Shown piece by piece: positions 1 to 64,000 of a stretch of 64,000 nucleotides of DNA. The stretch is from Gillisia sp. UBA3175 (GTDB lineage: Bacteria; Bacteroidota; Bacteroidia; Flavobacteriales; Flavobacteriaceae). Made by a program: the position numbers and the translations under genes. How positions within the stretch are numbered: the stretch's first letter is position 1; every line of letters starts with the position of its first letter. The DNA lies in assembly GCA_002364325.1 (NCBI GenBank), contig DEXV01000003.1, positions 783,229 to 847,228 of the forward strand, in the 5' to 3' direction. The notes below the pieces were generated by a model. It was not told where the DNA came from, ran no database searches, and saw nothing but the letters and a program-made list of their open reading frames with translations.

Positions 1-1
1 G

Positions 2-598
2 AGCATCATAAATAATGCTTCAAAAATGATGGATCTTTTAGGGAATTCTCCCTATGATTTTGTTATGGAACATTCCGTAGATCAACTAGATGCCTTGGAC
101 GAATTTGTTCATAGAACTTTTAATGGCTTAGATCTTAGAACCTTTATACTAAGTTTACGTAATATCTACACAAATCATGGAGAATTGGAACAAGTCTTTC
201 TTCCTAAAACTAATTCAGATTCACTTCAAACCCAGATCTCTGGATTTAAGCAAGTATTTTTTGAAATAGAACATATAGCCAGAACACAAAAACATGTAAG
301 TGATCCGGTTCGCGGTTCAGCGGCTAAAAGGATTAATATGTATCTAAGATGGATGGTACGTAAAGATGATGCAGGAGTAGATTTTGGGATTTGGAAAAAT
401 ATATCACCCGCATTATTGTCGTGTCCTTTAGATGTACATTCCGGAAATGTAGCTAGAAAACTGGGACTTTTAACACGAAAGCAGAATGACGCAAAAGCTG
501 TTCTAGAGCTTGATACTTCCTTACGAGCCTTAGACAAGAATGATCCTGTTAAATATGATTTTGCCTTATTTGGTTTAGGGGTTTTTGAGAAATTTTAA
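2..598 (+). CDS. TIGR02757 (DUF2400) family protein, 5' end outside window
   Basis: The reading frame is open from the left edge, so the first in-frame ATG (26) is internal and the gene is cut by the window; 198 codons are visible where the family usually has about 250. The visible part has the family's conserved blocks: SPYDFV near its start, KRINMYLRWMVRKDD in the middle, and PLDVHSGNVARKLGL followed by a C-terminal block ending in YDFALFGLGV. The family is widespread in Bacteroidota and distantly resembles helix-hairpin-helix DNA glycosylases, but no reaction is established to my knowledge. It converges with the ABC ATPase, whose stop lies 7 bases away. Family call is confident; function unknown. 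Confidence 0.85.
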   Translation, partial: SIINNASKMMDLLGNSPYDFVMEHSVDQLDALDEFVHRTFNGLDLRTFILSLRNIYTNHGELEQVFLPKTNSDSLQTQISGFKQVFFEIEHIARTQKHVSDPVRGSAAKRINMYLRWMVRKDDAGVDFGIWKNISPALLSCPLDVHSGNVARKLGLLTRKQNDAKAVLELDTSLRALDKNDPVKYDFALFGLGVFEKF

Positions 599-605
599 AT
601 AGCTG

Positions 606-1274
606 TTAGGCTCCAGAAATAATTTCCCCATCTACCATCGTTAGCTTTCTGTCTGCCATATTGGCTAATTCTTCATTATGTGTAACAATAACAAAGGTTT
701 GATGAAACTCTTCCCTGAGCTGAAAAAATAATTTGTGAAGATTCTCTGCAGATTCACTGTCTAGATTTCCTGAAGGCTCATCTGCATAAATAACGGCTGG
801 ATTGTTTATCAAGGATCTTGCTACCGCAATACGCTGCTGTTCTCCGCCGCTTAATTCTGAAGGCTTATGATGTGCTCTTTTAGATAGATTTAAAAACTCT
901 AGTAGCTCCAAAGCGCGCTTTTCTGCCTCGGCTTTAGAAATTCCTTTGATAAAAGCAGGAATACAAATATTTTCTATGGCAGTAAATTCTGGTAAGAGTT
1001 GATGAAATTGAAAAATAAAACCTACCTGCTCATTTCTAAACTTAGAAAGCGTTTTAGAATTTTGAGAATAGATATCGGTTTTATTCACTACCAAACTACT
1101 ATCAGTTTGTTTATCAGGTTGATCCAGTGTTCCTAAAATATGTAATAATGTAGTTTTCCCAGCACCAGAGGCACCAACGATAGAAACTATCTCACTTTTA
1201 GCTATATGTAAATTCACGCCTTTTAGCACATGAAGATCTCCGTAATATTTATGAATGTTATTGGCGTATATCAT
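606..1274 (-). CDS. ABC transporter ATP-binding protein, LolD/MacB type
   Basis: Cytoplasmic ATPase subunit of an ABC transporter, 222 residues. Walker [10 protein letters not shown] is at residues 34-42, the Q-loop glutamine near 89, signature LSGGEQQR at 141-148, Walker B VIYADE at 161-166 and the switch histidine near 199. Length and sequence fit the LolD/MacB/FtsE group, which powers lipoprotein release or mechanotransmission from the inner membrane. No permease gene is adjacent: the gene upstream on the same strand encodes a DUF5916 outer-membrane protein, 47 bases away, so the partner permease must be elsewhere. Lipoprotein release (LolCDE) is the most likely role, by family inference only. 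Confidence 0.88.
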
Positions 1275-1321
1275 AAGATTTAAATCTAAACAGATTATTT
1301 TTAATTGAAAACCCAGGCCTT

Positions 1322-3769
1322 TTAACTTTTAATAATATTTTTTACATTATTGTAATCTATAAAATAAACGATTCGCAAAGATAAGTTCTGCCTTAGATCT
1401 TGATTAAATAAATTTTGCAGACTTTCCGCATATTGAATATCGCTTAGTTTATCGAAATTAAAAATTGAATTTCTATACAAGAGAATTGCCTCACTACCAG
1501 GAGCGAATTGCCACCTGTAACTTAAATCCAGATTCCAAATATTAAAATTGGCATTTGGATTATTAGATTGAGTAATTGGATAATCTACAGGAGAAAGTTC
1601 ACCATTATCCTTAAGAACGCTGTATTTATTTTCTTGAAAATCTGCAACAGACCAAAAATTTCTAAAACTCAAATTCAATGCCTGTTTAGTATTAAAATTA
1701 TAACTTGCTTGAAGGGAATTTTCTATACTTTTCACATCCCTAAGACCAAATATTTCACGGCTTGGCTCTAAAGTGACAAAGCTATTTCTATTTGTTGTAG
1801 TGGAATAACTAAAGTTGTATTTCATAGAAAATTGATCATTGAACCTAAAAATCGGGCTAATATTAACTCTTAAGTTTTCTCGATTAGAGTCAAAAAAACT
1901 TACATAATTCATATTTACATCATACGCAAATTTCTTTCTATAGTCAGATGATATAAAACCATCTATTACTGCATAACCAGGATAATTAACATACTTTCCA
2001 GCTCTTCTTGCTTCAAAAAAATCTTTAGATTCTGTATTAAGTTTTATATAGCTACCAAAGGCAAATCTTTTTAAGGTAGCTGCGAAAAAGTTAGTTCCAA
2101 TTGCGCTTTCAGTTTGAATATTCGGTTTGTACCTTCTACGATGATCTCCAAAAATCCTTACACGAAATTTATTAAGGAAATTTGTAGGTTCAAAAATTTC
2201 ATATGAGATATTTGTTTCAAAATTATTGTAATTATTTCTGAAGTTTAACCCTAGATCATTAATATCGTAGGTCTCATTTGCAAAGCCATGCTCAAATCCA
2301 TATCTAAAATTTCCTTTGGTTCTGTTAATTTCAAATTCAGACGCAAATCCGGTAATGTTTTGAGATGGTTTGTTCACATTACTCATCTTAGCCTCACCAG
2401 AATAATTAAAGGAGTTCTCTTTGTTATTTATATCAAATAAAAAACCAGTAACATTCCCATCCCTTGCGTGTCCATTTCTGGTAACATTAGTATTGATAAG
2501 GGTTATGGAAGAATTTTGATTGTATTGCTGGTCCAAAACAAAAATATTATAGTTTGCAAAAGGCTCTGTAATGATCTCTCTATTTAAACCGGTGATCGTA
2601 TCCCCAATTATAGCATTCGTTTTCTTGGTAAAAGCATTAAAAAAACCAATTCCTAAACCATTATCGGTTCGTCCAGAAACCTTAACTGCATTTAGAAGAT
2701 CTGCCTTATCTGGGTTTTCTACCAGAATCTCATTATCCAATAAAGCTGTTTGAGCTTTACTAAAACCAATTGGAGTATCACCAATTCTTCTTGAGTAAAA
2801 AAGATTTCCTTTCGTGAAAAGCTCGGTTCCTTCAGTGAAAAATGCTCTATTTTCTCCAAAAGCTTGCTCAAATGGACCTAAATTTAATTCTACTTTATCA
2901 AATGCTGTTTGTCCAAAATCTGGAATTAAAGTTGCATCTAAAGTAAAAGCGTCAGAAATCCCATATTTAAAATCTAAGCCAGCGCTAAAATTGCTTTCGG
3001 TATTATTTTTATATTGATTCACTTCGGCAGATGCATATGGGTAAAAACTTAAGCGTACCGGAGGATCAATATTTCTTATTCCGGTAAGTAGTCCGTTATA
3101 CTGAGAATCTTTTCCGATAGATTTATCTATATAATTCCAGGTATATATCTCATTAAGATGCAATATGCTGCGTAAGAATTGTATGCTCCACAATTGTTCC
3201 TCCTTTTTGGGGAATCGAAGGGCCGCATATGGAATTTTAATTTCGGCATACCAGCCATTTTCATCAAAGGAAGTTTCACCCTGCCAAACCACATTGTAGC
3301 TGAAATCTTCTCTGTTGCCTGACATTTTCGCATCGGCTATCGCTCCAGCAGAAGTAATTACAAAACGGGTCTGATTTTCACCATCATTATAGGTATTTAG
3401 GTCAATTAAAAAAAAGTCTGATTGCTCTATATTATCCCGTTGAGTGAATTGTCTTAAAATTCGATTTGGTTCATTATCAAACATATATGCAGCAATGTAA
3501 ATAGCTTCATCGTCGTAGGCTAATTTCACTTTGGTTGGATGTGTCTCTCTGCTGGGAGTTCCATCCCCGGGTTGGACCATTACAAAATCTGTTGCTTCTG
3601 GTATAGAATTCCAAACAGCATCATCTAAAACACCATCAATTTCTGGAGCATCAGATATTCGTTGCGTTTTATAGGTTTTCTTTATATTTTTTGACAGTGG
3701 GCTGGTTTGGGCTTGTAATTTTGGAAAGGCAAAACAGACAAAAAGGATAATTATTTTTTTAAATAACAT
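1322..3769 (-). CDS. DUF5916 protein with CBM9-like N-terminal domain
   Basis: A predicted outer-membrane protein of 815 residues. A signal peptide (about residues 1-21, ending LQAQ) is followed by a CBM9-like beta-sandwich at about 35-215, recognisable by [13 protein letters not shown] and the later [13 protein letters not shown]. The rest (about 230-815) is rich in alternating aromatic/polar strands typical of a beta-barrel and matches the DUF5916 layout. The substrate is unknown; the CBM9-like fold suggests carbohydrate binding but does not prove it. It is transcribed away from msrA, with a 141-base spacer holding both promoters. The lone ABC ATPase follows 47 bases downstream and may be cotranscribed. 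Confidence 0.85.
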
Positions 3770-3910
3770 AAATAAATTCTACTGTAAATGGTAAGACATT
3801 TAGTCAACTACAACATTACAAAAGAATAATGAATTTTCAACAGTACCCAAATAATAGTTAAAAATTATATTTCGTTCAATAATTAATTAAATATATTAAA
3901 CATTTGTTAT

Positions 3911-4465
3911 ATGGAAAATAAAACAGTACAAATTGCTACACTGGCTGGAGGTTGTTTTTGGTGTACCGAAGCAGTTTTTGAAAGAGTAGAGGGAGTTACC
4001 AAAGTTATACCTGGTTTTACTGGAGGAACAATTAAAAATCCTGCTTATAGAGAGATCACCACAGGAAGAACTGGTCACGCCGAAGCAATCGAAATACATT
4101 TTAATCCTAGTGTGGTTTCTTTTGAAGAGCTTTTATTGATGTTCTTTAGTACACATGATCCCACTACCTTAAACAGACAGCAATATGATTCTGGCACTCA
4201 TTACAGAAGTGCTATTTTTTATCATTCTGAAGATCAAAAAAATATGGCTCAGGCTATAGTAAAACAATTACAAGAAAATGAAGTTTTTCTTGATCCTATA
4301 GTTACAGAAATTACTGAAGCGTCCGCATTTTATGAAGCTGAAGTAGAACATAAAGAATATTATTCCAATCATAGAGAACAGCAGTATTGCCAAGTGATCA
4401 TAGATCCAAAGATCAAGAAACTTAAACAACTCTTTTCCGATAAGTTAAAGAAGACACTACAATAA
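3911..4465 (+). CDS. msrA: peptide-methionine (S)-S-oxide reductase MsrA
   Basis: Repairs oxidised protein methionine by reducing the S-sulfoxide. The hallmark GCFWCTEA motif is at residues 14-21, with catalytic Cys15; a second conserved segment holds the GHAEAIEI block, and a C-terminal QQYCQ (Cys near 160) could be the recycling cysteine. At 184 residues it is a single-domain MsrA with no MsrB fusion and no signal peptide, so cytoplasmic. The start at 3911 puts the catalytic motif at the normal distance from the N-terminus. It is monocistronic as far as seen: no gene follows for 427 bases. Confidence 0.96.
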   Translation: MENKTVQIATLAGGCFWCTEAVFERVEGVTKVIPGFTGGTIKNPAYREITTGRTGHAEAIEIHFNPSVVSFEELLLMFFSTHDPTTLNRQQYDSGTHYRSAIFYHSEDQKNMAQAIVKQLQENEVFLDPIVTEITEASAFYEAEVEHKEYYSNHREQQYCQVIIDPKIKKLKQLFSDKLKKTLQ

Positions 4466-4835
4466 CTAATTTATAGATTATTCACATTATAATACGAAGG
4501 TGTATCATAAGTTCTAATCCATAACTTCTAAGAGGTAACTATTTGTGTGTTAAGCTCCAGAGGGATAAGTGGTAACAGTATGTAGTTTACCTACCAAATG
4601 GAAATAATATAGGATTAACTAACATAGCTCATGTTGTAGATATTTATTACCACAAGATTACAAGTGCAGCAGTACTTATACCATAATATATTGGAATGAA
4701 TAATTTATATGTTGAAGATCTAAGAAGTTGAAATAATAATTGAAGCCCAGAATATGTGTATTATAATGAGAGGGAATTTAGGAGTCAATATAAAAAGATA
4801 TAGATCTGAAACGAGTTCTTAAAGCTCATAAGTCC
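4466..4835. other. gene-free stretch after msrA, nothing recognised
   Basis: The 427 bases between msrA and the next gene contain no ORF over 60 codons on either strand and no sequence I recognise. Stops are frequent in all frames. The hexamer GGTAAC occurs twice about 50 bases apart near 4530-4580, without further symmetry. A terminator-like hairpin closes the stretch at 4836-4862, so a transcript may cross it. It could be a decayed gene, a long 3' UTR or a small RNA locus; the sequence does not decide. Confidence 0.4.
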
Positions 4836-4862
4836 CCATTAAAAATAAATGGCATTTTTTTT
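4836..4862 (+). terminator. possible intrinsic terminator
   Basis: A short stem (CCATT at 4836-4840 with AATGG at 4848-4852) is followed by eight T at 4855-4862. The stem is only five pairs, so the call is weak. It lies 30 bases before the small membrane protein gene and would end transcripts coming from msrA or from the gene-free stretch. Confidence 0.4.
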
Positions 4863-4892
4863 GCTTTATTCATTCTATAAAACTAAAAACCG

Positions 4893-5198
4893 ATGAAAAT
4901 CTTAAAAAATAAATTATTAATAAAAGGATTAATGTACGATGCTATTGGTATGGTAACTATGGCAATTCCTTTAGTGGGACCTTTTTTAGATATTGTTTGG
5001 GCTCCCTATGCAGCGAATAAAATGGCTGAAATGTATCCAGGTAAAAAGGGTAAAATAGCTTCAGTACTAGTTTTTATAGAAGAATTATTACCATTTACAG
5101 ATGTAATTCCAACTTTTACATTAATGTGGTTCTATACGTTTGTGTGGAACAAAGCTCCGAAAGAAAATGAGTTTGTAATTGAAGCGGAAGTAGTATAA
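4893..5198 (+). CDS. small membrane protein of unknown function
   Basis: A 101-residue protein with two hydrophobic segments, about residues 17-41 (rich in G, P, A) and 55-86 (aromatic-rich, ending FYTFVW), so probably an inner-membrane hairpin. The N-terminus is lysine-rich and the tail is acidic. I do not recognise a named family. It stands alone between a gene-free stretch and a strong convergent terminator at 5223-5256. The hydrophobic pattern and clean start make it a likely real gene. Confidence 0.65.
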   Translation: MKILKNKLLIKGLMYDAIGMVTMAIPLVGPFLDIVWAPYAANKMAEMYPGKKGKIASVLVFIEELLPFTDVIPTFTLMWFYTFVWNKAPKENEFVIEAEVV

Positions 5199-5222
5199 TT
5201 AGCATAAACTAGAATAAAAAAT

Positions 5223-5256
5223 AAAGCCTCCAAAGATATATTTTTGGAGGCTTTTT
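5223..5256. terminator. bidirectional intrinsic terminator
   Basis: A perfect 12-pair stem, AAAGCCTCCAAA at 5223-5234 with TTTGGAGGCTTT at 5243-5254, has T runs on the right and A runs on the left. It serves the small membrane protein gene on the plus strand and the TonB receptor gene ending at 5263 on the minus strand. Confidence 0.9.
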
Positions 5257-5262
5257 CTATGT

Positions 5263-7476
5263 TTAGAATTTTTTTTGAAGTCCTATGGAGATATTTCTCC
5301 CCATGTTTGCTATTCCATCTGCCTTTAATCGGGATAAATGAGCTATGTAATTTTTATTAAAAAGATTGTTTCCACTTACTCTTATTTCCAGCGGAAATTT
5401 CCCAAGATTAATGGTACTTCCAATTCCTGCATTTACCAAAGAATACCCAGAGGTATTAGTTTCAAAAGCGCTTATTTTAGTTTGAGAACCGGTAGATTTT
5501 ACGGTAATAAACGAATAATTATCATTCCATAAATTACCATCTTTCAATTCAATTCTTAGAGTATTTGTAAATGTGGTAGCGGGAATTAAAGGTAAATAAT
5601 CTCCGTTATCCTTCTCACCAATTACCAATTCAAAACTACTTTCAATATGCAACCAATCTATTGGATGAGGGTGTATATGTATTCCTGCTTCCCCACCATA
5701 TAATTTGGCGTTCTCTTGAGTATATACAAATACGGGATTTTCATTTATAAACTCATTAGTTGGAGCTATAAAAATGTATTCATTTATTTTATTATAAAAT
5801 CCATTTCCAAATAATTCAAAATGTTCATTTCGATATTCAAGAGAAAGATCAAGCTGTATATTTTGTTCATTTTCCAGATTAGCATTTCCAATTTCATATC
5901 GGTTGGTGCCTTCATGTGTTCCATTAGAAGTTAGCTCCGCTAAATTTGGCGCGCGAAATCCCGTTGCTAGATTTAATCTTGTAACTAAATTTTTAAACAT
6001 GTTGAATTTAAATCCTAATGATCCATTATAGCTTGAAAAGTCACGTGTTACTGGTGCAAAATAATCTTGTTCTCCTTCGTTTCCATGAGCACTAGTGGAA
6101 ATATTTCTAGTATCAAACCTAATTCCTCCTTGAATATCTATCCACTCTAAATGATAATGAGTAGTTGCTAGAATTCCAATATCTGTAATTGAAGCATCTG
6201 GAATTAATAATTCTTCTCCAAAATTCTTATTGGTTTGAAACAAACCTTGCAAACCAATAATTGTTTCAAAATTTCCCCAAACAGGTGTATTGTATTTAAG
6301 ATCGTAATTCAGCGTTTCTAGATGCATTTCTAATGCGGGAATAGGAGTTTCGAGCTCTTCATATTCTTTTCTATCATTAAATAAGTATCCTACTTTTAGA
6401 TCTAAGCTAGAATTCTTGAGAAATAATTTATTGCTTAAACTCAAGATATGATTGTCCAACTGCTGGTATGGGGCAATTATTTCTTTGGAGGTAGTTTGGT
6501 CTCCAATTTCCTCAGGAATGCCTATATATGTATTATTATAATTATACCTAAGATCTCCTCTATATTTTTGATCTTGATAGCCTATTCCAGCCTTAAGATC
6601 CTTTTCTTCAAACCGGGTATTGGTTACTCTAGTATCATTTCCGGTGGAGTAATCACTATGTGCTGCATAATTACCTCTAACTAAATATTTCCAATTTGTC
6701 ATCGAGGTTTTTAAACCAAGATTGGCTTCAGTTCCCAATGTATTGCTGTGATAAGTTATACCAGCATCTATAGAAGTGCTATCTGCATCAGCATATTTTT
6801 CAGGATTTAAATAGAGTACTCCTCCTAATGCATCACTTCCATATAACAGTGAAGCTGGTCCTTTAATTACTTCCACACTCTCTACACCGCTTGAGCTAAT
6901 ACCCAATCCATGCTCATCTCCAAATTGCTGATTTTCCAAGCGTACGCCCTGGGCATAAACTAATACTCTGTTAGAGCTTAATCCGCGAATTACTGGTTTC
7001 CCAATTCCCGCTCCTGTAGTAACACTTTCTACCCCCGCAATTTGAGTGATCCCATCAGCTAAAGTAATAGCACCGGATTTTTTAAGGTTTTCTACTGTTT
7101 CACGTTCCACTTTAACCACATTTTCACTTTGTAACTTATGAAACGGTGTAGAAACGATAACTGCCTCCATTTCTATTGCTGAAGGCTTCAATTTAATAAT
7201 GATCTGTGAACTATTTGTGATATTAAATACCTCTGTTCTTGTTGTATATCCCAAGGTAGAAATAAGCATGTTATGTTTTCCTTCCGGAAGATTATATAAT
7301 TTAAAATTACCATCAAGATCGGTAATGGTTCCCTTTTCTAATTTAGATATATAAATGTTAGCTCCTGCCAAAGGTTCTCCGGTAACATCGTCAGTTACCT
7401 GACCGCTAATTGATGATTGAGAAAATGCAGATAGGCTTATAGTGAGCAATAGTATGCTAAAAATTGTTTTTATCAT
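5263..7476 (-). CDS. TonB-dependent receptor with carboxypeptidase-like N-terminal domain
   Basis: Outer-membrane active-transport barrel. I choose the ATG at 7476, giving 737 residues that begin MIKTIFSILLLTISLSAFSQ, a clean signal peptide; an ATG 33 bases upstream would add a poor N-terminus. Then come a carboxypeptidase-D regulatory-like domain (about 21-105, SGQVTDDVTGEPLAGANIYI), a plug (about 115-225, with PVIRGLSSNRVLV and GPASLLYGSDALGGV) and a 22-strand-type barrel ending in KKF, a normal Omp C-terminus. It is the last gene of a unit with a small His/Cys-rich protein and a DUF6787 protein. That neighbour suggests a metal or metal-complex substrate; this is inference. Confidence 0.9.
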   Translation of the reverse strand: MIKTIFSILLLTISLSAFSQSSISGQVTDDVTGEPLAGANIYISKLEKGTITDLDGNFKLYNLPEGKHNMLISTLGYTTRTEVFNITNSSQIIIKLKPSAIEMEAVIVSTPFHKLQSENVVKVERETVENLKKSGAITLADGITQIAGVESVTTGAGIGKPVIRGLSSNRVLVYAQGVRLENQQFGDEHGLGISSSGVESVEVIKGPASLLYGSDALGGVLYLNPEKYADADSTSIDAGITYHSNTLGTEANLGLKTSMTNWKYLVRGNYAAHSDYSTGNDTRVTNTRFEEKDLKAGIGYQDQKYRGDLRYNYNNTYIGIPEEIGDQTTSKEIIAPYQQLDNHILSLSNKLFLKNSSLDLKVGYLFNDRKEYEELETPIPALEMHLETLNYDLKYNTPVWGNFETIIGLQGLFQTNKNFGEELLIPDASITDIGILATTHYHLEWIDIQGGIRFDTRNISTSAHGNEGEQDYFAPVTRDFSSYNGSLGFKFNMFKNLVTRLNLATGFRAPNLAELTSNGTHEGTNRYEIGNANLENEQNIQLDLSLEYRNEHFELFGNGFYNKINEYIFIAPTNEFINENPVFVYTQENAKLYGGEAGIHIHPHPIDWLHIESSFELVIGEKDNGDYLPLIPATTFTNTLRIELKDGNLWNDNYSFITVKSTGSQTKISAFETNTSGYSLVNAGIGSTINLGKFPLEIRVSGNNLFNKNYIAHLSRLKADGIANMGRNISIGLQKKF

Positions 7477-7543
7477 TTTTAAAAAATAAGTAATTAATAC
7501 AAGTAGCACTTAAAATTGCTACAACAAATAATCATGAATTCAA

Positions 7544-7858
7544 TTAAGCGACTGGAGGACCTCTTAGCTGAAATGATAATTTTTGATAATCACTTAAAAA
7601 AAGATAAAAAGCAGGAATTCCTGCTTGGATATATTGGTTTTGAATTAATTCAAAATTCGTAAAATCTAAACTAACAATAGGTGCAGGGTGAAATTTACAG
7701 ATTTTGCAATCTAGTACAGATTGGTGTATATGAGTAGTGCTATGATCATTACATCCAAATTTAAATTCATGAGCAAAAACATGGCTATTAACATATAAAG
7801 CAGGGAATAACAGGGCGATTGTTAAACCAATGAGACCATATTTTTGAAAGGATTTCAA
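7544..7858 (-). CDS. small His/Cys-rich exported protein, probable metal-uptake accessory
   Basis: A 104-residue protein with one N-terminal hydrophobic segment (about residues 10-28), either a signal peptide or an anchor. The following part carries possible metal ligands: HVFAHEF, CNDHSTTHIHQ and CKICKFHP. I recall small proteins with a His-rich stretch and a CxxC motif next to TonB receptors in Flavobacteriia, but I cannot name the family. The gene lies one base after the DUF6787 gene and 67 bases before the TonB receptor, so all three are probably cotranscribed. A periplasmic metal-binding or metal-delivery role is inferred from ligands and context. Confidence 0.7.
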   Translation of the reverse strand: MKSFQKYGLIGLTIALLFPALYVNSHVFAHEFKFGCNDHSTTHIHQSVLDCKICKFHPAPIVSLDFTNFELIQNQYIQAGIPAFYLFLSDYQKLSFQLRGPPVA

Positions 7859-7859
7859 A

Positions 7860-8168
7860 TTAATCTTGATTTAGAAAACGTGATAAACCAAGTCTGGTAA
7901 GCATTTTCTTTTCGAAGGACCAAAAGAAATTAAATTGACCAAATAGCCAGCCAAAACTAACAAGTAAAAGCTGATATAAAGGGAAAATTAAAGAAATGCG
8001 AACAATCCAGTAAATATACCAAGGAGAAGTTTCTTTGTAAATTCCAAAGAATTCACATACAGGAGCCGCCAATTTAGCAGCAGAAGAACCTGTGATAGCG
8101 AAAACTACAAAAATTATAATAAGCTGGAAATTAGAATCTATTCCCCAACGTTCCTTTAATTTATTCAT
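7860..8168 (-). CDS. DUF6787 family membrane protein
   Basis: A 102-residue protein opening with KERWGIDSNFQLIIIFVVFAITGS, the pattern I associate with DUF6787, a Bacteroidota family of small inner-membrane proteins sometimes misannotated as diacylglyceryl transferases. There are two membrane segments, about residues 15-38 and 50-78. No catalytic motif is visible. It is the first gene of a unit with the His/Cys-rich protein and the TonB receptor. A TATATTTG box at 8173-8180 would place transcription start at or next to the ATG. Confidence 0.72.
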   Translation of the reverse strand: MNKLKERWGIDSNFQLIIIFVVFAITGSSAAKLAAPVCEFFGIYKETSPWYIYWIVRISLIFPLYQLLLVSFGWLFGQFNFFWSFEKKMLTRLGLSRFLNQD

Positions 8169-8172
8169 GCTG

Positions 8173-8180
8173 CAAATATA
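8173..8180 (-). promoter_or_regulatory. -7 box TATATTTG before the DUF6787 gene
   Basis: On the minus strand this reads TATATTTG, an exact match to the Bacteroidota -7 consensus TAnnTTTG. Its last base is only five bases before the ATG at 8168, so the message would be leaderless or nearly so. No -33 TTG is found at 17-23 bases. Confidence 0.6.
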
Positions 8181-8212
8181 TCACTTAGCAAGTCAATTAA
8201 AAAATTCTTGGA

Positions 8213-8641
8213 TTATATTCGGGTCGGTACAGAAAATCGTTGATTATATTCCCTAGAAAAGAAGACAAAATAATTGTAGAGCATATAATTTACTTCGTAG
8301 CCATAATTAACAAAATTATCGTAATTGATCTCTTGAATATAAAGGTTTGAATTATAGTTAAAAGGTTGATTTACCCTATTGTTGTATTCTTGTACCAAGA
8401 ATTTGTTCTTGTTTTCTAAATAGGATTGAGAATAATATCCTCGGGGTCTAGCTATACTATTGATAAAAAGATTGAAACCAGGCTCTATTACTATAATTTC
8501 ATATTCAAGGCTGTCATTTGCAATTCTTACTGTGTCATTGGCAGTTGCAGTTACCTCTTTTTTAGAGAAATCTCTATCCTTTGTAGAACCACATCCGTAG
8601 ATCAATAGTCCAGCAAACAATATAAATAGTAAGTTTTTCAT
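8213..8641 (-). CDS. DUF6146 family lipoprotein
   Basis: A 142-residue predicted lipoprotein with signal peptide MKNLLFILFAGLLIYGCGS and lipobox cysteine at residue 17. The body contains the EYEIIVIEPGF block I associate with DUF6146, a Bacteroidota family without known function, and is rich in tyrosine and asparagine. It sits between the serine-biosynthesis genes and the DUF6787 gene on the same strand, an arrangement I recall from other Flavobacteriaceae. A strong terminator separates it from the serA-like gene upstream, so it has its own promoter or is read through weakly. Confidence 0.75.
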   Translation of the reverse strand: MKNLLFILFAGLLIYGCGSTKDRDFSKKEVTATANDTVRIANDSLEYEIIVIEPGFNLFINSIARPRGYYSQSYLENKNKFLVQEYNNRVNQPFNYNSNLYIQEINYDNFVNYGYEVNYMLYNYFVFFSREYNQRFSVPTRI

Positions 8642-8778
8642 GATCTATGTTTTTAAAACTACCTCAAAGATTGTTCCCAAGGCTAATTTGCAAACAGTAT
8701 AATTTAATAGCTCAGTTCACTTTTTGAACTAAGTAATTTACAATTTTTTTGTTGATAATAATCGCATCCCCTATAACA

Positions 8779-8816
8779 AAAGATCCTTCTGAAATATTAA
8801 TTTGAGAAGGATCTTT
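8779..8816 (-). terminator. intrinsic terminator of the serC-serA unit
   Basis: A perfect 12-pair stem, AAAGATCCTTCT at 8779-8790 with AGAAGGATCTTT at 8805-8816, lies 22 bases after the stop of the dehydrogenase gene. On the minus strand the stem is followed by TTTTG, a modest U tract. Confidence 0.75.
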
Positions 8817-8837
8817 GTAAAATACTAAGAATAAATA

Positions 8838-9800
8838 TTATACTTTTTCCTCTTTTAAAATTTCAATTATTTGTTCTGCAAGTTCAATTCCAATTCTGTC
8901 TTGTGCTTCTAAAGTAGCAGCGCCAATATGAGGAGTTAAAGAGATACGCTCATTCATTAAAACTTTTAACGCAGGTTCTGGTTCATGATCATAAACATCC
9001 AAACCGGCAAAAGAAACTTTACCTTTTTCCAAAGCTTCTAAAAGAGCATCTTCATTAATAAGTCCTCCTCTAGATGTGTTTATAATTCCAACACCATCCT
9101 TCATTTGCTCAATTTCTTTTCTACCTATAATCGCTCTAGACTGCGCAGGAACATGAATAGTGATAAAATCTGAATGTTTTATCAATTCAGAAACAGGTTC
9201 GGTTTTAATAGGTATGGTAACCATTTGTTCATTATAAAAGCTAAGAGTAATAGCTACTTCTCCAACATGATCATCGCTGGCAATCACCTTCATTCCTACG
9301 CCTAGTGCAATTTTTGCTACTTCTTTACCAATTCTGCCTAAACCAATGATCCCTAAAGTTTTCCCACGCAGTTCTGTTCCTGCAGAATAGTTCTTTTTTA
9401 GATCTTTAAAATGTGAATCTCCGGAAAGAGGCATATTTCTATTAGAATCATGCAAATAACGCACGCCGCCAAATAGGTGACCAAAAACCAATTCTGCAAC
9501 AGATCCAGAACTAGCCGCTGGAGTATTTATAACTTTTAATTTTTTGCTACGCGCATAGGATACATCTATATTATCCATTCCAACACCACCACGCCCAATC
9601 ACTTTTAGACTAGGACAGGCATCAATTAGTTCTTTTCTAACCTGGGTAGCACTGCGAACAAGAAGAACATTAATTTTTTCTTCATTAATGAAATTGGTAA
9701 GTTGCTCCTGTGCTACTTTTGTAGTGATCACTTCAAAACCGGCTTTCTCTAAAGCTTTTACTCCGCTTTGAGAAATACCATCGTTTGCTAATATTTTCAT
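8838..9800 (-). CDS. serA: D-2-hydroxyacid dehydrogenase, probable 3-phosphoglycerate dehydrogenase
   Basis: NAD-dependent oxidoreductase of 320 residues; next to serC it very likely makes 3-phosphohydroxypyruvate, the first step of serine synthesis. Visible are the substrate loop GRGGVGMDNID (about 69-79), the nucleotide-binding GLGRIG (153-158), and the catalytic Arg244 (NTSRGG), Glu273 (DHEPEP) and His291 (TPHIGA). It lacks the C-terminal ACT domain of larger SerA proteins, so serine feedback through ACT is not expected. It lies 51 bases after serC on the same strand and ends before a strong terminator. The gene symbol rests on context as much as on sequence. Confidence 0.88.
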   Translation of the reverse strand: MKILANDGISQSGVKALEKAGFEVITTKVAQEQLTNFINEEKINVLLVRSATQVRKELIDACPSLKVIGRGGVGMDNIDVSYARSKKLKVINTPAASSGSVAELVFGHLFGGVRYLHDSNRNMPLSGDSHFKDLKKNYSAGTELRGKTLGIIGLGRIGKEVAKIALGVGMKVIASDDHVGEVAITLSFYNEQMVTIPIKTEPVSELIKHSDFITIHVPAQSRAIIGRKEIEQMKDGVGIINTSRGGLINEDALLEALEKGKVSFAGLDVYDHEPEPALKVLMNERISLTPHIGAATLEAQDRIGIELAEQIIEILKEEKV

Positions 9801-9851
9801 GCTTTTTGTTCTAATTTATACTTTTTAAATAACGCTTTAGTTAGCTTATTT

Positions 9852-10916
9852 TTATGCTTTTCTTTCTAGGTCACTCATAACATCTACTAAAACCTGAACG
9901 CTTTCTAATGGTAATGCGTTATACATAGAAGCTCTATAACCGCCAACGCTTCTATGACCATTCAAACCATTTATCCCAGCATCTTTGCACATAGCATCAA
10001 AATCTTCCTTTAACGAATCATTAGTTAGGTTGAAAGTAGCATTCATGATAGATCGATCTTCTGTAGCGGTATATCCTTTAAATAAAGGGTTAATATCAAT
10101 TTCAGAATAAAGCAAAGCCGCTTTTTTCTGATTTTTTTCTTCAATGGCCTTAATTCCACCTTGTTCCTTTAACCACTTTAGAGTTAAATAGGATACATAC
10201 ACTGGATAAACAGCAGGAGTATTATACATGCTATCCTTATCTATATGCACTTTATAATCTAACATAGATGGGATCTGTCTGGTAACTTTTCCCAGAAGAT
10301 CTTCTTTCACGATCACAAGCGTAGTTCCTGCTGGTCCCATATTTTTTTGAGCACCGGCATAAATAAGATCGAATTTAGAAAAATCTAAAACACGAGAGAA
10401 AATATCACTACTCATATCGCAAACCATAGGTTTTGGAGTATTAGGAAAAACCTTCATTTGCGTTCCAAAAATGGTATTATTACTGGTACAATGAAAGTAA
10501 TCTACATCTGTAGGTATCATAAAACCTTTAGGAATATAGCTGAAGTTCTTGTCTTCTGAAGAAGCAACAACATTAACTTCCCCAAACATCTTAGCTTCCT
10601 TAATTGCTTTGCTAGACCATGTGCCTGTATTTAAATAAGCTGCTTTTTTCTCTAATAGATTATAAGCAACCATTAAAAATTCTAAACTAGCACCTCCCTG
10701 AAGAAATAAGGCTTTATATCCTTTTCCTTCCAAGCCCAATAACTCCAATGCAAGATTTCTTGCATCCTCCATAACAGCAACAAAATCTTTACTTCTGTGT
10801 GATATCTCTAAAATGGATAATCCAGAGTTGTTAAAATCTAAAACTGCTTGCGAAGCTTCTTGAAAAACTTCTTGAGGAAGTATACATGGACCGGCGCTAA
10901 AATTGTGTTTTTTCAT
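9852..10916 (-). CDS. serC: 3-phosphoserine/phosphohydroxythreonine transaminase SerC
   Basis: PLP-dependent aminotransferase converting 3-phosphohydroxypyruvate and glutamate to phosphoserine (second step of serine synthesis; also used in PLP synthesis). The ATG at 10916 gives 354 residues starting MKKHNFSAGPCILP, the canonical SerC N-terminus; a longer frame would add seven residues without support. The PLP lysine is K191 in YAGAQKNMGPAG, and the C-terminal GHRSVGGYRASMYNA block is intact. The serA-like gene follows after 51 bases. Upstream on the minus strand CATCTTTGC lies near 10940, one base from the -7 consensus. Confidence 0.96.
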   Translation of the reverse strand: MKKHNFSAGPCILPQEVFQEASQAVLDFNNSGLSILEISHRSKDFVAVMEDARNLALELLGLEGKGYKALFLQGGASLEFLMVAYNLLEKKAAYLNTGTWSSKAIKEAKMFGEVNVVASSEDKNFSYIPKGFMIPTDVDYFHCTSNNTIFGTQMKVFPNTPKPMVCDMSSDIFSRVLDFSKFDLIYAGAQKNMGPAGTTLVIVKEDLLGKVTRQIPSMLDYKVHIDKDSMYNTPAVYPVYVSYLTLKWLKEQGGIKAIEEKNQKKAALLYSEIDINPLFKGYTATEDRSIMNATFNLTNDSLKEDFDAMCKDAGINGLNGHRSVGGYRASMYNALPLESVQVLVDVMSDLERKA

Positions 10917-11076
10917 AAAAAATATGGTTTGTAGCAAAGATGCTAAAAGTTCCTGTTATTTTGTGTTATTAAAATTATAAATGGCTGCTTCCGGAGGATT
11001 AGGAAGATTTAATTATAGAATATTCCGGTTATTTAAAAAGCTAATAAATAGGGGTTACCAGCAATTTTGATCTAAC

Positions 11077-12138
11077 TTATAAATTCTGAAGAAATGCGAG
11101 TGTATCTATAGAATCGGCATAATCCCATAATTCTGGATACTGCGTTTTTCCGAATTCAATTTCTGAGGGCATTAGATCCTTTGCAACTACGCATTGTAAA
11201 TTTTCCTTGTTTTCTTCCAGACTTGCTTTTAGATTTTCTTTATCTGAATATGTTTCGTAAAATAGCGTTGCTATTGGTGAGCCGAAGCTAATATCTTCTT
11301 TTAAAACTAAAAAGCCGTTGTCCAACATTTTAAATTCGCTCATTAAATACACCGCCTTATTATAATCGTAATTGTTGGCATATTTAGCATGATTCATAAG
11401 TGTTGACCATGGTTTCTGAACTGCCTTATAAAACGCATCGAAATCGTAATTTTCTGGTACATATAGTTTGGAAACACTTCTGCAACCCAATCCAAAATAT
11501 CTAAAAATATCATGACCTAAGTTTTCAAGTTCTTTAAGGGTTTCCTCTCCTGTAAGCACTGCAACAGAATTTCTATTCTTTCTAATTATCGCCGACTTAT
11601 TAGCGAAATAATATTCGAAATATCTGGAAGTGTTATTGCTTCCCGTGGCTATTACAGCTTCAAAATTATTCATGCGTCCCTCTGTAAATTCAATTTTAGC
11701 TTTATAATAAGGATCTAAAGCAATTAAATACTCGGCAAGAATTGGTAACAGCTTCATATCATTCGAAGATTGTTTTACCAAAACTTTGTGTCCAGAGATC
11801 AATACCGAAATAAAATCGTGAAGACCAACCAAAGGAATATTTCCGGCTAAAACAATTCCAACAGTCTTAGGATTGATATTTTCAAAATCATAAGGCTTCA
11901 GCCATTTATCTAACTTTTCTTCGGTTAGAGATTCGCTCCAACCTTCAAGATTAAATAAAATATTATCTGGTGTAAACCAGCCATTATAATGAATAGCACG
12001 TTCTATTTGCTCTTTAAAGCTTTCAAAAAATTCAGCATTATTTATAACATCGCTATTTAGTTGAATCCCATCTCTGCTGAATTGGTTTAAAAATTTACCT
12101 AATTCTATAAAATGTGATTTGCGCTGATGGATTGTCAT
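11077..12138 (-). CDS. acyl-CoA reductase, LuxC-like (PF05893 type)
   Basis: A 353-residue protein of the LuxC-type acyl-CoA reductase family, which reduces acyl-CoA or acyl-enzyme to aldehyde with NADPH in an aldehyde-dehydrogenase-like fold. Visible are the nucleotide-binding segment GIVLAGNIPLVGLHDF (about 92-107), the KVLVKQSSND block and the catalytic-cysteine region FGLGCRSVSKLYVPE. No luxE-type synthetase or luciferase gene is nearby. It is divergent from the ferredoxin gene (152-base spacer) and upstream of serC on the same strand, an order I recall as conserved in Flavobacteriia. The physiological substrate is unknown. Confidence 0.85.
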   Translation of the reverse strand: MTIHQRKSHFIELGKFLNQFSRDGIQLNSDVINNAEFFESFKEQIERAIHYNGWFTPDNILFNLEGWSESLTEEKLDKWLKPYDFENINPKTVGIVLAGNIPLVGLHDFISVLISGHKVLVKQSSNDMKLLPILAEYLIALDPYYKAKIEFTEGRMNNFEAVIATGSNNTSRYFEYYFANKSAIIRKNRNSVAVLTGEETLKELENLGHDIFRYFGLGCRSVSKLYVPENYDFDAFYKAVQKPWSTLMNHAKYANNYDYNKAVYLMSEFKMLDNGFLVLKEDISFGSPIATLFYETYSDKENLKASLEENKENLQCVVAKDLMPSEIEFGKTQYPELWDYADSIDTLAFLQNL

Positions 12139-12266
12139 AAGGCTTATTTGGTTATGAATTGTTTTGGCTTTAAATTTGTGCTAGCGAAATTAAAAGTTAT
12201 AGATTTAAAATCGCCTATAAATCAGTGAAAAGTTAAACCCAAATTACTAACGATTTTTGATTTTAA

Positions 12267-12641
<375 letters not shown>

Positions 12642-12666
12642 TATGTTATTCAAGGTCTATTAAATA

Positions 12667-12695
12667 AAAAACCCGCAATTTTGCGGGTTTTTTTT
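12667..12695 (+). terminator. intrinsic terminator after the ferredoxin gene
   Basis: AAACCCGCAA at 12669-12678 pairs with TTGCGGGTTT at 12681-12690, followed by a T run to 12695. A-rich flanks on the left mean it may also serve the minus-strand gene ending at 12705. Confidence 0.9.
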
Positions 12696-12704
12696 AATTA
12701 TGAG

Positions 12705-14006
12705 CTACTCCTTCTTTAATTGTCGCTGAATTTTCTCTATTGCATTCTGGATAGATTTTTCAGGTTCTATAATATTATTATTTCCCCAAAAATTGTCATC
12801 TGCAAATCCAGAGATATCATCAACCATTATTACAGAAGGTCTAATAAAATCGTTGTTCATTTTAGGTTCTTCATTGCCATAAACTTCCCAATTAGTTACC
12901 ACCATTTCACTATTTAGAGTATATCGGGAATTAAACAGCCTCTTATCCCAATCTACTTTAAACTCTAGAAGTGCATTCCCATATCCATAATACCATCTAC
13001 CATTGCTTTGTAAATAATCTATTTGATAATTCACATCTATAGGATACACAGTAGCATTACTAGGTTTTCTTTTAACGAACATCTTGGCAGCAGATTCCTT
13101 ATCATCTACATTTAATTTAAAGGAAGCTTTCATTAAAGAGTGTGTTTGCACATCTATAAATAGCTTACCATAATACCAAGGAAGCAATTTATCTTTTTCC
13201 TCAAAATCTACAACATATGCATATCGATCGTTGATCTTGGTGGGTTGTGAAAAATTGAATTTATATTCACTTATATTATCTGGATTAAAAATAAACTCAG
13301 AGTATTTCATCAAATCTATGTAAAGTATATTAAAAGGGCCTCCTCTTAATTTTAAGGCCAAAGTATCTAACTTGTCATAATTTGTGCTTTTTCTAGCTTT
13401 ATAAATAGAAACCAGATCTTTCTTTTTATTGTTATTTGGCTGTTTGTAGATATATACAACAGCCTCAGAAAGAGAAACATTGGTCCTTCTTTTTTTAATG
13501 ATCTCTCTATAGAAAGCAGTCATTTTAGTTGGATCTCCAAAATAATTGATTCCTCTTTTCTCTAACATAGAAGAAACTAGTGCTTGAGCATCCTTTGCGG
13601 TGAAAATACTAACTTCAGAAAGGACTTCTATAGATTCTTCTAAAGCGATCGTGGTGAATTCCTTATTGAAGGAATTTAGGGCAATACTTTTACTCTTATA
13701 ACCTAAATATGAAACTGTAACAGTTGAATTTATTAAATCTGAAGGTATTTTAAGTGAAAACTCACCTTCACTATTGGTAACAGTAGAAATATTACTTCCT
13801 TCTACAGTAAGCTGTGCAGAACTAATGGCATCTCCAGATTTCGCATCTACAACTTCACCCTTAAAATCGGTGTATTGAAAAGGGGTGGAGTTTTTGTTTT
13901 GCTGAAAATTAAAGGATTGAACCGTATATGGTATCACAACTAAAATCGCAAATAAAACCACTAAAAAAATAGGGTTTTTAACTGATTGATTTGGGAATAA
14001 TTTCAT
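12705..14006 (-). CDS. envelope protein with carboxypeptidase-like regulatory domain
   Basis: The ATG at 14006 gives 433 residues starting MKLFPNQ; an in-frame ATG at 14030 would add eight residues without support. A hydrophobic segment (about 15-34) is a signal peptide or anchor. Next comes a carboxypeptidase-D regulatory-like beta domain (about 50-130, FKGEVVDAKSGDAISSAQLTV). The rest (about 140-433) is uncharacterised, with aromatic-rich strands such as LPWYYGKLFIDVQTHSLMKA resembling proteins whose C-terminal part looks like an outer-membrane lipoprotein-sorting fold. No T9SS signal and no plug or barrel of a TonB receptor. Its role is unknown. Confidence 0.75.
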   Translation of the reverse strand: MKLFPNQSVKNPIFLVVLFAILVVIPYTVQSFNFQQNKNSTPFQYTDFKGEVVDAKSGDAISSAQLTVEGSNISTVTNSEGEFSLKIPSDLINSTVTVSYLGYKSKSIALNSFNKEFTTIALEESIEVLSEVSIFTAKDAQALVSSMLEKRGINYFGDPTKMTAFYREIIKKRRTNVSLSEAVVYIYKQPNNNKKKDLVSIYKARKSTNYDKLDTLALKLRGGPFNILYIDLMKYSEFIFNPDNISEYKFNFSQPTKINDRYAYVVDFEEKDKLLPWYYGKLFIDVQTHSLMKASFKLNVDDKESAAKMFVKRKPSNATVYPIDVNYQIDYLQSNGRWYYGYGNALLEFKVDWDKRLFNSRYTLNSEMVVTNWEVYGNEEPKMNNDFIRPSVIMVDDISGFADDNFWGNNNIIEPEKSIQNAIEKIQRQLKKE

Positions 14007-14188
14007 AGCTATAAATTTAATTTCAATCAAAATAGATTGCTATCTAATATATCGATTTTTTAATAAATTAGATAAACTTAGGGAGAGATAAAAATTGAAG
14101 TTTATACTAAGCCAATTTTGTGATTATATGCATTGGTCTCCTTCTGTATTAAAAGAAAATAATGTATTCGAGTATTAATATCTTATAA

Positions 14189-14770
14189 ATGGAAAAAACC
14201 TCTCAAATTATATATAAGAGCTGCATTTCTAAAAAAGAATTGATAGGAATATTAAACCTGCAAAAAAACAATCATTTTAGCGCAATTACTCGAGAACAAT
14301 CTGAGACCGAGGGTTTCTTAACATGTATTCATAATGTGGATCTCTTAGAAAAATGGAATGAGAGTACGCCTCACATAATTGCGATCAAAGATGATACAAT
14401 CTTAGGATATTTACTAGCAATGACTTCCGAAGCTTCAGAAGATATGCCCATTTTAAGATCTATGTTTCAAATGTTTCATGAAGTAGAGTATCAAGGGAAA
14501 TCTATTTCATCATATAATTATGTAGTAGTTGGACAGGTGTGTATTGCAAAAGAATATAGAGGGCAAGGTTTGTTGTATAAATTATATCAGCTTTATTTAG
14601 AATGTTATAAAAACAAGTTCGATTTTGCTATTACCGAAATTGCAGTAAGAAATAAACGATCACTAGAAGCGCATCTAAATAATGGTTTTCAGGAAATATT
14701 CCAATATAGAGACTCAGATGGTGAGGAGTGGCGTATAGTTATTTGGGATTGGAACAAAAAAATAGGATAG
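14189..14770 (+). CDS. GNAT family N-acetyltransferase
   Basis: A 193-residue protein with the GNAT core: beta-strand TILGYLLAMT, then VVGQVCIAKEYRGQGLLYKLYQLY, where YRGQGLL is the acetyl-CoA pyrophosphate-binding motif A (Q/RxxGxG/A), and the later AVRNKRSLEAHLNNGFQEI typical of motif B. The acceptor cannot be told from sequence. The gene is isolated between two minus-strand genes. I see no terminator stem directly after it. Confidence 0.85.
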   Translation: MEKTSQIIYKSCISKKELIGILNLQKNNHFSAITREQSETEGFLTCIHNVDLLEKWNESTPHIIAIKDDTILGYLLAMTSEASEDMPILRSMFQMFHEVEYQGKSISSYNYVVVGQVCIAKEYRGQGLLYKLYQLYLECYKNKFDFAITEIAVRNKRSLEAHLNNGFQEIFQYRDSDGEEWRIVIWDWNKKIG

Positions 14771-14811
14771 ATTAAATCTACCCTATTTCCTTATTAAAAA
14801 TTAATTGTTTT

Positions 14812-15294
14812 TTATTTCTTCACGAATCTTTTAATAGCAACTTGTCTCTGGTTGGCTTCAACCACTAAAATATAAGTTCCTTTATCCAATGCAGTTACAT
14901 CTATTTGTGCAGAATGATTTGGAACTTCAAAATGACCAGTTATCAAAATCTCTCCGGTACTTGTGTAAATTGAATATGCTCTCAATACATAATGTTCACT
15001 AGAAATATTTACGAAGTCTGTAGTTGGATTAGGATATAACTGCAAGCGAATTTTATCTGCACTATTATGTCCAGGTCCTTGGTTTTGAAATCCCGGTTCA
15101 TGTATTGAAAATCCTGGTTCGTGTATAAGAAATTCTGGTTCATGGCCCTCGATTCCAGGTTCATGGATCTGAATTCCAGGTTCATGGATTTGTACTGTTA
15201 CATCCGTCTTAACTGTTTGGGCGCTTAGAGAGAAAATCCCTAATAAACAAAATGCAACTGTAAGTAGCATTTCGTGGTGTAATTTTTTCATCAT
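14812..15294 (-). CDS. T9SS-exported HEPG heptad-repeat protein
   Basis: A 160-residue protein with three parts. Residues 1-26 are a signal peptide ending LSAQ. Residues 34-75 are six consecutive heptads: VQIHEPG, IQIHEPG, IEGHEPE, FLIHEPG, FSIHEPG, FQNQGPG. Residues about 85-160 are a T9SS type A sorting domain (YPNPTTDFVNIS to KRFVKK). Almost nothing lies between signal peptide and sorting domain except the repeats, so after export the cargo would be a peptide of roughly 55 residues. No family is recognised. The upstream gene on the same strand encodes an M4 peptidase carrying one HEPG just before its own sorting domain. Start could be either of two adjacent ATG codons. Confidence 0.85.
   Translation of the reverse strand: MMKKLHHEMLLTVAFCLLGIFSLSAQTVKTDVTVQIHEPGIQIHEPGIEGHEPEFLIHEPGFSIHEPGFQNQGPGHNSADKIRLQLYPNPTTDFVNISSEHYVLRAYSIYTSTGEILITGHFEVPNHSAQIDVTALDKGTYILVVEANQRQVAIKRFVKK
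15070..15195 (-). repeat. six tandem 21-base units encoding HEPG heptads
   Basis: Six in-frame 21-base units (126 bases) encode the heptads of the small T9SS protein. The two N-terminal units are nearly identical in DNA (CCAGGTTCATGGAT shared on the plus strand) while the others differ at several codons. The fourth-position G is replaced by E in unit 3, and unit 6 reads NQGPG instead of HEPG. The mixture of near-identical and diverged units suggests growth by tandem duplication. Confidence 0.85.
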
Positions 15295-15356
15295 AATAAA
15301 GTTTTTTGGTTAATATCTGTTCATATTGATTTGGTCTAGCAATAAATAATAATTAA

Positions 15357-15364
15357 CAAATATA
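15357..15364 (-). promoter_or_regulatory. -7 box TATATTTG of the HEPG-repeat gene
   Basis: The minus strand reads TATATTTG, an exact -7 match, 62 bases before the start codon. No -33 TTG is seen at the usual distance. The 14-base element shared with the M4 gene lies 38 bases further upstream, where an activator could bind. Confidence 0.6.
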
Positions 15365-15402
15365 AAATAAAAACTTATTAATCAGTTATAAGGTATCATA
15401 TT

Positions 15403-15416
15403 ATCGATGAAATACA
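15403..15416 (-). promoter_or_regulatory. shared upstream element, copy 1
   Basis: ATCGATGAAATACA (plus strand) is repeated exactly at 19971-19984 before the M4 peptidase gene. Each copy is upstream of a T9SS-exported protein gene on the minus strand and 36-38 bases before a -7-like box. The palindromic ATCGAT core suits a regulator site. Confidence 0.5.
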
Positions 15417-15485
15417 TAAAAATTTTGAATTATCATAATAATTACTTTAAGTTTAACATTAAAAATTAAAGTTTTAGGCTAAAAA

Positions 15486-15513
15486 AAAAGGGTGGAAATA
15501 TTTCCACCCTTTT
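15486..15513 (-). terminator. intrinsic terminator of the M4 peptidase gene
   Basis: A perfect 20-base palindrome GGGTGGAAATATTTCCACCC at 15490-15509 is flanked by nine A on the left and TTTT on the right. It lies 23 bases beyond the M4 stop on the minus strand, where the A run becomes a U tract. Confidence 0.9.
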
Positions 15514-15535
15514 CTAATCTAACTATGCTTGATAA

Positions 15536-18500
15536 TTATTTTTTGAAAAATCTTTTGTTAAGGATGTGCCCATCTGCTGTATGCAACTTTAAGATAAACA
15601 ATCCCTTTGTTAATTCTGAAACATCTATGATCGCCCTACTGGAAGGAGATTTAAAGTTATATACCCTCATTACTTTTCCAAGTAGATTATATATAGCTAC
15701 AGATTTGATCTCAGATTCATAAATCTCCATATTCAAGTTGCTTATCGTAGGGTTAGGGAATACAGTGAATTGTTTGATCTCTGGATTCTCTGAAGCACCT
15801 GGCTCATGTCCGGCATAAGTAGTTTTAGAAGCTGTTAGGGATTCTTTAACTCCTTCTAAAACAGTAACATCACTAAAATCTGCTAGTGAAGAAGTTCCGT
15901 TTAAATTGGAAGTAGCAGCCAATCCAACATACACGGTAGCACCAAAGTTAACATTGCTAGTTCCAATTAATTGCCAGTTTCCATTTGTTGCAGAAATAAA
16001 AGAAGTAATTGTGTTTCCTTCTTTAACTAATCTAACAAACTTTGGAGCTGTAGCGGCAATATATTTTGAGCTACTAGTACTACCTGTGTTAGATTTTCTA
16101 TACTCAAAATGAGCTGCAGAGCCGGTAAAGTTTGGGTTAGAAACTAGTGCAGTCATCGCGAAAGCAGAGGATGCATCTAAACTTTCTCTAATCATAACAC
16201 CAGCTTTTGCATTTAGATTGGTATTCTCTAAAGAATTTAGTCTAGCAACAATTTCTCCATCACCAGTCATTTGCTGGTACGTAAAGTAAAAAGAATCACT
16301 TTTACTACCTATACCAGTTCCTGAAGCTCCCATTTCAAAATGACCATCTTTATAACAAATAGTACCTGCTTTACTTACGCTTCCAATATCACTAGAAGTC
16401 CATGGTGCAGGAGCACTTGTGCAATAAACGAAATCCTGAACAATACTTACAGATCCAGAACCTGTGAAAGTTCCAGTGTAGGCCTTGAATTTATCTGCTG
16501 CATTTACATCTGTAAGCACCCCGTTCAACTGGAAGTTCCCTAATCTGTCATCGGCATCATCAATGTTAGAAGAATTTACTTTAATTGGTATTAATTGTAC
16601 AGTAGAATCATATGCATTTAATTCTTCATCTGTAAAATAGATGGTGAGATCGTAAGTTGCATCTTGATTAGCTACATCTATACTGAAAGCTTTAGATGGT
16701 CTTGCGGTAGCGATATTGGAGAATACACTAAAGCTTGTTCCTTCATCTATAATAGACATAGTAACACACCCAAGATCTGCAGATGCATTTTCGATCTTAG
16801 CGATCAAAGCTTTATCTGTATCACTTAAAAAGAAAATAGTGTTTCCAACTCTAACAGTTGTAGTAGCAGTTTCCCCTTTTTGAGTTTCGATCCCTGCAGG
16901 AGTTGCAGAAACTTTTACATTATCTATAGCAAAACTAAATGGTTGCCCGGCATTGGTATCATTAAACCATTTCCAACCTAGAAAGAAAGCTTTTCCATCT
17001 AGTTCGTTGATAACAGCAGAATAAGTACCACTTTCTGTAATTGCTCCTAATGGACCAGATCCTGTGAATTTTTTCATAGAAATATAATCTGAACCATTTA
17101 AAGAATACACAAATTCTCCATAATCAAAGATTACACTAGAATCTGCAGCATCAAGTTCTCCACCAGCTTCCCAGTCAAAACCTACTGTTACATCGCTAGT
17201 CGCAGCGGCGTTGATAAGTCCAGATCTTAAAACAGTAATAGTTGCAGAATTTGAATCGTAAGAAGCAATATCTACAAGTCCGTTACTAATATATGCTCTT
17301 CCGGCAGCATCTAAGTCACCATCAGCTTTCCAAACATTATTTCCATCAGAAATTCTTACTTCAGACCAACCAGTTGGTAAACCAGGATTAGAAAAAGTTT
17401 CAGTCGCTATAAGATCCATTGGTTCACTTCCTGTACGAGGAGCAAAATCATTATCTGAAATTGCAAATTCTTGTTTTATAAATTTACCATTAAACACAAA
17501 AGATAAAACGATAGTTTCATTGTTCTCTATAACAGCATCATCATAAACAGTTATGTTTAATGACTTAGATTCAGATCCATTGAAAGTTAAAGATTGAGTA
17601 GATAGATCAAAATCTTGTCCTTTTGTGGCAGTGCTTCCAGAAGTACTTAAACTAATAGTAGCAGATGTTGTAATGTCTACACCTCTAAGAACTACATTAT
17701 ATGTATTAAAATCGTCACAACCGCTTATTGGGTTATCTTCAGATAATATTTGTAGGTTGCTATCACTAAAAGTAATTGTATTAGGTTCTCCTGAATTAAA
17801 TGCAAGACCAACGTTTACAGCATGCCATGCATTGGTAGTTTGTTTTTCTTCATTAGAATCTATCCCATATAAAGTTTGAGCAACTAAAATTGAAGTAGCT
17901 CTCATTTCAGCAAATTTAGCATTAGGAGAAAGCATAGTTTCAGCTAGGTAAGTGATTCTTTCAGCAGTCAAAAATCCTAATCCTTCAACAGAGTACTGGT
18001 TTCCAGCATCATTAACTTGATCATCTGCAGATTGCTTATTAAATCCAGCTGTAAAAGCTTGCCCACTACCTGTAACCATTAAATAATACCATTTATTTAG
18101 AACTCCACTATTATTGTGAACTCCACATTGGTCATTTGCCAAGGTAGGATCGCAATTTTGATCTGTCCAATTAACGCCTCCATAAGAATCTGGATTACCA
18201 GCAGCTTTTGGATCATCCATCCATCTTAAAGCTCGAGATGCTGCTTGACCTGGAGCTAATCCACCATCTCTTTCATCTATCTGCTCTCCAATTCCCCATG
18301 GGTCATATGGCAAAGAGTTATCTATTTGAGTAAGCACATAAGACTCTACAGAAGCAGCCCAAATATCTGAAAAACCTTCGTTCATTGCGCCAGATTCATT
18401 TGCATACACTAAATTTGCAGTAAATTCACAAACTCCATGGCCAATTTCATGAGCACAAACATCCATAGAAGTTAAGGGAGCAAAAGAACCATTAGGATTT

Positions 18501-19843
18501 GTTCCTCCTTGGTAGCTTCCATCCCCATAAGTCATTGAAGTCCCATTCCAAAATGCATTATCATAGGCATCGCCATAATGAACATAATTGAAAACCTTTG
18601 TCCCTTTATCGTCGTAGCTAGTTCTATTGTGAATTATTTTCCAATAATCTAATACAACTTCGGCACCCCAATGAGCATCTAAAGCAATGTCATCATTGTT
18701 TTTCTCATTAGCAATTGGGTAAGGGTTAGTTGTAGAAAAATTATCTTTTCTGTGCTCGGCGCTGGTCCAATCATTATCTCCAGTTTCAGGATTTAAACTT
18801 GTGCCATCTCCATCTATAATTGGTTCAGCAACAATATAAATAGATGGAATACTCAACGGTAATCCGCCAATTCCTTGCATGGAAAAAGTTTCATTCTGGA
18901 TTCCTGATGGAGTAACACCTTTTAATACCCAGTTTCCATTTGTATCTTTGGAAGTATCAAAAGTTCTATTTCCAGCATAACGAGTATCTCCTTTTGCAAC
19001 AGTGTAAGGAAGAGGTCCAACGAATGCTTTAGTAGATGTTTGATTTAACGGACCAATAAAAGCTTTTGGAGCAAATTTGATCTCTTTTTTTATATCTTCC
19101 TTAGAATGATTTGCATCAACATGCTTTATTATTGCATCTAATAAAAGAATTTTACCTGTTGCAGCATCCACATAAATATCTGCACGAGACAATGGCTCTG
19201 CAGCATAAACATTAAATCTATAGGCCAAAGTTAGATCGATAACATCAGTTAAATAATCGTCTACAAAAACCAATTCTCCTTTTGGATACACTTCATTATA
19301 TGCCGCAACATACTCTGGAGACGTTCCAAGGCTCTGGATGTAATCCCAAGCATAAGTTGTTGCTCCTACATGATCTAATGCTTTTTGAAGAGCAGCAGCC
19401 TCATTTAAACTTGGAGTAGATGTTATGGTAGCAGGTAAATTATAATACTCTGCAGAAAAACCTACAACAATTCCTTTTTTAGAGATCGCTTTGAAAACAC
19501 CATGCTCCACTTTAACACCATTGGTGTATTGTTGAAATTTATCTACTTGTACACCATTGGATGTGGTAGTAGCCTCTATAACAAAGGTTGTTTCCTGTCC
19601 AAGACCTAAAGCAGATTGTAAAAAAGTTGGAGTTTCACTTAGGGAAAGTGTTTCGCCCGAAGTTTTTAATGTAATTAGAGAGGGCGTTCCTCTGTTAGGT
19701 TCCATTGTGAAGCTGGAAACCCTTTGGTCGCTTGTCAAATTATCCGAAATATCCTGACTCGATGTTTGGGCATTTAACACAAGTAATCCTTGAAAGCATA
19801 AAAAACTTGCAAGAATTATCTTTCTTGGTAATAGTTTAAACAT
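15536..19843 (-). CDS. secreted M4 family metallopeptidase with T9SS sorting domain
   Basis: A 1435-residue extracellular zinc protease (thermolysin family). In order: signal peptide (1-26), FTP and PepSY propeptide domains (about 60-240), M4 catalytic domain (about 280-685) with zinc motif HEIGH at 465-469, third ligand Glu489 (GAMNEGFSD) and active-site His576 (GVHNNSGV), a Calx-beta-like domain (about 705-805), a jelly-roll-like adhesive region (about 815-985), two beta regions, a DUF1349/concanavalin-like module (about 1165-1335, GVMIRESLD), a linker containing HEPG (1346-1349) and a T9SS type A domain (about 1360-1435, FPNPTISN to RFFKK). All catalytic residues are present. KAFIGPL/KAFVGPL is duplicated at the propeptide-catalytic junction. 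Likely degrades exogenous protein at the cell surface. Confidence 0.95.
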   Translation of the reverse strand: MFKLLPRKIILASFLCFQGLLVLNAQTSSQDISDNLTSDQRVSSFTMEPNRGTPSLITLKTSGETLSLSETPTFLQSALGLGQETTFVIEATTTSNGVQVDKFQQYTNGVKVEHGVFKAISKKGIVVGFSAEYYNLPATITSTPSLNEAAALQKALDHVGATTYAWDYIQSLGTSPEYVAAYNEVYPKGELVFVDDYLTDVIDLTLAYRFNVYAAEPLSRADIYVDAATGKILLLDAIIKHVDANHSKEDIKKEIKFAPKAFIGPLNQTSTKAFVGPLPYTVAKGDTRYAGNRTFDTSKDTNGNWVLKGVTPSGIQNETFSMQGIGGLPLSIPSIYIVAEPIIDGDGTSLNPETGDNDWTSAEHRKDNFSTTNPYPIANEKNNDDIALDAHWGAEVVLDYWKIIHNRTSYDDKGTKVFNYVHYGDAYDNAFWNGTSMTYGDGSYQGGTNPNGSFAPLTSMDVCAHEIGHGVCEFTANLVYANESGAMNEGFSDIWAASVESYVLTQIDNSLPYDPWGIGEQIDERDGGLAPGQAASRALRWMDDPKAAGNPDSYGGVNWTDQNCDPTLANDQCGVHNNSGVLNKWYYLMVTGSGQAFTAGFNKQSADDQVNDAGNQYSVEGLGFLTAERITYLAETMLSPNAKFAEMRATSILVAQTLYGIDSNEEKQTTNAWHAVNVGLAFNSGEPNTITFSDSNLQILSEDNPISGCDDFNTYNVVLRGVDITTSATISLSTSGSTATKGQDFDLSTQSLTFNGSESKSLNITVYDDAVIENNETIVLSFVFNGKFIKQEFAISDNDFAPRTGSEPMDLIATETFSNPGLPTGWSEVRISDGNNVWKADGDLDAAGRAYISNGLVDIASYDSNSATITVLRSGLINAAATSDVTVGFDWEAGGELDAADSSVIFDYGEFVYSLNGSDYISMKKFTGSGPLGAITESGTYSAVINELDGKAFFLGWKWFNDTNAGQPFSFAIDNVKVSATPAGIETQKGETATTTVRVGNTIFFLSDTDKALIAKIENASADLGCVTMSIIDEGTSFSVFSNIATARPSKAFSIDVANQDATYDLTIYFTDEELNAYDSTVQLIPIKVNSSNIDDADDRLGNFQLNGVLTDVNAADKFKAYTGTFTGSGSVSIVQDFVYCTSAPAPWTSSDIGSVSKAGTICYKDGHFEMGASGTGIGSKSDSFYFTYQQMTGDGEIVARLNSLENTNLNAKAGVMIRESLDASSAFAMTALVSNPNFTGSAAHFEYRKSNTGSTSSSKYIAATAPKFVRLVKEGNTITSFISATNGNWQLIGTSNVNFGATVYVGLAATSNLNGTSSLADFSDVTVLEGVKESLTASKTTYAGHEPGASENPEIKQFTVFPNPTISNLNMEIYESEIKSVAIYNLLGKVMRVYNFKSPSSRAIIDVSELTKGLFILKLHTADGHILNKRFFKK

Positions 19844-19926
19844 AAATTTTGGTTATTTAGTTAATAAAATACAATCAATATTTAATGATCAAATAATAGT
19901 AAGATTGCTAAATATGATTGATAACG

Positions 19927-19934
19927 AAAATATA
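19927..19934 (-). promoter_or_regulatory. -7-like box TATATTTT before the M4 peptidase gene
   Basis: The minus strand reads TATATTTT, one base off the TAnnTTTG consensus. It sits 36 bases downstream of the shared 14-base element, almost the same spacing as in the HEPG-repeat gene (38). A weak -7 box would suit a promoter needing an activator. Confidence 0.4.
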
Positions 19935-19970
19935 GGTTTTAATCATAAAATCGACATAATACTTAATTTA

Positions 19971-19984
19971 ATCGATGAAATACA
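19971..19984 (-). promoter_or_regulatory. shared upstream element, copy 2
   Basis: ATCGATGAAATACA on the plus strand, identical to 15403-15416. It lies 127 bases before the M4 start codon. Confidence 0.5.
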
Positions 19985-20279
19985 ACTAAAACTCTTTTTT
20001 CTTACAAAATTCTTACAATTTATTTTATTATTAATAAAACATTGATTTTATAGTTGGTATATACGCTAAATTAACAGCTGCGGTTTTGTGATTGTGGTAA
20101 AAATATCCATAATGATGATTTTAATTTATTAAGAGGATTGAAAGGAGTGTTAAAATTTTAAATTATTTAACAAAATATTTTGAATTTGAATTGGATTTAT
20201 CTTGCCATGGATTGTCGATTTTCTAAATAAAATAAGCAGATTAATTGTACGTTTAACCTATAGAATCTAATTAACTATT

Positions 20280-21473
20280 ATGAGAGATATTTTTAATAAA
20301 TTATTCTTTGCTTTTATACTTATTCCAGCAATAAGCTTCAGCCAATCTTCCAACGACAATAAATCAGTTACAGATCTTGTGCTCTATCAACTTAATAAGG
20401 AAAGGTCTTTACTTAAGGAAAATGTGGATAACAGAATCAAGCTAATGGATGCTAAAATCACAAATCTGGATGAAAGTATTCGGAATACAAGTTCATCTTC
20501 AGAAAAAATTGATAAGTTGGTAGAACGCGTTCAAATTCTGGAAGAGAAACAACAAGAACTAGATAAAAATGTAATTAGTGTTTATAAATACAATTATAGC
20601 TCTGCCGTTTTAAATCTTGCTTCCATGGAGCGGGAGATCAAGCCGCTCAATTTATTTAATAGTTCCAGAGATTTTTACACCACTTTGGATAAAGTTAGCA
20701 ATCCTATGAATTATGCGGGTTATGCTGCCTGGTTTAAAGAATTCGAAAAATATATTGAAGAAAATAAAAAGGACGAAGCCAGACTTGATGCCTTGAGTCA
20801 TATTATAAAAGTTACTGGGAACTTGGCAGAAGGAACGCCGTTTACCGGAATGTTTGCGGGGAGTTTGTTTGAAGGAATAGGCACATTTATTAATAGTTTA
20901 GGTAAAAAGGATAAGGATCTTAGGGAAAAGAGCATGAAAATGTTCAAACTAACTACTTCAGTTTCGCAATTCACTCATGATAAAGATCTAATTGAAACTG
21001 AATGGAATGCTATTGCGAAGAGCTTGGACGAATTAAAGGAACTTCAGCAAAATGCTATGGAAGAAAATATAGTTACAATCTTAGGGATTAATAAGGCTGA
21101 GTTTAAAAAGCGCTTTACAGATGAGACCGATGCCAAGAAAAGAACCCAATATGTGCTGGATATTTCTAAAGTTGCTGAAGAAAATATTGTAGAAGCTAAA
21201 AATAAGAATGGGGAGAACTGGAAACAATCCTATTATAATCAGATGGTAAGTGTGCAAAATTTAAAGATTAGGTTTGGAACGATCACCTTTAGAATACTGG
21301 AAAATCTAGATAAATATAAAACGCTTATCAATAAATATAAGCATGACGAATTTTTGAAAGATGAAGTTTCACAGCTGGAATTAAAATTAAATTTAGTTAG
21401 AAACAGTTTTGAATCTACTTTTAATCCGCAAGATTATATTAGAGCTTCCAATGAAATGTATATAGTAGAGTAG
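20280..21473 (+). CDS. secreted alpha-helical protein of unknown function
   Basis: A 397-residue protein with a signal peptide (1-21, ending SFSQ) and then almost entirely predicted helix. Coiled-coil heptads are clear at about 40-100 (KERSLLKENVDNRIKLMDAK onward) and again at 235-265 and 340-385. Between them, residues about 179-207 form a Gly/Ala/Phe-rich hydrophobic stretch (TPFTGMFAGSLFEGIGTF) flanked by lysines. Long helices with a single central hydrophobic segment recall helical pore-forming proteins of the ClyA/HBL kind, but I see no sequence motif proving it, and it could equally be a periplasmic structural protein. No lipobox and no T9SS tail. Divergent from the M4 peptidase. Clearly coding; function unknown. 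Confidence 0.7.
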   Translation: MRDIFNKLFFAFILIPAISFSQSSNDNKSVTDLVLYQLNKERSLLKENVDNRIKLMDAKITNLDESIRNTSSSSEKIDKLVERVQILEEKQQELDKNVISVYKYNYSSAVLNLASMEREIKPLNLFNSSRDFYTTLDKVSNPMNYAGYAAWFKEFEKYIEENKKDEARLDALSHIIKVTGNLAEGTPFTGMFAGSLFEGIGTFINSLGKKDKDLREKSMKMFKLTTSVSQFTHDKDLIETEWNAIAKSLDELKELQQNAMEENIVTILGINKAEFKKRFTDETDAKKRTQYVLDISKVAEENIVEAKNKNGENWKQSYYNQMVSVQNLKIRFGTITFRILENLDKYKTLINKYKHDEFLKDEVSQLELKLNLVRNSFESTFNPQDYIRASNEMYIVE

Positions 21474-21480
21474 GGCGTTT

Positions 21481-22437
21481 TTACCCTATGTTCTTAGGTA
21501 AATTATGAACCGGCATAAAAGTAATATCATTAATCTTCCAGTGAAGTTCTTTAATTTCCTTTATACCTTTTTCAATATGTTGCGAAGGATCAACGTCTGG
21601 AGCAAGAACAATATATACTTCTCCAAAATACACCTGCCCGTGTTCTCTAAATCTAACTTTGGCTTTCACTACCCAATCCCAAGAATTTATAAGTTCTTCT
21701 ATAATCTCAACTAATTCATCTGGCTTAGAGTTATCTACATGAACCGGCCTGCGGTCCATTAGATCCTGAATAGCATCTTTAAGATTAATATATCCATCCT
21801 TAATTACAGATAATGATATAAACAATGCCGCCGCCGCATCCATCCACCAATAACCCAAACCAACTCCAAGAATTCCAAGCATAGCTGCAAAAGCTGTCAT
21901 GTAATCGGCTTTTTGAGTTTCAGCATCGGTATATAAGATCTTGTTGTGTAATTTTTTTGCGATCGGTAATTTTTTATAGCCTAAGATCATTGAAGGGATG
22001 GAACTATAAAATAATGCGGCTATCATTAGCCAGCCCATCCAGATTTGTTTCCCCATAAACATCATAGACCCAATAGTTGGATGCTCTTGAGATATCAGCG
22101 ATATTGTAGAGTCTACAGCTAGAAAGCAACCCATTCCAAATAAAGCCACAGCCCCAGTTAAAAAGGCAATGCTAAATACCCTGTGATATCCATATGGAAA
22201 ATTGATGTTGGGTCTTTTGTTATAAATACGGGTCGCAATTAAAAAAGAAATAGCAGGTAAGGTGCTTAATGCATCCTCTAACCACGCTGTTTTCATCGCT
22301 TGAGAAGAGCCCATTAACAAATACATAAGAACAATAGTGGAAAGAAGATAGAGCAGTGTTAGCCATTCTAAGACCTTGGCCTTTTTTAGTAATGGCTTTA
22401 AATAATCTGGCAATTCGAAGGTTTCGGAATGGCTCAT
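21481..22437 (-). CDS. cation diffusion facilitator-like transporter with atypical metal site
   Basis: A 318-residue inner-membrane protein of the CDF superfamily: about six membrane helices (residues 20-210) and a cytoplasmic ferredoxin-like C-terminal domain (about 225-318). Canonical CDF proteins carry HxxxD in helices 2 and 5. Here helix 2 reads LEDALSTLPA (residues 53-62), so the His and second Asp positions are Ser58 and Ala62, and helix 5 reads DAETQKAD (171-178), with Thr174 in place of His and Asp178 kept. I recall a CDF subfamily with this pattern paired with a binding-protein gene in other phyla. The ATG overlaps the stop of that partner (ATGA), implying translational coupling. Substrate unknown. 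Confidence 0.85.
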   Translation of the reverse strand: MSHSETFELPDYLKPLLKKAKVLEWLTLLYLLSTIVLMYLLMGSSQAMKTAWLEDALSTLPAISFLIATRIYNKRPNINFPYGYHRVFSIAFLTGAVALFGMGCFLAVDSTISLISQEHPTIGSMMFMGKQIWMGWLMIAALFYSSIPSMILGYKKLPIAKKLHNKILYTDAETQKADYMTAFAAMLGILGVGLGYWWMDAAAALFISLSVIKDGYINLKDAIQDLMDRRPVHVDNSKPDELVEIIEELINSWDWVVKAKVRFREHGQVYFGEVYIVLAPDVDPSQHIEKGIKEIKELHWKINDITFMPVHNLPKNIG

Positions 22438-22883
22438 TTCCTCTTGTTTTTAAAGATAAAAGATTCTAAATTGTGAAGTAATTTATTTTCTCCCTTCGGA
22501 ATTAAAAACACGTGGTCCTCATTATCATATGGAGTAGTTAGGCCTACTTTTTTTGACCATATAGATTTCTTGGTAAATCCACCAAGCAAAATATCGATTT
22601 CATAATTTTCCAATTTATCTGTAAGATCGGTTTCATTTCCTGAAATGTATCTGGACTGAAGCTTATTCTCACTGGAGAAATTTTGAATGAGCTCTATCTC
22701 CGTTCCCGAAAAAAAAGAGTTTTGTTGAATTGTATAAGGAGGATTAACTATCACTCCAATTTGCAAACCATTCTTCTGAATATCTTCCCATGAATCTTCT
22801 GGGTCTTTTGGAATATTGCAAGAAGTTACTGCTGAAAAAGTGAGGAAGAATAGAAGTTTATAAGACAATTGTTTATAATACAT
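22434..22883 (-). CDS. single-lobe SBP_bac_3-like lipoprotein coupled to CDF gene
   Basis: A 149-residue predicted lipoprotein (lipobox cysteine at residue 22, AVTSCN). The sequence after PKDPEDSWEDI matches the first lobe of a family 3 solute-binding protein: LQIGVIVNPPYT (about 40-51), FSGTEIELIQNF (58-69), and DILLGGFTKKSIWSKKVGLTTPY (97-119). Full-length members then have a second lobe of about 100 residues; here TTPY runs straight into HVFLIPKGENKLL, which resembles the family's C-terminal end. So lobe 2 appears to be missing by internal deletion rather than end truncation. The frame is clean, so it is likely functional in this form. Its stop overlaps the CDF start by four bases. Confidence 0.78.
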   Translation of the reverse strand: MYYKQLSYKLLFFLTFSAVTSCNIPKDPEDSWEDIQKNGLQIGVIVNPPYTIQQNSFFSGTEIELIQNFSSENKLQSRYISGNETDLTDKLENYEIDILLGGFTKKSIWSKKVGLTTPYDNEDHVFLIPKGENKLLHNLESFIFKNKRK

Positions 22884-22990
22884 CTTTTAGGAGTTAGTGT
22901 AAACCATTACTAAATTAAAGTTTAAGAAGACATTTAAACCGAATTTAAGATTTATTTTGTATGTATTATCTTGAATAGCTTTGTTTAATA

Positions 22991-23020
22991 AAAAAGGCGA
23001 GAACATTAGTTCTCGCCTTT
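22991..23020 (-). terminator. intrinsic terminator of the TonB receptor gene
   Basis: AAAGGCGAGAA at 22993-23003 pairs with TTCTCGCCTTT at 23010-23020 around a six-base loop, with further A residues on the left that give a U tract on the minus strand. Confidence 0.88.
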
Positions 23021-23043
23021 TAACTTAGAATAGAAATGTTGAT

Positions 23044-25719
23044 CTAGAACTGAAGGTTCAGCTTGGCATAGTAATAGGCTCCTCCAAATCCCATTTGTAC
23101 AGAATCCCAGTATCCACCACCTTCACTCCAGTCGTCTTGTTGATCTGGATAGACGTTGAATAGGTTATTGCTCCCAACATTTAATTTTAATTGGTCGCTA
23201 ATTTTAAACCCTAAATTAAGATCGGTAGTGATCTTAGAATCATAAGTATCTGTTGCAGCCGCTATTTGATCGTCAAAACTTCCGTAATCTGCGACATCTT
23301 CAAAGGTTTGAAAGTCTAATAATTTTACCTCGCTAAATCGGTTTAATCCTAAAGCAACATCAAATCTTTTAATATCATATTTCAAATTCAATATTAACTT
23401 ACTATCTGGTGCAGAAGCTAATAAGAAGGCTTTATCGCGTTCACCAAAGAATGTTTGCTCATCTAAAGCACCATTCTTTACATCTGTAATTGTCATATCG
23501 TTAAAATTCCCAATAAGGCTAGAAGTAAAAGTTCCGGCACCTAATTGCGTTTTATGAGAAAGAACAATATCTAATCCATAAGTTTCCGTATCTGCTCCAT
23601 TTGCAAAAAATTGAGCGGCTTCCACATTTTCTATTTGTGGTGCATCAAAATTTCCTGTTAGAACTATACGATCTTGAATATCTATGTAATATCCATCTAT
23701 GGTAGCCGTAAAACTTCCAACATTTGCCGTAAAACCAAGAGATGCATTAAATGCAGTCTCTTCTTGCAAAGGTCCAATTCCAAATGAGGCTGTTACTGGA
23801 CTGTTGTTAGGAGACAACAAAGATTCTAAAGCTTGTCCGCCTACAAAATTGGTAAATTTGAGGTTGTAATAGATCTGAGCCAAAGATGGCGCTCTAAATC
23901 CAGTACTTACAGATCCTCTTAGGTTTATAGCATCTGTAACTTTATATCTTGCAGCCAATTTTCCATTAAGGGTACTTCCAAAATCGCTATAATCTTCAAA
24001 TCTTGCAGCAGCCGCCAATAAAAATCTATCCGTAAATTCGAATTCTCCATCTACATAAAAAGAGACGTTAGATCTGCTTCTGTCCACCTCATTTGCAGGT
24101 CCATATCCCGGGAAACCTTGAGAACCTCCTGGTCTTGCAGTTTCTTCTCCATCTATAATAACAGTAGGTTGAACTTGAGTATTTGGATTGGTTATTATTC
24201 TACCGTCTTCATCAAAAGTTCCATAAGAACCTTCTTCCCCTGCAAAGATCACGAAATTTTCAGTTTTGTATTCGGCTCCAAATGCAAAGTTTACACCTTC
24301 CAAAATATTTTCATAATATTTAGAAAAATCTAAATTCACGGTATTCTGACTTAAGCTATGTCCTCCAGCATCAAAATTAGTTGGCGAGTTTTCTTCTAAT
24401 GAAGCGTTAAGGGTTCCTTTAATGTAATAATGGAAAAAGTTTTTCCCCCAAGTATTACTAACATCTATTTTCCAACCGCTTTCAGTCTCGGTTCTAAAAC
24501 CTGCAGCTACAGAGTTATCTGTAATTATAGAGGTAATTCTTGGCGTAAATCCATCAGGGTAAATACTTACTACATTTCTTTCTGTAGGGTTATTTCTTGT
24601 AAAGGCATATGCATCGGTATCTCTGTAATTTCTACCTCCAAAAGCATAGAATTCAGAATTATCGGTTAAAGGCACAGCAAGATTTCCAAAGAAATTGAAT
24701 CCGTCTATAGCGGCTTCTCCAAAACCTCTTCTAAAATCGAATCCAGGTCTTAAGGTTTTATTTTTGCTAATATATTCTGTAGTGAAGTTTGCAAAACCTT
24801 CTTCGCCAATTGCAACACCATAATTAGCGGTTACTTTAACAGAGCCTCCATCAAAGGATCTATCATCCCCAATTTGGTTTCCATCTTTTTCGGTATCAAG
24901 TCTATTTCCATCGGTATTTGGCGTTCCATCAGGAAAATCTCCATCTGCATTGGTGTTATAGAAGCCGTAATTTACATTTCCAGTGAATTTTCCAACTTCG
25001 TCATTTAAAACCAAGTTAATCACACCCGCAATTGCATCAGATCCATATTGCGCGGAAGCACCATCTCTTAAGATCTCAATTCTTTTTATTGCTGAAGCAG
25101 GGATCGCATTTAGATCGGTTCCCGTATTTCCTCTTCCTCTTGTTCCAAAAATATTAATGAGTGAAGATTGGTGTCTTCTTTTACCATTTATAAGTACTAA
25201 TGTTTGATCAGGACCTAATCCTCTTAAAGAAGCAGGGTCGATATGATCGGCACCATCAGATCCAGATTGTTTGTTAGCGTTGAATGAAGGTGCTGCATAT
25301 TGCAACAACTCGTTCACTTCAATTCTACCGGTTTGAGTGGTTACTGAAGCTACATCTATAACATCTATTGCCACAGGAGTGTCTGTAGCAGTTCGTTTAG
25401 GACTTCTTGAACCTACAAGTTGTACCTCGCTAAGGGAAACCCCATCTTGTAATTTAACGTTAATGGTGGTTCTGTTGGCAACTGCCTCTTCTGTTGGTTC
25501 AAATCCAACATAGCTAAATACTAAAGTTGCAGTTCCGCTTACAGAAATGGCATAATTGCCATCAAAATCTGTAGTAGTGCCGTTGTCGGTATTCTTTTCA
25601 AAAACATTTACACCGGGAAGGGGAACTCCGGTGTCGTCTGTCACAGTTCCTGTAATTTGTTGTGCCATCAGAAATCCTGGGGCACATATCAGGAAAAAAA
25701 TCAATAAAAATTTGTTCAT
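23044..25719 (-). CDS. TonB-dependent receptor, large
   Basis: An 891-residue outer-membrane receptor. A signal peptide (1-20, ending FLMAQ) is followed by a carboxypeptidase-like domain (about 21-100, ITGTVTDDTGVPLPGVNVF), a plug (about 110-235, with PASLRGLGPDQTLVLINGKR and ILRDGASAQYGSDAIAGVINLV) and a beta-barrel to a C-terminal NLQF. The TPVAIDVIDV TonB-box-like segment lies near 112. No SusD-like gene is next to it, so it is not a standard polysaccharide-utilisation pair. The barrel resembles iron or small-molecule receptors in general; the substrate cannot be inferred. It is separated by a terminator from the CDF/SBP pair downstream. Confidence 0.9.
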   Translation of the reverse strand: MNKFLLIFFLICAPGFLMAQQITGTVTDDTGVPLPGVNVFEKNTDNGTTTDFDGNYAISVSGTATLVFSYVGFEPTEEAVANRTTINVKLQDGVSLSEVQLVGSRSPKRTATDTPVAIDVIDVASVTTQTGRIEVNELLQYAAPSFNANKQSGSDGADHIDPASLRGLGPDQTLVLINGKRRHQSSLINIFGTRGRGNTGTDLNAIPASAIKRIEILRDGASAQYGSDAIAGVINLVLNDEVGKFTGNVNYGFYNTNADGDFPDGTPNTDGNRLDTEKDGNQIGDDRSFDGGSVKVTANYGVAIGEEGFANFTTEYISKNKTLRPGFDFRRGFGEAAIDGFNFFGNLAVPLTDNSEFYAFGGRNYRDTDAYAFTRNNPTERNVVSIYPDGFTPRITSIITDNSVAAGFRTETESGWKIDVSNTWGKNFFHYYIKGTLNASLEENSPTNFDAGGHSLSQNTVNLDFSKYYENILEGVNFAFGAEYKTENFVIFAGEEGSYGTFDEDGRIITNPNTQVQPTVIIDGEETARPGGSQGFPGYGPANEVDRSRSNVSFYVDGEFEFTDRFLLAAAARFEDYSDFGSTLNGKLAARYKVTDAINLRGSVSTGFRAPSLAQIYYNLKFTNFVGGQALESLLSPNNSPVTASFGIGPLQEETAFNASLGFTANVGSFTATIDGYYIDIQDRIVLTGNFDAPQIENVEAAQFFANGADTETYGLDIVLSHKTQLGAGTFTSSLIGNFNDMTITDVKNGALDEQTFFGERDKAFLLASAPDSKLILNLKYDIKRFDVALGLNRFSEVKLLDFQTFEDVADYGSFDDQIAAATDTYDSKITTDLNLGFKISDQLKLNVGSNNLFNVYPDQQDDWSEGGGYWDSVQMGFGGAYYYAKLNLQF

Positions 25720-26034
25720 AGAATTAGTTTTAGTTAGTGGGTTAGGGATAAAACTCGTTAATAATTAAAAAATATTAATTGGTTATTGTTAAATATCTTC
25801 AAATTACTGAAGTTTTTCAACTTAAAAACAAGAATAATGAAATTTTAAATCAGATAAAAAATTTGAACATTAGGATATGCCGAATTTTTAGTTACCACTT
25901 TGTTAATAATGAAGCTAGCAGCTATTAAGAGAAGCGGGGACAGCAGTCTAATTCTTTAGCACTAACAGACTTTATACTTAACAGATTTAAACCTATCTTT
26001 GCAGCCGCAAAAACATAGCATTAAATTATATTTT
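25720..26034. other. divergent intergenic region, TonB receptor / ychF
   Basis: About 315 bases without a gene. The ychF -7 box is at its right end. I found no TAnnTTTG box for the TonB receptor and no RNA gene. Confidence 0.5.
25994..26001 (+). promoter_or_regulatory. -7 box TATCTTTG before ychF
   Basis: Exact match to TAnnTTTG, 33 bases upstream of the chosen ATG at 26035. It supports that start: the ATG at 25999 would lie inside the promoter. No -33 TTG is visible at 17-23 bases. Confidence 0.65.
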
Positions 26035-27132
26035 ATGAAAGCCGGAATTGTAGGATTACCTAATGTTGGAAAATCAACGCTGTTTAATTGTTTATCTAAC
26101 GCAAAAGCACAAAGTGCTAATTTCCCTTTTTGTACCATAGAGCCTAATATAGGGGTGGTAAATGTGCCAGATATGCGTTTACAGAAATTAGAAAGCTTAG
26201 TAAATCCCGAGCGTGTGCTTCCGGCAACTGTAGATATTGTAGATATCGCAGGATTAGTTAAAGGAGCAAGTAAAGGGGAAGGACTAGGTAATCAATTCTT
26301 AGGTAATATTCGTGAGACCGATGCTATTCTTCATGTTTTGCGTTGTTTCGAAGATGAAAATATAGTGCATGTGGATGGATCTGTGGATCCTGTTAGAGAT
26401 AAAGAAACCATAGATATGGAACTTCAATTAAAAGATTTGGAGACCGTAGATAAAAAATTAGAAAAAGTAAAGCGCGCTTCCAAAACTGGAAATAAAGAAG
26501 CTCAAAAGGAAGAAGCTGCTTTATTTAAAGTAAAAGCTGGATTAGAAGCTGGAAGATCTGTGCGTTCTTTAACTGAACTTACTGAAACTGAAAGAGAAGA
26601 ATTCATTAAAAACCTACAACTTATTACAGATAAACCAGTAATGTATGTATGTAATGTAGATGAAAAAGCTGCAGTTTCAGGAAATGAATTTGTAGATAAA
26701 GTAAGAGAAGCTGTAAAAGATGAAAATGCTGAGGTATTAGTGCTAGCAGTTGGAACTGAAGCCGATATTACTGAATTAGATGACTATGAGGAACGTAAAA
26801 TGTTCCTTCAAGATATAGGTTTAGATGAACCGGGTTCTGCAAAACTAATTCGAGGAGCTTACAGTTTACTGAATTTACAAACCTATTTTACAGCAGGGGT
26901 TAAGGAAGTAAGAGCTTGGACTATTCCAATTGGATCTAGTGCGCCTCAAGCTGCTGGGGTTATTCATACCGATTTTGAAAAAGGTTTTATTCGTGCTGAA
27001 GTAATTGCTTACGAAGATTTTGTTTCCTTAGGAAGTGAAGCTAAAGTGAAAGAAGCAGGTAAAATGAAAGTGGAAGGAAAAGAATATATAGTTAAAGATG
27101 GAGATGTAATGCACTTTAGATTTAATGTGTAA
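26035..27132 (+). CDS. ychF: redox-regulated ATPase YchF
   Basis: Universally conserved Obg-family P-loop protein that prefers ATP and associates with ribosomes; linked to stress and peroxide responses in other bacteria. The ATG at 26035 gives 365 residues starting MKAGIVGLPNVGKST, with G1 at 7-15; DIVDIAGLVKGASKGEGLGNQFL is the G3 region, and CNVDE replaces the GTPase NKxD motif, the hallmark of YchF's ATP preference. The C-terminal TGS domain ends in VKDGDVMHFRFNV. An in-frame ATG 36 bases earlier is rejected because it overlaps the -7 box. A terminator follows. Confidence 0.96.
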   Translation: MKAGIVGLPNVGKSTLFNCLSNAKAQSANFPFCTIEPNIGVVNVPDMRLQKLESLVNPERVLPATVDIVDIAGLVKGASKGEGLGNQFLGNIRETDAILHVLRCFEDENIVHVDGSVDPVRDKETIDMELQLKDLETVDKKLEKVKRASKTGNKEAQKEEAALFKVKAGLEAGRSVRSLTELTETEREEFIKNLQLITDKPVMYVCNVDEKAAVSGNEFVDKVREAVKDENAEVLVLAVGTEADITELDDYEERKMFLQDIGLDEPGSAKLIRGAYSLLNLQTYFTAGVKEVRAWTIPIGSSAPQAAGVIHTDFEKGFIRAEVIAYEDFVSLGSEAKVKEAGKMKVEGKEYIVKDGDVMHFRFNV

Positions 27133-27158
27133 TTAGTCTCCAAATAATTAGCAGAAAA

Positions 27159-27186
27159 TGAATCTTACAGAAATGTAAGATTTTTC
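27159..27186 (+). terminator. intrinsic terminator after ychF
   Basis: AATCTTACA at 27161-27169 pairs with TGTAAGATT at 27174-27182 around a GAAA loop, followed by TTT. Confidence 0.75.
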
Positions 27187-27225
27187 TGTTTTAGATGATT
27201 AATGCATAAAGTTTTTTTGAACCTG

Positions 27226-27235
27226 TCGACGTCGA
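27226..27235. promoter_or_regulatory. palindrome TCGACGTCGA upstream of parE
   Basis: A perfect 10-base GC-rich palindrome about 120 bases before the parE start, standing out in AT-rich surroundings. It might be a regulator site; there is no second copy nearby. Confidence 0.25.
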
Positions 27236-27356
27236 AAAAAATAAACACTAATAGTATTAAAATATTCTTAATTTCTTTGTTAATTACTTTGTTGGATACC
27301 TGTTTTAATTTTTTACTGTAAACCTTATATTAGCGACTCAACGGCAGAACCTATTT

Positions 27357-29210
27357 ATGATTGAAGAAACCAAGTATACCGAAGATAATATTCGTTCCTT
27401 AGACTGGAAGGAGCATATTAGAATGCGCCCCGGAATGTATATTGGAAAACTTGGGGACGGTTCCACTGCAGATGATGGGATTTACATTCTTCTTAAAGAG
27501 GTATTAGATAATTCCATAGATGAGTTTGTGATGGGAACTGGTAAGACCATTGAGATCTCCGTTCAAAATCAACGAGTTATCGTTAGGGATTACGGTCGTG
27601 GTATTCCTTTGGGGAAAGTGGTAGATGTGGTTTCTAAAATGAATACCGGAGGGAAATATGATTCTCGGGCATTTAAGAAATCTGTAGGATTAAACGGAGT
27701 TGGAACAAAAGCGGTAAATGCCTTGTCTTCTAATTTTAAGGTTGAATCCACCAGAGATGGAAGATCTAAATCGGCAGAATTTGAACAAGGGAATTTAATA
27801 AATGAAGAAGAATTAGAAGAAACTTCAAGACGGAGAGGAACCAAAGTATCCTTTACTCCAGACGAAACTATCTTCAAAAACTTTAAATATCGTAATGAGT
27901 ATATCGAAAAGATGCTCAAGAATTACGTGTATTTAAATCCGGGACTTACTATATTATTTAATGGAGAAAAATTTTATTCAGAAAATGGATTAAAGGATCT
28001 GCTTGGAGACAGTATTAGTGAAGACGATCAATTATACCCAATTATTCACCTTCGAGGGGAAGATATTGAACTAGCGCTAACTCATAGTAAAACTCAATAT
28101 TCAGAGGAATATCATTCTTTTGTGAATGGTCAAAATACGTCTCAGGGTGGAACACACTTGGCTGCCTATCGAGAATCTCTTGTAAAAACTATTCGGGAAT
28201 TCTTCGGAAAGAATTACGAATCTTCAGATATTAGAAAGTCTGTAGTTTCAGCAATTAGCATCAAGGTAATGGAACCTGTCTTCGAAAGTCAGACCAAAAC
28301 CAAATTAGGTTCTACAGATATGGGAGGAGATCTTCCAACGGTGAGAACCTATATTAACGATTTCCTTAAAAAATATTTAGACAATTATTTACATAAGAAT
28401 CCGGAAACGGCAGAAAAGCTGCAGCGAAAGATTTTGCAAGCAGAACGCGAGCGTAAAGAATTATCCGGAATTAGAAAGCTTGCAAAGGATAGAGCTAAAA
28501 AATCTAGTGTTCACAATAAAAAGCTTCGTGACTGCAGGATCCATTTGGGTGACAGTAAGAAGGAACGTTATTTAGAATCTACTTTATTCATTACCGAGGG
28601 AGATTCTGCAAGTGGAAGTATTACAAAATCTAGAGATGTTAATACGCAGGCGGTTTTCAGTTTAAAAGGAAAACCTTTAAATAGTTACGGACTTTCTAAA
28701 AAGATCGTTTATGAGAATGAAGAATTCAACTTATTGCAGGCAGCTTTAAATATAGAGGAATCCATAGAAGATCTTAGATATAACAATATTGTAATTGCTA
28801 CCGATGCCGATGTGGATGGAATGCACATTAGGTTACTATTAATAACGTTTTTCCTTCAGTTCTTCCCGGAACTAATAAAAGAAAATCATTTGTATATCTT
28901 GCAAACACCTTTATTTAGGGTAAGAAATAAGAAAGAAACTGTTTATTGCTATAGTCCGCTTGAAAAACAACAGGCTATGGAAAAATTAAGCGGTAAGGTA
29001 GAAATAACACGATTTAAAGGTCTTGGGGAGATCTCTCCAGATGAATTTAAACATTTTATAGGTGAGAATATTAGATTAGATCCTGTGATGTTAGACAAAG
29101 AGATGTCTATAGAAGAATTGCTTAGTTTTTATATGGGTAAGAATACGCCAGATAGGCAAGAGTTTATTATAGATAATCTCAAGGTTGAACTTGATTTGAT
29201 AGAAGAATAG
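27357..29210 (+). CDS. parE: DNA topoisomerase IV subunit B (type IIA ATPase subunit)
   Basis: ATPase/TOPRIM subunit of topoisomerase IV, which decatenates chromosomes. 617 residues: GHKL ATPase with [10 protein letters not shown] (N-box), GRGIP (G1) and [14 protein letters not shown] (lid region); transducer domain; TOPRIM with TEGDSASG and the metal-binding DADVDGMHI; and C-terminal [10 protein letters not shown]. It heads a tight unit with a 162-residue membrane protein, parC and mscL, which favours ParE over GyrB. Annotation tools sometimes call it simply DNA gyrase/topoisomerase IV subunit B. Confidence 0.95.
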
Positions 29211-29213
29211 CCT

Positions 29214-29702
29214 ATGAGGTTTAAAAATACTAACGAAATTAAAATTGTACCATCTATATATATGATCATCGTGGCGGCTTTCGTTACAAACATATTTGTG
29301 AATTTAGAATTAATGGCTTCAGACAATCAAACTGAAGTTTCTTGGAATCATTTTCTACCGAATATTATTTTAATCGTTTTCGGAATATATTTTCATCGAA
29401 TAGCGCAGTTGTTTGAATTCGACAGCGATGGAGAAACCCTGAATTTCAAGAATAATGGAGTTTTCTTTTCAAAATTTATGGAATATCGGGTGAAGAGAGC
29501 AGAATTTCCAAAAGGAAAACTCATAGATTTTAGCATATTAGATCTTGGCGTTTTTTCCAGTCTTAAAATTATAATTCAGAGTAAAAGAATAAAAGGTCCC
29601 AGAACATATACCTTCAACATCACTTTTTTGAGTAGGAAAAAGAAAAGAGGAATGAAAGAATCACTTCGAAAAGTAGTTGAAAAAAATAACCTTACAACTT
29701 AA
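29214..29702 (+). CDS. membrane protein of unknown function between parE and parC
   Basis: A 162-residue protein with two membrane segments (about residues 14-34 and 50-67) and a basic C-terminal cytosolic part (RKKKRGMKESLRK near the end). No family is recognised. It starts three bases after the parE stop, and its stop overlaps the parC start in TAATG, so the three are almost certainly translated from one message. The C-terminal half has a PH-like strand pattern of the sort seen in small bacterial membrane proteins, but this is a weak impression. Whether it affects topoisomerase IV or its membrane location is unknown. Confidence 0.8.
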   Translation: MRFKNTNEIKIVPSIYMIIVAAFVTNIFVNLELMASDNQTEVSWNHFLPNIILIVFGIYFHRIAQLFEFDSDGETLNFKNNGVFFSKFMEYRVKRAEFPKGKLIDFSILDLGVFSSLKIIIQSKRIKGPRTYTFNITFLSRKKKRGMKESLRKVVEKNNLTT

Positions 29703-32365
29703 TGGATTTAGAAAATCAAGATAATTCGCAGGAAGAAGCTTCAGAAGAACTGGAGCAGTCTAAAGAAAAACTTATTCGCGTTACAGGAATGTACAAGGAT
29801 TGGTTTCTTGATTATGCCTCTTATGTAATATTAGAACGTGCAGTGCCCGCTGTAGAAGATGGTTTTAAACCTGTGCAGCGCAGGATCATGCATTCTATGA
29901 AGGATCTTGATGATGGTAGGTACAACAAAGTTGCAAATATAGTTGGACATACTATGCAGTATCACCCTCACGGGGACGCGAGTATTGGTGATGCCATGGT
30001 GCAGGTGGGTCAAAAAGAGCTGCTAATAGATATGCAGGGAAATTGGGGAAATGTTTTCACCGGGGATCGAGCAGCGGCACCCAGATATATAGAAGCAAGA
30101 TTATCCAAATTTGCTTTAGAAGTTGTTTACAATCCTAAAATAACAAATTGGCAGCTATCTTATGATGGACGAAAAAAAGAACCGGTAAATCTTCCAGTTC
30201 GTTTTCCTTTATTATTAGCTCAAGGAGCTGAAGGTATAGCTGTTGGTTTGAGCACCAGAATACTTCCTCATAATTTTAACGAGCTAATAGATGCCTCTAT
30301 AAAGCATTTAAAAGGGAAGAGTTTTAAATTATTTCCAGATTTTCCAACTGGTGGAGAAGCAGATGTTTCTAACTATAATGACGGAATGCGTGGAGGAAGG
30401 GTGCGCGTTAGAGCAAAGATCTCACAATACGATAAAAATACGCTGGCAATAACCGAGATTCCTTTCGGGACAACCACAACAACTTTAATCGAGTCTATTT
30501 TAAAGGCGAACGATAAAGGAAAAATAAAAATTAAAAAGATTGAAGATAACACTGCAGAGCATGTGGAGATCTTGATCTATTTACCGCCAAATGTTTCTCC
30601 AGATAAATCCATAGATGCACTCTATGCTTTTACCACCTGTGAGAATTCTATATCTCCACTGGGATGTGTAATTATAGATAATAAACCAATATTTCTTGGT
30701 GTAACCGAAATGTTGAAGCGCTCCACAGAGCATACTTTAGATTTATTAAAAAGTGATCTTGAGATCAGGCTAGACGAATTTGAAGAACAATGGCATTTTG
30801 CTTCTCTTGAGCGAATTTTCATAGAGAATCGTGTCTATCGTGATATTGAAGAGGAAGAGACCTGGGAAGGAGTTATCAGGGCTATAGACAATGGATTAAA
30901 ACCACATATTACTCATTTAAAGCGCGCAGTGACAGAAGAGGATATCACCCGTTTAACTGAGATTAGAATCAAAAGGATCTCTAAATTCGATATTGATAAA
31001 GCACAGCAAAAGATTGATTCACTGGAGGATGAAATTGCTCAAGTAAAGCATCACTTAGAGCATTTAGTAGATTTTGCAATTGCTTATTTTGCCAGACTTA
31101 AAAAAGAATATGGGGAAGGTAAAGAGCGCCAAACAGATCTTAAACTTTTTGAAGATATTGAGGCTTCTAAGGTAGCTATGCACAATACCAAACTATATGT
31201 GAATAGGAAAGAAGGTTTTATAGGTACTTCTCTTAAGAAGGACGAATTTGTTGCGGACTGCTCAGATATAGACGATATCATTTGTTTTACCGAAGATGGA
31301 AAAATGATGGTGACCAAGGTAGATGCTAAAACCTTTATTGGAAAAGACATTATTCATGTTGCAGTATTTAAAAAGAAAGATAAGCGCACCATTTATAATA
31401 TGATATATAGGGATGGTAAAGGAGGCTCTTCCTATATTAAACGTTTTTCTGTTACTTCCATTACCAGAGATAGAGAATATCCGGCAACCCAAGATAAGAA
31501 AGATTCTAAAGTGCTTTATTTTTCTGCTAATCCAAATGGAGAGGCAGAAGTAGTTACAGTCTATCTAAGACAAGTGGGAAGTATTAAAAAACTGAAATTT
31601 GAAGTAGATTTTGCAGATATGGCTATTAAAGGCCGAAATGTGAAAGGAAATATCGTTACAAAGTATGCTGTTAAAAAGATCGAATTAAAGGAAGAAGGAG
31701 TTTCTACATTGAAACCTAGAAGGATTTGGTTTGATGATAGCGTAAAACGATTAAATGCAGATGAACGTGGAGAATTGTTAGGCGAATTTAAAGGGGATGA
31801 TAGATTATTGCTGGTAACTCAAGACGGAACTGCTAAAACTATAAAGCCAGAGCTTACAACAAGATTTGATGATGAATTGATAGTTCTTGAAAAATGGGTG
31901 CCTAATAAACCAATTTCTGCAATCTATTGGGAGGCCGAAAAAGAACGCTATTACGTAAAGCGCTTTTTAATTGAAAATGAAGATAAGGAAGAACAATTTA
32001 TAGGAGATCATGAAAAGTCTTATTTAGAGCTGGTCTCTACAGATTATATTCCTCAGGTTGAACTTGTTTTTGCCAAAGTTAAGGGAAAGGACCCCCGACC
32101 AGACCAAATAATTAATCTTGAAGATTTTATTTCGGTAAAAGGAGTTAAAGCTCTTGGTAATCAGTTAACTACAGATAAAGTTAAACAGATAAATTTATTA
32201 GATCCTATTCCTTATTTTGCTCAAGAAGTGGAGCTGGAAGAGTTGGAAGTAGAAGACGAGGAAGTTTTAAATCCTATAGTTAACAAATCAATAATTTTAT
32301 CTGAAAGTGAACTGAAAGAGAAGAAAAAGAATGATGAAAGTCAGACTAAATTATTTGATGAGTAA
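29702..32365 (+). CDS. parC: DNA topoisomerase IV subunit A
   Basis: Breakage-reunion subunit of topoisomerase IV, 887 residues. The catalytic tyrosine is Tyr129 in AAAPRYIEARLSK; the DNA-gate region has QYHPHGDASIGDAMV (residues 86-100). At the position of the quinolone-contact serine of E. coli ParC (Ser80) there is Ala93, and Asp97 takes the place of Glu84. A coiled coil (about 415-470) is followed by a C-terminal domain ending in an acidic tail. It lacks a gyrase-box QRRGGRG-like motif, which separates it from gyrA at 51791. Start and stop overlap its neighbours (TAATG on both sides). Confidence 0.95.
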   Translation: MDLENQDNSQEEASEELEQSKEKLIRVTGMYKDWFLDYASYVILERAVPAVEDGFKPVQRRIMHSMKDLDDGRYNKVANIVGHTMQYHPHGDASIGDAMVQVGQKELLIDMQGNWGNVFTGDRAAAPRYIEARLSKFALEVVYNPKITNWQLSYDGRKKEPVNLPVRFPLLLAQGAEGIAVGLSTRILPHNFNELIDASIKHLKGKSFKLFPDFPTGGEADVSNYNDGMRGGRVRVRAKISQYDKNTLAITEIPFGTTTTTLIESILKANDKGKIKIKKIEDNTAEHVEILIYLPPNVSPDKSIDALYAFTTCENSISPLGCVIIDNKPIFLGVTEMLKRSTEHTLDLLKSDLEIRLDEFEEQWHFASLERIFIENRVYRDIEEEETWEGVIRAIDNGLKPHITHLKRAVTEEDITRLTEIRIKRISKFDIDKAQQKIDSLEDEIAQVKHHLEHLVDFAIAYFARLKKEYGEGKERQTDLKLFEDIEASKVAMHNTKLYVNRKEGFIGTSLKKDEFVADCSDIDDIICFTEDGKMMVTKVDAKTFIGKDIIHVAVFKKKDKRTIYNMIYRDGKGGSSYIKRFSVTSITRDREYPATQDKKDSKVLYFSANPNGEAEVVTVYLRQVGSIKKLKFEVDFADMAIKGRNVKGNIVTKYAVKKIELKEEGVSTLKPRRIWFDDSVKRLNADERGELLGEFKGDDRLLLVTQDGTAKTIKPELTTRFDDELIVLEKWVPNKPISAIYWEAEKERYYVKRFLIENEDKEEQFIGDHEKSYLELVSTDYIPQVELVFAKVKGKDPRPDQIINLEDFISVKGVKALGNQLTTDKVKQINLLDPIPYFAQEVELEELEVEDEEVLNPIVNKSIILSESELKEKKKNDESQTKLFDE

Positions 32366-32820
32366 TGGGGATCTTTAAGGAATTTAAGGAGTTTGCTGTA
32401 AAAGGCAATATGATAGATATGGCTGTAGGTATCATAATTGGTACAGCCTTTAACAAAGTAGTGGACGTTTTGGTTAAACAAATCGTTTTACCGCCACTTT
32501 CGTTGATCACCGATGGGATTAATTTTGCAGACAGAAGGATTATCTTAAGGGATGGAATTGATGCAAGTACACCCGGAGCAGTAGAAGTTAAAGAAATAGC
32601 TATTGGTTATGGAGCTTTTATTGAAGTTCTTTTAGATTTCATGATTATTGGATTCACAATATTTTTAGTGGTGAAATTCATGAATCGCTTCCGAAGAAAA
32701 GCCGAGGATCCCAAAGATAAAACGGTAGAAACTCCAAAGGATATTCAGTTGCTTTCAGATCTTACAGAACTTATGCAAGAACAGAATGACTTGCTTAGAA
32801 AGAATAACAATAGGGCCTAA
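32365..32820 (+). CDS. mscL: large-conductance mechanosensitive channel MscL
   Basis: Inner-membrane emergency valve that opens under osmotic downshock. 151 residues: N-terminal helix GIFKEFKEFAVKGNMIDMAVG, pore helix TM1 (about 17-42, AVGIIIGTAFNKVVDVLV), periplasmic loop, TM2 (about 73-97) and a C-terminal helical bundle (about 110-150). The loop is somewhat longer than in E. coli. Its ATG overlaps the parC stop in TAATG, so it is the last gene of the parE operon. Its stop overlaps the convergent lipoprotein gene by four bases. Confidence 0.95.
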   Translation: MGIFKEFKEFAVKGNMIDMAVGIIIGTAFNKVVDVLVKQIVLPPLSLITDGINFADRRIILRDGIDASTPGAVEVKEIAIGYGAFIEVLLDFMIIGFTIFLVVKFMNRFRRKAEDPKDKTVETPKDIQLLSDLTELMQEQNDLLRKNNNRA

Positions 32821-33194
32821 TCTGCCACTTTACGCACAGTTCCCTTTTTTTTCTTAGGATCTCCTACTAAGCCATATTCAAAGGTGTAGTTGTCTTTATT
32901 TGTGGTCAAGATTTTAATGTGTAAGGGCTGCTTCTCTGCCATATTCTTAGGATGCAGATTGGTTATCACATATTCGCAATCGTTAATCCATCGAACAGAA
33001 GAGGTGTCGGTTTGTCCTAAAAAGGTATCTATTTCAAGATCTTCACTGCGATTAAATGTAGAAGTTACTAACTCACCATTTAAATACGTTTCAAATTCAA
33101 AAGTACCAGTGTGAAATTCTTTGCAATCCTTTTCCGGCGAATAGCAGGAATAAAAAGAAAAAATGATTAAAAACCCAAGCATTATTTTTTTCAT
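32817..33194 (-). CDS. small lipoprotein of unknown function
   Basis: The ATG at 33194 gives 125 residues with a lipoprotein signal MKKIMLGFLIIFSFYSCYS (Cys17); a frame starting 66 bases earlier would bury that signal. The body contains GTFEFETYLNGELVTSTFNR and WINDCEYVITNLHPKN, a compact beta-rich domain. I recall homologues in Flavobacteriia mislabelled as DNA topoisomerase IV because of their place beside parC; no topoisomerase feature is present. It overlaps mscL by four bases tail to tail and follows the XRE regulator gene by 31 bases on the same strand. Confidence 0.78.
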   Translation of the reverse strand: MKKIMLGFLIIFSFYSCYSPEKDCKEFHTGTFEFETYLNGELVTSTFNRSEDLEIDTFLGQTDTSSVRWINDCEYVITNLHPKNMAEKQPLHIKILTTNKDNYTFEYGLVGDPKKKKGTVRKVAD

Positions 33195-33225
33195 CCTACA
33201 AAATAAGGATATTAATGCCGGATTA

Positions 33226-33648
33226 TCAATTTTCAAAGGCTTCAAAAGTACCATCTTCATAAAATAAGACCACTCTTTTTATAATTTTAGCGGAAGAACT
33301 GGAAAACTTAGCTTCCTTTTCAGGTTGGTTTAACTTTGAGATTTCTTTCTCTGAGAACAGATCTAATTTTTTTTCTGACTTTTCAACATCTTTTGCGGGT
33401 AAAAGAGTGGAAGTTTGTTCGGATTTAGGAAAACTTCCTTTTCCGTTAAGTAACCAATACAATTCAACTTCGCGATAATTCTCCACTATTTTTAAAACAA
33501 AATCTAAGCTGGGTTTATTTCTACCAGATAAAATATGTGAGATGGAAGATCGTCCAACTTGTATCTTATCTGCAAAAGTTGCAGCGGAAATATCATAATA
33601 ATCTAGTATTATTTGAAGTCTTTTTGAAAACTCGTTACTGTTTACCAT
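33226..33648 (-). CDS. XRE-family helix-turn-helix transcriptional regulator
   Basis: A 140-residue DNA-binding protein. The N-terminal lambda-repressor-like HTH spans about residues 8-62 (FADKIQVGRSSISHILSGR, with the recognition helix around SSISHILSG). A Lys/Ser-rich linker follows and a C-terminal piece (AKIIKRVVLFYEDGTFEAF, 120-139) may bind a ligand or mediate dimerisation. The 290-base spacer to the divergent M14 gene holds at least six palindromes of the TACA-NN-TGTA type, one on its own -7 box and one over its start codon, suggesting it represses itself and the M14 gene. The lipoprotein gene follows after 31 bases. Confidence 0.88.
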   Translation of the reverse strand: MVNSNEFSKRLQIILDYYDISAATFADKIQVGRSSISHILSGRNKPSLDFVLKIVENYREVELYWLLNGKGSFPKSEQTSTLLPAKDVEKSEKKLDLFSEKEISKLNQPEKEAKFSSSSAKIIKRVVLFYEDGTFEAFEN

Positions 33649-33653
33649 TGTAA
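33642..33653. promoter_or_regulatory. operator-like half-site pair O1 over XRE start codon
   Basis: TTACCATTGTAA, symmetrical except in the four central bases (TTAC/GTAA). It contains the XRE start codon (33646-33648, minus strand). Weakest member of the set. Confidence 0.4.
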
Positions 33654-33675
33654 TTTACTTGTCTAGACAAAGTTG

Positions 33676-33689
33676 TTTACAAATGTAAA
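33676..33689. promoter_or_regulatory. operator-like palindrome O2 on the XRE promoter
   Basis: TTTACAAATGTAAA, arms TTTACA/TGTAAA around AA. It covers the XRE -7 box at 33680-33687, so a bound protein would block that promoter. Confidence 0.6.
33680..33687 (-). promoter_or_regulatory. -7 box TACATTTG of the XRE gene
   Basis: The minus strand reads TACATTTG, an exact -7 match, with TTG (plus-strand CAA at 33708-33710) 20 bases upstream, inside the usual 17-23 range. The start codon is 31 bases downstream. Confidence 0.65.
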
Positions 33690-33711
33690 ACAAAGTAGGC
33701 GTAATAACAAG

Positions 33712-33723
33712 TTACAATTGTAA
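33712..33723. promoter_or_regulatory. operator-like palindrome O3
   Basis: TTACAATTGTAA, a perfect 12-base palindrome just upstream of the XRE -33 position. Confidence 0.6.
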
Positions 33724-33845
33724 ATAAGTTATTAGATACTTAACTAATTATTCATATAATCACATATAAAAAACTGTAAATTAATAATTTAAGTGTTGTG
33801 ATATTGATGTTAGGAAATTCTCCTATTTAGGTATGGGAAACGATA

Positions 33846-33880
33846 TTACAAATGTTTACAAATGTTTACAGATGTGAACA
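33846..33880. promoter_or_regulatory. operator-like array O4, 10-base period
   Basis: TTACA and [AG]ATGT alternate: TTACAAATGT, TTACAAATGT, TTACAGATGT, then GAACA. The 10-base period is close to one helical turn, so several proteins could line up on one face of the DNA upstream of the M14 promoter. Confidence 0.55.
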
Positions 33881-33899
33881 GAGTTAGTTGATATTGATG

Positions 33900-33913
33900 T
33901 TTACAATTGTAAA
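33900..33913. promoter_or_regulatory. operator-like palindrome O5 on the M14 -33 region
   Basis: TTTACAATTGTAAA, a perfect 14-base palindrome. Its TTG (33907-33909) lies 16 bases before the M14 -7 box and is the likely -33 element. Confidence 0.65.
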
Positions 33914-33923
33914 TTATTGATTA

Positions 33924-33937
33924 TTTACTTTTGTAAA
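33924..33937. promoter_or_regulatory. operator-like site O6 on the M14 -7 box
   Basis: TTTACTTTTGTAAA, arms TTTAC/GTAAA. It contains the -7 box TACTTTTG and ends one base before the ATG at 33939. Confidence 0.55.
33926..33933 (+). promoter_or_regulatory. -7 box TACTTTTG of the M14 gene
   Basis: Exact TAnnTTTG match ending five bases before the start codon, so the transcript is probably leaderless. Confidence 0.65.
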
Positions 33938-33938
33938 C

Positions 33939-35108
33939 ATGAGCGAGAATATATCTGCATACACGGCAATTTTAAAAACCTATCCTAAATTTAAGGAGAC
34001 AACACTTTCAGGAAGATATATAACAACAGATCATATTTTACCCTTACTTAATAAATTCGAAGATAAGTTTGAGTTAAGTATAATTGGACAATCCACTTTG
34101 AACGAATTTATTTACTCGATTCAATTAGGGTCTGGAAAAACAAAAATTTTAATGTGGTCTCAAATGCATGGAAATGAATCTACCACCACAAAAGCAATTT
34201 TCGATCTTTTAAATGCGTTCTATAATTTAAATGAAGATTCATTTTTAAATGAGATCTTAGACAGTTGCAGTCTCTATATTATCCCTATTTTAAATCCTGA
34301 CGGAGCAAAAGCTTATACAAGAGTAAATGCAAATGAAATAGACCTTAATAGGGATGCTAATGATCTAAAGGAAATTGAGAGTAAATTATTAAGAAAAGTT
34401 TTTGATGAATTTAAACCTGACTTTTGTTTTAATTTACACGATCAGCGAAGTATTTTTAGTGCTGGAAGTGCTGAATTTCCAGCCACTTTATCTTTTCTAA
34501 CTCCATCTATGGATCCCGAGAGGAGGATTACGCCTTCTAGGGAGATCTCCATGAAGGTTATTGCTGCTATAAGTAAAGACCTTTATGAAAAAATTCCAAA
34601 TAGAATTGGTAGGTATGACGATGCTTATAATTCTAATTGTACGGGAGATACTTTTCAAAGCTTGGAGGTTCCAACTATTTTGTTTGAAGCAGGACATATA
34701 GCTAACGATTATCTGCGAGAACAAACTAGAGAATATGTTTTAGCTGCTTTAATATCCGGTTTATATGCTGTCTCCACTAAAACATATGAGTTGCATTCTA
34801 CTTTAGAATATTTTGAGATACCACAAAATGAGAAATTCTTCTATGATGTTATTTTAAGGAATGCAATAGTAAACCATGAAGTTGTGGATATTGCAATTCA
34901 ATATAAAGAGATCTTAAAAAATGGAAGAATCATTTTTCAGGGGATTGTAGAAAATATTGCTTCTAATTTGGCGTTCTATGCACATCTACAAATAGATTGT
35001 AAAAATAATCCAGTTACTCTTCCCGACAAAACCGAAATTTCCGAAAACGTTATCGTAGATGAAATTCTTTTTAAAAATGAGATTTTAATGATAAATTATG
35101 AAAAATAA
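33939..35108 (+). CDS. M14 family zinc carboxypeptidase-like protein
   Basis: A 389-residue cytoplasmic-looking protein (no signal peptide) with the M14 zinc-peptidase core. Ligands His77 and Glu80 lie in QMHGNES, the third ligand His167 in FNLHDQR, an Asn-Arg substrate-binding pair in DLNRD (about 137-138), and the catalytic Glu250 in TILFEAGH. Members include carboxypeptidases and amidases acting on peptides or peptidoglycan fragments; the lack of a signal peptide suggests an intracellular substrate. The C-terminal 110 residues are uncharacterised. It is divergent from the XRE regulator, whose putative operators cover the promoter, and its message is probably leaderless. Confidence 0.88.
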   Translation: MSENISAYTAILKTYPKFKETTLSGRYITTDHILPLLNKFEDKFELSIIGQSTLNEFIYSIQLGSGKTKILMWSQMHGNESTTTKAIFDLLNAFYNLNEDSFLNEILDSCSLYIIPILNPDGAKAYTRVNANEIDLNRDANDLKEIESKLLRKVFDEFKPDFCFNLHDQRSIFSAGSAEFPATLSFLTPSMDPERRITPSREISMKVIAAISKDLYEKIPNRIGRYDDAYNSNCTGDTFQSLEVPTILFEAGHIANDYLREQTREYVLAALISGLYAVSTKTYELHSTLEYFEIPQNEKFFYDVILRNAIVNHEVVDIAIQYKEILKNGRIIFQGIVENIASNLAFYAHLQIDCKNNPVTLPDKTEISENVIVDEILFKNEILMINYEK

Positions 35109-35143
35109 TGAAAATACTTGCTAATCGTTTAGCTCGTTTGTAT

Positions 35144-35151
35144 TAATTTTG
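35144..35151 (+). promoter_or_regulatory. -7 box TAATTTTG before the Lrp/AsnC gene
   Basis: Exact TAnnTTTG match 27 bases before the start codon, with TTG at 35118-35120, 23 bases upstream. Confidence 0.6.
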
Positions 35152-35177
35152 TGTTTCATTAAAAGACATTAAGAATT

Positions 35178-35657
35178 ATGGCAAAATATAAATTAGACGA
35201 AACCGATCATCAAATTCTGGATATGTTGATCGAGAATACTCGTACTCCGTTTACAGATATTGCTAAAAAATTGAATATTTCAGCTGGTACGGTGCATGTT
35301 AGAGTGAAAAAGATGGAAGAAGCGCAAATAATCTTAGGTTCAACCTTAACCTTGAATTATGAAAAATTAGGATATGCGTTTATTGCTTATGTTGGGATAT
35401 TTCTTAAAAATACCTCGCAAACAAAATTCGTGTTAGAAAGAATAAATGATATTCCATTTGTAACTGTTGCGCACGTAACTACAGGGAAATTCAATGTTTT
35501 TTGCAAAATAAGAGCTAAAAATACTCAGCATGCAAAAGATATCATCTTTCAGTTAGATGATATTGAAGGGGTTTACAGAACAGAGACTATGATCTCGTTA
35601 GAGGAAAGTATGAACGATAAAAAACGTTTAATGCATTCTATATTTAAGGAAGTATAG
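35178..35657 (+). CDS. Lrp/AsnC family transcriptional regulator
   Basis: A 159-residue regulator with an N-terminal winged HTH (about residues 8-58, LDMLIENTRTPFTDIAKKLN, recognition helix in SAGTVHVRVKKME) and a C-terminal RAM ligand-binding domain (about 70-150, with FVTVAHVTTGKFNVFCKI). Such proteins sense amino acids as octamers. The ligand and targets cannot be told from sequence. It follows the M14 gene by 70 bases but has its own promoter box and terminator, so it is probably a separate unit. Confidence 0.94.
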   Translation: MAKYKLDETDHQILDMLIENTRTPFTDIAKKLNISAGTVHVRVKKMEEAQIILGSTLTLNYEKLGYAFIAYVGIFLKNTSQTKFVLERINDIPFVTVAHVTTGKFNVFCKIRAKNTQHAKDIIFQLDDIEGVYRTETMISLEESMNDKKRLMHSIFKEV

Positions 35658-35676
35658 GAACTTTTAAAAACATCTT

Positions 35677-35715
35677 AAAAACCCTTTAGGCTTAATAGCT
35701 TTAAAGGGTTTTTTT
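35677..35715 (+). terminator. intrinsic terminator after the Lrp/AsnC gene
   Basis: AAAACCCTTT pairs with AAAGGGTTTT, extended by AGGCT/AGCTT inside, and is followed by seven T. Confidence 0.88.
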
Positions 35716-35746
35716 ATACCTTCACTTTTCAATTAAATAATCCAAC

Positions 35747-36265
35747 ATGAGTATATTTAAACCCACTGATGCAGAATATCATCCATTTTATAAGAATTAT
35801 ATAGATCAACTTCCAAATGAAGATCTAATATCTATCCTTAAAGATTTAAAAGTAGAGTTTGTTGGTTTTTTAAAGAATTTAAAAAAAGAAGATCTTACAT
35901 ATAACTACGCAGAGGGGAAGTGGACGGTAGCTCAATCTTTACAGCACTTAATAGATACAGAAAGAATTTTCCAATACAGAGCATTAACAATTGCCAGGGC
36001 AGATTTAACCCCACTTCCTGGTTTTGATCAGGATGCATATGTGCCGGTTTCAAAAGCTGAAAAAAGAACCTTACCAGGTTTCATAAAGGAATTTGAAGCT
36101 GTGAGAGATGCAGGAATTGCCCTTTTTGAAAGTTTTGATGAAGAAATGTTTAGTAAAGTAAGTGAAGCCAGTAAATCTCACTTAAGCCCAAAAGCAGCCG
36201 GATTTATTTTAGCAGGACATCAAAAACACCATTTAGCATTATTTAAATCCCATTACGGTTTATGA
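35747..36265 (+). CDS. DinB family protein (putative metal-dependent hydrolase or thiol transferase)
   Basis: A 172-residue four-helix-bundle protein of the DinB/YfiT superfamily. The three expected metal-binding histidines are visible: one in SLQHLIDTER (about residue 67) and two in the C-terminal AGHQKHHLALFKSHYG (about 155-160). Members include bacillithiol- and mycothiol-dependent enzymes; Flavobacteriaceae often have several copies. The reaction here is unknown. Its stop overlaps the YihY start (ATGA), so the two are translationally coupled. Confidence 0.9.
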   Translation: MSIFKPTDAEYHPFYKNYIDQLPNEDLISILKDLKVEFVGFLKNLKKEDLTYNYAEGKWTVAQSLQHLIDTERIFQYRALTIARADLTPLPGFDQDAYVPVSKAEKRTLPGFIKEFEAVRDAGIALFESFDEEMFSKVSEASKSHLSPKAAGFILAGHQKHHLALFKSHYGL

Positions 36266-37236
36266 TAAGAATTAAAACCTTTTGGAAACTATTAAAACAA
36301 GCCTATGCAAGTTGGATTAGTAACGATCCATGGGCGAGAAGTGCTATTATAGCTTATTATACGCTCTTTTCCTTACCGTCTTTACTGATAATTGTAGTAA
36401 GTATTGCGGGGTATTTCTTTGGAAGAGAGGCTGTGCAAGGTAGGATTACTGGCCAAATTGCTGAATTTATAGGGGAAGATTCCGCAGCAATCGTAGAAAA
36501 CATGATAAGTAATGCAGCTTTAAGTTCAAATTCAACAATGGCGGTGATTTTTGGAGTTTTTATGCTGGTTTTTGGTGCAACGGGGGTTTTCTTTCAGTTA
36601 AAAAAAGCTATGAATAATATATGGAACGTAGCTGAAAAGAAAGATACTTATTTCCGGATGTTTATGGACAGAGTGATCTCTTTTGGAATGATCCTTATTT
36701 TAGGATTCTTAATGTTATTGGGTCTAATAATTTCAGCAATAATCCGTATGCTAAGTGATTATATAGAAAGTTATGCTCCAGTGCTAACACCTTGGGGTTT
36801 AGACCTCGTAAATTCTTTAATTTCACTTATTTTTATTACTATTCTATTTGCTTCTATCTTTAAATTATTGCCTGATATAAAAATAAGATGGAAGGTTACT
36901 TTATATGGTGCAGCCTTAACTACAGTTTTTTTCTTAATAGGAGAATATCTTATAGGTATCTATTTTGGAAGAGCAAATCCAGCTTCTGTATATGGAGGAG
37001 CCTCTGCAATGGTACTTATTTTACTATGGGTAAATTATACTTGTTTGATCATGTTTTTTGGAGCAGAATTTACAGTGCAATATGCATTGCATAAAAAAGA
37101 AAAAATAACGACAACTGAATTTAGCGAACCTGCAATCGATCAAGAGCTTCAAAAATTAGAAGAAAAAAAAGCCAAATTAAAGAATGATGACAGAACCATG
37201 AAGAACCTAGAATCTAACACTCCTAACACCGATTAA
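36262..37236 (+). CDS. YihY/virulence factor BrkB family membrane protein
   Basis: A 324-residue inner-membrane protein with about six helices between residues 25 and 270, starting with the family's WARSAIIAYYTLFSLPSLLIIVV and containing the MNNIWNV motif and the final GASAMVLILLWVNYTCLIMFFGAEFT. The hydrophilic C-terminus (about 275-324) is charged and probably coiled. The old name ribonuclease BN for this family is wrong; a transport or envelope role is likely but unproven. It is coupled to the DinB gene by a four-base overlap. Confidence 0.93.
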   Translation: MIRIKTFWKLLKQAYASWISNDPWARSAIIAYYTLFSLPSLLIIVVSIAGYFFGREAVQGRITGQIAEFIGEDSAAIVENMISNAALSSNSTMAVIFGVFMLVFGATGVFFQLKKAMNNIWNVAEKKDTYFRMFMDRVISFGMILILGFLMLLGLIISAIIRMLSDYIESYAPVLTPWGLDLVNSLISLIFITILFASIFKLLPDIKIRWKVTLYGAALTTVFFLIGEYLIGIYFGRANPASVYGGASAMVLILLWVNYTCLIMFFGAEFTVQYALHKKEKITTTEFSEPAIDQELQKLEEKKAKLKNDDRTMKNLESNTPNTD

Positions 37237-37365
37237 CATTTAAAACCCTTTATTAGTAAAGGTTTAACGTAATTCTTCAATCTTTTATAAACACCTTAAT
37301 ATAGATTAAGAAGCTTGAATGGTATCTTGATAATAATTAAAAGTTTAATACTAAAACCAACAATT

Positions 37366-37914
37366 ATGAAAAAGAGAATAGCCATTTTGGCAACAGATGG
37401 ATTTGAAGAAAGTGAATTGAAATCGCCTAAAGATGCGATGGAAAAAGAAGGATTTGAGGTTGATATAGTTAGTTTAAAATCTGGAAAAATAAAAGCTTGG
37501 GCAGATGGAAATTGGTCCAAGGAATATAATGTAGATAAAACTTTAAGTGAAGTTAAAGCTGAAGATTACAATGCATTAGTTTTACCAGGTGGCGTAATTA
37601 ATCCAGACAAATTAAGAAGAGAAAAAGCGGCAGTAACTTTTGTAAAGGATTTCTTTAAACAAAAGAAACCAGTTGCTGCAATATGCCATGGACCATGGAC
37701 ACTAATAGAAGCGGAAGTGGTAAAAGGTAGAAAAATGACTTCTTTTCCATCTTTACGTAAAGATCTGGAAAATGCTGGAGCAAATTGGGTAGACGAAGAA
37801 GTAGTGGTGGATGAAGCTTTAGTTACAAGCAGAAATCCAAATGATCTTCCAGCTTTCAATGCAAAATTGATAGAAGAAATTAAGGAAGGAAAACACGAAC
37901 ATCAACACGCCTAA
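37366..37914 (+). CDS. DJ-1/PfpI family type 1 glutamine amidotransferase-like protein
   Basis: The ATG at 37366 gives 182 residues starting MKKRIAILATDGFEESEL; an in-frame ATG 51 bases earlier would add a non-homologous leader. The nucleophile elbow is AAICHGPWT (cysteine near residue 106) and the conserved glutamate lies in DGFEESE near residue 15. This matches the YhbO/PfpI branch, reported as deglycases or chaperone-like stress proteins; the true activity is debated. A strong bidirectional terminator follows. Confidence 0.92.
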   Translation: MKKRIAILATDGFEESELKSPKDAMEKEGFEVDIVSLKSGKIKAWADGNWSKEYNVDKTLSEVKAEDYNALVLPGGVINPDKLRREKAAVTFVKDFFKQKKPVAAICHGPWTLIEAEVVKGRKMTSFPSLRKDLENAGANWVDEEVVVDEALVTSRNPNDLPAFNAKLIEEIKEGKHEHQHA

Positions 37915-37927
37915 ATAAGGAAAAGCT

Positions 37928-37970
37928 AAAAAAAAGCGGTCTGTAATTAAATTACAGACCGCTTTTTTTT
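37928..37970. terminator. bidirectional intrinsic terminator
   Basis: AAAGCGGTCTGTAATT pairs with AATTACAGACCGCTTT around a very short loop, with A runs left and eight T right. It lies between the convergent PfpI-type gene and the acidic protein gene. It is among the strongest stems in the window. Confidence 0.95.
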
Positions 37971-38283
37971 ATTTATCTTGATCTTCATCCTCATCTTCTT
38001 CATCTCCAGTATTCTTTTCTGGAATCTCAACGATAGGTTCGTTAAAGTCGGCGTCATCATAATCATCTTCGTCGTAATTTGCCATTGTATTTTCTAATCT
38101 GGTACTTACTTTAACCAGATAAATAGAATCTTCTGTACGCACCTCTACAGCTTCTACAGTTTCATTCTTGGCATTTTTGAATGAGATCACCTGATCATCA
38201 TCATAACCATCCGGATATTTTTCTACTAATAAGCTTAAGATCTCAGGAGTTAACTTTTTGTAATCTACAATGACTCTTTTCAT
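37969..38283 (-). CDS. small acidic protein of unknown function
   Basis: The ATG at 38283 gives 104 residues starting MKRVIVDYKKLTPEIL. The first 70 residues form a small alpha/beta domain (LVEKYPDGYDDDQVISFKNA; EAVEVRTEDSIYLVKV), followed by a strongly acidic tail of Asp/Glu with little else. I recall Flavobacteriia homologues mislabelled as DNA primase; no primase motif exists here. The tail suggests a soluble protein that binds a basic partner, or a disordered solubility tag. It lies 68 bases upstream of aroB's end on the same strand pattern (aroB precedes it). Confidence 0.75.
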   Translation of the reverse strand: MKRVIVDYKKLTPEILSLLVEKYPDGYDDDQVISFKNAKNETVEAVEVRTEDSIYLVKVSTRLENTMANYDEDDYDDADFNEPIVEIPEKNTGDEEDEDEDQDK

Positions 38284-38351
38284 AACTATGATTTGATGAT
38301 GCAATTATAATAAAATTAGCATTATTTACAAGCGGTCCAATTAATTTTAAA

Positions 38352-39419
38352 TTAATTTTTTCGATAATAATCCAAGGCCTTAATTAACAGTTCGTTTGGG
38401 ACCACAACATCCATTTTTGGTTTCCCAAAATCATAAAGAAGAACAAAATTTATATTGCCATGCGAATTCTTTTTATCGAATTTAAGCAAGTCAAGTATAT
38501 TTTTATAATCGTTCTCATCAAAATCGATCTTAGAAAATATAGAATTGATGCTTTTGGTAACGTTTTCTAATTTATCAATAGGGAAATTACATATTTTATT
38601 GGAAAGAAAAGTAGCCATTATCATTCCTGCAGCAACTGCTTCACCATGTAATAGATTTACCTTATTAGGATTAGCTAAAAAATAAGATTCTATGGCATGA
38701 CCTAAGCTGTGTCCATAATTTAAAGTTTTCCTTATCCCTTGCTCTGTGGGATCTTCGGTAACAATTTTAGATTTTATTTGAATCGATTCCAAAATTAGTC
38801 CATCCAGATCTTCCAGAGTTAATGCTTCCAAATTGGTTGCTTTATTCCAATAAGTTTCGCTGGCAATTAAACCATGTTTCAAGATCTCTGCAAGGCCACT
38901 TCTCATTTCATTTGCAGGAAGCGTACTTAAGTAATGTGAGTCTATTAAAACCATTTCTGGCTGATTTATAACTCCAATTTGATTCTTTAAATTCCCTAGA
39001 TCTACTCCGCATTTCCCACCAACAGAAGCATCAACCATGGCCAATAAACTTGTAGGAACATTTATATAAGAAATACCTCTTTTAAAAGTACTTGCCACAA
39101 AGCCACCAAGATCTGTAACCACGCCGCCACCAAGATTTATTATGAGACTTTTTCTATCTGCTTCCAATTCAGAAAGACTGCTCCATATTCCAGAACAGGT
39201 TTCAATATTCTTATGCTCTTCACCTGCTTCCATTTCAATTACTTCAATCGAAGCAGTTGTTTCCAGCTTCTGAAGAAAATAAGTTAAGCATTGTTCATGT
39301 GTATTGCTGTCTACTAAAATGAACACAGTAGAGGGATTATTTTCAGTTAGAAAATCCATTAATTTTGAATATCCTTTTTCAGCATAAAAAATAGCAGCTT
39401 GGCTCGCTAAAACTGTCAT
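38352..39419 (-). CDS. aroB: 3-dehydroquinate synthase
   Basis: Second enzyme of the shikimate pathway, converting DAHP to 3-dehydroquinate with NAD and a divalent metal. 355 residues. The NAD-binding GGGVVTDLGGFVAST, the substrate segment NVPTSLLAMVDASVGGKCGVDL, and the metal-ligand region GHSLGHAIESYF with a further HGEAVAAGM are all present. It is divergent from the proline dehydrogenase gene across 102 bases. The small acidic protein gene lies downstream and may be cotranscribed. Confidence 0.96.
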   Translation of the reverse strand: MTVLASQAAIFYAEKGYSKLMDFLTENNPSTVFILVDSNTHEQCLTYFLQKLETTASIEVIEMEAGEEHKNIETCSGIWSSLSELEADRKSLIINLGGGVVTDLGGFVASTFKRGISYINVPTSLLAMVDASVGGKCGVDLGNLKNQIGVINQPEMVLIDSHYLSTLPANEMRSGLAEILKHGLIASETYWNKATNLEALTLEDLDGLILESIQIKSKIVTEDPTEQGIRKTLNYGHSLGHAIESYFLANPNKVNLLHGEAVAAGMIMATFLSNKICNFPIDKLENVTKSINSIFSKIDFDENDYKNILDLLKFDKKNSHGNINFVLLYDFGKPKMDVVVPNELLIKALDYYRKN

Positions 39420-39495
39420 ATTTAGAGATGTTTAATTCGATTTAATAGTTATCGAAAATAAGCAGAAAATAATTAAATTATCCTAACTCAATAAT

Positions 39496-39503
39496 TATAT
39501 TTG
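39496..39503 (+). promoter_or_regulatory. -7 box TATATTTG before the proline dehydrogenase gene
   Basis: Exact TAnnTTTG match 18 bases before the start codon, giving a leader of about a dozen bases. No clear -33 TTG. Confidence 0.65.
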
Positions 39504-39521
39504 CCGCATTAATATTTATAG

Positions 39522-40718
39522 ATGATCACACAAAAAATCTTTAACGATACGGAGACTGCTTTTAAATTAAAATCTACTGAAGATTTAAACAGAGCGTTAT
39601 TCTTGTTTGGAATGATTAACCGCCCTACACTAGTAAAAATAGGGACTTATCTTACCAATATCTCTTTAAAATTGCATTTACCTGTAGAAGGTCTTATAAA
39701 AAGCACCATTTTTAAACAATTTAGCGGTGGTGAAACTATGGAAGCCTGTATGAAGGTGATCGATAAAATGTATACCAAAAAGCTGCATAGCATTCTTGAT
39801 TACTCTGTGGAAGGTAAAGAAGAGGAAGCGCAGTTTGATGCTGCCATGAAAAAGAAGATTAGTATTATAGAATTTGCTGCTTCTAAAAAGGAATTGCCTT
39901 ATGCCGTTTTTAAACCAACCGGAATTGGAAGATTTGAAATCTGGGAAAAGGTTTCTGCTAAAGAGAACCTTTCTGAAGAGGAAAAACAAGAATGGGAAAG
40001 AGTTAAAAATAGAGTTAATCTAATTTGTGAGGCTGCTTTTAAAAATAACATTGGCGTATTAGCCGATGGCGAAGAAACATGGATGCAAGATGCAGCAGAT
40101 GATCTTATGGTAGAAATGATGCAGAAATATAACAAAGAGAAAGCTATCGTATTTAATACGTTGCAATGTTATAGATGGGATAGACTTTCATATTTACAAA
40201 AGCTACATCTAAAAGCTAAGGCTGAAGGATTTAAGGTTGGAGCAAAAATAGTTCGTGGAGCCTATATGGAAAAGGAAAATGATCGTGCGAGAAAAATGGG
40301 TTATCCAACACCAATTTGCGAAAATAAAGAGGCTACAGATGTAAGTTTTAATGGAGTTTTGGCATATTGCTTAGCACACATCGATGATATTTCGGTTTTT
40401 ATAGGAACTCACAATGAGATGAGTAATTATCTTGCCTTGCAAATAATGGAGGATAAAAACTTAGCTATCAATGACACTAGAGTTTGGTTTAGCCAGTTAT
40501 ATGGAATGAGTGATCATATTAGCTTTAACCTAGCTAAAAAGGGATATAATACAGCTAAATTAGTTCCGTTTGGCCCCGTGAGAGATGTGGTACCTTATTT
40601 AATTAGAAGAGCACAGGAAAACACCTCTGTAAAAGGTCAGACAGGAAGAGAGTTGGCTTTGCTTATAGAAGAAAAAAAGAGAAGAAAAGGGGAACCGACT
40701 AAAGGGAATAGGGATTAA
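39522..40718 (+). CDS. proline dehydrogenase
   Basis: FAD-dependent first enzyme of proline catabolism (proline to pyrroline-5-carboxylate), passing electrons to the quinone pool. 398 residues, the monofunctional size. The barrel has VGAKIVRGAYMEKENDRA (substrate and FAD contact region, about 238-255), IGTHNE (about 292-297), and the C-terminal YLIRRAQENT with the conserved RR pair that binds the proline carboxylate. No aldehyde-dehydrogenase half as in PutA. An acyltransferase gene follows after 10 bases. Confidence 0.94.
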   Translation: MITQKIFNDTETAFKLKSTEDLNRALFLFGMINRPTLVKIGTYLTNISLKLHLPVEGLIKSTIFKQFSGGETMEACMKVIDKMYTKKLHSILDYSVEGKEEEAQFDAAMKKKISIIEFAASKKELPYAVFKPTGIGRFEIWEKVSAKENLSEEEKQEWERVKNRVNLICEAAFKNNIGVLADGEETWMQDAADDLMVEMMQKYNKEKAIVFNTLQCYRWDRLSYLQKLHLKAKAEGFKVGAKIVRGAYMEKENDRARKMGYPTPICENKEATDVSFNGVLAYCLAHIDDISVFIGTHNEMSNYLALQIMEDKNLAINDTRVWFSQLYGMSDHISFNLAKKGYNTAKLVPFGPVRDVVPYLIRRAQENTSVKGQTGRELALLIEEKKRRKGEPTKGNRD

Positions 40719-40728
40719 AAGCTAATTA

Positions 40729-41268
40729 ATGAAATTACTTACCAAATGGATTTACTTCAAGTTAATGGGTTGGAAGGTAAGTGGAATCCCAGATCCAGGA
40801 ATAAAAAAATGTATTTTTATAGTTGCACCACATACTAGTTGGTGGGATTTTCTTTTAGGGCTTTTAATCCGAAGGATCATCGATATGGAAGCCCATTTTG
40901 TTGGTAAGAAAGAATTGTTTAAACCTCCGTTTGGTTGGTTTTTTAAATGGATGGGTGGCGCACCAGTAGATAGAGGTTCTAAAGAAAATAAAGTTGAAGC
41001 AATTGCTGCTTTATTCCAAAAAAACGAAATTTTTAGATTAGGCCTTTCACCGGAAGGGACTAGAAAGAAAACCGATCGGTGGCGGACCGGTTTTTATTAT
41101 ATAGCAGAAAAAGCGAAAGTTCCAATTATTTTGGTTGCTTTTGATTATGGTAAGAAAATTATCAAATTTTCTAAACCTTTTATCACCACAGGAAATTTAG
41201 ATTCGGATCTTGTGGAGATCCAGTCTTTCTATAAAGGAGTGGTTGGGAAATTTCCAGATAAATTTTAG
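40729..41268 (+). CDS. 1-acyl-glycerol-3-phosphate acyltransferase family protein
   Basis: A 179-residue PlsC-like acyltransferase acting at the membrane in phospholipid or ornithine-lipid synthesis. The catalytic box reads HTSWWDFLLG (Hx4D, about residues 35-40) and the acyl-acceptor motif reads LSPEGTRKK (about 107-115); GAPVDRGSK is the intermediate motif. It lacks an obvious N-terminal membrane helix. It lies 10 bases after the proline dehydrogenase gene, so it is probably cotranscribed. Confidence 0.9.
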   Translation: MKLLTKWIYFKLMGWKVSGIPDPGIKKCIFIVAPHTSWWDFLLGLLIRRIIDMEAHFVGKKELFKPPFGWFFKWMGGAPVDRGSKENKVEAIAALFQKNEIFRLGLSPEGTRKKTDRWRTGFYYIAEKAKVPIILVAFDYGKKIIKFSKPFITTGNLDSDLVEIQSFYKGVVGKFPDKF

Positions 41269-41280
41269 AAATCGAAATCC

Positions 41281-42000
41281 TTAGTCTTCGGTTTCATCCA
41301 TAGTATGATAAACATTCTGTACATCTTCATCTTCCTCAAGACGTTCTAATAGTTTTTCTACATCAGCAGCATCTTCAGGAGATAATTTTTTGGTCACCTG
41401 AGGTATTCTCTCAAATCCAGAAGATAAGATCTCAATATTTCTGTTTTCCAGTTCTTTTTGAATAGCTCCAAAACTTTCAAAAGGAGCATATATTAAAATT
41501 CCGTCTTCATCTTCAAAAATCTCTTCTGCACCAAAATCGATTAGTTCCAATTCCAGTTCTTCTGCATCTTGTCCTTCAGCATTAATTCTGAAGTTACACG
41601 TGTGATCAAACATAAATTCTACGGAACCAGAAGTTCCAAGATTTCCATCAGATTTGCTAAAATGCATACGCACATTAGCTACGGTTCTATTGTTGTTATC
41701 TGTTGCAGTTTCTACCAAAACTGCAATTCCATGTTGTGCATAGCCTTCAAATAGAACTATTTTATAATCTCCCTGATTTTTATCACTCGCACGTTTTATG
41801 GCACGATCTACGTTATCTTTGGGCATATTCACACTTTTCGCATTCTGAATTACCGCGCGTAGCCTAGAATTACTATCTGGATCTGGGCCACCTTCCTTAA
41901 CAGCCATAACAATATCCTTCCCAATTCTGGTAAACGCTTTAGCCATTGCAGACCAACGTTTCATTTTTCGTGCTTTTCTAAATTCGAATGCTCTTCCCAT
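41281..42000 (-). CDS. YebC/PmpR family protein (TACO1-type translation or transcription factor)
   Basis: A 239-residue member of the YebC family with the canonical start MGRAFEFRKARKMKRWSAMAK and the blocks GGPDPDSNSRLRAVIQNAK, MPKDNVDRAIKRA and YEGYAxxGIA-like FEGYAQHGIAVLVE. Older work treated the family as DNA-binding regulators; more recent work links it to translation of proline-rich stretches on the ribosome. The C-terminus is acidic. A terminator from the upstream gene lies 24 bases before its start, leaving little room for a promoter. Confidence 0.94.
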   Translation of the reverse strand: MGRAFEFRKARKMKRWSAMAKAFTRIGKDIVMAVKEGGPDPDSNSRLRAVIQNAKSVNMPKDNVDRAIKRASDKNQGDYKIVLFEGYAQHGIAVLVETATDNNNRTVANVRMHFSKSDGNLGTSGSVEFMFDHTCNFRINAEGQDAEELELELIDFGAEEIFEDEDGILIYAPFESFGAIQKELENRNIEILSSGFERIPQVTKKLSPEDAADVEKLLERLEEDEDVQNVYHTMDETED

Positions 42001-42025
42001 AAATATTAAAATCTGGTGTAAAAAT

Positions 42026-42062
42026 AAAAAAACGTTCCATTTCTAACTATAAAAATGGAACG
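42026..42062 (-). terminator. intrinsic terminator of the pterin dehydratase gene
   Basis: CGTTCCATTT at 42033-42042 pairs with AAATGGAACG at 42053-42062; on the minus strand it is followed by seven T (42026-42032). Confidence 0.9.
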
Positions 42063-42083
42063 ACAATCTAAAATAATTATAAT

Positions 42084-42374
42084 TTATTCGGCATTTACAA
42101 TTGCTTCTATTGCTTTAGCTAATTTAAAGTCTTTTTCTGTAACTCCTCCGGCATCATGCGTAGAAAGAGAAATCTCTAATTGGTTGTAAACATTATTCCA
42201 GTCTGGGTGATGTTGTTGTGCTTCAGCTTCAAATGCAATTCTCGTCATTAAAGTAAAAGCTTCCTTAAAATTTTCGAACTCGAAGGAAGTTTGTATAGAG
42301 TTATCTACATAAGTCCAACCTTCTAAAGATTCTAATTTTTCGTTTATTTCTTTTTCAGATAATTTTTTCATCAT
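42084..42374 (-). CDS. 4a-hydroxytetrahydrobiopterin dehydratase (pterin-4a-carbinolamine dehydratase)
   Basis: A 96-residue enzyme that recycles the pterin cofactor of aromatic amino-acid hydroxylases. The active-site signature QQHHPDWNNVYNQLEISLSTH (about residues 58-78) carries the two catalytic His and a Trp, and AGGVTEKDFKLAKAI closes the domain. Either of two adjacent ATG codons could start it. No phenylalanine hydroxylase gene is in the window. It ends before a strong terminator. Confidence 0.95.
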   Translation of the reverse strand: MMKKLSEKEINEKLESLEGWTYVDNSIQTSFEFENFKEAFTLMTRIAFEAEAQQHHPDWNNVYNQLEISLSTHDAGGVTEKDFKLAKAIEAIVNAE

Positions 42375-42388
42375 TTAATATTTAATTG

Positions 42389-43099
42389 TTAGCGATATTC
42401 AGGATTTTTAAATGCCCATCTTTTGCCGTTATCCCATTCCTCAGGTAAATTTCCATAAGAGGGATACCCACCAAATTGCTTTAGCATACTCGCTAAATGC
42501 ATTAGGTTATAGGTCATAAAGGTAGTATTCCTGTTTGTGAAATCATTCTCTTGCGCATTAGATTCTTTATCTAAATAACTTGGTCCTGGACCAACTTCTC
42601 CAATCTATCCGGCATCTGCTTGAGGTGGAATGGAATAGCCTAAATGCTGAAGGGAATATAACATGCTCATTGCGCAATGTTTTATTCCATCTTCATTTCC
42701 CGTAATTAAACAGCCACCAACTTTTCCGTAATAAATATATTGTCCTTTTTCATTTTCCTTAGCACTCATAGCATACAATCTTTCAATTATCTTAGTGCAA
42801 ATCGAGGAGCGATCACCCAACCAAATGGGAGTACAAAGCACCAAAATATCTGCAGCTATAATTTTCTTAAAAAGTTTAGGCCAATCATCTTTCTCTTCAC
42901 CTTCTTTGGTCATATCGGGCTGAATCCCATTAGGTATCGTATAATCTGCAGCACGAATTACTTCTACCGCAACACCTTCTTTCTCCATAATATTTTTTGA
43001 AACATCTATTAGTCCTTTGGTGTGACTTTGACTCGGTGATTTTTTAAGGGTAGAGTTTATAAAAACAGCCTTTAGATCTTTAAATTGTGGTGTATTCAT
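42389..43099 (-). pseudogene. flavodoxin-type NADPH-dependent FMN reductase, interrupted by in-frame TAG
   Basis: One frame runs from ATG 43099 to TAA 42389 (237 codons) with a single internal TAG at 42605-42607, codon 165. The first 164 residues form a flavodoxin-like fold: FINSTLKKSPSQSHT near the N-terminus (FMN phosphate loop) and ADILVLCTPIWLGDRSS (about 84-100). After the TAG the same frame continues for 71 residues, starting IGEVGPGPSYLD and ending KRWAFKNPEYR, with normal composition and no other stop. I recall homologues reading ADAGWIGEVGPGPS, so a TGG to TAG change (Trp to stop) is the simplest explanation. The rest has not decayed, so the lesion is recent or a sequencing error. 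The shortened product might still fold. Confidence 0.85.
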
Positions 43100-43181
43100 T
43101 TTTTGTTGATTTCTTTAAAGTTACTAAATAGCAGAGAATTCCTTAAAAAATGTATTCTAGTTTAATGAAAGCTTAACAATT

Positions 43182-43997
43182 TTAGATGACAACTGAAGAA
43201 TTTATTACAGCTTGAAGAGAAACCTGTAAATTTTTTGGTAAGAGGTTATCTTTAGGTAATACAGCAAGAAACCGATCGTAATTAGAATCGTAGACATGCT
43301 TTAGTAAAGGTTTTTTGTAACCTAAGGCTAGGGCAATGTCTGTAATTAGGTCATGTTGATGAGTTAGGTCTTCGCTGCCTAAATGAAAAACACCTTGTTT
43401 TTTCTGATTGATGATGTAATGGATTTGTTGGGTAACACTTAGTATATCTGTAGCATTTACTACCACATTAGGAAAAACTTCTATAGCTTCTCGAAATTCA
43501 ATCTTATTCTTTATCTCAAGCGTTCTTGGAGAGTTGGCTCCAAAAACCATTGGTAATCTTAGAATATTATATTTGTTGTTGGGCAGTCTTAAAAGCGCAT
43601 TTTCAATCTTTATTTTGAATCTTCCATAGATACTTTGGGACAAGGTTTTGTCATATTCGTAAGATGGATAATTGGTAAAAGCATCGAAAACATTTGCCGA
43701 GGAAATGAAAAGAAGCTTGCATTTATTCCGAAGTATATAATCTATAATTGAAAAATGCGTGGATACTTGGGCATCAAAATTTCCGCGAAGCGCAGAAACT
43801 ATAATGCTAGGACGAAGGTTTTCTAGCAGGATCTGAATATCCTCTGTCTCCATATCAAATTCGTAGAATTTCTGATTGTTTTCGAAGAAAGTAGAATCGG
43901 TATGATAGGTTCCATAAGTATCAAAATAGGAGCAGAGCTCCTTATATAGGGCATTCCCTATAAAGCCGCTTGCTCCTAAAATCAGTACTTTTTCCAA
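43182..43997 (-). CDS. NAD(P)-dependent SDR family oxidoreductase, RmlD-like
   Basis: A 271-residue extended short-chain dehydrogenase. The N-terminal GASGFIGNALYKEL (residues 8-21) is the dinucleotide-binding loop; SSANVFD (about 99-105) supplies the catalytic Ser region and YDKTLSQSIYGRFKIKIE the YxxxK motif (Tyr and Lys about 122-128). It most resembles dTDP-4-dehydrorhamnose reductase-type proteins, but no sugar-nucleotide genes are nearby, so the substrate is unknown. It starts five bases after the gcvT stop, so the two form one transcript. Confidence 0.85.
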   Translation of the reverse strand: MEKVLILGASGFIGNALYKELCSYFDTYGTYHTDSTFFENNQKFYEFDMETEDIQILLENLRPSIIVSALRGNFDAQVSTHFSIIDYILRNKCKLLFISSANVFDAFTNYPSYEYDKTLSQSIYGRFKIKIENALLRLPNNKYNILRLPMVFGANSPRTLEIKNKIEFREAIEVFPNVVVNATDILSVTQQIHYIINQKKQGVFHLGSEDLTHQHDLITDIALALGYKKPLLKHVYDSNYDRFLAVLPKDNLLPKNLQVSLQAVINSSVVI

Positions 43998-44002
43998 TGG
44001 AT

Positions 44003-45085
44003 TTATCCTTTATAGAAAGGCAATTTCACTAATGTGGCTGGAACTGCTTTTTTTCTTATTTGAATATAGATCTTGTCATTAGACTTTGCCATTTCTGTGG
44101 GAATATATCCCATTCCAATTCCTTTATCTAAAGATGGAGACATTGTTCCGGAAGTTACATTTCCAATTAGCTTACCTTCAGAATCTACAATATCATAACC
44201 TTGTCTTGGAATTCCTCTTTCATCCAATTCAAAAGCGATCAATTTTCTTTTTGGGCCTTCTTCTTTTTGCTTTTTTAATGCTTCAGAATTTATGAATTCC
44301 TTATCGAACTTCGTGATCCAACTTAATCCCGCTTCAATAGGAGAAGTATTATCGTTTATATCATTTCCGTATAAACAATATCCCATTTCTAACCTAAGTG
44401 TATCTCTGGCCGCCAAACCAATTGGTTTAATTCCGAATTCGGCACCAGCTTCAAATACTTTATTCCAAATAGTTTCTGCATCTTCATTTTTAATATAGAT
44501 CTCGAAACCACCACTTCCTGTATAACCTGTAGCAGAGATAATCACATTTTTAACTCCAGCAAATTCAGCTACTTCAAAAGTATAAAATTTAAGATCCTTT
44601 AAATTTACCTTTGTTAAAGACTGCATGGCTTCTGCAGCTTTAGGACCTTGTATTGCTAATAAGGAATACTCATCTGAAAGATCTTTCATAGTGGCATCCA
44701 TGGTATTGTGATGAGCTATCCAGTTCCAGTCCTTTTCAATATTGGAAGCATTAACGACCAAAATGTATTTTTCTGAATTGAATCTATAGATAATAAGATC
44801 GTCTACAATTCCGCCGTCTTCATTTGGCATGCACGAATATTGTGCCTTCCCATCAATTAATTTGGAAGCATCATTAGAGCTAATTTTTTGAATTAATTCT
44901 AAAGCATGTTCTCCAGATATTAAAAATTCGCCCATATGTGAAACATCAAAAACACCAACATCTTTGCGAACGGTTTCATGTTCTATATTAACTCCTTCAT
45001 AAGAAACCGGCATATTAAAACCAGCAAAAGGAACCATTTTGGCATTTAAAGATTCGTGTATATCATTCAGGGCTATTTTCTTCAT
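44003..45085 (-). CDS. gcvT: glycine cleavage system aminomethyltransferase (T protein)
   Basis: Transfers the aminomethyl group from lipoyl-H protein to tetrahydrofolate, releasing ammonia. The ATG at 45085 gives 360 residues starting [22 protein letters not shown], the normal GcvT N-terminus, and fits the -7 box at 45103-45110, which would lie inside a longer frame beginning at 45145. Folate-site blocks are present: DVSHMGEF (about 50), [20 protein letters not shown] (about 81-100) and [12 protein letters not shown] (about 187). The SDR gene follows after five bases. Confidence 0.96.
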
Positions 45086-45102
45086 CTGTTTTAAAATTTT
45101 CG

Positions 45103-45110
45103 CAAATTTA
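45103..45110 (-). promoter_or_regulatory. -7 box TAAATTTG before gcvT
   Basis: Exact TAnnTTTG match on the minus strand, 17 bases before the chosen ATG. TTTG (plus-strand CAAA at 45135-45138) lies 24 bases upstream, just over the usual spacing. It decides the gcvT start. Confidence 0.6.
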
Positions 45111-45193
45111 TTTAAATCCATTTGATTAGTTGTGCAAATAAACATAATTATTAAGAATAGGCAGCTAATATATTATTGCACAGGGATTAATTT

Positions 45194-45201
45194 TATATTT
45201 G
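45194..45201 (+). promoter_or_regulatory. -7 box TATATTTG before nnr
   Basis: Exact TAnnTTTG match 26 bases before the start codon; TTG at 45176-45178 is 15 bases upstream, slightly short. Confidence 0.6.
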
Positions 45202-45227
45202 TATGGCATATAAAAATAACTTGTTAA

Positions 45228-46760
45228 ATGAAGATTTTTGATATAGAACAATTAGCTGAAGCCGATAAAATTACCGCTGAAAGACAAGGACTTAAACAAG
45301 GCGAGTTAATGGAACGCGTGGGAACACTTGTATTTAATGACATACACTCCAAACTTAACGGTGCACAAATCCCAATCAAGATCTTTTGCGGGATAGGGAA
45401 TAATGGGGGAGATGGCTTAGTGGTAGGAAGATTATTAATTGAGCATGGATATCAAGTAATTGTTTATATAGTAAATTATAGCAAAAGCAGAACTCAAGAT
45501 TTTTTACTTAATTACGATAGGATTAAAGGCGTAAGCAATGATTGGCCAATACAAATTAAAGGAGTAGAAGATTTTCCTGAGTTAACTGAAAAAGATTTTA
45601 TTATAGATGCCATGTTTGGGATTGGATTAAACAGGCCTTTAGAGAAATGGGTAGGTGATCTAGTTTCTTACATAAATAATTCTAAAGCATTTATATTATC
45701 CATAGATATGCCATCTGGTATGTTCGCTAATAAAATGCCCAAAGAAGGAGCCCCTGCGATAAAAGCAAACGTAACTATAACCTTTCAAGCTCCAAAATTA
45801 ATATTTTTCCTACCTCAGGCGGCCAGTTATATTGGCGATCTTCAGGTATTGGAAATAGGCTTAGATCGAGAATATTTGTCTACAGCACCTGTACACAATC
45901 AATTAATTGGAAAGCCAGAAGCTTTATTGCTATATCAACCAAGAACAAATGATTCTCATAAAGGTGATTACGGGCACAGCTTGATAATTGGCGGGAGCTA
46001 TGGAAAAATTGGCAGTATTCTATTGGCATCAACTTCTGCGCTTAGAACGGGGGCTGGACTTGTTACTATTTTTTCTCCTAAATGCGGTTATGATATTCTT
46101 CAAACTAATTTACCAGAAGCAATGGTGATCACCGATGAGAATAATGAGGAATTGAGTAATATCGAATTTACTATTACCCCAGATGTTATATGTTTTGGGA
46201 TGGGTACTGGAACTTCTAAGAAAACCTTGGAAGCTTTTACCAATTTGCTTAAGATTACTAAAACACCAATGGTGATAGATGCAGATGGGATCAATCTATT
46301 ATCTAAAGAAAAATCTTTACTAAAGAATTTACCGGAAAACACGGTTTTAACTCCGCATCCAAAGGAATTAGAGCGATTAATAGGGAAATGGAAAGATGAT
46401 TTTGATAAACTTGAGAAGGTTAAAAAATTCAGTAAAAAATATGGAGTAATTGTGGTGATTAAAGGGGCTCATACCATTACGGTATATAAGGAAGATCTAT
46501 ATATTAACAATACCGGGAATCCAGGAATGGCAACCGCAGGAAGTGGAGATGTGCTTTCTGGAGTTATCACTTCACTAATTTCACAAAGGTACGAACCACT
46601 TATTGCAGCAGTATTAGGGGTTTATTTGCATGGTAGAACTGGAGATATTATGGCGGAAAAAGTTAGTTATCAAGGATTGATCTCTGGAGATATAGCAAAT
46701 AATATGGGGTTGTCTTTTTTAGATTTATTTGAAAAGGAAATACAATCTGAGGGGAATTGA
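45228..46760 (+). CDS. nnr: bifunctional NAD(P)HX epimerase / ADP-dependent dehydratase
   Basis: Repairs hydrated NADH and NADPH. 510 residues with two domains: the N-terminal epimerase (YjeF_N, about 1-215) with CGIGNNGGDGLVVGRLL (residues 45-61) and DAMFGIGLNRPL, and the C-terminal ribokinase-like dehydratase (about 225-505) with KGDYGHSLIIGGSYGKIG, VLTPHPKELERL and NTGNPGMATAGSGDVLSGVI. Both active sites look complete. It stands alone between gcvT and hutH. Confidence 0.96.
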   Translation: MKIFDIEQLAEADKITAERQGLKQGELMERVGTLVFNDIHSKLNGAQIPIKIFCGIGNNGGDGLVVGRLLIEHGYQVIVYIVNYSKSRTQDFLLNYDRIKGVSNDWPIQIKGVEDFPELTEKDFIIDAMFGIGLNRPLEKWVGDLVSYINNSKAFILSIDMPSGMFANKMPKEGAPAIKANVTITFQAPKLIFFLPQAASYIGDLQVLEIGLDREYLSTAPVHNQLIGKPEALLLYQPRTNDSHKGDYGHSLIIGGSYGKIGSILLASTSALRTGAGLVTIFSPKCGYDILQTNLPEAMVITDENNEELSNIEFTITPDVICFGMGTGTSKKTLEAFTNLLKITKTPMVIDADGINLLSKEKSLLKNLPENTVLTPHPKELERLIGKWKDDFDKLEKVKKFSKKYGVIVVIKGAHTITVYKEDLYINNTGNPGMATAGSGDVLSGVITSLISQRYEPLIAAVLGVYLHGRTGDIMAEKVSYQGLISGDIANNMGLSFLDLFEKEIQSEGN

Positions 46761-46792
46761 TGAAAATTCATTTATTTTAGCACTTGTTTAAT

Positions 46793-46819
46793 AAATTGAA
46801 AGGTTAAAACCTTCAATTT
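46793..46819. terminator. weak hairpin between nnr and hutH
   Basis: AAATTGAAAGG pairs with CCTTCAATTT with one bulged A around TTAAAA. No T run follows, so termination is uncertain. Confidence 0.3.
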
Positions 46820-46890
46820 AAGTAAGAATATTTCAGTTAGAATCATATGCAAATTGATCTCTTTTTCTCCCTAAAAATGCCTCATAATTT

Positions 46891-48402
46891 ATGAATTCAC
46901 ACCATTACATAAGTTCTGCAGTATTAGACCTGCAAGTTATTCAAGATATCCTTCAAAATAATATGAAACTGGAATTAAGCGATGAATCCAGAATCAATAT
47001 AGAAAAATCCAGAAAATATCTCGATGAGAAGATTAAACAAAGTGATAAACCCTTATACGGTATTAACACTGGGTTTGGATCTCTATGTAATGTAAAAATA
47101 TCTACAGAGCATTTAACGCAATTACAGGAAAATCTTGTGATGTCTCATGCGTGTGGTACGGGAGCCTTGGTGGAAAAACCAATTATAAGATTAATGCTTT
47201 TGCTTAAAATCCAATCCTTGAGTTATGGAAATAGTGGGGTGGCTTTAGAAACTGTGCTTAGGTTGATCGACTTTTATAATGAAGATATTTTACCGGTAAT
47301 CTATGAACAAGGTTCTTTAGGAGCTTCTGGCGATCTTGCGCCTTTGGCACATATGTCTTTGCCTTTACTGGGAAAAGGAGATGTTTATTATCAAGGTAAC
47401 CAGGTTGATGTATCCGAGGTATTAGAGAAATTTGATTGGAAGCCAATTAAACTACAATCTAAAGAAGGATTAGCATTACTAAATGGAACTCAATTCATGA
47501 GTGCTCATGGAGTATATGCTTTATTGGAATCTTATAAATTATGTTATTTAGCAGATGTTATTAGTTCAGTTTCTATAGATGCATTCAATTGCAATATGTC
47601 ACCTTATGATGAATTAGTGCATATGGTAAGACCACACAGAGGACAAATTAAAACAGCAGAAAGAATTAGAGAATTCTTATCGGGAAGTGAAATTGCAATT
47701 ACTGAAAAGGAAAGTGTACAAGACCCTTACTCGTTTAGATGCATACCACAGGTACATGGCGCAACCAAGGATACATTATCGTTTACGCGTAAAACTTTTA
47801 AAACAGAGATAAATTCTGTTACCGATAATCCAAATATATTTATTGAAGCAGATAAAATAATCTCCGGCGGTAATTTTCATGGACAACCACTGGCTCTAGC
47901 ATTAGATTATTTAGCTATTGCTATGGCAGAAATAGGGAATATCTCAGAACGCAGAATATATCAATTAGTCTCTGGACTTAGAGGTTTACCAACATTTTTG
48001 GTAGAAAACCCAGGTTTAAATAGCGGCTTCATGATCCCTCAATATACAGCAGCAAGTATAGTAAGTCAGAATAAGCAATATGCAACTCCAGCGAGTGTCG
48101 ATTCTATTGTATCTTCAAATGGACAAGAAGATCACGTGAGTATGGGTTCTAATGGTGCCACTAAATTATTGAAGGTTATAGATAACATTTCAACAATTCT
48201 TGCAATAGAACTTTTTAATGCTTCACAAGCTATACATTTTAGAGAACCTAAAAAAACATCTCCATTTTTACAAGAAGTAATTATGAATTTTAGAACTGTG
48301 GTGCCAGTTTTATTGGAAGATCAAATAATGTCAGTTCATATTAAAGCCGCAAAGAATTTTCTTAATGAATTTGAAATTGATCAAAGCTTATTATTTGACT
48401 AG
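46891..48402 (+). CDS. hutH: histidine ammonia-lyase
   Basis: Deaminates histidine to urocanate using the MIO cofactor formed from Ala145-Ser146-Gly147 in GSLGASGDLAPLAHM. 503 residues. YGINTGFG (56-63) carries the catalytic Tyr, and the selectivity pair is Ser85-His86 in NLVMSHACGTG, typical of histidine lyases rather than tyrosine or phenylalanine lyases. The later VTDNPNIF and SSNGQEDHVSMG blocks are intact. No hutU, hutI or hutG gene is next to it. Its 3' end overlaps the convergent STAS-like gene by 12 bases. Confidence 0.93.
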   Translation: MNSHHYISSAVLDLQVIQDILQNNMKLELSDESRINIEKSRKYLDEKIKQSDKPLYGINTGFGSLCNVKISTEHLTQLQENLVMSHACGTGALVEKPIIRLMLLLKIQSLSYGNSGVALETVLRLIDFYNEDILPVIYEQGSLGASGDLAPLAHMSLPLLGKGDVYYQGNQVDVSEVLEKFDWKPIKLQSKEGLALLNGTQFMSAHGVYALLESYKLCYLADVISSVSIDAFNCNMSPYDELVHMVRPHRGQIKTAERIREFLSGSEIAITEKESVQDPYSFRCIPQVHGATKDTLSFTRKTFKTEINSVTDNPNIFIEADKIISGGNFHGQPLALALDYLAIAMAEIGNISERRIYQLVSGLRGLPTFLVENPGLNSGFMIPQYTAASIVSQNKQYATPASVDSIVSSNGQEDHVSMGSNGATKLLKVIDNISTILAIELFNASQAIHFREPKKTSPFLQEVIMNFRTVVPVLLEDQIMSVHIKAAKNFLNEFEIDQSLLFD

Positions 48403-48774
48403 TTTTAACTGGTTTTCCATCCAATGGATTGCTTCTTCCAAGGTTTCGAAAACCTCAAAAGATCTACTATGTCTGAAGAATTGTTTTTCTATGATGGTAT
48501 TTTGCTTAACAATTGTATTGGTGGATACCACGGCAATTGCTGCTAAATTTTCCACATTTGCAGATTCTAAATGGATCATCGGATTTACGGAATAGGAGTT
48601 GGTTCTGTTTGAAATATAGCCGTAAGCTTCATTATTGAACGTTTCACGACCAATTTTTAATAACTCTCTATTATGGGAAATATCAAGTAAAATTCCTTCA
48701 TTTAATTCGGCAATAAGAATGTTATTTAAAATGGTAACTTTTCCGAACTCAAGATTCAAAGCAGATTTAAACAT
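48391..48774 (-). CDS. SpoIIAA/STAS-like small protein of unknown function
   Basis: A 127-residue soluble protein. The strand-helix pattern (KVTILNNILIAELNEGILLDISHNREL, then FETLEEAIHWMENQL at the C-terminus) resembles SpoIIAA-like/STAS proteins of Bacteroidota, though no phosphorylatable serine motif is obvious. Its stop lies within the hutH end, a 12-base convergent overlap. Function unknown; the fold assignment is tentative. Confidence 0.65.
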   Translation of the reverse strand: MFKSALNLEFGKVTILNNILIAELNEGILLDISHNRELLKIGRETFNNEAYGYISNRTNSYSVNPMIHLESANVENLAAIAVVSTNTIVKQNTIIEKQFFRHSRSFEVFETLEEAIHWMENQLKLVK

Positions 48775-48929
48775 ATATTATCAGGGAAAAATATAAACCC
48801 AAATGTAAGAAATTCAGTATAAAGAGCAAATCTTTTTTAGTTTCCACAACATCTAGTTAAAACTGTATGATTATTAGATATATAAAAAGAGTTCTCTTAA
48901 TAAATGAAGGTTATGAGGGAGCGTTTAAA

Positions 48930-48966
48930 GAAAAAATCTGCTATTAAAATTAATTTAATAGCAGAT
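48930..48966 (-). terminator. intrinsic terminator of clpC
   Basis: ATCTGCTATTAAA at 48936-48948 pairs perfectly with TTTAATAGCAGAT at 48954-48966; on the minus strand a U tract follows. It sits 24 bases after the clpC stop. Confidence 0.92.
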
Positions 48967-48990
48967 CCTTATTTGAGTATTTTTCTAAAA

Positions 48991-51537
48991 TTATACCTCT
49001 TTTTTCTCTTTAGCTTTTTCAATTCTAATAGTGAGCTTTTCCTTAGCGTCATCAAGATCCATGTAAATGGTATCTCCTTCGGTTAAGTGAGCAGTAATGA
49101 TCTCTTCAGCTAAAGCATCTTCAATATATTTCTGAATTGCTCTGTTTAAAGGTCTAGCTCCAAAATCTTTATCGAAACCTTTGTCTGCAATATAATCTTT
49201 AGCGCTATCGCTCAACTTCAATGTATATCCAATTAATCCTATACGAGTATATAATTTTTCTAATTCGATATCTATAATCTTGTGGATATCATCTCTGTCT
49301 AATGAATTAAAGATTACTACATCATCTATTCTATTTAAGAACTCTGGTGCAAATGCTTTTTTAAGAGCACTTTCTATAACGCTTCTTGCATTATCATCTA
49401 TCTGAGATTTTTGAGCTGCAGTTCCAAAACCAACGCCTTGTCCAAAATCCTTTAACTTTCGTGACCCAATATTTGAGGTCATGATAATTATAGTATTTCT
49501 AAAATCTATTTTTCTACCTAAGCTATCGGTTAAATAACCATCATCCAATACTTGTAATAACATATTAAAAACATCTGGATGTGCCTTTTCCACTTCATCT
49601 AACAGGATCACTGCATAAGGCTTGCGTCTAACTTTCTCTGTTAATTGTCCACCTTCTTCGTATCCAATATATCCTGGAGGAGCACCAATCAATCTTGAAA
49701 TAGCGAATTTCTCCATATACTCACTCATATCGATCCTGATAAGAGTGTCTTCATTGTCGAATAATTGTTTTGCAAGAACTTTTGCTAATTGAGTTTTACC
49801 AACTCCAGTTTGACCTAAGAATATAAATGATCCAATTGGTTTATTAGGATCTTTAAGTCCAGCTCTATTTCTCTGAATGGCCTTTACTACTTTGTTTACG
49901 GCATCATCTTGACCAATCACTTTTCCTTTGATCCTGTTTGGCAATTCTGCCAATTTAATGATCTCAGTTTGAGCAATTCTATTTACAGGAACTCCAGTCA
50001 TCATAGATACAACATCGGCTACATGTTCTTCAGTTACCGTTTCCTTATGTTTCTTAGATTCTTCGTCCCATTTCTCTTGGGCTACACTTAATTGTTTTTC
50101 AAGATTCTTTTCGTCATCACGAAGCTTTGCAGCTTCTTCATATTTCTGTTTCTTAACAACAGCGTTCTTATTTTCTCGAACAGCTTCTAATTTTTGTTCG
50201 AGATCCAAAATCTGCTTAGGAACTTCGATATTTGTTATATGAACACGAGCACCAGCTTCATCTAAAGCATCTATAGCTTTATCTGGAAGAAATCTATCTG
50301 TGATATATCTGGCAGTTAACTTTACACACGCATCTATTGCTTCTGGTGTATAGTTAACATTATGATGTTCTTCATATTTACCTTTTATATTGTTTAAGAT
50401 CTCTAAAGTTTCGTCAATGGTGGTAGGTTCTACGATTACTTTTTGGAATCTTCGTTCTAAGGCTCCATCTTTTTCTATATACTGCCTGTACTCATCGAGT
50501 GTGGTAGCACCAATACATTGTATCTCTCCTCTAGCTAAAGCAGGTTTAAACATGTTACTGGCGTCTAAACTTCCAGTAGCACCGCCGGCACCAACTATAG
50601 TGTGGATCTCATCTATAAAAAGAATAATATCATCATTCTTTTCAAGTTCATTCATTACAGCTTTCATTCGCTCCTCAAACTGTCCGCGATATTTAGTGCC
50701 CGCAACTAAACTAGCAAGATCTAAGGTTACCACGCGTTTATCAAAGAGTATTCTTGAAACCTTTCTTTGAACTATCCTTAAAGCTAGACCCTCTGCAATA
50801 GCAGATTTCCCAACTCCTGGTTCTCCTATTAGTAGAGGATTATTCTTCTTCCGCCTACTAAGGATCTGGCTTACACGTTCAATTTCTTTTTCACGTCCAA
50901 CCACAGGATCTAATTTATCTATTTCTGCCATGGCAGTAAGATCCCGTCCAAAATTATCTAACACCGGAGTTTTAGATTTTTTATTGGTCTTTCCTGTATT
51001 CGAAAAAGGGTTGTCTTTAGTAGTATCGTCACTGGCAGCATCTTCGTCTGAGAAAGATTCTGCTCTTGGAGCTTCTAAATAATCATCGTCGTTTGTAATC
51101 ATATATTTAAATTGATCTTTAACCCCATCATAATCTATCTTCAGTTTATTTAATAGTTTGGTAGTAGGATCGTTTTCATTTCTTAAAATACAAAGCAAAA
51201 GATGCGCTGTATTAATAGAAGTACTCTGAAAAAGTTTGGCCTCTAAGAAAGTGGTCTTTAAAGCTCTTTCAGCTTGTCTAGTAAGGTGCAAATTCTTTTT
51301 TTCATTAGAAATACCTAATGATTCTGGGTTCGCAGGGCTTAATATTTCGACCTTTCGTCTTAAATGACTCAAGTCTATGTCCAAGGCATTAAGGATGTTA
51401 ATGGCTTTACCATCTCCATCTCTCAACAACCCTAGCATTAAATGTTCTGTACCGATAAAGTCGTGTCCAAGCCTTAAAGCTTCTTCCTTGCTATAGGCTA
51501 TAACATCCTTTACTTTGGGAGAAAAATTATCATCCAT
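48991..51537 (-). CDS. clpC: ATP-dependent Clp protease ATP-binding subunit ClpC
   Basis: AAA+ unfoldase feeding ClpP and acting in protein quality control. 848 residues: Clp N-terminal repeats (about 1-145), a variable acidic linker (150-195), AAA1 with Walker A GEPGVGKSA (238-246), a UVR-type middle domain (about 445-490, KKQKYEEAAKLRDDEKNLEKQ), and AAA2 with Walker A GQTGVGKTQ (about 580). The UVR middle domain and length distinguish ClpC from ClpB (longer coiled-coil) and ClpA. A possible ClpP-loop lies between Walker B2 and the sensor. Divergent from gyrA. Confidence 0.95.
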   Translation of the reverse strand: MDDNFSPKVKDVIAYSKEEALRLGHDFIGTEHLMLGLLRDGDGKAINILNALDIDLSHLRRKVEILSPANPESLGISNEKKNLHLTRQAERALKTTFLEAKLFQSTSINTAHLLLCILRNENDPTTKLLNKLKIDYDGVKDQFKYMITNDDDYLEAPRAESFSDEDAASDDTTKDNPFSNTGKTNKKSKTPVLDNFGRDLTAMAEIDKLDPVVGREKEIERVSQILSRRKKNNPLLIGEPGVGKSAIAEGLALRIVQRKVSRILFDKRVVTLDLASLVAGTKYRGQFEERMKAVMNELEKNDDIILFIDEIHTIVGAGGATGSLDASNMFKPALARGEIQCIGATTLDEYRQYIEKDGALERRFQKVIVEPTTIDETLEILNNIKGKYEEHHNVNYTPEAIDACVKLTARYITDRFLPDKAIDALDEAGARVHITNIEVPKQILDLEQKLEAVRENKNAVVKKQKYEEAAKLRDDEKNLEKQLSVAQEKWDEESKKHKETVTEEHVADVVSMMTGVPVNRIAQTEIIKLAELPNRIKGKVIGQDDAVNKVVKAIQRNRAGLKDPNKPIGSFIFLGQTGVGKTQLAKVLAKQLFDNEDTLIRIDMSEYMEKFAISRLIGAPPGYIGYEEGGQLTEKVRRKPYAVILLDEVEKAHPDVFNMLLQVLDDGYLTDSLGRKIDFRNTIIIMTSNIGSRKLKDFGQGVGFGTAAQKSQIDDNARSVIESALKKAFAPEFLNRIDDVVIFNSLDRDDIHKIIDIELEKLYTRIGLIGYTLKLSDSAKDYIADKGFDKDFGARPLNRAIQKYIEDALAEEIITAHLTEGDTIYMDLDDAKEKLTIRIEKAKEKKEV

Positions 51538-51623
51538 CTTAGTTTCCTTTCTCTAAATTTATTATTAACACTTATTGGGTAGATTCAAAAATTGTACCTA
51601 TTAATGTGTCGTTAGCTAATTGA

Positions 51624-51631
51624 CAAAATTA
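51624..51631 (-). promoter_or_regulatory. candidate -7 box TAATTTTG before clpC
   Basis: Exact TAnnTTTG match on the minus strand, 86 bases before the clpC start, so the leader would be about 80 bases. No TTG at 17-23 bases. Confidence 0.4.
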
Positions 51632-51790
51632 CTTTTAATAATCAAAATATAAGATAAGTAACTTATTAACGAAGCCTCGCTAAATATTTGTTAATAAAAT
51701 TTGGACAAACCCGTGCCCATACCACGAAAAACAACTGCAAAAACCGTAAATTGGCACGTTATATTTTGAAACTAAATTAAACTATTTAAT

Positions 51791-54322
51791 ATGGCTGAAG
51801 GAGAAAAGTTAATTCCTATCAACATTGAAGATGAAATGAAATCGGCTTATATCGATTATTCGATGTCGGTCATTGTGTCACGTGCGCTACCTGATGTTCG
51901 TGACGGATTAAAACCTGTACATAGAAGGGTTTTATTCGGGATGCATGAATTAGGTATTAGAGCTACCGGTGCTCACAAGAAATCTGCTAGAATTGTTGGG
52001 GAAGTATTAGGTAAGTATCACCCACACGGAGATACTTCTGTATACGATGCTATGGTGCGTATGGCTCAGGAATGGAGCTTGCGTTATATGCTTGTAGATG
52101 GTCAAGGTAACTTTGGATCTGTAGATGGGGATAGTCCAGCTGCGATGCGATATACAGAGGCCAGAATGCGCAAGATGGCCGAGGACATGTTAGCTGATAT
52201 TGACAAGGAAACAGTAGATCATCGTTTAAACTTTGATGATACCTTAGAAGAACCAACTGTACTGCCTACTCGTGTTCCTAACCTTTTAATAAATGGTGCA
52301 AGTGGAATTGCAGTAGGGATGGCAACCAATATGCCACCTCATAATATTTCTGAAGTTATTGATGGTACCATTGCGTACATTGAAAATAATGACATAGATA
52401 TAGACGAGCTAATTACACATATAAAAGCTCCCGATTTTCCTACTGGTGGGATAATCTATGGTTATGATGGAGTAAGAGAAGCTTTTAAAACCGGAAGAGG
52501 TAGAGTAATGATGCGTGCTAAATCCAGTTTGGAAGAAGTAGGTGGAAGAGAAGCAATTATTGTTACAGAAATTCCTTACCAAGTTAATAAGGCAGACATG
52601 ATCAAGAAAACTGCCGATCTAGTTAATGAAAAGAAAATAGACGGAATTGCAACCATACGTGATGAATCTGACAGAAATGGAATGCGCATCGTATACATAC
52701 TTAAACGAGATGCTATTCCAAACATCGTATTAAATACACTATTTAAACATACAGCGCTTCAAACAAGTTTTAGTGTGAACAATATTGCACTTGTTAAAGG
52801 GCGTCCTGAAATGTTAAACTTAAAGGACATGATCCGTCATTTTGTGGATCACCGTCATGAAGTTGTTGTAAGACGTACTCAATACGAATTACGTAAAGCT
52901 GAAGAAAGAGCACATATTTTAGAAGGATTGATCATTGCTTCAGATAATATAGATGAAGTAATTGCTTTAATTCGTGCTTCCAGTAATGGGGATGAAGCTC
53001 GTTCTAAATTAATAGAGCGATTCAATCTTTCAGAAGTTCAGGCCAAGGCAATTGTAGAAATGCGATTGAGACAATTAACTGGTCTTGAGCAGGACAAGTT
53101 ACGTTCAGAGTATGATGAGATATTAAAAACTATTGAAGATCTTAAGGATATTCTTGATAGAAAAGAACGTCGTATGCAGGTTATTACTGACGAATTGTTG
53201 GAAATCAAGAACAAATACGGAGATGAACGCAGGTCTGTTATAGAATATGCAGGAGGAGATCTAAGTATAGAAGATATGATCCCAGATGAGCAAGTGGTAA
53301 TAACCATTTCTCATGCAGGATATATTAAGAGAACTTCACTTACAGAATATAAGACACAAAATAGAGGTGGAGTTGGACAAAAAGGATCTACAACAAGAAG
53401 TGAAGATTTCTTAGAACATCTTTTCTCTGGGACTAACCACCAATACATGTTGTTCTTTACGCAAAAAGGTAAATGTTTCTGGATGCGAGTTTATGAAATT
53501 CCCGAAGGAAGCAAGACCTCAAAAGGTAGAGCAATTCAAAACTTGATCAATATTGAGCCAGATGATAAAGTGAAGGCTTTTATATGTACTCAAGATCTTA
53601 AAGACGAAGAATATATCAATAATCATTTCGTTATTATGGCCACTAAAAAAGGTCAGGTTAAGAAAACTGCTTTAGAACAATACTCAAGGCCAAGAATAAA
53701 TGGTATAAACGCCATTACTATTCGTGAAGATGATGAATTGTTAGAAGCTAAGCTAACCACAGGAAAAAGTCAAGTTATGCTTGCAATAAAAAGTGGTAAG
53801 GCAATTAGATTTGAGGAAGAAAAAACCAGACCAATGGGTAGAAATGCCTCAGGGGTTCGTGGAATTACTTTAGCTAATGATCAAGATGAGGTTGTTGGGA
53901 TGATCGCAGTAGATGATATGGAAACTGACATTTTGGTAGTATCTGCCAATGGTTATGGTAAGCGTTCGCCATTAGATGATTATAGAATTACAAACCGTGG
54001 AGGAAAAGGTGTAAAAACAATTTCCATCACAGACAAGACTGGTGAATTAGTTGCGATTAAGAACGTAACCGACAGCGATGACCTAATGATTATCAATAGA
54101 TCAGGCCTAGCCATTAGAATGGGTGTTGAAAATTTACGAGTGATGGGTAGAGCTACACAAGGAGTTCGACTTATTAATTTAAAGAACAACGATGCTATTG
54201 CTGCGGTAGCAAAAGTTATGCAAGATGAGGAAGTAGAAGAAGTGTTAGATGAGGCAGTAGACCCTGATAACATTGACGAAAATTCTGATGGCACAACATT
54301 TGCTGATAGTAATGAAGAATAA
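51791..54322 (+). CDS. gyrA: DNA gyrase subunit A
   Basis: Breakage-reunion subunit of gyrase, 843 residues. Catalytic Tyr121 is in [10 protein letters not shown]; the quinolone region reads [19 protein letters not shown] with Thr82 at the E. coli Ser83 position and Asp86 at Asp87. The C-terminal beta-pinwheel (about 500-810) has [11 protein letters not shown] (a gyrase-A box, QRRGGKG-like), marking it as GyrA rather than ParC (at 29702). The acidic tail is typical. The ATATTTTG near 51761-51768 is close to a -7 box. A TPR protein gene follows after 22 bases. Confidence 0.96.
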
Positions 54323-54344
54323 ACAAACAAAAACCAAATTTAGA

Positions 54345-55595
54345 ATGAAAAAGAATGTTATAACAATAGGATTATCATTACTATCTGTAGTAGCAATTGC
54401 ACAAAAGAAAGAAGTGCGTGACGCTGGAAAGGCAATCGATAAAGGAAGTTATGCTGAAGCAAAAACTTTTTTAACGCAAGCTGAGTCCTTATTAGGAGAA
54501 GCAAATGATAATTTAAAGGCAGAGTTTTACTTGTACAAAGGAAAAGCATATTTGGGTACAGGTGAGGGAACTTCTGTTGCAGATCTTATGTTGGCTTCAG
54601 AAGCTTTCAAAAAAGCTAAAGAATTAGGAAACGAAGATGCCAAAACAGGTATAGATAATGTAACAAATAGTTTAATTCAAAGTGCTATCAAAGATCAGAA
54701 TGCTGAGAATTATTCTGAAGCAGCAAAAAAATTGTATGCTGGCTATCAGTTAAATGAAAAGGATACGGTTTACTTATATTATGCCGCTTCTAACGCAGTT
54801 ACCGCTAAAGATTATGATACTGCACTTAAGTATTATGAGAACCTTAAAGATCTTGGATTTACAGGAATCGAAACTCAATATGTTGCAATAAACAAATCTA
54901 CGGGTGAAGAAGAAGTAATGTCAAAAGTTGAGCGTGATCTTATGGTGAAAACTGGAGATTATATTAAGCCTCAAGATAGAGTAGAACCTTCAAAATCTGG
55001 TGAGATCACTAAGAATATCGCTCTAATATATATTGAGCAAGGTAGAGAAGATGAGGCTGTGAGTGCTTTAAAAGAGGCACAAAAAGCCAATCCAGATGAT
55101 GCTAGTTTATTACAAACTGAAGCTGATATGTATTACAAAATGGGTAAAAAAGATAAATATAAAGAGCTTATGGAAGCTATAGTTGCAAAAGATCCTAATA
55201 ATGCAACTTTATATTATAATCTAGGTGTTACTGCTTTTGAAATGGGCGATAACGAAGGAGCTGTTTCTTACTACGAAAAAGCTTTAGAAATAGATCCTAA
55301 AATGACCGAAGCTCGTTTAAATATTGCAGCTGCTATTCTTTCTAAAGAAGCTAAGATCGTTGAAGAAATGAACAAGCTTGGAATGAGTAAAGCAGATACT
55401 AAGAAATATGATGAGTTAGCGCAAGATCGTAAAAACATTTATCGCGAAGCACTCCCTTACTTAATTACTGTAATGGAAAACGATGCTGAAAACGTGGAAG
55501 CAATTCGCACTTCAATGAACATCTATTACCAATTAGGAGAAACTGAAAAGGCTGATGCTCTTCAAGCTAAAATTACAGCTAAGGAACAAAAATAA
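54345..55595 (+). CDS. tetratricopeptide-repeat exported protein
   Basis: The ATG at 54345 gives 416 residues starting MKKNVITIGLSLLSVVAIAQ, a signal peptide; frames starting earlier overlap gyrA. The mature part is a helical TPR solenoid: clear repeats include YAEAKTFLTQAESLL (about 40-55), EDEAVSALKEAQKANPDDASLL (about 240-262) and NEGAVSYYEKALEIDPKMTEARLNI (about 306-331). It is probably periplasmic and scaffolds other proteins. Only 22 bases separate it from gyrA, so they may be cotranscribed. A terminator follows. Confidence 0.88.
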   Translation: MKKNVITIGLSLLSVVAIAQKKEVRDAGKAIDKGSYAEAKTFLTQAESLLGEANDNLKAEFYLYKGKAYLGTGEGTSVADLMLASEAFKKAKELGNEDAKTGIDNVTNSLIQSAIKDQNAENYSEAAKKLYAGYQLNEKDTVYLYYAASNAVTAKDYDTALKYYENLKDLGFTGIETQYVAINKSTGEEEVMSKVERDLMVKTGDYIKPQDRVEPSKSGEITKNIALIYIEQGREDEAVSALKEAQKANPDDASLLQTEADMYYKMGKKDKYKELMEAIVAKDPNNATLYYNLGVTAFEMGDNEGAVSYYEKALEIDPKMTEARLNIAAAILSKEAKIVEEMNKLGMSKADTKKYDELAQDRKNIYREALPYLITVMENDAENVEAIRTSMNIYYQLGETEKADALQAKITAKEQK

Positions 55596-55617
55596 GAGTT
55601 TAAGATTATAAATTATT

Positions 55618-55650
55618 AAAAAAGGCTGTCAGAAATGATAGCCTTTTTTA
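55618..55650 (+). terminator. intrinsic terminator after the TPR gene
   Basis: AAAAAGGCTGTCA pairs with TGATAGCCTTTTT (one G-U pair) around a GAAA loop, followed by T. A-rich left flank suggests use on the minus strand too, for the C40 gene ending at 55666. Confidence 0.88.
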
Positions 55651-55665
55651 ATATCGATTAATATA

Positions 55666-56415
55666 TTATATAATTTTTTTGATCACCCTTAATTGATGGG
55701 TATGCCTTTTTAATTCAGTATTAAATATTCCGGAATGGTCAATTCTATCAATTCTAACCTTGCCATTTACATGTATTATATAATTATCTTGCATGATAAT
55801 ACCCACGTGAGTAATGACACCTTCAGCATTATCAAAAAAGGCCAGATCTCCTGGTTCACTTTCTTCAATAAAACTTAAAGCTTCTCCTTGAGTGGCTTGC
55901 TGTGCAGCATCTCTTAGTAAAGAATATCCATTAATCATATAGACCATTTGCGTTAACCCGCTACAATCTATTCCAAAAGGTGTTTTTCCACCCCACATAT
56001 ATGGAGTATTAAAATAGAGAAGGGCGGTTTCTACAAGATTTATCTTTTCTTTTATACCAGTAATATATGCACCATCAAAGGAATTTGTAAGTAGGGTATT
56101 GCTATTTAAAGTAGCACCCATTGGGATTGCAGTTAGGTTTCCAGAGGCATCGGTTAGATACTCAATGATATTTGAAGAAAAAATTCTCTCTTCAGCATCC
56201 AATTCAAAATACTGAGATTCGTCTAATTTAAAAAATTGCCTGTTATCTACCCAACCCTCATAAGAATCGAATGCAATACGAATTCGGCTCCATTTACCAC
56301 GTTCTTCTAGAATTTTAAAATGATCCCCATATAGAATCTGGGTAACCATTTCTGAAACATCGGCCGGTTGACTTCTAACTGGCACCATGCTTAAGTTGCA
56401 TATTCCGTATTGCAT
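55666..56415 (-). CDS. C40 family peptidase (SH3b plus NlpC/P60)
   Basis: A 249-residue putative peptidoglycan endopeptidase. An SH3b-like domain (about 1-65, GICNLSMVPVRSQPADVSE) and a second SH3-like part (about 70-125) precede the NlpC/P60 domain (about 125-249) with catalytic Cys151 (GIDCSGLTQ), His203 (ITHVGII) and His215. There is no signal peptide, odd for a wall hydrolase, so it either acts inside the cell on recycled muropeptides or leaves by another route. It follows the thiolase gene by 23 bases on the same strand. Confidence 0.9.
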   Translation of the reverse strand: MQYGICNLSMVPVRSQPADVSEMVTQILYGDHFKILEERGKWSRIRIAFDSYEGWVDNRQFFKLDESQYFELDAEERIFSSNIIEYLTDASGNLTAIPMGATLNSNTLLTNSFDGAYITGIKEKINLVETALLYFNTPYMWGGKTPFGIDCSGLTQMVYMINGYSLLRDAAQQATQGEALSFIEESEPGDLAFFDNAEGVITHVGIIMQDNYIIHVNGKVRIDRIDHSGIFNTELKRHTHQLRVIKKII

Positions 56416-56438
56416 TAATTTTAACTTGCTAATTTAAC

Positions 56439-57617
56439 TTAGTCTCTTTGGATAACAATTGAAGAGGCACCACCACCACCATTACAGATAGTTGCAGCTC
56501 CAGTCTTGGCATTGTTTTGCTCTAATACATTTAATAAAGTGATAATAATTCTAACTCCAGAACATCCTAAGGGGTGTCCTAAAGAAACAGCTCCTCCATT
56601 AACATTGGTGTTCTTGTCTGTTAGACCTAATAATTTCATGTTAGCCAATCCAACTACAGCAAAAGCTTCGTTGAATTCGAAAAAATCTATATCCTCCTTG
56701 GTCATCCCTGCTTTTGCTAATGCCTTTGGTAATGCTTTAGATGGGGCAGTGGTGAATCGTTTTGGTTCATGAGCTGCATCAGCAAAACTTTTAATACTAG
56801 CTAAAACCTTAAATCCTAATTCATTTGCTTTTTCACGACTCATTAGAACTACAGCACCGGCACCATCATTAATTGTGGATGCATTAGCAGCAGTTACAGT
56901 TCCGTCTTTTGAAAAGGCAGGACGTAAAGAAGAAATTTTATCCATTCTTACATTCTTATACTCTTCATCTTCACTTATAACTATTGGATCTCCTTTTCTT
57001 TGCGGAACTTCAACTGGAACTACTTCATTTTCAAATTTTCCTTCTTTCCATGCATTAGCAGATCGCTCATAAGATTGAATAGCAAAGGCATCTTGATCTT
57101 CTCTTGTAAAACCATGTTCGGTAGCACAAAGATCTGCACAAGTACCCATAGCATTATGATCATAAGCATCAACAAGACCATCTTTTTGCATTCCATCTAT
57201 CATAGTAGCTGGCCCAAATTTTTGACCATTTCTAAGGTATAGATAATGAGGGATCAAACTCATATTTTCCATTCCTCCTGCTACCACAATTTCTGCATCT
57301 CCTAACATGATTGCCTGTGCACCTTGCATAACGGCTTTCATTCCACTAGCGCAAACTTTATTTATGGTAGTACATGGAACTGTATCTGGTATACCTGCTC
57401 CTAATGCGGCCTGTCTAGCAGGAGCTTGTCCTACTCCAGCTTGTACCACGTTACCCATTAATACCTCATCCACCATTTCTGGTTTTAATCCTATTTTATT
57501 TAAGGCTCCTTGAATTGCGATAGATCCCAATTTTGTTGCAGGTACTGTAGAAAGACCTCCTAAAAAACTACCAATTGGTGTTCTAGCAGCGCTTACAATA
57601 ACAACTTCTTTATTCAT
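56439..57617 (-). CDS. acetyl-CoA C-acyltransferase (thiolase)
   Basis: A 392-residue thiolase II-type enzyme joining or cleaving acyl-CoA with acetyl-CoA. The acylated Cys89 lies in INKVCASGMKAV, His348 in GHPLGCSG and Cys378 in ICNGGGGAS. The loop lengths match acetyl-CoA acetyltransferases (AtoB/PhaA-like) as much as fatty-acid 3-ketoacyl thiolases; no fadB-like gene is next to it. The C40 peptidase gene follows after 22 bases, so they may share a message. Confidence 0.95.
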   Translation of the reverse strand: MNKEVVIVSAARTPIGSFLGGLSTVPATKLGSIAIQGALNKIGLKPEMVDEVLMGNVVQAGVGQAPARQAALGAGIPDTVPCTTINKVCASGMKAVMQGAQAIMLGDAEIVVAGGMENMSLIPHYLYLRNGQKFGPATMIDGMQKDGLVDAYDHNAMGTCADLCATEHGFTREDQDAFAIQSYERSANAWKEGKFENEVVPVEVPQRKGDPIVISEDEEYKNVRMDKISSLRPAFSKDGTVTAANASTINDGAGAVVLMSREKANELGFKVLASIKSFADAAHEPKRFTTAPSKALPKALAKAGMTKEDIDFFEFNEAFAVVGLANMKLLGLTDKNTNVNGGAVSLGHPLGCSGVRIIITLLNVLEQNNAKTGAATICNGGGGASSIVIQRD

Positions 57618-57704
57618 AGCTTAAAATTTTAATTTCTCTTGATGCGAATTTAGTGATTTTATAAAGAACAAACCAAGGCTTCTAAGTGCACCATGTTTTT
57701 TTAC

Positions 57705-57712
57705 TACATTTG
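57705..57712 (+). promoter_or_regulatory. -7 box TACATTTG before the HD phosphohydrolase gene
   Basis: Exact TAnnTTTG match ending 19 bases before the ATG at 57732. It lies inside a longer frame starting at 57693, so it decides for the later start. Confidence 0.6.
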
Positions 57713-57731
57713 GATAATACTATCTACTTAC

Positions 57732-59777
57732 ATGAACAATTTCGTAAATAACTTCTATAAAAATCAAGCATTATTCTATAAGATCTTCCTATTTATAATT
57801 ACTGCTGTTCTAATTGTTTACTTATTACCCAAAGCAGGGAAATTTAAATATGAAATTACCAAGGGGAAACCATGGCAATATGAAAACTTATACGCTCCTT
57901 TCGATTTTGCAATATTAAAGGCCGATGAAGAAATTGTAAAAGAAAAGCTTCAGATAAATAGCAATCATATTCCATATTACAACTTTAATGATGATGTTGT
58001 AAAACAAGTAAAATCTAAGGTTCCTGAGCAATTAATTAAAATATTTCCAGATAGTATACTTGAAAATAGAAAACGACAATTTTCTGTATTTATCGACAGA
58101 ACTCTCGATAGAATTTATGAAAACGGGATATTACAGGAACCAAAACCTGCAGATATTAATAAGCTCATTTATTTAAAAAGAGGAAATGAAGCCTTTGAAA
58201 TTAACTATGATAAGATATTGCTTCAAGACGAAATACGGCAATATTTAAATGTTCAAATAAATTCGAATAAGCTTTCCGCATTTAAGCCAGATCTCTTAGA
58301 ACTGTTCTACAACATTATAAAACCCAATGTTACCTTCGATTCGGCCTTAACTCAAAAAGAATTAGATGGTAAATTAAATGCTATTTCCTATACAAGAGGA
58401 AGCATAGAACGCGGCACAATTATAATATCTAAAGGGGAAATTGTAGAAGGGGAAACACTAGATATTTTAACCTCATTAAAGGCTGAATATGAATCTCAGG
58501 TATGGAGTGACTCCAGCTATAATTGGATTCTTTTTGGCTATAGCATTTTAGTTTGTCTCGCTTTACTTATGCTTTTATTATTCATTAGAAGAAATAGGCG
58601 AGATATTTTTGATAATAATGTAAAGGTTTCTTTTATTTTTTTCAACCTCTTACTAATGGTTTTCCTAACCACTTTAATAGTAAGGTTCGATGCTAAATAC
58701 GTGTACATCGTTCCCTTATGCATTTTGCCGTTAACTCTAAAAGCTTTTTTCGATTCCAGACTAGGATTGTTCACGCATGTTATTACCGTGCTTATTCTAG
58801 GATTTGTAGTACCAAATAGTTACGAGTATATGTTCCTGCAGATCATTGCAGGGATCGTTACCATACTTACTCTATCAGAATTGTATAAAAGGGCTAATCT
58901 ATTTATCTCTGTTGGGCAGATCACCTTTATTTACATCTTAGTATATTTTGCTTTTACGATTATCCAGGAAGGGAATATTCAAGATCTAAATTCAGAGATG
59001 TTCCTCACTTTTATTTTAGGAGGACTTGCGACACTTTTTGTACAGCCACTTATTTATATCTATGAAAAACTCTTCGGATTGGTTTCTGATATGTCTTTAT
59101 TAGAATTATCTGATACTAATTCGAAACTATTAAAGGAGCTGGCAGAAAAAGCTCCTGGAACCTTTCATCATTCTTTAAATGTTGCAAATTTGGCTGAAGC
59201 TGCAGCAAATGAAATTGGTGCTAATGCTATGTTGGCTAGGGTAGGAGCCTTATATCATGATATTGGAAAGATGGAGAATCCAACTTATTTTTCTGAGAAT
59301 CAAACCAGTTCTGTAAATTCTCATGATGAGCTATCGCCGGCAGAAAGCGCAGAAGTTATAATAAACCACGTTATTCATGGGATAGAAATTGCCAGAAAAA
59401 ATAACCTTCCAGACAGGGTAATAGATTTTATTAGAACCCATCATGGTACTACCATGGTATATTTCTTTTACATGAAAGAAAAGGAGATGAATGAAAAAGT
59501 GTCGGCTAGAGATTTTAGATATCCGGGACCAATTCCATTTAGTAAAGAAACAGCTATTTTAATGATGTGTGATAGCGTAGAGGCTGCTAGTAAAAGTTTG
59601 AAAGAGCCAACCACTGCCAAGATCGACGATTTCGTAGAAAAAATAATAAGCAAGCAAATGGACGATTCTCAATTCCTAAATGCCAATATTACATTTAAAG
59701 AAATTCAGCTTATTAAAAAGGTTCTGAAACAAAAATTAAAGAACATTTTTCACTTACGAGTAGAATATCCAGAATAG
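57732..59777 (+). CDS. 7TM-HD family phosphohydrolase (PgpH/YqfF-like)
   Basis: The ATG at 57732 gives 681 residues starting MNNFVNNFYKNQALFYKIF. An N-terminal membrane helix (about 15-35) is followed by an extracytoplasmic 7TMR-HDED-type domain (about 45-265), seven membrane helices (about 270-470) and a cytoplasmic HD domain (about 485-680) with HHSLNVANLAEAA and ALYHDIGKMENP (HD pair) and a further IRTHHGT. In Firmicutes the homologue PgpH degrades cyclic di-AMP; that is the likely role here. The gene meets the convergent GreA-like gene with no gap. Confidence 0.92.
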   Translation: MNNFVNNFYKNQALFYKIFLFIITAVLIVYLLPKAGKFKYEITKGKPWQYENLYAPFDFAILKADEEIVKEKLQINSNHIPYYNFNDDVVKQVKSKVPEQLIKIFPDSILENRKRQFSVFIDRTLDRIYENGILQEPKPADINKLIYLKRGNEAFEINYDKILLQDEIRQYLNVQINSNKLSAFKPDLLELFYNIIKPNVTFDSALTQKELDGKLNAISYTRGSIERGTIIISKGEIVEGETLDILTSLKAEYESQVWSDSSYNWILFGYSILVCLALLMLLLFIRRNRRDIFDNNVKVSFIFFNLLLMVFLTTLIVRFDAKYVYIVPLCILPLTLKAFFDSRLGLFTHVITVLILGFVVPNSYEYMFLQIIAGIVTILTLSELYKRANLFISVGQITFIYILVYFAFTIIQEGNIQDLNSEMFLTFILGGLATLFVQPLIYIYEKLFGLVSDMSLLELSDTNSKLLKELAEKAPGTFHHSLNVANLAEAAANEIGANAMLARVGALYHDIGKMENPTYFSENQTSSVNSHDELSPAESAEVIINHVIHGIEIARKNNLPDRVIDFIRTHHGTTMVYFFYMKEKEMNEKVSARDFRYPGPIPFSKETAILMMCDSVEAASKSLKEPTTAKIDDFVEKIISKQMDDSQFLNANITFKEIQLIKKVLKQKLKNIFHLRVEYPE

Positions 59778-60230
59778 TTATCGCACCTCTAAGATCTTAA
59801 TATCATGTTCATTTATTGTAAAACTATCTCCGGCTTTTTTGCCTTTTAGTTTTTCGTAAATAGGAGCTTCAGTAGAAATTACATGCACCAAACTGCCATC
59901 ATCCATTTTTATATTACCTAATCCACAAGCAATAAAATAGAAACTCTTTTCGGTTTCTATTATGCTTCCAAATTTAACGATTTCACTATAATGATCACGA
60001 TCTACCTTATTCAAGGTAAGTTTCATATTTTGGGCGGTATCTAAATATTTGGCATACTTCTCAAAATCTCCAAGAAGCTCACCCTTACTTCCTTCTTCAT
60101 CATAATCTGTATGAACATCATTGGCTACCATAGATTCTTTAATAGTATCCATTTCATCTTTGTATCGCGCTATTTGCTTATTTATTGCATCTAAACAATG
60201 ATTAAACAATTCAGTTTTATTTGGTACCAT
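59778..60230 (-). CDS. GreA/GreB C-terminal-domain protein
   Basis: A 150-residue protein. The N-terminal half (1-75) is a predicted helical hairpin (KTELFNHCLDAINKQIARYKDEM) and the second half (about 80-150) is the FKBP-like GreA/GreB C-terminal domain (VKFGSIIETEKSFYFIA, KLKGKKAGDSFTIN). It is shorter than typical GreA (about 158) and its coiled-coil tip has an acidic patch (YDEEGSKGE). It may bind RNA polymerase's secondary channel; a genuine GreA is expected elsewhere. Family call good, role inferred. Confidence 0.85.
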   Translation of the reverse strand: MVPNKTELFNHCLDAINKQIARYKDEMDTIKESMVANDVHTDYDEEGSKGELLGDFEKYAKYLDTAQNMKLTLNKVDRDHYSEIVKFGSIIETEKSFYFIACGLGNIKMDDGSLVHVISTEAPIYEKLKGKKAGDSFTINEHDIKILEVR

Positions 60231-60429
60231 ATCCTTTAATTTTCATAAAAATAGGCAACACTTCGTTCATGAAAGAATTTTTTGGAAAATATTAATAATT
60301 TAGAAATGAATTATATTTTTGCCACAAAAGGAGTCTGTAGCCCTATGTTTTACGGATATAAGTCTATTGATTACCTAAAATTATTTGATAAAAAATGTTT
60401 TATTAAAGCAACAATTTTATCAAAATATG

Positions 60430-60837
60430 TTAGCAAGCTACTTCGTGTTCCAATAATTGAATATTGCTGAACATACGTTCTTTTACAATATTCATCATTC
60501 GTTTATTTAATGCTGAAGAATTATCGATATAAATCAAATACTCTGCAACCGTAAATTGGCCAATGATTATTCCTTTTAGGCTGTTTCTGAATTTAATGTC
60601 TCGTTGAATGGCATTTTCAATAAAACTTAATTTCTTTTCTACCGAAAATGAATAATACCCATTTTTGTACTTCTTGATGTAATTTTTAAAAACTTCAACT
60701 AGAAGCTCATTTTGAAGTTTAACAACAGGGCGGAGGGTTTTGTTCTGGAATTGCTCATCAAGACTCATATTATCTGAAACTCTTGCCGAAGGAATTTCTG
60801 GTCTAAGCTCAAGCAAATCATTTTCTCGCTGATTCAT
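60430..60837 (-). CDS. conserved hypothetical protein, Flavobacteriia type
   Basis: A 135-residue soluble, mainly helical protein. The conserved part is NKTLRPVVKLQNELLVEVFKNY (about 32-53), then KKLSFIENAIQRDIKFRNSLKG (about 68-89) and NSSALNKRMMNIV near the C-terminus. I recall homologues labelled glyoxalase in Flavobacteriaceae, but no metal ligands or fold of a glyoxalase are visible. Function unknown. It is divergent from the succinate-semialdehyde dehydrogenase gene. Confidence 0.75.
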   Translation of the reverse strand: MNQRENDLLELRPEIPSARVSDNMSLDEQFQNKTLRPVVKLQNELLVEVFKNYIKKYKNGYYSFSVEKKLSFIENAIQRDIKFRNSLKGIIIGQFTVAEYLIYIDNSSALNKRMMNIVKERMFSNIQLLEHEVAC

Positions 60838-61001
60838 AGGTGTGGAGTTTCTTAAATTTAATAAATATTAAAGCTTGTTTTGATTGATTGGAAGTAACTT
60901 TTAAACCGATTTATAAACAGGTAAACTACAGTTAAAAGTGTCTTAATCGTCCCGAGCGTTTATCTCCTAATTTTTACCTTTAAGAAAATTCAATCAAAAT
61001 T

Positions 61002-62360
61002 ATGATCATTTCAAAAAATCCATATAACGGGGAAGAAATCGCTAGCATCAAGGAATTATCGAAAAAGGAAATAAATGATGCTTTAGCATTAGCACAAGAT
61101 AGATTTAAAACCTGGAGAAAAACAACTTTTTCCGAGCGATCTAAATTAATGTTAGCTGCTGCAAAAGAATTGGAGAAAAATAAGGCAGAATATGCTAAGA
61201 CCATAACACAAGAAATGGGTAAACCTATTTCGCAAGCCTTGGCTGAAGTTGAAAAATGTGCTTGGGTATGTAGGTATTATGCAGAAAATGCAGAAAAGCA
61301 ATTATCTAATGAAGTTATTAAGACAGACGCAAATAAGAGCTATGTGGCTTATGAACCAATAGGCGTTGTGCTTGCAGTGATGCCATGGAATTATCCATTT
61401 TGGCAAGTATTTAGGTTTGCAGCTCCCGCGCTTATGGCAGGTAATATTGGGATATTAAAGCATGCAAGCAACGTAATGCAATCTGCAGAGAATATTCAGA
61501 AAATATTTGAAAGAGCAGGATTTCCAAAAGGCTGTTTTCAAAATCTAGCCATTGGCAGTGATAAGGTAGAAGAAATTATTCGAGATCCAAGAATTAAAGC
61601 GGTTACTTTAACTGGTAGTAAACCGGCTGGAAGTGCAATAGCTTCAGTAGCAGGGGAGGAGATCAAGAAGACAGTTCTAGAATTGGGTGGTAGCAATGCG
61701 CTAGTGGTCTTTGAGGATGCAAATCTTGAAAAAACTGTCGATGTATGCGTGCAGGCAAGATATCAGAATACTGGACAAAGCTGCATTGCCGGTAAAAGGC
61801 TTTTACTTCAGGAAGAAATTGCAGAAGATTTCCTTGCTCTATTATCCAAAAAGGTAAGAGAATTAAAAAGTGGTGATCCTATGGAGGAAAACACCTATGT
61901 GGGAGTATTGGCGAGAGAAGATCTAGCGGAAGATCTAGAAAAGCAGTTAAAAGAATCTGTGAAACAAGGGGCTAAGATCCTGCTTGGAGGAAAAAGAAAT
62001 GGAAATTATTTTGAACCTACAATAGTCACAAATGTTTCTATGGACATGACGATCTTTAAGGAGGAAACTTTTGGGCCATTATTATCTGTGACAAATTTTA
62101 AAGATACAGAAGAAGCGATATCTCTGGTAAATTCATCTGCTTTTGGACTTGGTGTTTCTGTTTTTACTGAAGATCTAGATATGGCAGAAAAAATAGTTTC
62201 ACACTTTGATGATGGTGCAGTTTTTATAAATGAATTAGTGAAAAGTGATCCCAGACTTCCGTTTGGAGGAACTAAAACTTCTGGTTATGGAAGAGAACTT
62301 TCCATTCATGGGATCCATGAATTTATGAATAGAAAAACGGTTTATATCCATAAATTTTAA
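61002..62360 (+). CDS. NAD(P)-dependent succinate-semialdehyde dehydrogenase
   Basis: Oxidises succinate semialdehyde to succinate, the end of GABA breakdown. 452 residues, the short form common in Bacteroidota. Catalytic Cys261 (NTGQSCIAGKR), general base Glu227 (VLELGGSNA), and Asn130 (MPWNYPFWQ) are all present; the cofactor segment is LTGSKPAGSAIA. No GABA transaminase gene is adjacent, so another aldehyde as substrate is possible. Its stop overlaps the Nudix start in TAATG. Confidence 0.93.
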   Translation: MIISKNPYNGEEIASIKELSKKEINDALALAQDRFKTWRKTTFSERSKLMLAAAKELEKNKAEYAKTITQEMGKPISQALAEVEKCAWVCRYYAENAEKQLSNEVIKTDANKSYVAYEPIGVVLAVMPWNYPFWQVFRFAAPALMAGNIGILKHASNVMQSAENIQKIFERAGFPKGCFQNLAIGSDKVEEIIRDPRIKAVTLTGSKPAGSAIASVAGEEIKKTVLELGGSNALVVFEDANLEKTVDVCVQARYQNTGQSCIAGKRLLLQEEIAEDFLALLSKKVRELKSGDPMEENTYVGVLAREDLAEDLEKQLKESVKQGAKILLGGKRNGNYFEPTIVTNVSMDMTIFKEETFGPLLSVTNFKDTEEAISLVNSSAFGLGVSVFTEDLDMAEKIVSHFDDGAVFINELVKSDPRLPFGGTKTSGYGRELSIHGIHEFMNRKTVYIHKF

Positions 62361-62782
62361 TGAAACAAGAAATTGCTGTTACTGTAGATGCTGTAGTTCT
62401 TAATAATCAGAATAATAAACCTAAGGTGCTTCTTATTAAAAGAAAGAACGATCCTTTTGAAAATAAATGGGCAATCCCAGGAGGTTTTTTAGAGAAAGAT
62501 GAAAATCTAGAATATGGTGCAAAACGTGAATTAGAAGAAGAAACCGGTTTAAAAATAAATACCTTAATTCAACTAAAAACCTATGGAGAAGTAGATCGTG
62601 ATCCTAGAGGAAGAACAATTTCGATCGCGTTTATAGCCATAACCCAACAACAAGAGGTAAAAGCGGCAGATGATGCTTTGGAAGCAAAATGGTTCGATCT
62701 AAAGGAGCTACCTTCCCTAGCTTTTGACCATTCAGAAATATTAGAAGATGCAAAACTTTGGTTAATTAGTCAGAAACCTTAA
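62360..62782 (+). CDS. Nudix hydrolase
   Basis: A 140-residue pyrophosphohydrolase. The Nudix box (residues 42-64) fits Gx5Ex7REUxEExGU exactly: G42, E48, R56-E57, E60-E61, G63. The sequence is closest to ADP-ribose or NADH-type Nudix enzymes in general layout, with a PGGFLEKDEN approach; the true substrate is not decided. Its ATG overlaps the dehydrogenase stop (TAATG), so it is translationally coupled. The thioesterase gene follows after 26 bases. Confidence 0.95.
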   Translation: MKQEIAVTVDAVVLNNQNNKPKVLLIKRKNDPFENKWAIPGGFLEKDENLEYGAKRELEEETGLKINTLIQLKTYGEVDRDPRGRTISIAFIAITQQQEVKAADDALEAKWFDLKELPSLAFDHSEILEDAKLWLISQKP

Positions 62783-62808
62783 TTTTATGATTCTAATAAA
62801 TATAATAA

Positions 62809-63198
62809 ATGAGATTTCATACAAGAAAATGGGTAAAACCACAAGACCTTAATCCAAATGCTTCATTATTTGGAGGAAGATTATTGGAATGGATAGATGA
62901 AGAATGTGCCCTTTATTCAATAATTCAATTAGAAAATCCTAAGGTGGTAACCAAATTCATGAGTGAAATAGATTTTAAGAGCTCTGCCATACAGGGGGAT
63001 ATTATTGAGATAGGAATTGATGTAGTTAAATTTGGAAATGCATCTTTAACTTTGAGGTGTGAAGTAAGAAACAAAATGACAAGAGAAACTATAATTACTA
63101 TAGAGAATATAGTAATGGTTAGTTTAGATAACAATGGCAAACCTAAAGCTCATGGAAAATCTGAGATAGAATTCGTACGAGACAGACTTAAAGATTAA
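62809..63198 (+). CDS. acyl-CoA thioesterase, hotdog fold
   Basis: A 129-residue hotdog-fold thioesterase that hydrolyses acyl-CoA. The N-terminal RKWVKPQDLNPNASLFGGRLLEWIDE has the Asn-x-x-Gly-Gly helix-cap pattern and catalytic Asp/Glu of the YciA/acyl-CoA thioesterase group. It is the last gene of the dehydrogenase-Nudix-thioesterase run. Its stop overlaps the convergent MscS-type gene by four bases. Confidence 0.9.
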   Translation: MRFHTRKWVKPQDLNPNASLFGGRLLEWIDEECALYSIIQLENPKVVTKFMSEIDFKSSAIQGDIIEIGIDVVKFGNASLTLRCEVRNKMTRETIITIENIVMVSLDNNGKPKAHGKSEIEFVRDRLKD

Positions 63199-64000
63199 AC
63201 TTTTTTGTCTTCAATTATTTTTTGTTGTGGGGCGGATAATCTAATTGGTAGATCTACATCCTTATTTCCTCCATATATTTTAATCTCTTGAATATCTGCT
63301 GGCATATAATATCCATTATCCTCTAAAGCTTCTTTAACCGCTCTTACTACATTTCCTTTAGTTATTAGTGCCATTCTTCTAAAATCGGTAGTATCTACCC
63401 AGAAGAAAACTTTTAAATTAACCGTGCTTGTAGCTAATTCGTCTTCAATAACAAAATTCTGATGCTCATCATCCTCAATAACATCTGGTTGTTCTCTTAA
63501 GGCTTTCATTACTGTTTTCTTAGCTCCTTCAATGTTATCTTCATAAGCAATTCCAATTACGAAACTCCATCTAAAGAATCCATCTTCGGTATAATTGGTA
63601 ACAGGTGTAGTTAAAACGTCACTATTTGGAATATAAACATCCTTTCCATCGAAGGTCTTCAATTTTGTATATCTAAATTCTAAGGCTTTTACTTTTCCGA
63701 AGTTGTCACCTATTTCTATGGTGTCATTCACATTAAAAGGTCTATTAAATGCAAGAATGATCCCGGCAATAAAATTCTCTCCAATATCTTTAAAAGCGAA
63801 ACCAAGTACAACGGCACTCGCACCCGCTGCTGTAAGGATTGCTGTTGCTATTCCACCTAAACCTGCTGCTTTTAAAGCCAACATTATAGCAATTATAAGG
63901 GCAATTATTTTAATGGTTTTCCCGAGAAACCTGCTCATTAAAGGATCATTGGTCTGCTTGGAAATTCGTTGTCTCGCAAAATTTCCAATTAATGTTCCTA
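63195..64000 (-). CDS. MscS-family mechanosensitive channel, 5' end outside window
   Basis: The frame continues without a stop beyond the in-frame ATG at 63938 to the right edge, and the extra codons (ending RISKQTNDPLMSRFLGK) are typical of the segment before the pore helix, so the gene is cut. Visible are a membrane helix (IIALIIAIMLAL), the pore-lining TM3 with the Gly/Ala-rich AGLGGIATAILTAAGASAVVLGFAF, the beta domain (FNRPFNVNDTIEIGDNFGKV) and the cytoplasmic C-terminal domain. It protects against hypo-osmotic shock. Convergent with the thioesterase, overlapping by four bases. Confidence 0.92.
   Translation of the reverse strand, partial: GTLIGNFARQRISKQTNDPLMSRFLGKTIKIIALIIAIMLALKAAGLGGIATAILTAAGASAVVLGFAFKDIGENFIAGIILAFNRPFNVNDTIEIGDNFGKVKALEFRYTKLKTFDGKDVYIPNSDVLTTPVTNYTEDGFFRWSFVIGIAYEDNIEGAKKTVMKALREQPDVIEDDEHQNFVIEDELATSTVNLKVFFWVDTTDFRRMALITKGNVVRAVKEALEDNGYYMPADIQEIKIYGGNKDVDLPIRLSAPQQKIIEDKKV

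What the first reader, a model, noticed from the sequence alone, without database searches (positions are those of the whole stretch)
14812..15294. Tiny T9SS-exported protein whose only cargo is six HEPG heptads
Seen: signal peptide, six heptads at residues 34-75 (four with exact HEPG at the same phase), then a T9SS type A domain; nothing else. Known: T9SS normally carries large enzymes and adhesins, and the sorting domain is removed or used to attach cargo to A-LPS. Inference: the product is a short repeated surface peptide, perhaps metal-binding (one His plus Glu per heptad), a protease substrate or inhibitor, or a multi-copy peptide precursor cut between heptads. I know of no described family like this.
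Basis: partly seen in the sequence, partly recalled or inferred. Interest (0 to 1): 0.75.

Follow-up and report, generated by a model that had tools for sequence, protein, structure and literature searches.

The report
Tiny exported histidine-repeat surface peptide
A Gillisia bacterium encodes a very small exported protein whose only payload is a string of His-Glu-Pro-Gly repeats; relatives carry a different histidine-rich payload at the same place, and the gene seems to share a control switch with a neighbouring zinc protease, which points to a metal-handling surface peptide that has yet to be tested.

Summary
Window 14812-15294, minus strand, encodes 160 residues: a signal peptide, six in-phase heptads (HEPG at 37, 44, 58 and 65, HEPE at 51, then QGPG) and a type A T9SS tail. 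Eleven database homologues keep the array.

Two things were not in the finding. First, at the same chromosomal slot six other Gillisia-genus genomes carry a tiny T9SS protein with a differently worded but also His-rich payload (HxH motifs). The eight slot payloads have 4-7 His per 60 residues; 79 other T9SS linkers of the genus have 0-3. Second, the gene has an upstream element, TGYATTTCATCGA with a weaker copy 21 bp on, shaped like a LytTR operator. In the held own genome (77% complete) it occurs three times: before this gene, before the neighbouring M4 metalloprotease (whose linker carries HEPG), and before a LytTR response regulator.

Best reading: a disordered, surface-displayed, metal-binding peptide, probably co-regulated with a zinc protease. 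Metal binding, export and regulation are inferred, none measured. The tail-domain tree does not confirm that the two payload types are orthologous. New variant of a known kind.

The parts
14812..15294 (-). Gene of the 160-aa heptad protein
   Evidence: 11 full-length homologues
15217..15294 (-). Signal peptide, about residues 1-26
   Evidence: read by eye; no predictor run
15070..15195 (-). Six in-phase heptads (residues 34-75), core IHEPG, predicted disordered
   Evidence: AlphaFold2 pLDDT 34-37 per block of ten
15052..15084 (-). Conserved spacer NQGPGHNSADK (residues 71-81) between repeats and tail
   Evidence: alignment of 12 proteins
14815..15039 (-). T9SS type A C-terminal sorting domain (residues 86-160)
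   Evidence: PF18962 and TIGR04183; beta-sandwich, best Foldseek match the substrate tail domain in 8gl8, E 1.7e-4
15401..15416 (-). Upstream element TGTATTTCATCGATAA, LytTR-operator-like, first half-site
15379..15395 (-). Expected place of the weaker second half-site, 21 bp downstream of the first
   Evidence: position from the averaged peak; weak in this copy
15357..15364 (-). TATATTTG, flavobacterial -7-type box (consensus recalled)
   Evidence: same box at -70 to -73 in four of six His-rich positional homologues
15484..15515 (-). Intrinsic-terminator-like hairpin plus T run after the protease gene, suggesting separate transcripts
   Evidence: -19.1 kcal/mol, z -4.80; the consensus scan reported no terminator here
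15536..19843 (-). M4 (thermolysin-type) metalloprotease with T9SS tail, 1435 aa
15797..15808 (-). HEPG in the protease's linker just before its sorting domain
19969..19984 (-). Same element upstream of the protease gene (TGTATTTCATCGATTA)
20280..21473 (+). 397-aa protein with signal peptide by eye, left flank of the conserved slot
   Evidence: match in 15 of 16 genomes of the genus, some fragmentary; no Pfam or NCBIfam match
14189..14770 (+). GNAT acetyltransferase, right flank of the slot in several genomes
   Evidence: synteny

Best explanation
The gene makes a small type A T9SS substrate. After Sec export and passage through the T9SS the tail is removed, leaving a disordered peptide of roughly 50 residues on the surface or in the medium. 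Its regularly spaced His (with Glu) side chains bind transition-metal ions, most likely zinc or copper, as a surface buffer or scavenger. It is made together with a secreted zinc metalloprotease under a LytTR-type response regulator. SHOWN: the repeats, the tail domain, the specific His enrichment, the shared upstream element. INFERRED: export, cleavage, metal binding, which metal, and the identity of the regulator.
For: His in the 60 residues before the last 75 is 5-7 in the 12 heptad proteins and 4-6 in the 6 His-rich slot proteins, and 0-3 (mean 0.67) in 79 other T9SS proteins of the genus. In the six His-rich proteins four His of the payload are invariant while most other payload residues vary; by eye HxH is kept in all 16 database homologues. 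M4 protease relatives in another genus (G340, G160) carry HDGKHDHKDHKHK in the same linker position. The element TGYATTTCATCGA occurs 3 times in the held own genome, 0 reversed: before the heptad gene, the M4 gene and a LytTR response regulator. Across 16 genomes TGYATTTCRTCGA has 42 sites against 4 reversed, and a second copy peaks at exactly +21 bp (6.71 of 14 matches, against 3.1-5.6 at the other shifts tried), fitting LytTR sites of 9-bp direct repeats spaced 10-13 bp (PMC11347149, passages).
Against: No metal was tested, and HEPG is not a metal site that I know of. No metal-transport gene is fixed beside the slot: the cation-efflux gene at 21481-22437 is not next to the 397-aa gene in G403 and G409. 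The tail-domain tree puts the His-rich tails nearer the M4 tails (94/73) than the heptad tails; AU tests reject none of four groupings (p 0.20-0.28). The element also precedes DUF4402 and zinc-ribbon-like genes with no evident metal role. G111's His-rich gene lacks the element. The extra small T9SS protein of L011/G408 has the element but no His in its linker. The LytTR gene lacks a good forward match in 9 of the 14 other genomes that hold it.
Confidence: 0.45

Rival explanations
1. Partner of the M4 protease: the array is a decoy substrate or slow inhibitor that occupies the active site, or a tag by which protease and peptide sit together on the surface.
For: The protease is adjacent, shares the upstream element, and carries HEPG in its own linker; among the eight slot genomes the heptad form occurs in the two with the protease at the slot (2 of 2) and not in the six without it (0 of 6). 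The residue after HEPx is F, I, V or L in 59 of 61 units, residues that thermolysin-type enzymes favour after the cut (recalled).
Against: Two related genomes are a weak association. G397 has a 63%-identical M4 protease elsewhere in its genome and no heptad protein. HEPG is in only 3 of 10 database protease relatives. The His-rich relatives live without this protease.
Confidence: 0.18
2. Mechanical or adhesive surface hair: a flexible, proline-glycine spaced, elastin-like string with no metal role.
For: Predicted disordered; regular PG turns with flanking aliphatic and aromatic residues.
Against: Does not explain why the alternative payloads at the slot share His but not PG or the heptad period. 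Only about six units.
Confidence: 0.2
3. Payload without own function: a 21-bp minisatellite captured in a linker, with the tail domain doing the work.
For: Similar 21-bp repeats occur in other class members, one of them (L263) reading IQEPGL with stops.
Against: Array present in 12 of 12 proteins down to 55% overall identity. In-phase units keep HEP in 5 of 6 (window) and 6 of 7 (L011) while synonymous sites among these kept units differ at 0.47-0.55 (units were picked by HEP, so the low pN is partly by construction).
Confidence: 0.1
4. Multi-copy peptide precursor cut between heptads.
For: Head-to-tail near-identical units.
Against: By eye no dibasic or other conserved cutting signal; the last unit is degenerate; payload replaced by non-repeat forms at the same slot.
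Confidence: 0.04

Closest known systems
T9SS type A substrates (PF18962/TIGR04183), e.g. the tail domain of RemZ of Flavobacterium johnsoniae in 8gl8
   Same: Tail domain by profile and by fold.
   Different: RemZ is a large RemA-adhesin homologue, ~110 kDa (passages of PMC10994853); here the payload is about 50 disordered residues.
Minimal T9SS protein of the same genome (112 aa, L001)
   Same: Signal plus tail, tiny size.
   Different: Almost no payload, no His array.
His-rich tiny T9SS proteins of Gillisia hiemivivida, G. marina and others (unnamed family)
   Same: Same slot, size, signal-peptide pattern, His richness; upstream element in 5 of 6 by exact pattern.
   Different: HxH-type payload, no heptads; tail tree does not confirm orthology.
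Histidine-rich metal-binding peptides such as mammalian histidine-rich glycoprotein repeats or Helicobacter Hpn (recalled)
   Same: Repeated or clustered His in a disordered segment.
   Different: Other motif, other export route, no metal data here.
LytTR regulator operators (PMC11347149, PMC6193735, passages)
   Same: Direct repeats with a 21-bp period upstream of the promoter.
   Different: Half-site sequence not matched to any published one; binding not shown.

Membership tests
T9SS type A substrate | C-terminal sorting domain over the curated cut-off | tested here: met
   45 bits vs 27; 42.4 vs 23
T9SS type A substrate | Sec signal peptide | tested here: inconclusive
   Clear by eye; no predictor available
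T9SS type A substrate | Export and tail removal | not testable with these tools
   Needs proteomics
T9SS type A substrate | T9SS machinery in the genome | not tested
   sprA/porV were not searched; 11 tail matches were found in the own genome
Histidine-rich metal-binding peptide | His enrichment beyond comparable segments | tested here: met
   5-7 (heptads) and 4-6 (slot relatives) against 0-3 of 60 in 79 others
Histidine-rich metal-binding peptide | Metal coordination | not testable with these tools
   No assay
LytTR regulon member | Tandem direct repeats spaced about two helical turns upstream of the promoter | tested here: met
   Peak at +21 averaged over 34 sites; the second half-site is weak in the window copy itself
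LytTR regulon member | Bound and controlled by the LytTR regulator of L218 | not testable with these tools
   Exact site upstream of the regulator in the own genome; 1-2 mismatches in 5 of 14 other genomes; 3 or more in the remaining 9
Orthologue of the His-rich slot family | Tail domains form one clade | tested here: inconclusive
   Not in the best tree; not rejected, p-AU 0.204

The most novel reading that the evidence does not exclude
A LytTR-controlled surface metal system in which a secreted zinc protease is served by a His-rich metal-binding module that is carried either in trans (a separate T9SS minipeptide, as in Gillisia) or in cis (a His-rich linker of the protease, as in G340 and G160), the module's sequence being freely rewritten while its metal-binding property is kept.
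Probability: 0.18. Interest if true: 0.78.

Novelty: new variant of a known kind. Interest (0 to 1): 0.52.

Why it matters
If true, the T9SS would be shown to deliver metal-handling peptides and not only enzymes and adhesins, and a LytTR circuit would tie surface metal supply to a secreted metalloprotease. The element gives a directly testable regulon in a group where, as far as I recall, few transcription-factor sites are known. Even if metal binding fails, the slot looks like a case of a secreted payload being rewritten under conserved control.

Tried and rejected
Search for the repeats elsewhere: a 50-aa heptad query against 395 genomes of the class gave 20 genomes with matches at E <= 0.01, the own one included. 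Of the other matches I read the 11 that came as loci (L263-L273): none has HEPG; they are other short tandem repeats or chance, several with stops (one search read L270 and L273 at a wrong offset, one search corrects it). Origin by duplication of the protease's 3' end was considered: the tail tree keeps M4 tails as their own clade (99/95), and heptad + M4 as one clade is neither found nor rejected (p 0.211). RNA families: none in the window. Phage and defence libraries: only weak matches judged as chance (E 0.25 and 0.017). The second Foldseek hit, CopC, a copper protein (E 1.4e-3), was not used: it matches the tail, not the payload.

Literature, by search listings only: HEPG drowns in HepG2 (20 of 78,444 listed); T9SS with heptads or small proteins (15 of 2,917 listed) and with His-rich or metal-binding terms (15 of 29 listed, 1 paper) showed nothing on such cargo; LytTR with T9SS or Flavobacterium (15 of 31), the motif strings (10 of 11), LytTR with DUF4402 or direct repeats in Bacteroidetes (12 of 14; no DUF4402 occurrence in those listed) and Gillisia with type IX secretion (6 of 6) showed no description of this family or element. 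Unlisted papers and subscription papers are not excluded.

An earlier count said HEPG is in 4 of 10 protease relatives; the correct count is 3 of 10 (P0014, P0016, P0017; P0014 stands for the window's own cluster).

The first His background (89 linkers from loci at hand) was biased by how loci were fetched, so 80 further regions were taken from the rows that had no locus, leaving out the slot, M4 and own-genome rows; 79 were usable, one (L136) was cut out of frame. A first pass guessed strands and dropped or misread a few; one search is the corrected count.

Full report
OBSERVATION. The minus strand of 14812-15294 encodes a 160-aa protein with in-phase HEPG at 37, 44, 58 and 65, HEPE at 51 and a degenerate last unit; lag-7 identity is 22 of 50 against at most 12 in 20,000 shuffles. 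The tail is a T9SS type A sorting domain. AlphaFold2 on 12 sequences (mean pLDDT 58.5, pTM 0.45) gives a beta-sandwich tail (block means 73-86 from residue 91 on) and a disordered repeat region (34-37); the best Foldseek match, E 1.7e-4, is the substrate tail domain (RemZ) in the T9SS translocon structure 8gl8 (substrate identity from passages of PMC10994853).

FAMILY. A search of 5.8 billion proteins gives 12 proteins at E <= 1, of which 11 are full-length relatives with the array and one shares only the tail; only proteins of about 88-280 aa were candidates. The 12 heptad proteins, the window's included, have 4-6 HEP units each. In-phase units keep HEP in 5 of 6 (window) and 6 of 7 (L011) although synonymous positions among the kept units differ at 0.47-0.55; because units were chosen by HEP, the low non-synonymous value (0-0.04) is partly built in. 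For comparison the tails of the two genes differ at pS 0.78 and pN 0.25.

WHERE IT LIVES. The related contig L011 is titled Gillisia sp.; homologues of the slot family are named Gillisia hiemivivida, G. marina and Gillisia sp. M10.2A, so the window is Gillisia or a close relative. Of 16 same-genus genomes, heptad genes are in 2 (own genome and G408); 6 more (G399, G402, G403, G409, G401, G111) have a short T9SS protein at the same slot beside the 397-aa gene. G111's protein matches P0001 over the tail only (2.0e-6) and is placed by position. Of the other 8, seven gave no match and G397 only the tail of its M4 protease. The own genome is 77% and G408 66% complete, so absences there mean little.

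SAME SLOT, OTHER PAYLOAD. These six proteins lack heptads. Their payloads read, for example, DHSHSGGNNAHTHAVSG...MHFCPC or STPHASGADKHDHGVAKG...WHNGP. Payload His 36, 43, 45 and 61 (numbering of the first row) are invariant in 6 of 6; HxH is kept in 16 of 16 database relatives by eye. Counting His in the 60 residues before the last 75: heptad proteins 5-7 (12 of 12), slot relatives 4-6 (6 of 6), 79 other T9SS proteins of the genus 0-3 (38 with 0, 30 with 1, 10 with 2, 1 with 3). In an earlier set of 89 linkers from loci at hand, 8 reached 0.08 His: two heptad genes, four slot relatives (the other two have 0.067), and two M4 proteases of another genus with HDGKHDHKDHKHK linkers (G340, G160); a third relative, G351, has CRCDKHNKKHKC at 0.05. 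The M4 proteases of this genus themselves have 0 or 1 His in that stretch.

ORTHOLOGY IS NOT PROVEN. For: slot, size, signal-peptide pattern, and an upstream element 108-112 nt before the start in both heptad genes and five of six His-rich genes. Against: the tail tree (81 rows, 83 columns, 18 of 78 inner branches starred) groups His-rich tails with M4 tails (94/73) and heptad tails with the extra small T9SS protein of G408, a long branch; forcing heptad and His-rich tails together is not rejected (p-AU 0.204).

CONTROL ELEMENT. TGYATTTCATCGA occurs 3 times in the held own genome and 0 times reversed: before the heptad gene, before the M4 protease, and 72 nt before the likely GTG start of a LytTR response regulator (PF04397 and PF00072). 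In 16 genomes TGYATTTCRTCGA has 42 sites against 4 reversed. Of 33 sites (of the 42) whose surroundings read: 7 precede slot-type small T9SS genes, 1 the M4 gene, 1 the LytTR gene, 7 DUF4402-type genes (two sites before one gene), 4 small zinc-ribbon-like genes, and 13 other genes or no gene in range; one DUF4402 and one zinc-ribbon-like protein were checked with Pfam, the second being below cut-off, the rest sorted by eye. Averaged over 34 sites (these 33 and the one before G402's slot gene) a second copy stands out at +21 bp (6.71 of 14 matches; other shifts 3.1-5.6). The LytTR literature gives 9-bp direct repeats spaced 10-13 bp (PMC11347149, passages), so the geometry fits. The regulator gene is in 15 of 16 genomes; upstream of it the 13-mer is exact in the own genome and has 1-2 mismatches in 5 others (L248, L250, L251, L252, L253); in the remaining 9 the best forward match has 3 or more mismatches, though by eye several carry the core reversed. 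Which regulator binds is therefore open.

PROTEASE LINK. In both heptad genomes an M4 protease lies between the 397-aa gene and the heptad gene; none of the six His-rich genomes has a full-length relative of it at E <= 1e-30 (G409 has a partial 41% match elsewhere). G397 has a 63% relative at another place, without HEPG and without a heptad protein. Both slot proteases carry HEPG in the linker, as do 3 of the 10 database relatives (these two included); two more have EPG. The upstream element is exact in the window and, over the 13-mer, in G340 and G160 (0 of 500 shuffles as good for each). L011 has TGCATTTCACCGA, one mismatch in 13, at nearly the same distance, but over 17 positions it is no better than chance (5 mismatches; 124 of 500 shuffles as good). 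G397, G351 and four other loci lack it. A hairpin and T run after the protease gene suggests separate transcripts, though the terminator scan did not report it.

CONCLUSION. The least assuming reading that covers the His statistics, the payload rewriting and the shared element is a disordered exported peptide that handles metal, made along with a secreted zinc protease. Each functional step is inferred. Rivals (protease partner, mechanical hair, functionless minisatellite, peptide precursor) stay open with the odds given.

Noticed in passing
16 genomes of the genus; loci L216-L246: The element TGYATTTCRTCGA with a +21 bp partner also precedes DUF4402-type secreted proteins and 80-86 aa zinc-ribbon-like proteins, so it seems to mark a wider regulon.
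   Followed up: partly
L218:1586-2296: LytTR response regulator between ribosomal protein genes and a primosomal-helicase-like gene (neighbours named by eye), with the element 72 nt upstream in the own genome.
   Followed up: partly
L129-L131 (G351, G340, G160): M4 proteases of other genera with His/Asp/Cys-rich linkers before the T9SS tail.
   Followed up: partly
L011:5352-5813: An extra small T9SS protein (153 aa) between protease and heptad gene, with the element but no His in its linker.
   Followed up: no
window 20280-21473: 397-aa protein without any Pfam or NCBIfam match, with matches in 15 of 16 genomes of the genus (some fragmentary) and in 12 of 397 family genomes.
   Followed up: no
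window 7544-7858: 104-aa protein with clustered His and Cys (HSTTHIHQSVLDCKICKFHPAP) before a TonB-receptor-like gene; no Pfam match.
   Followed up: no
L263 (G468) and L270 (G676): Tandem repeats of seven codons in other class members: one reads IQEPGLSIQEPGL with stops, the other HEDGIHF repeatedly in an open frame of about 100 codons; possible kind of source for such arrays.
   Followed up: no
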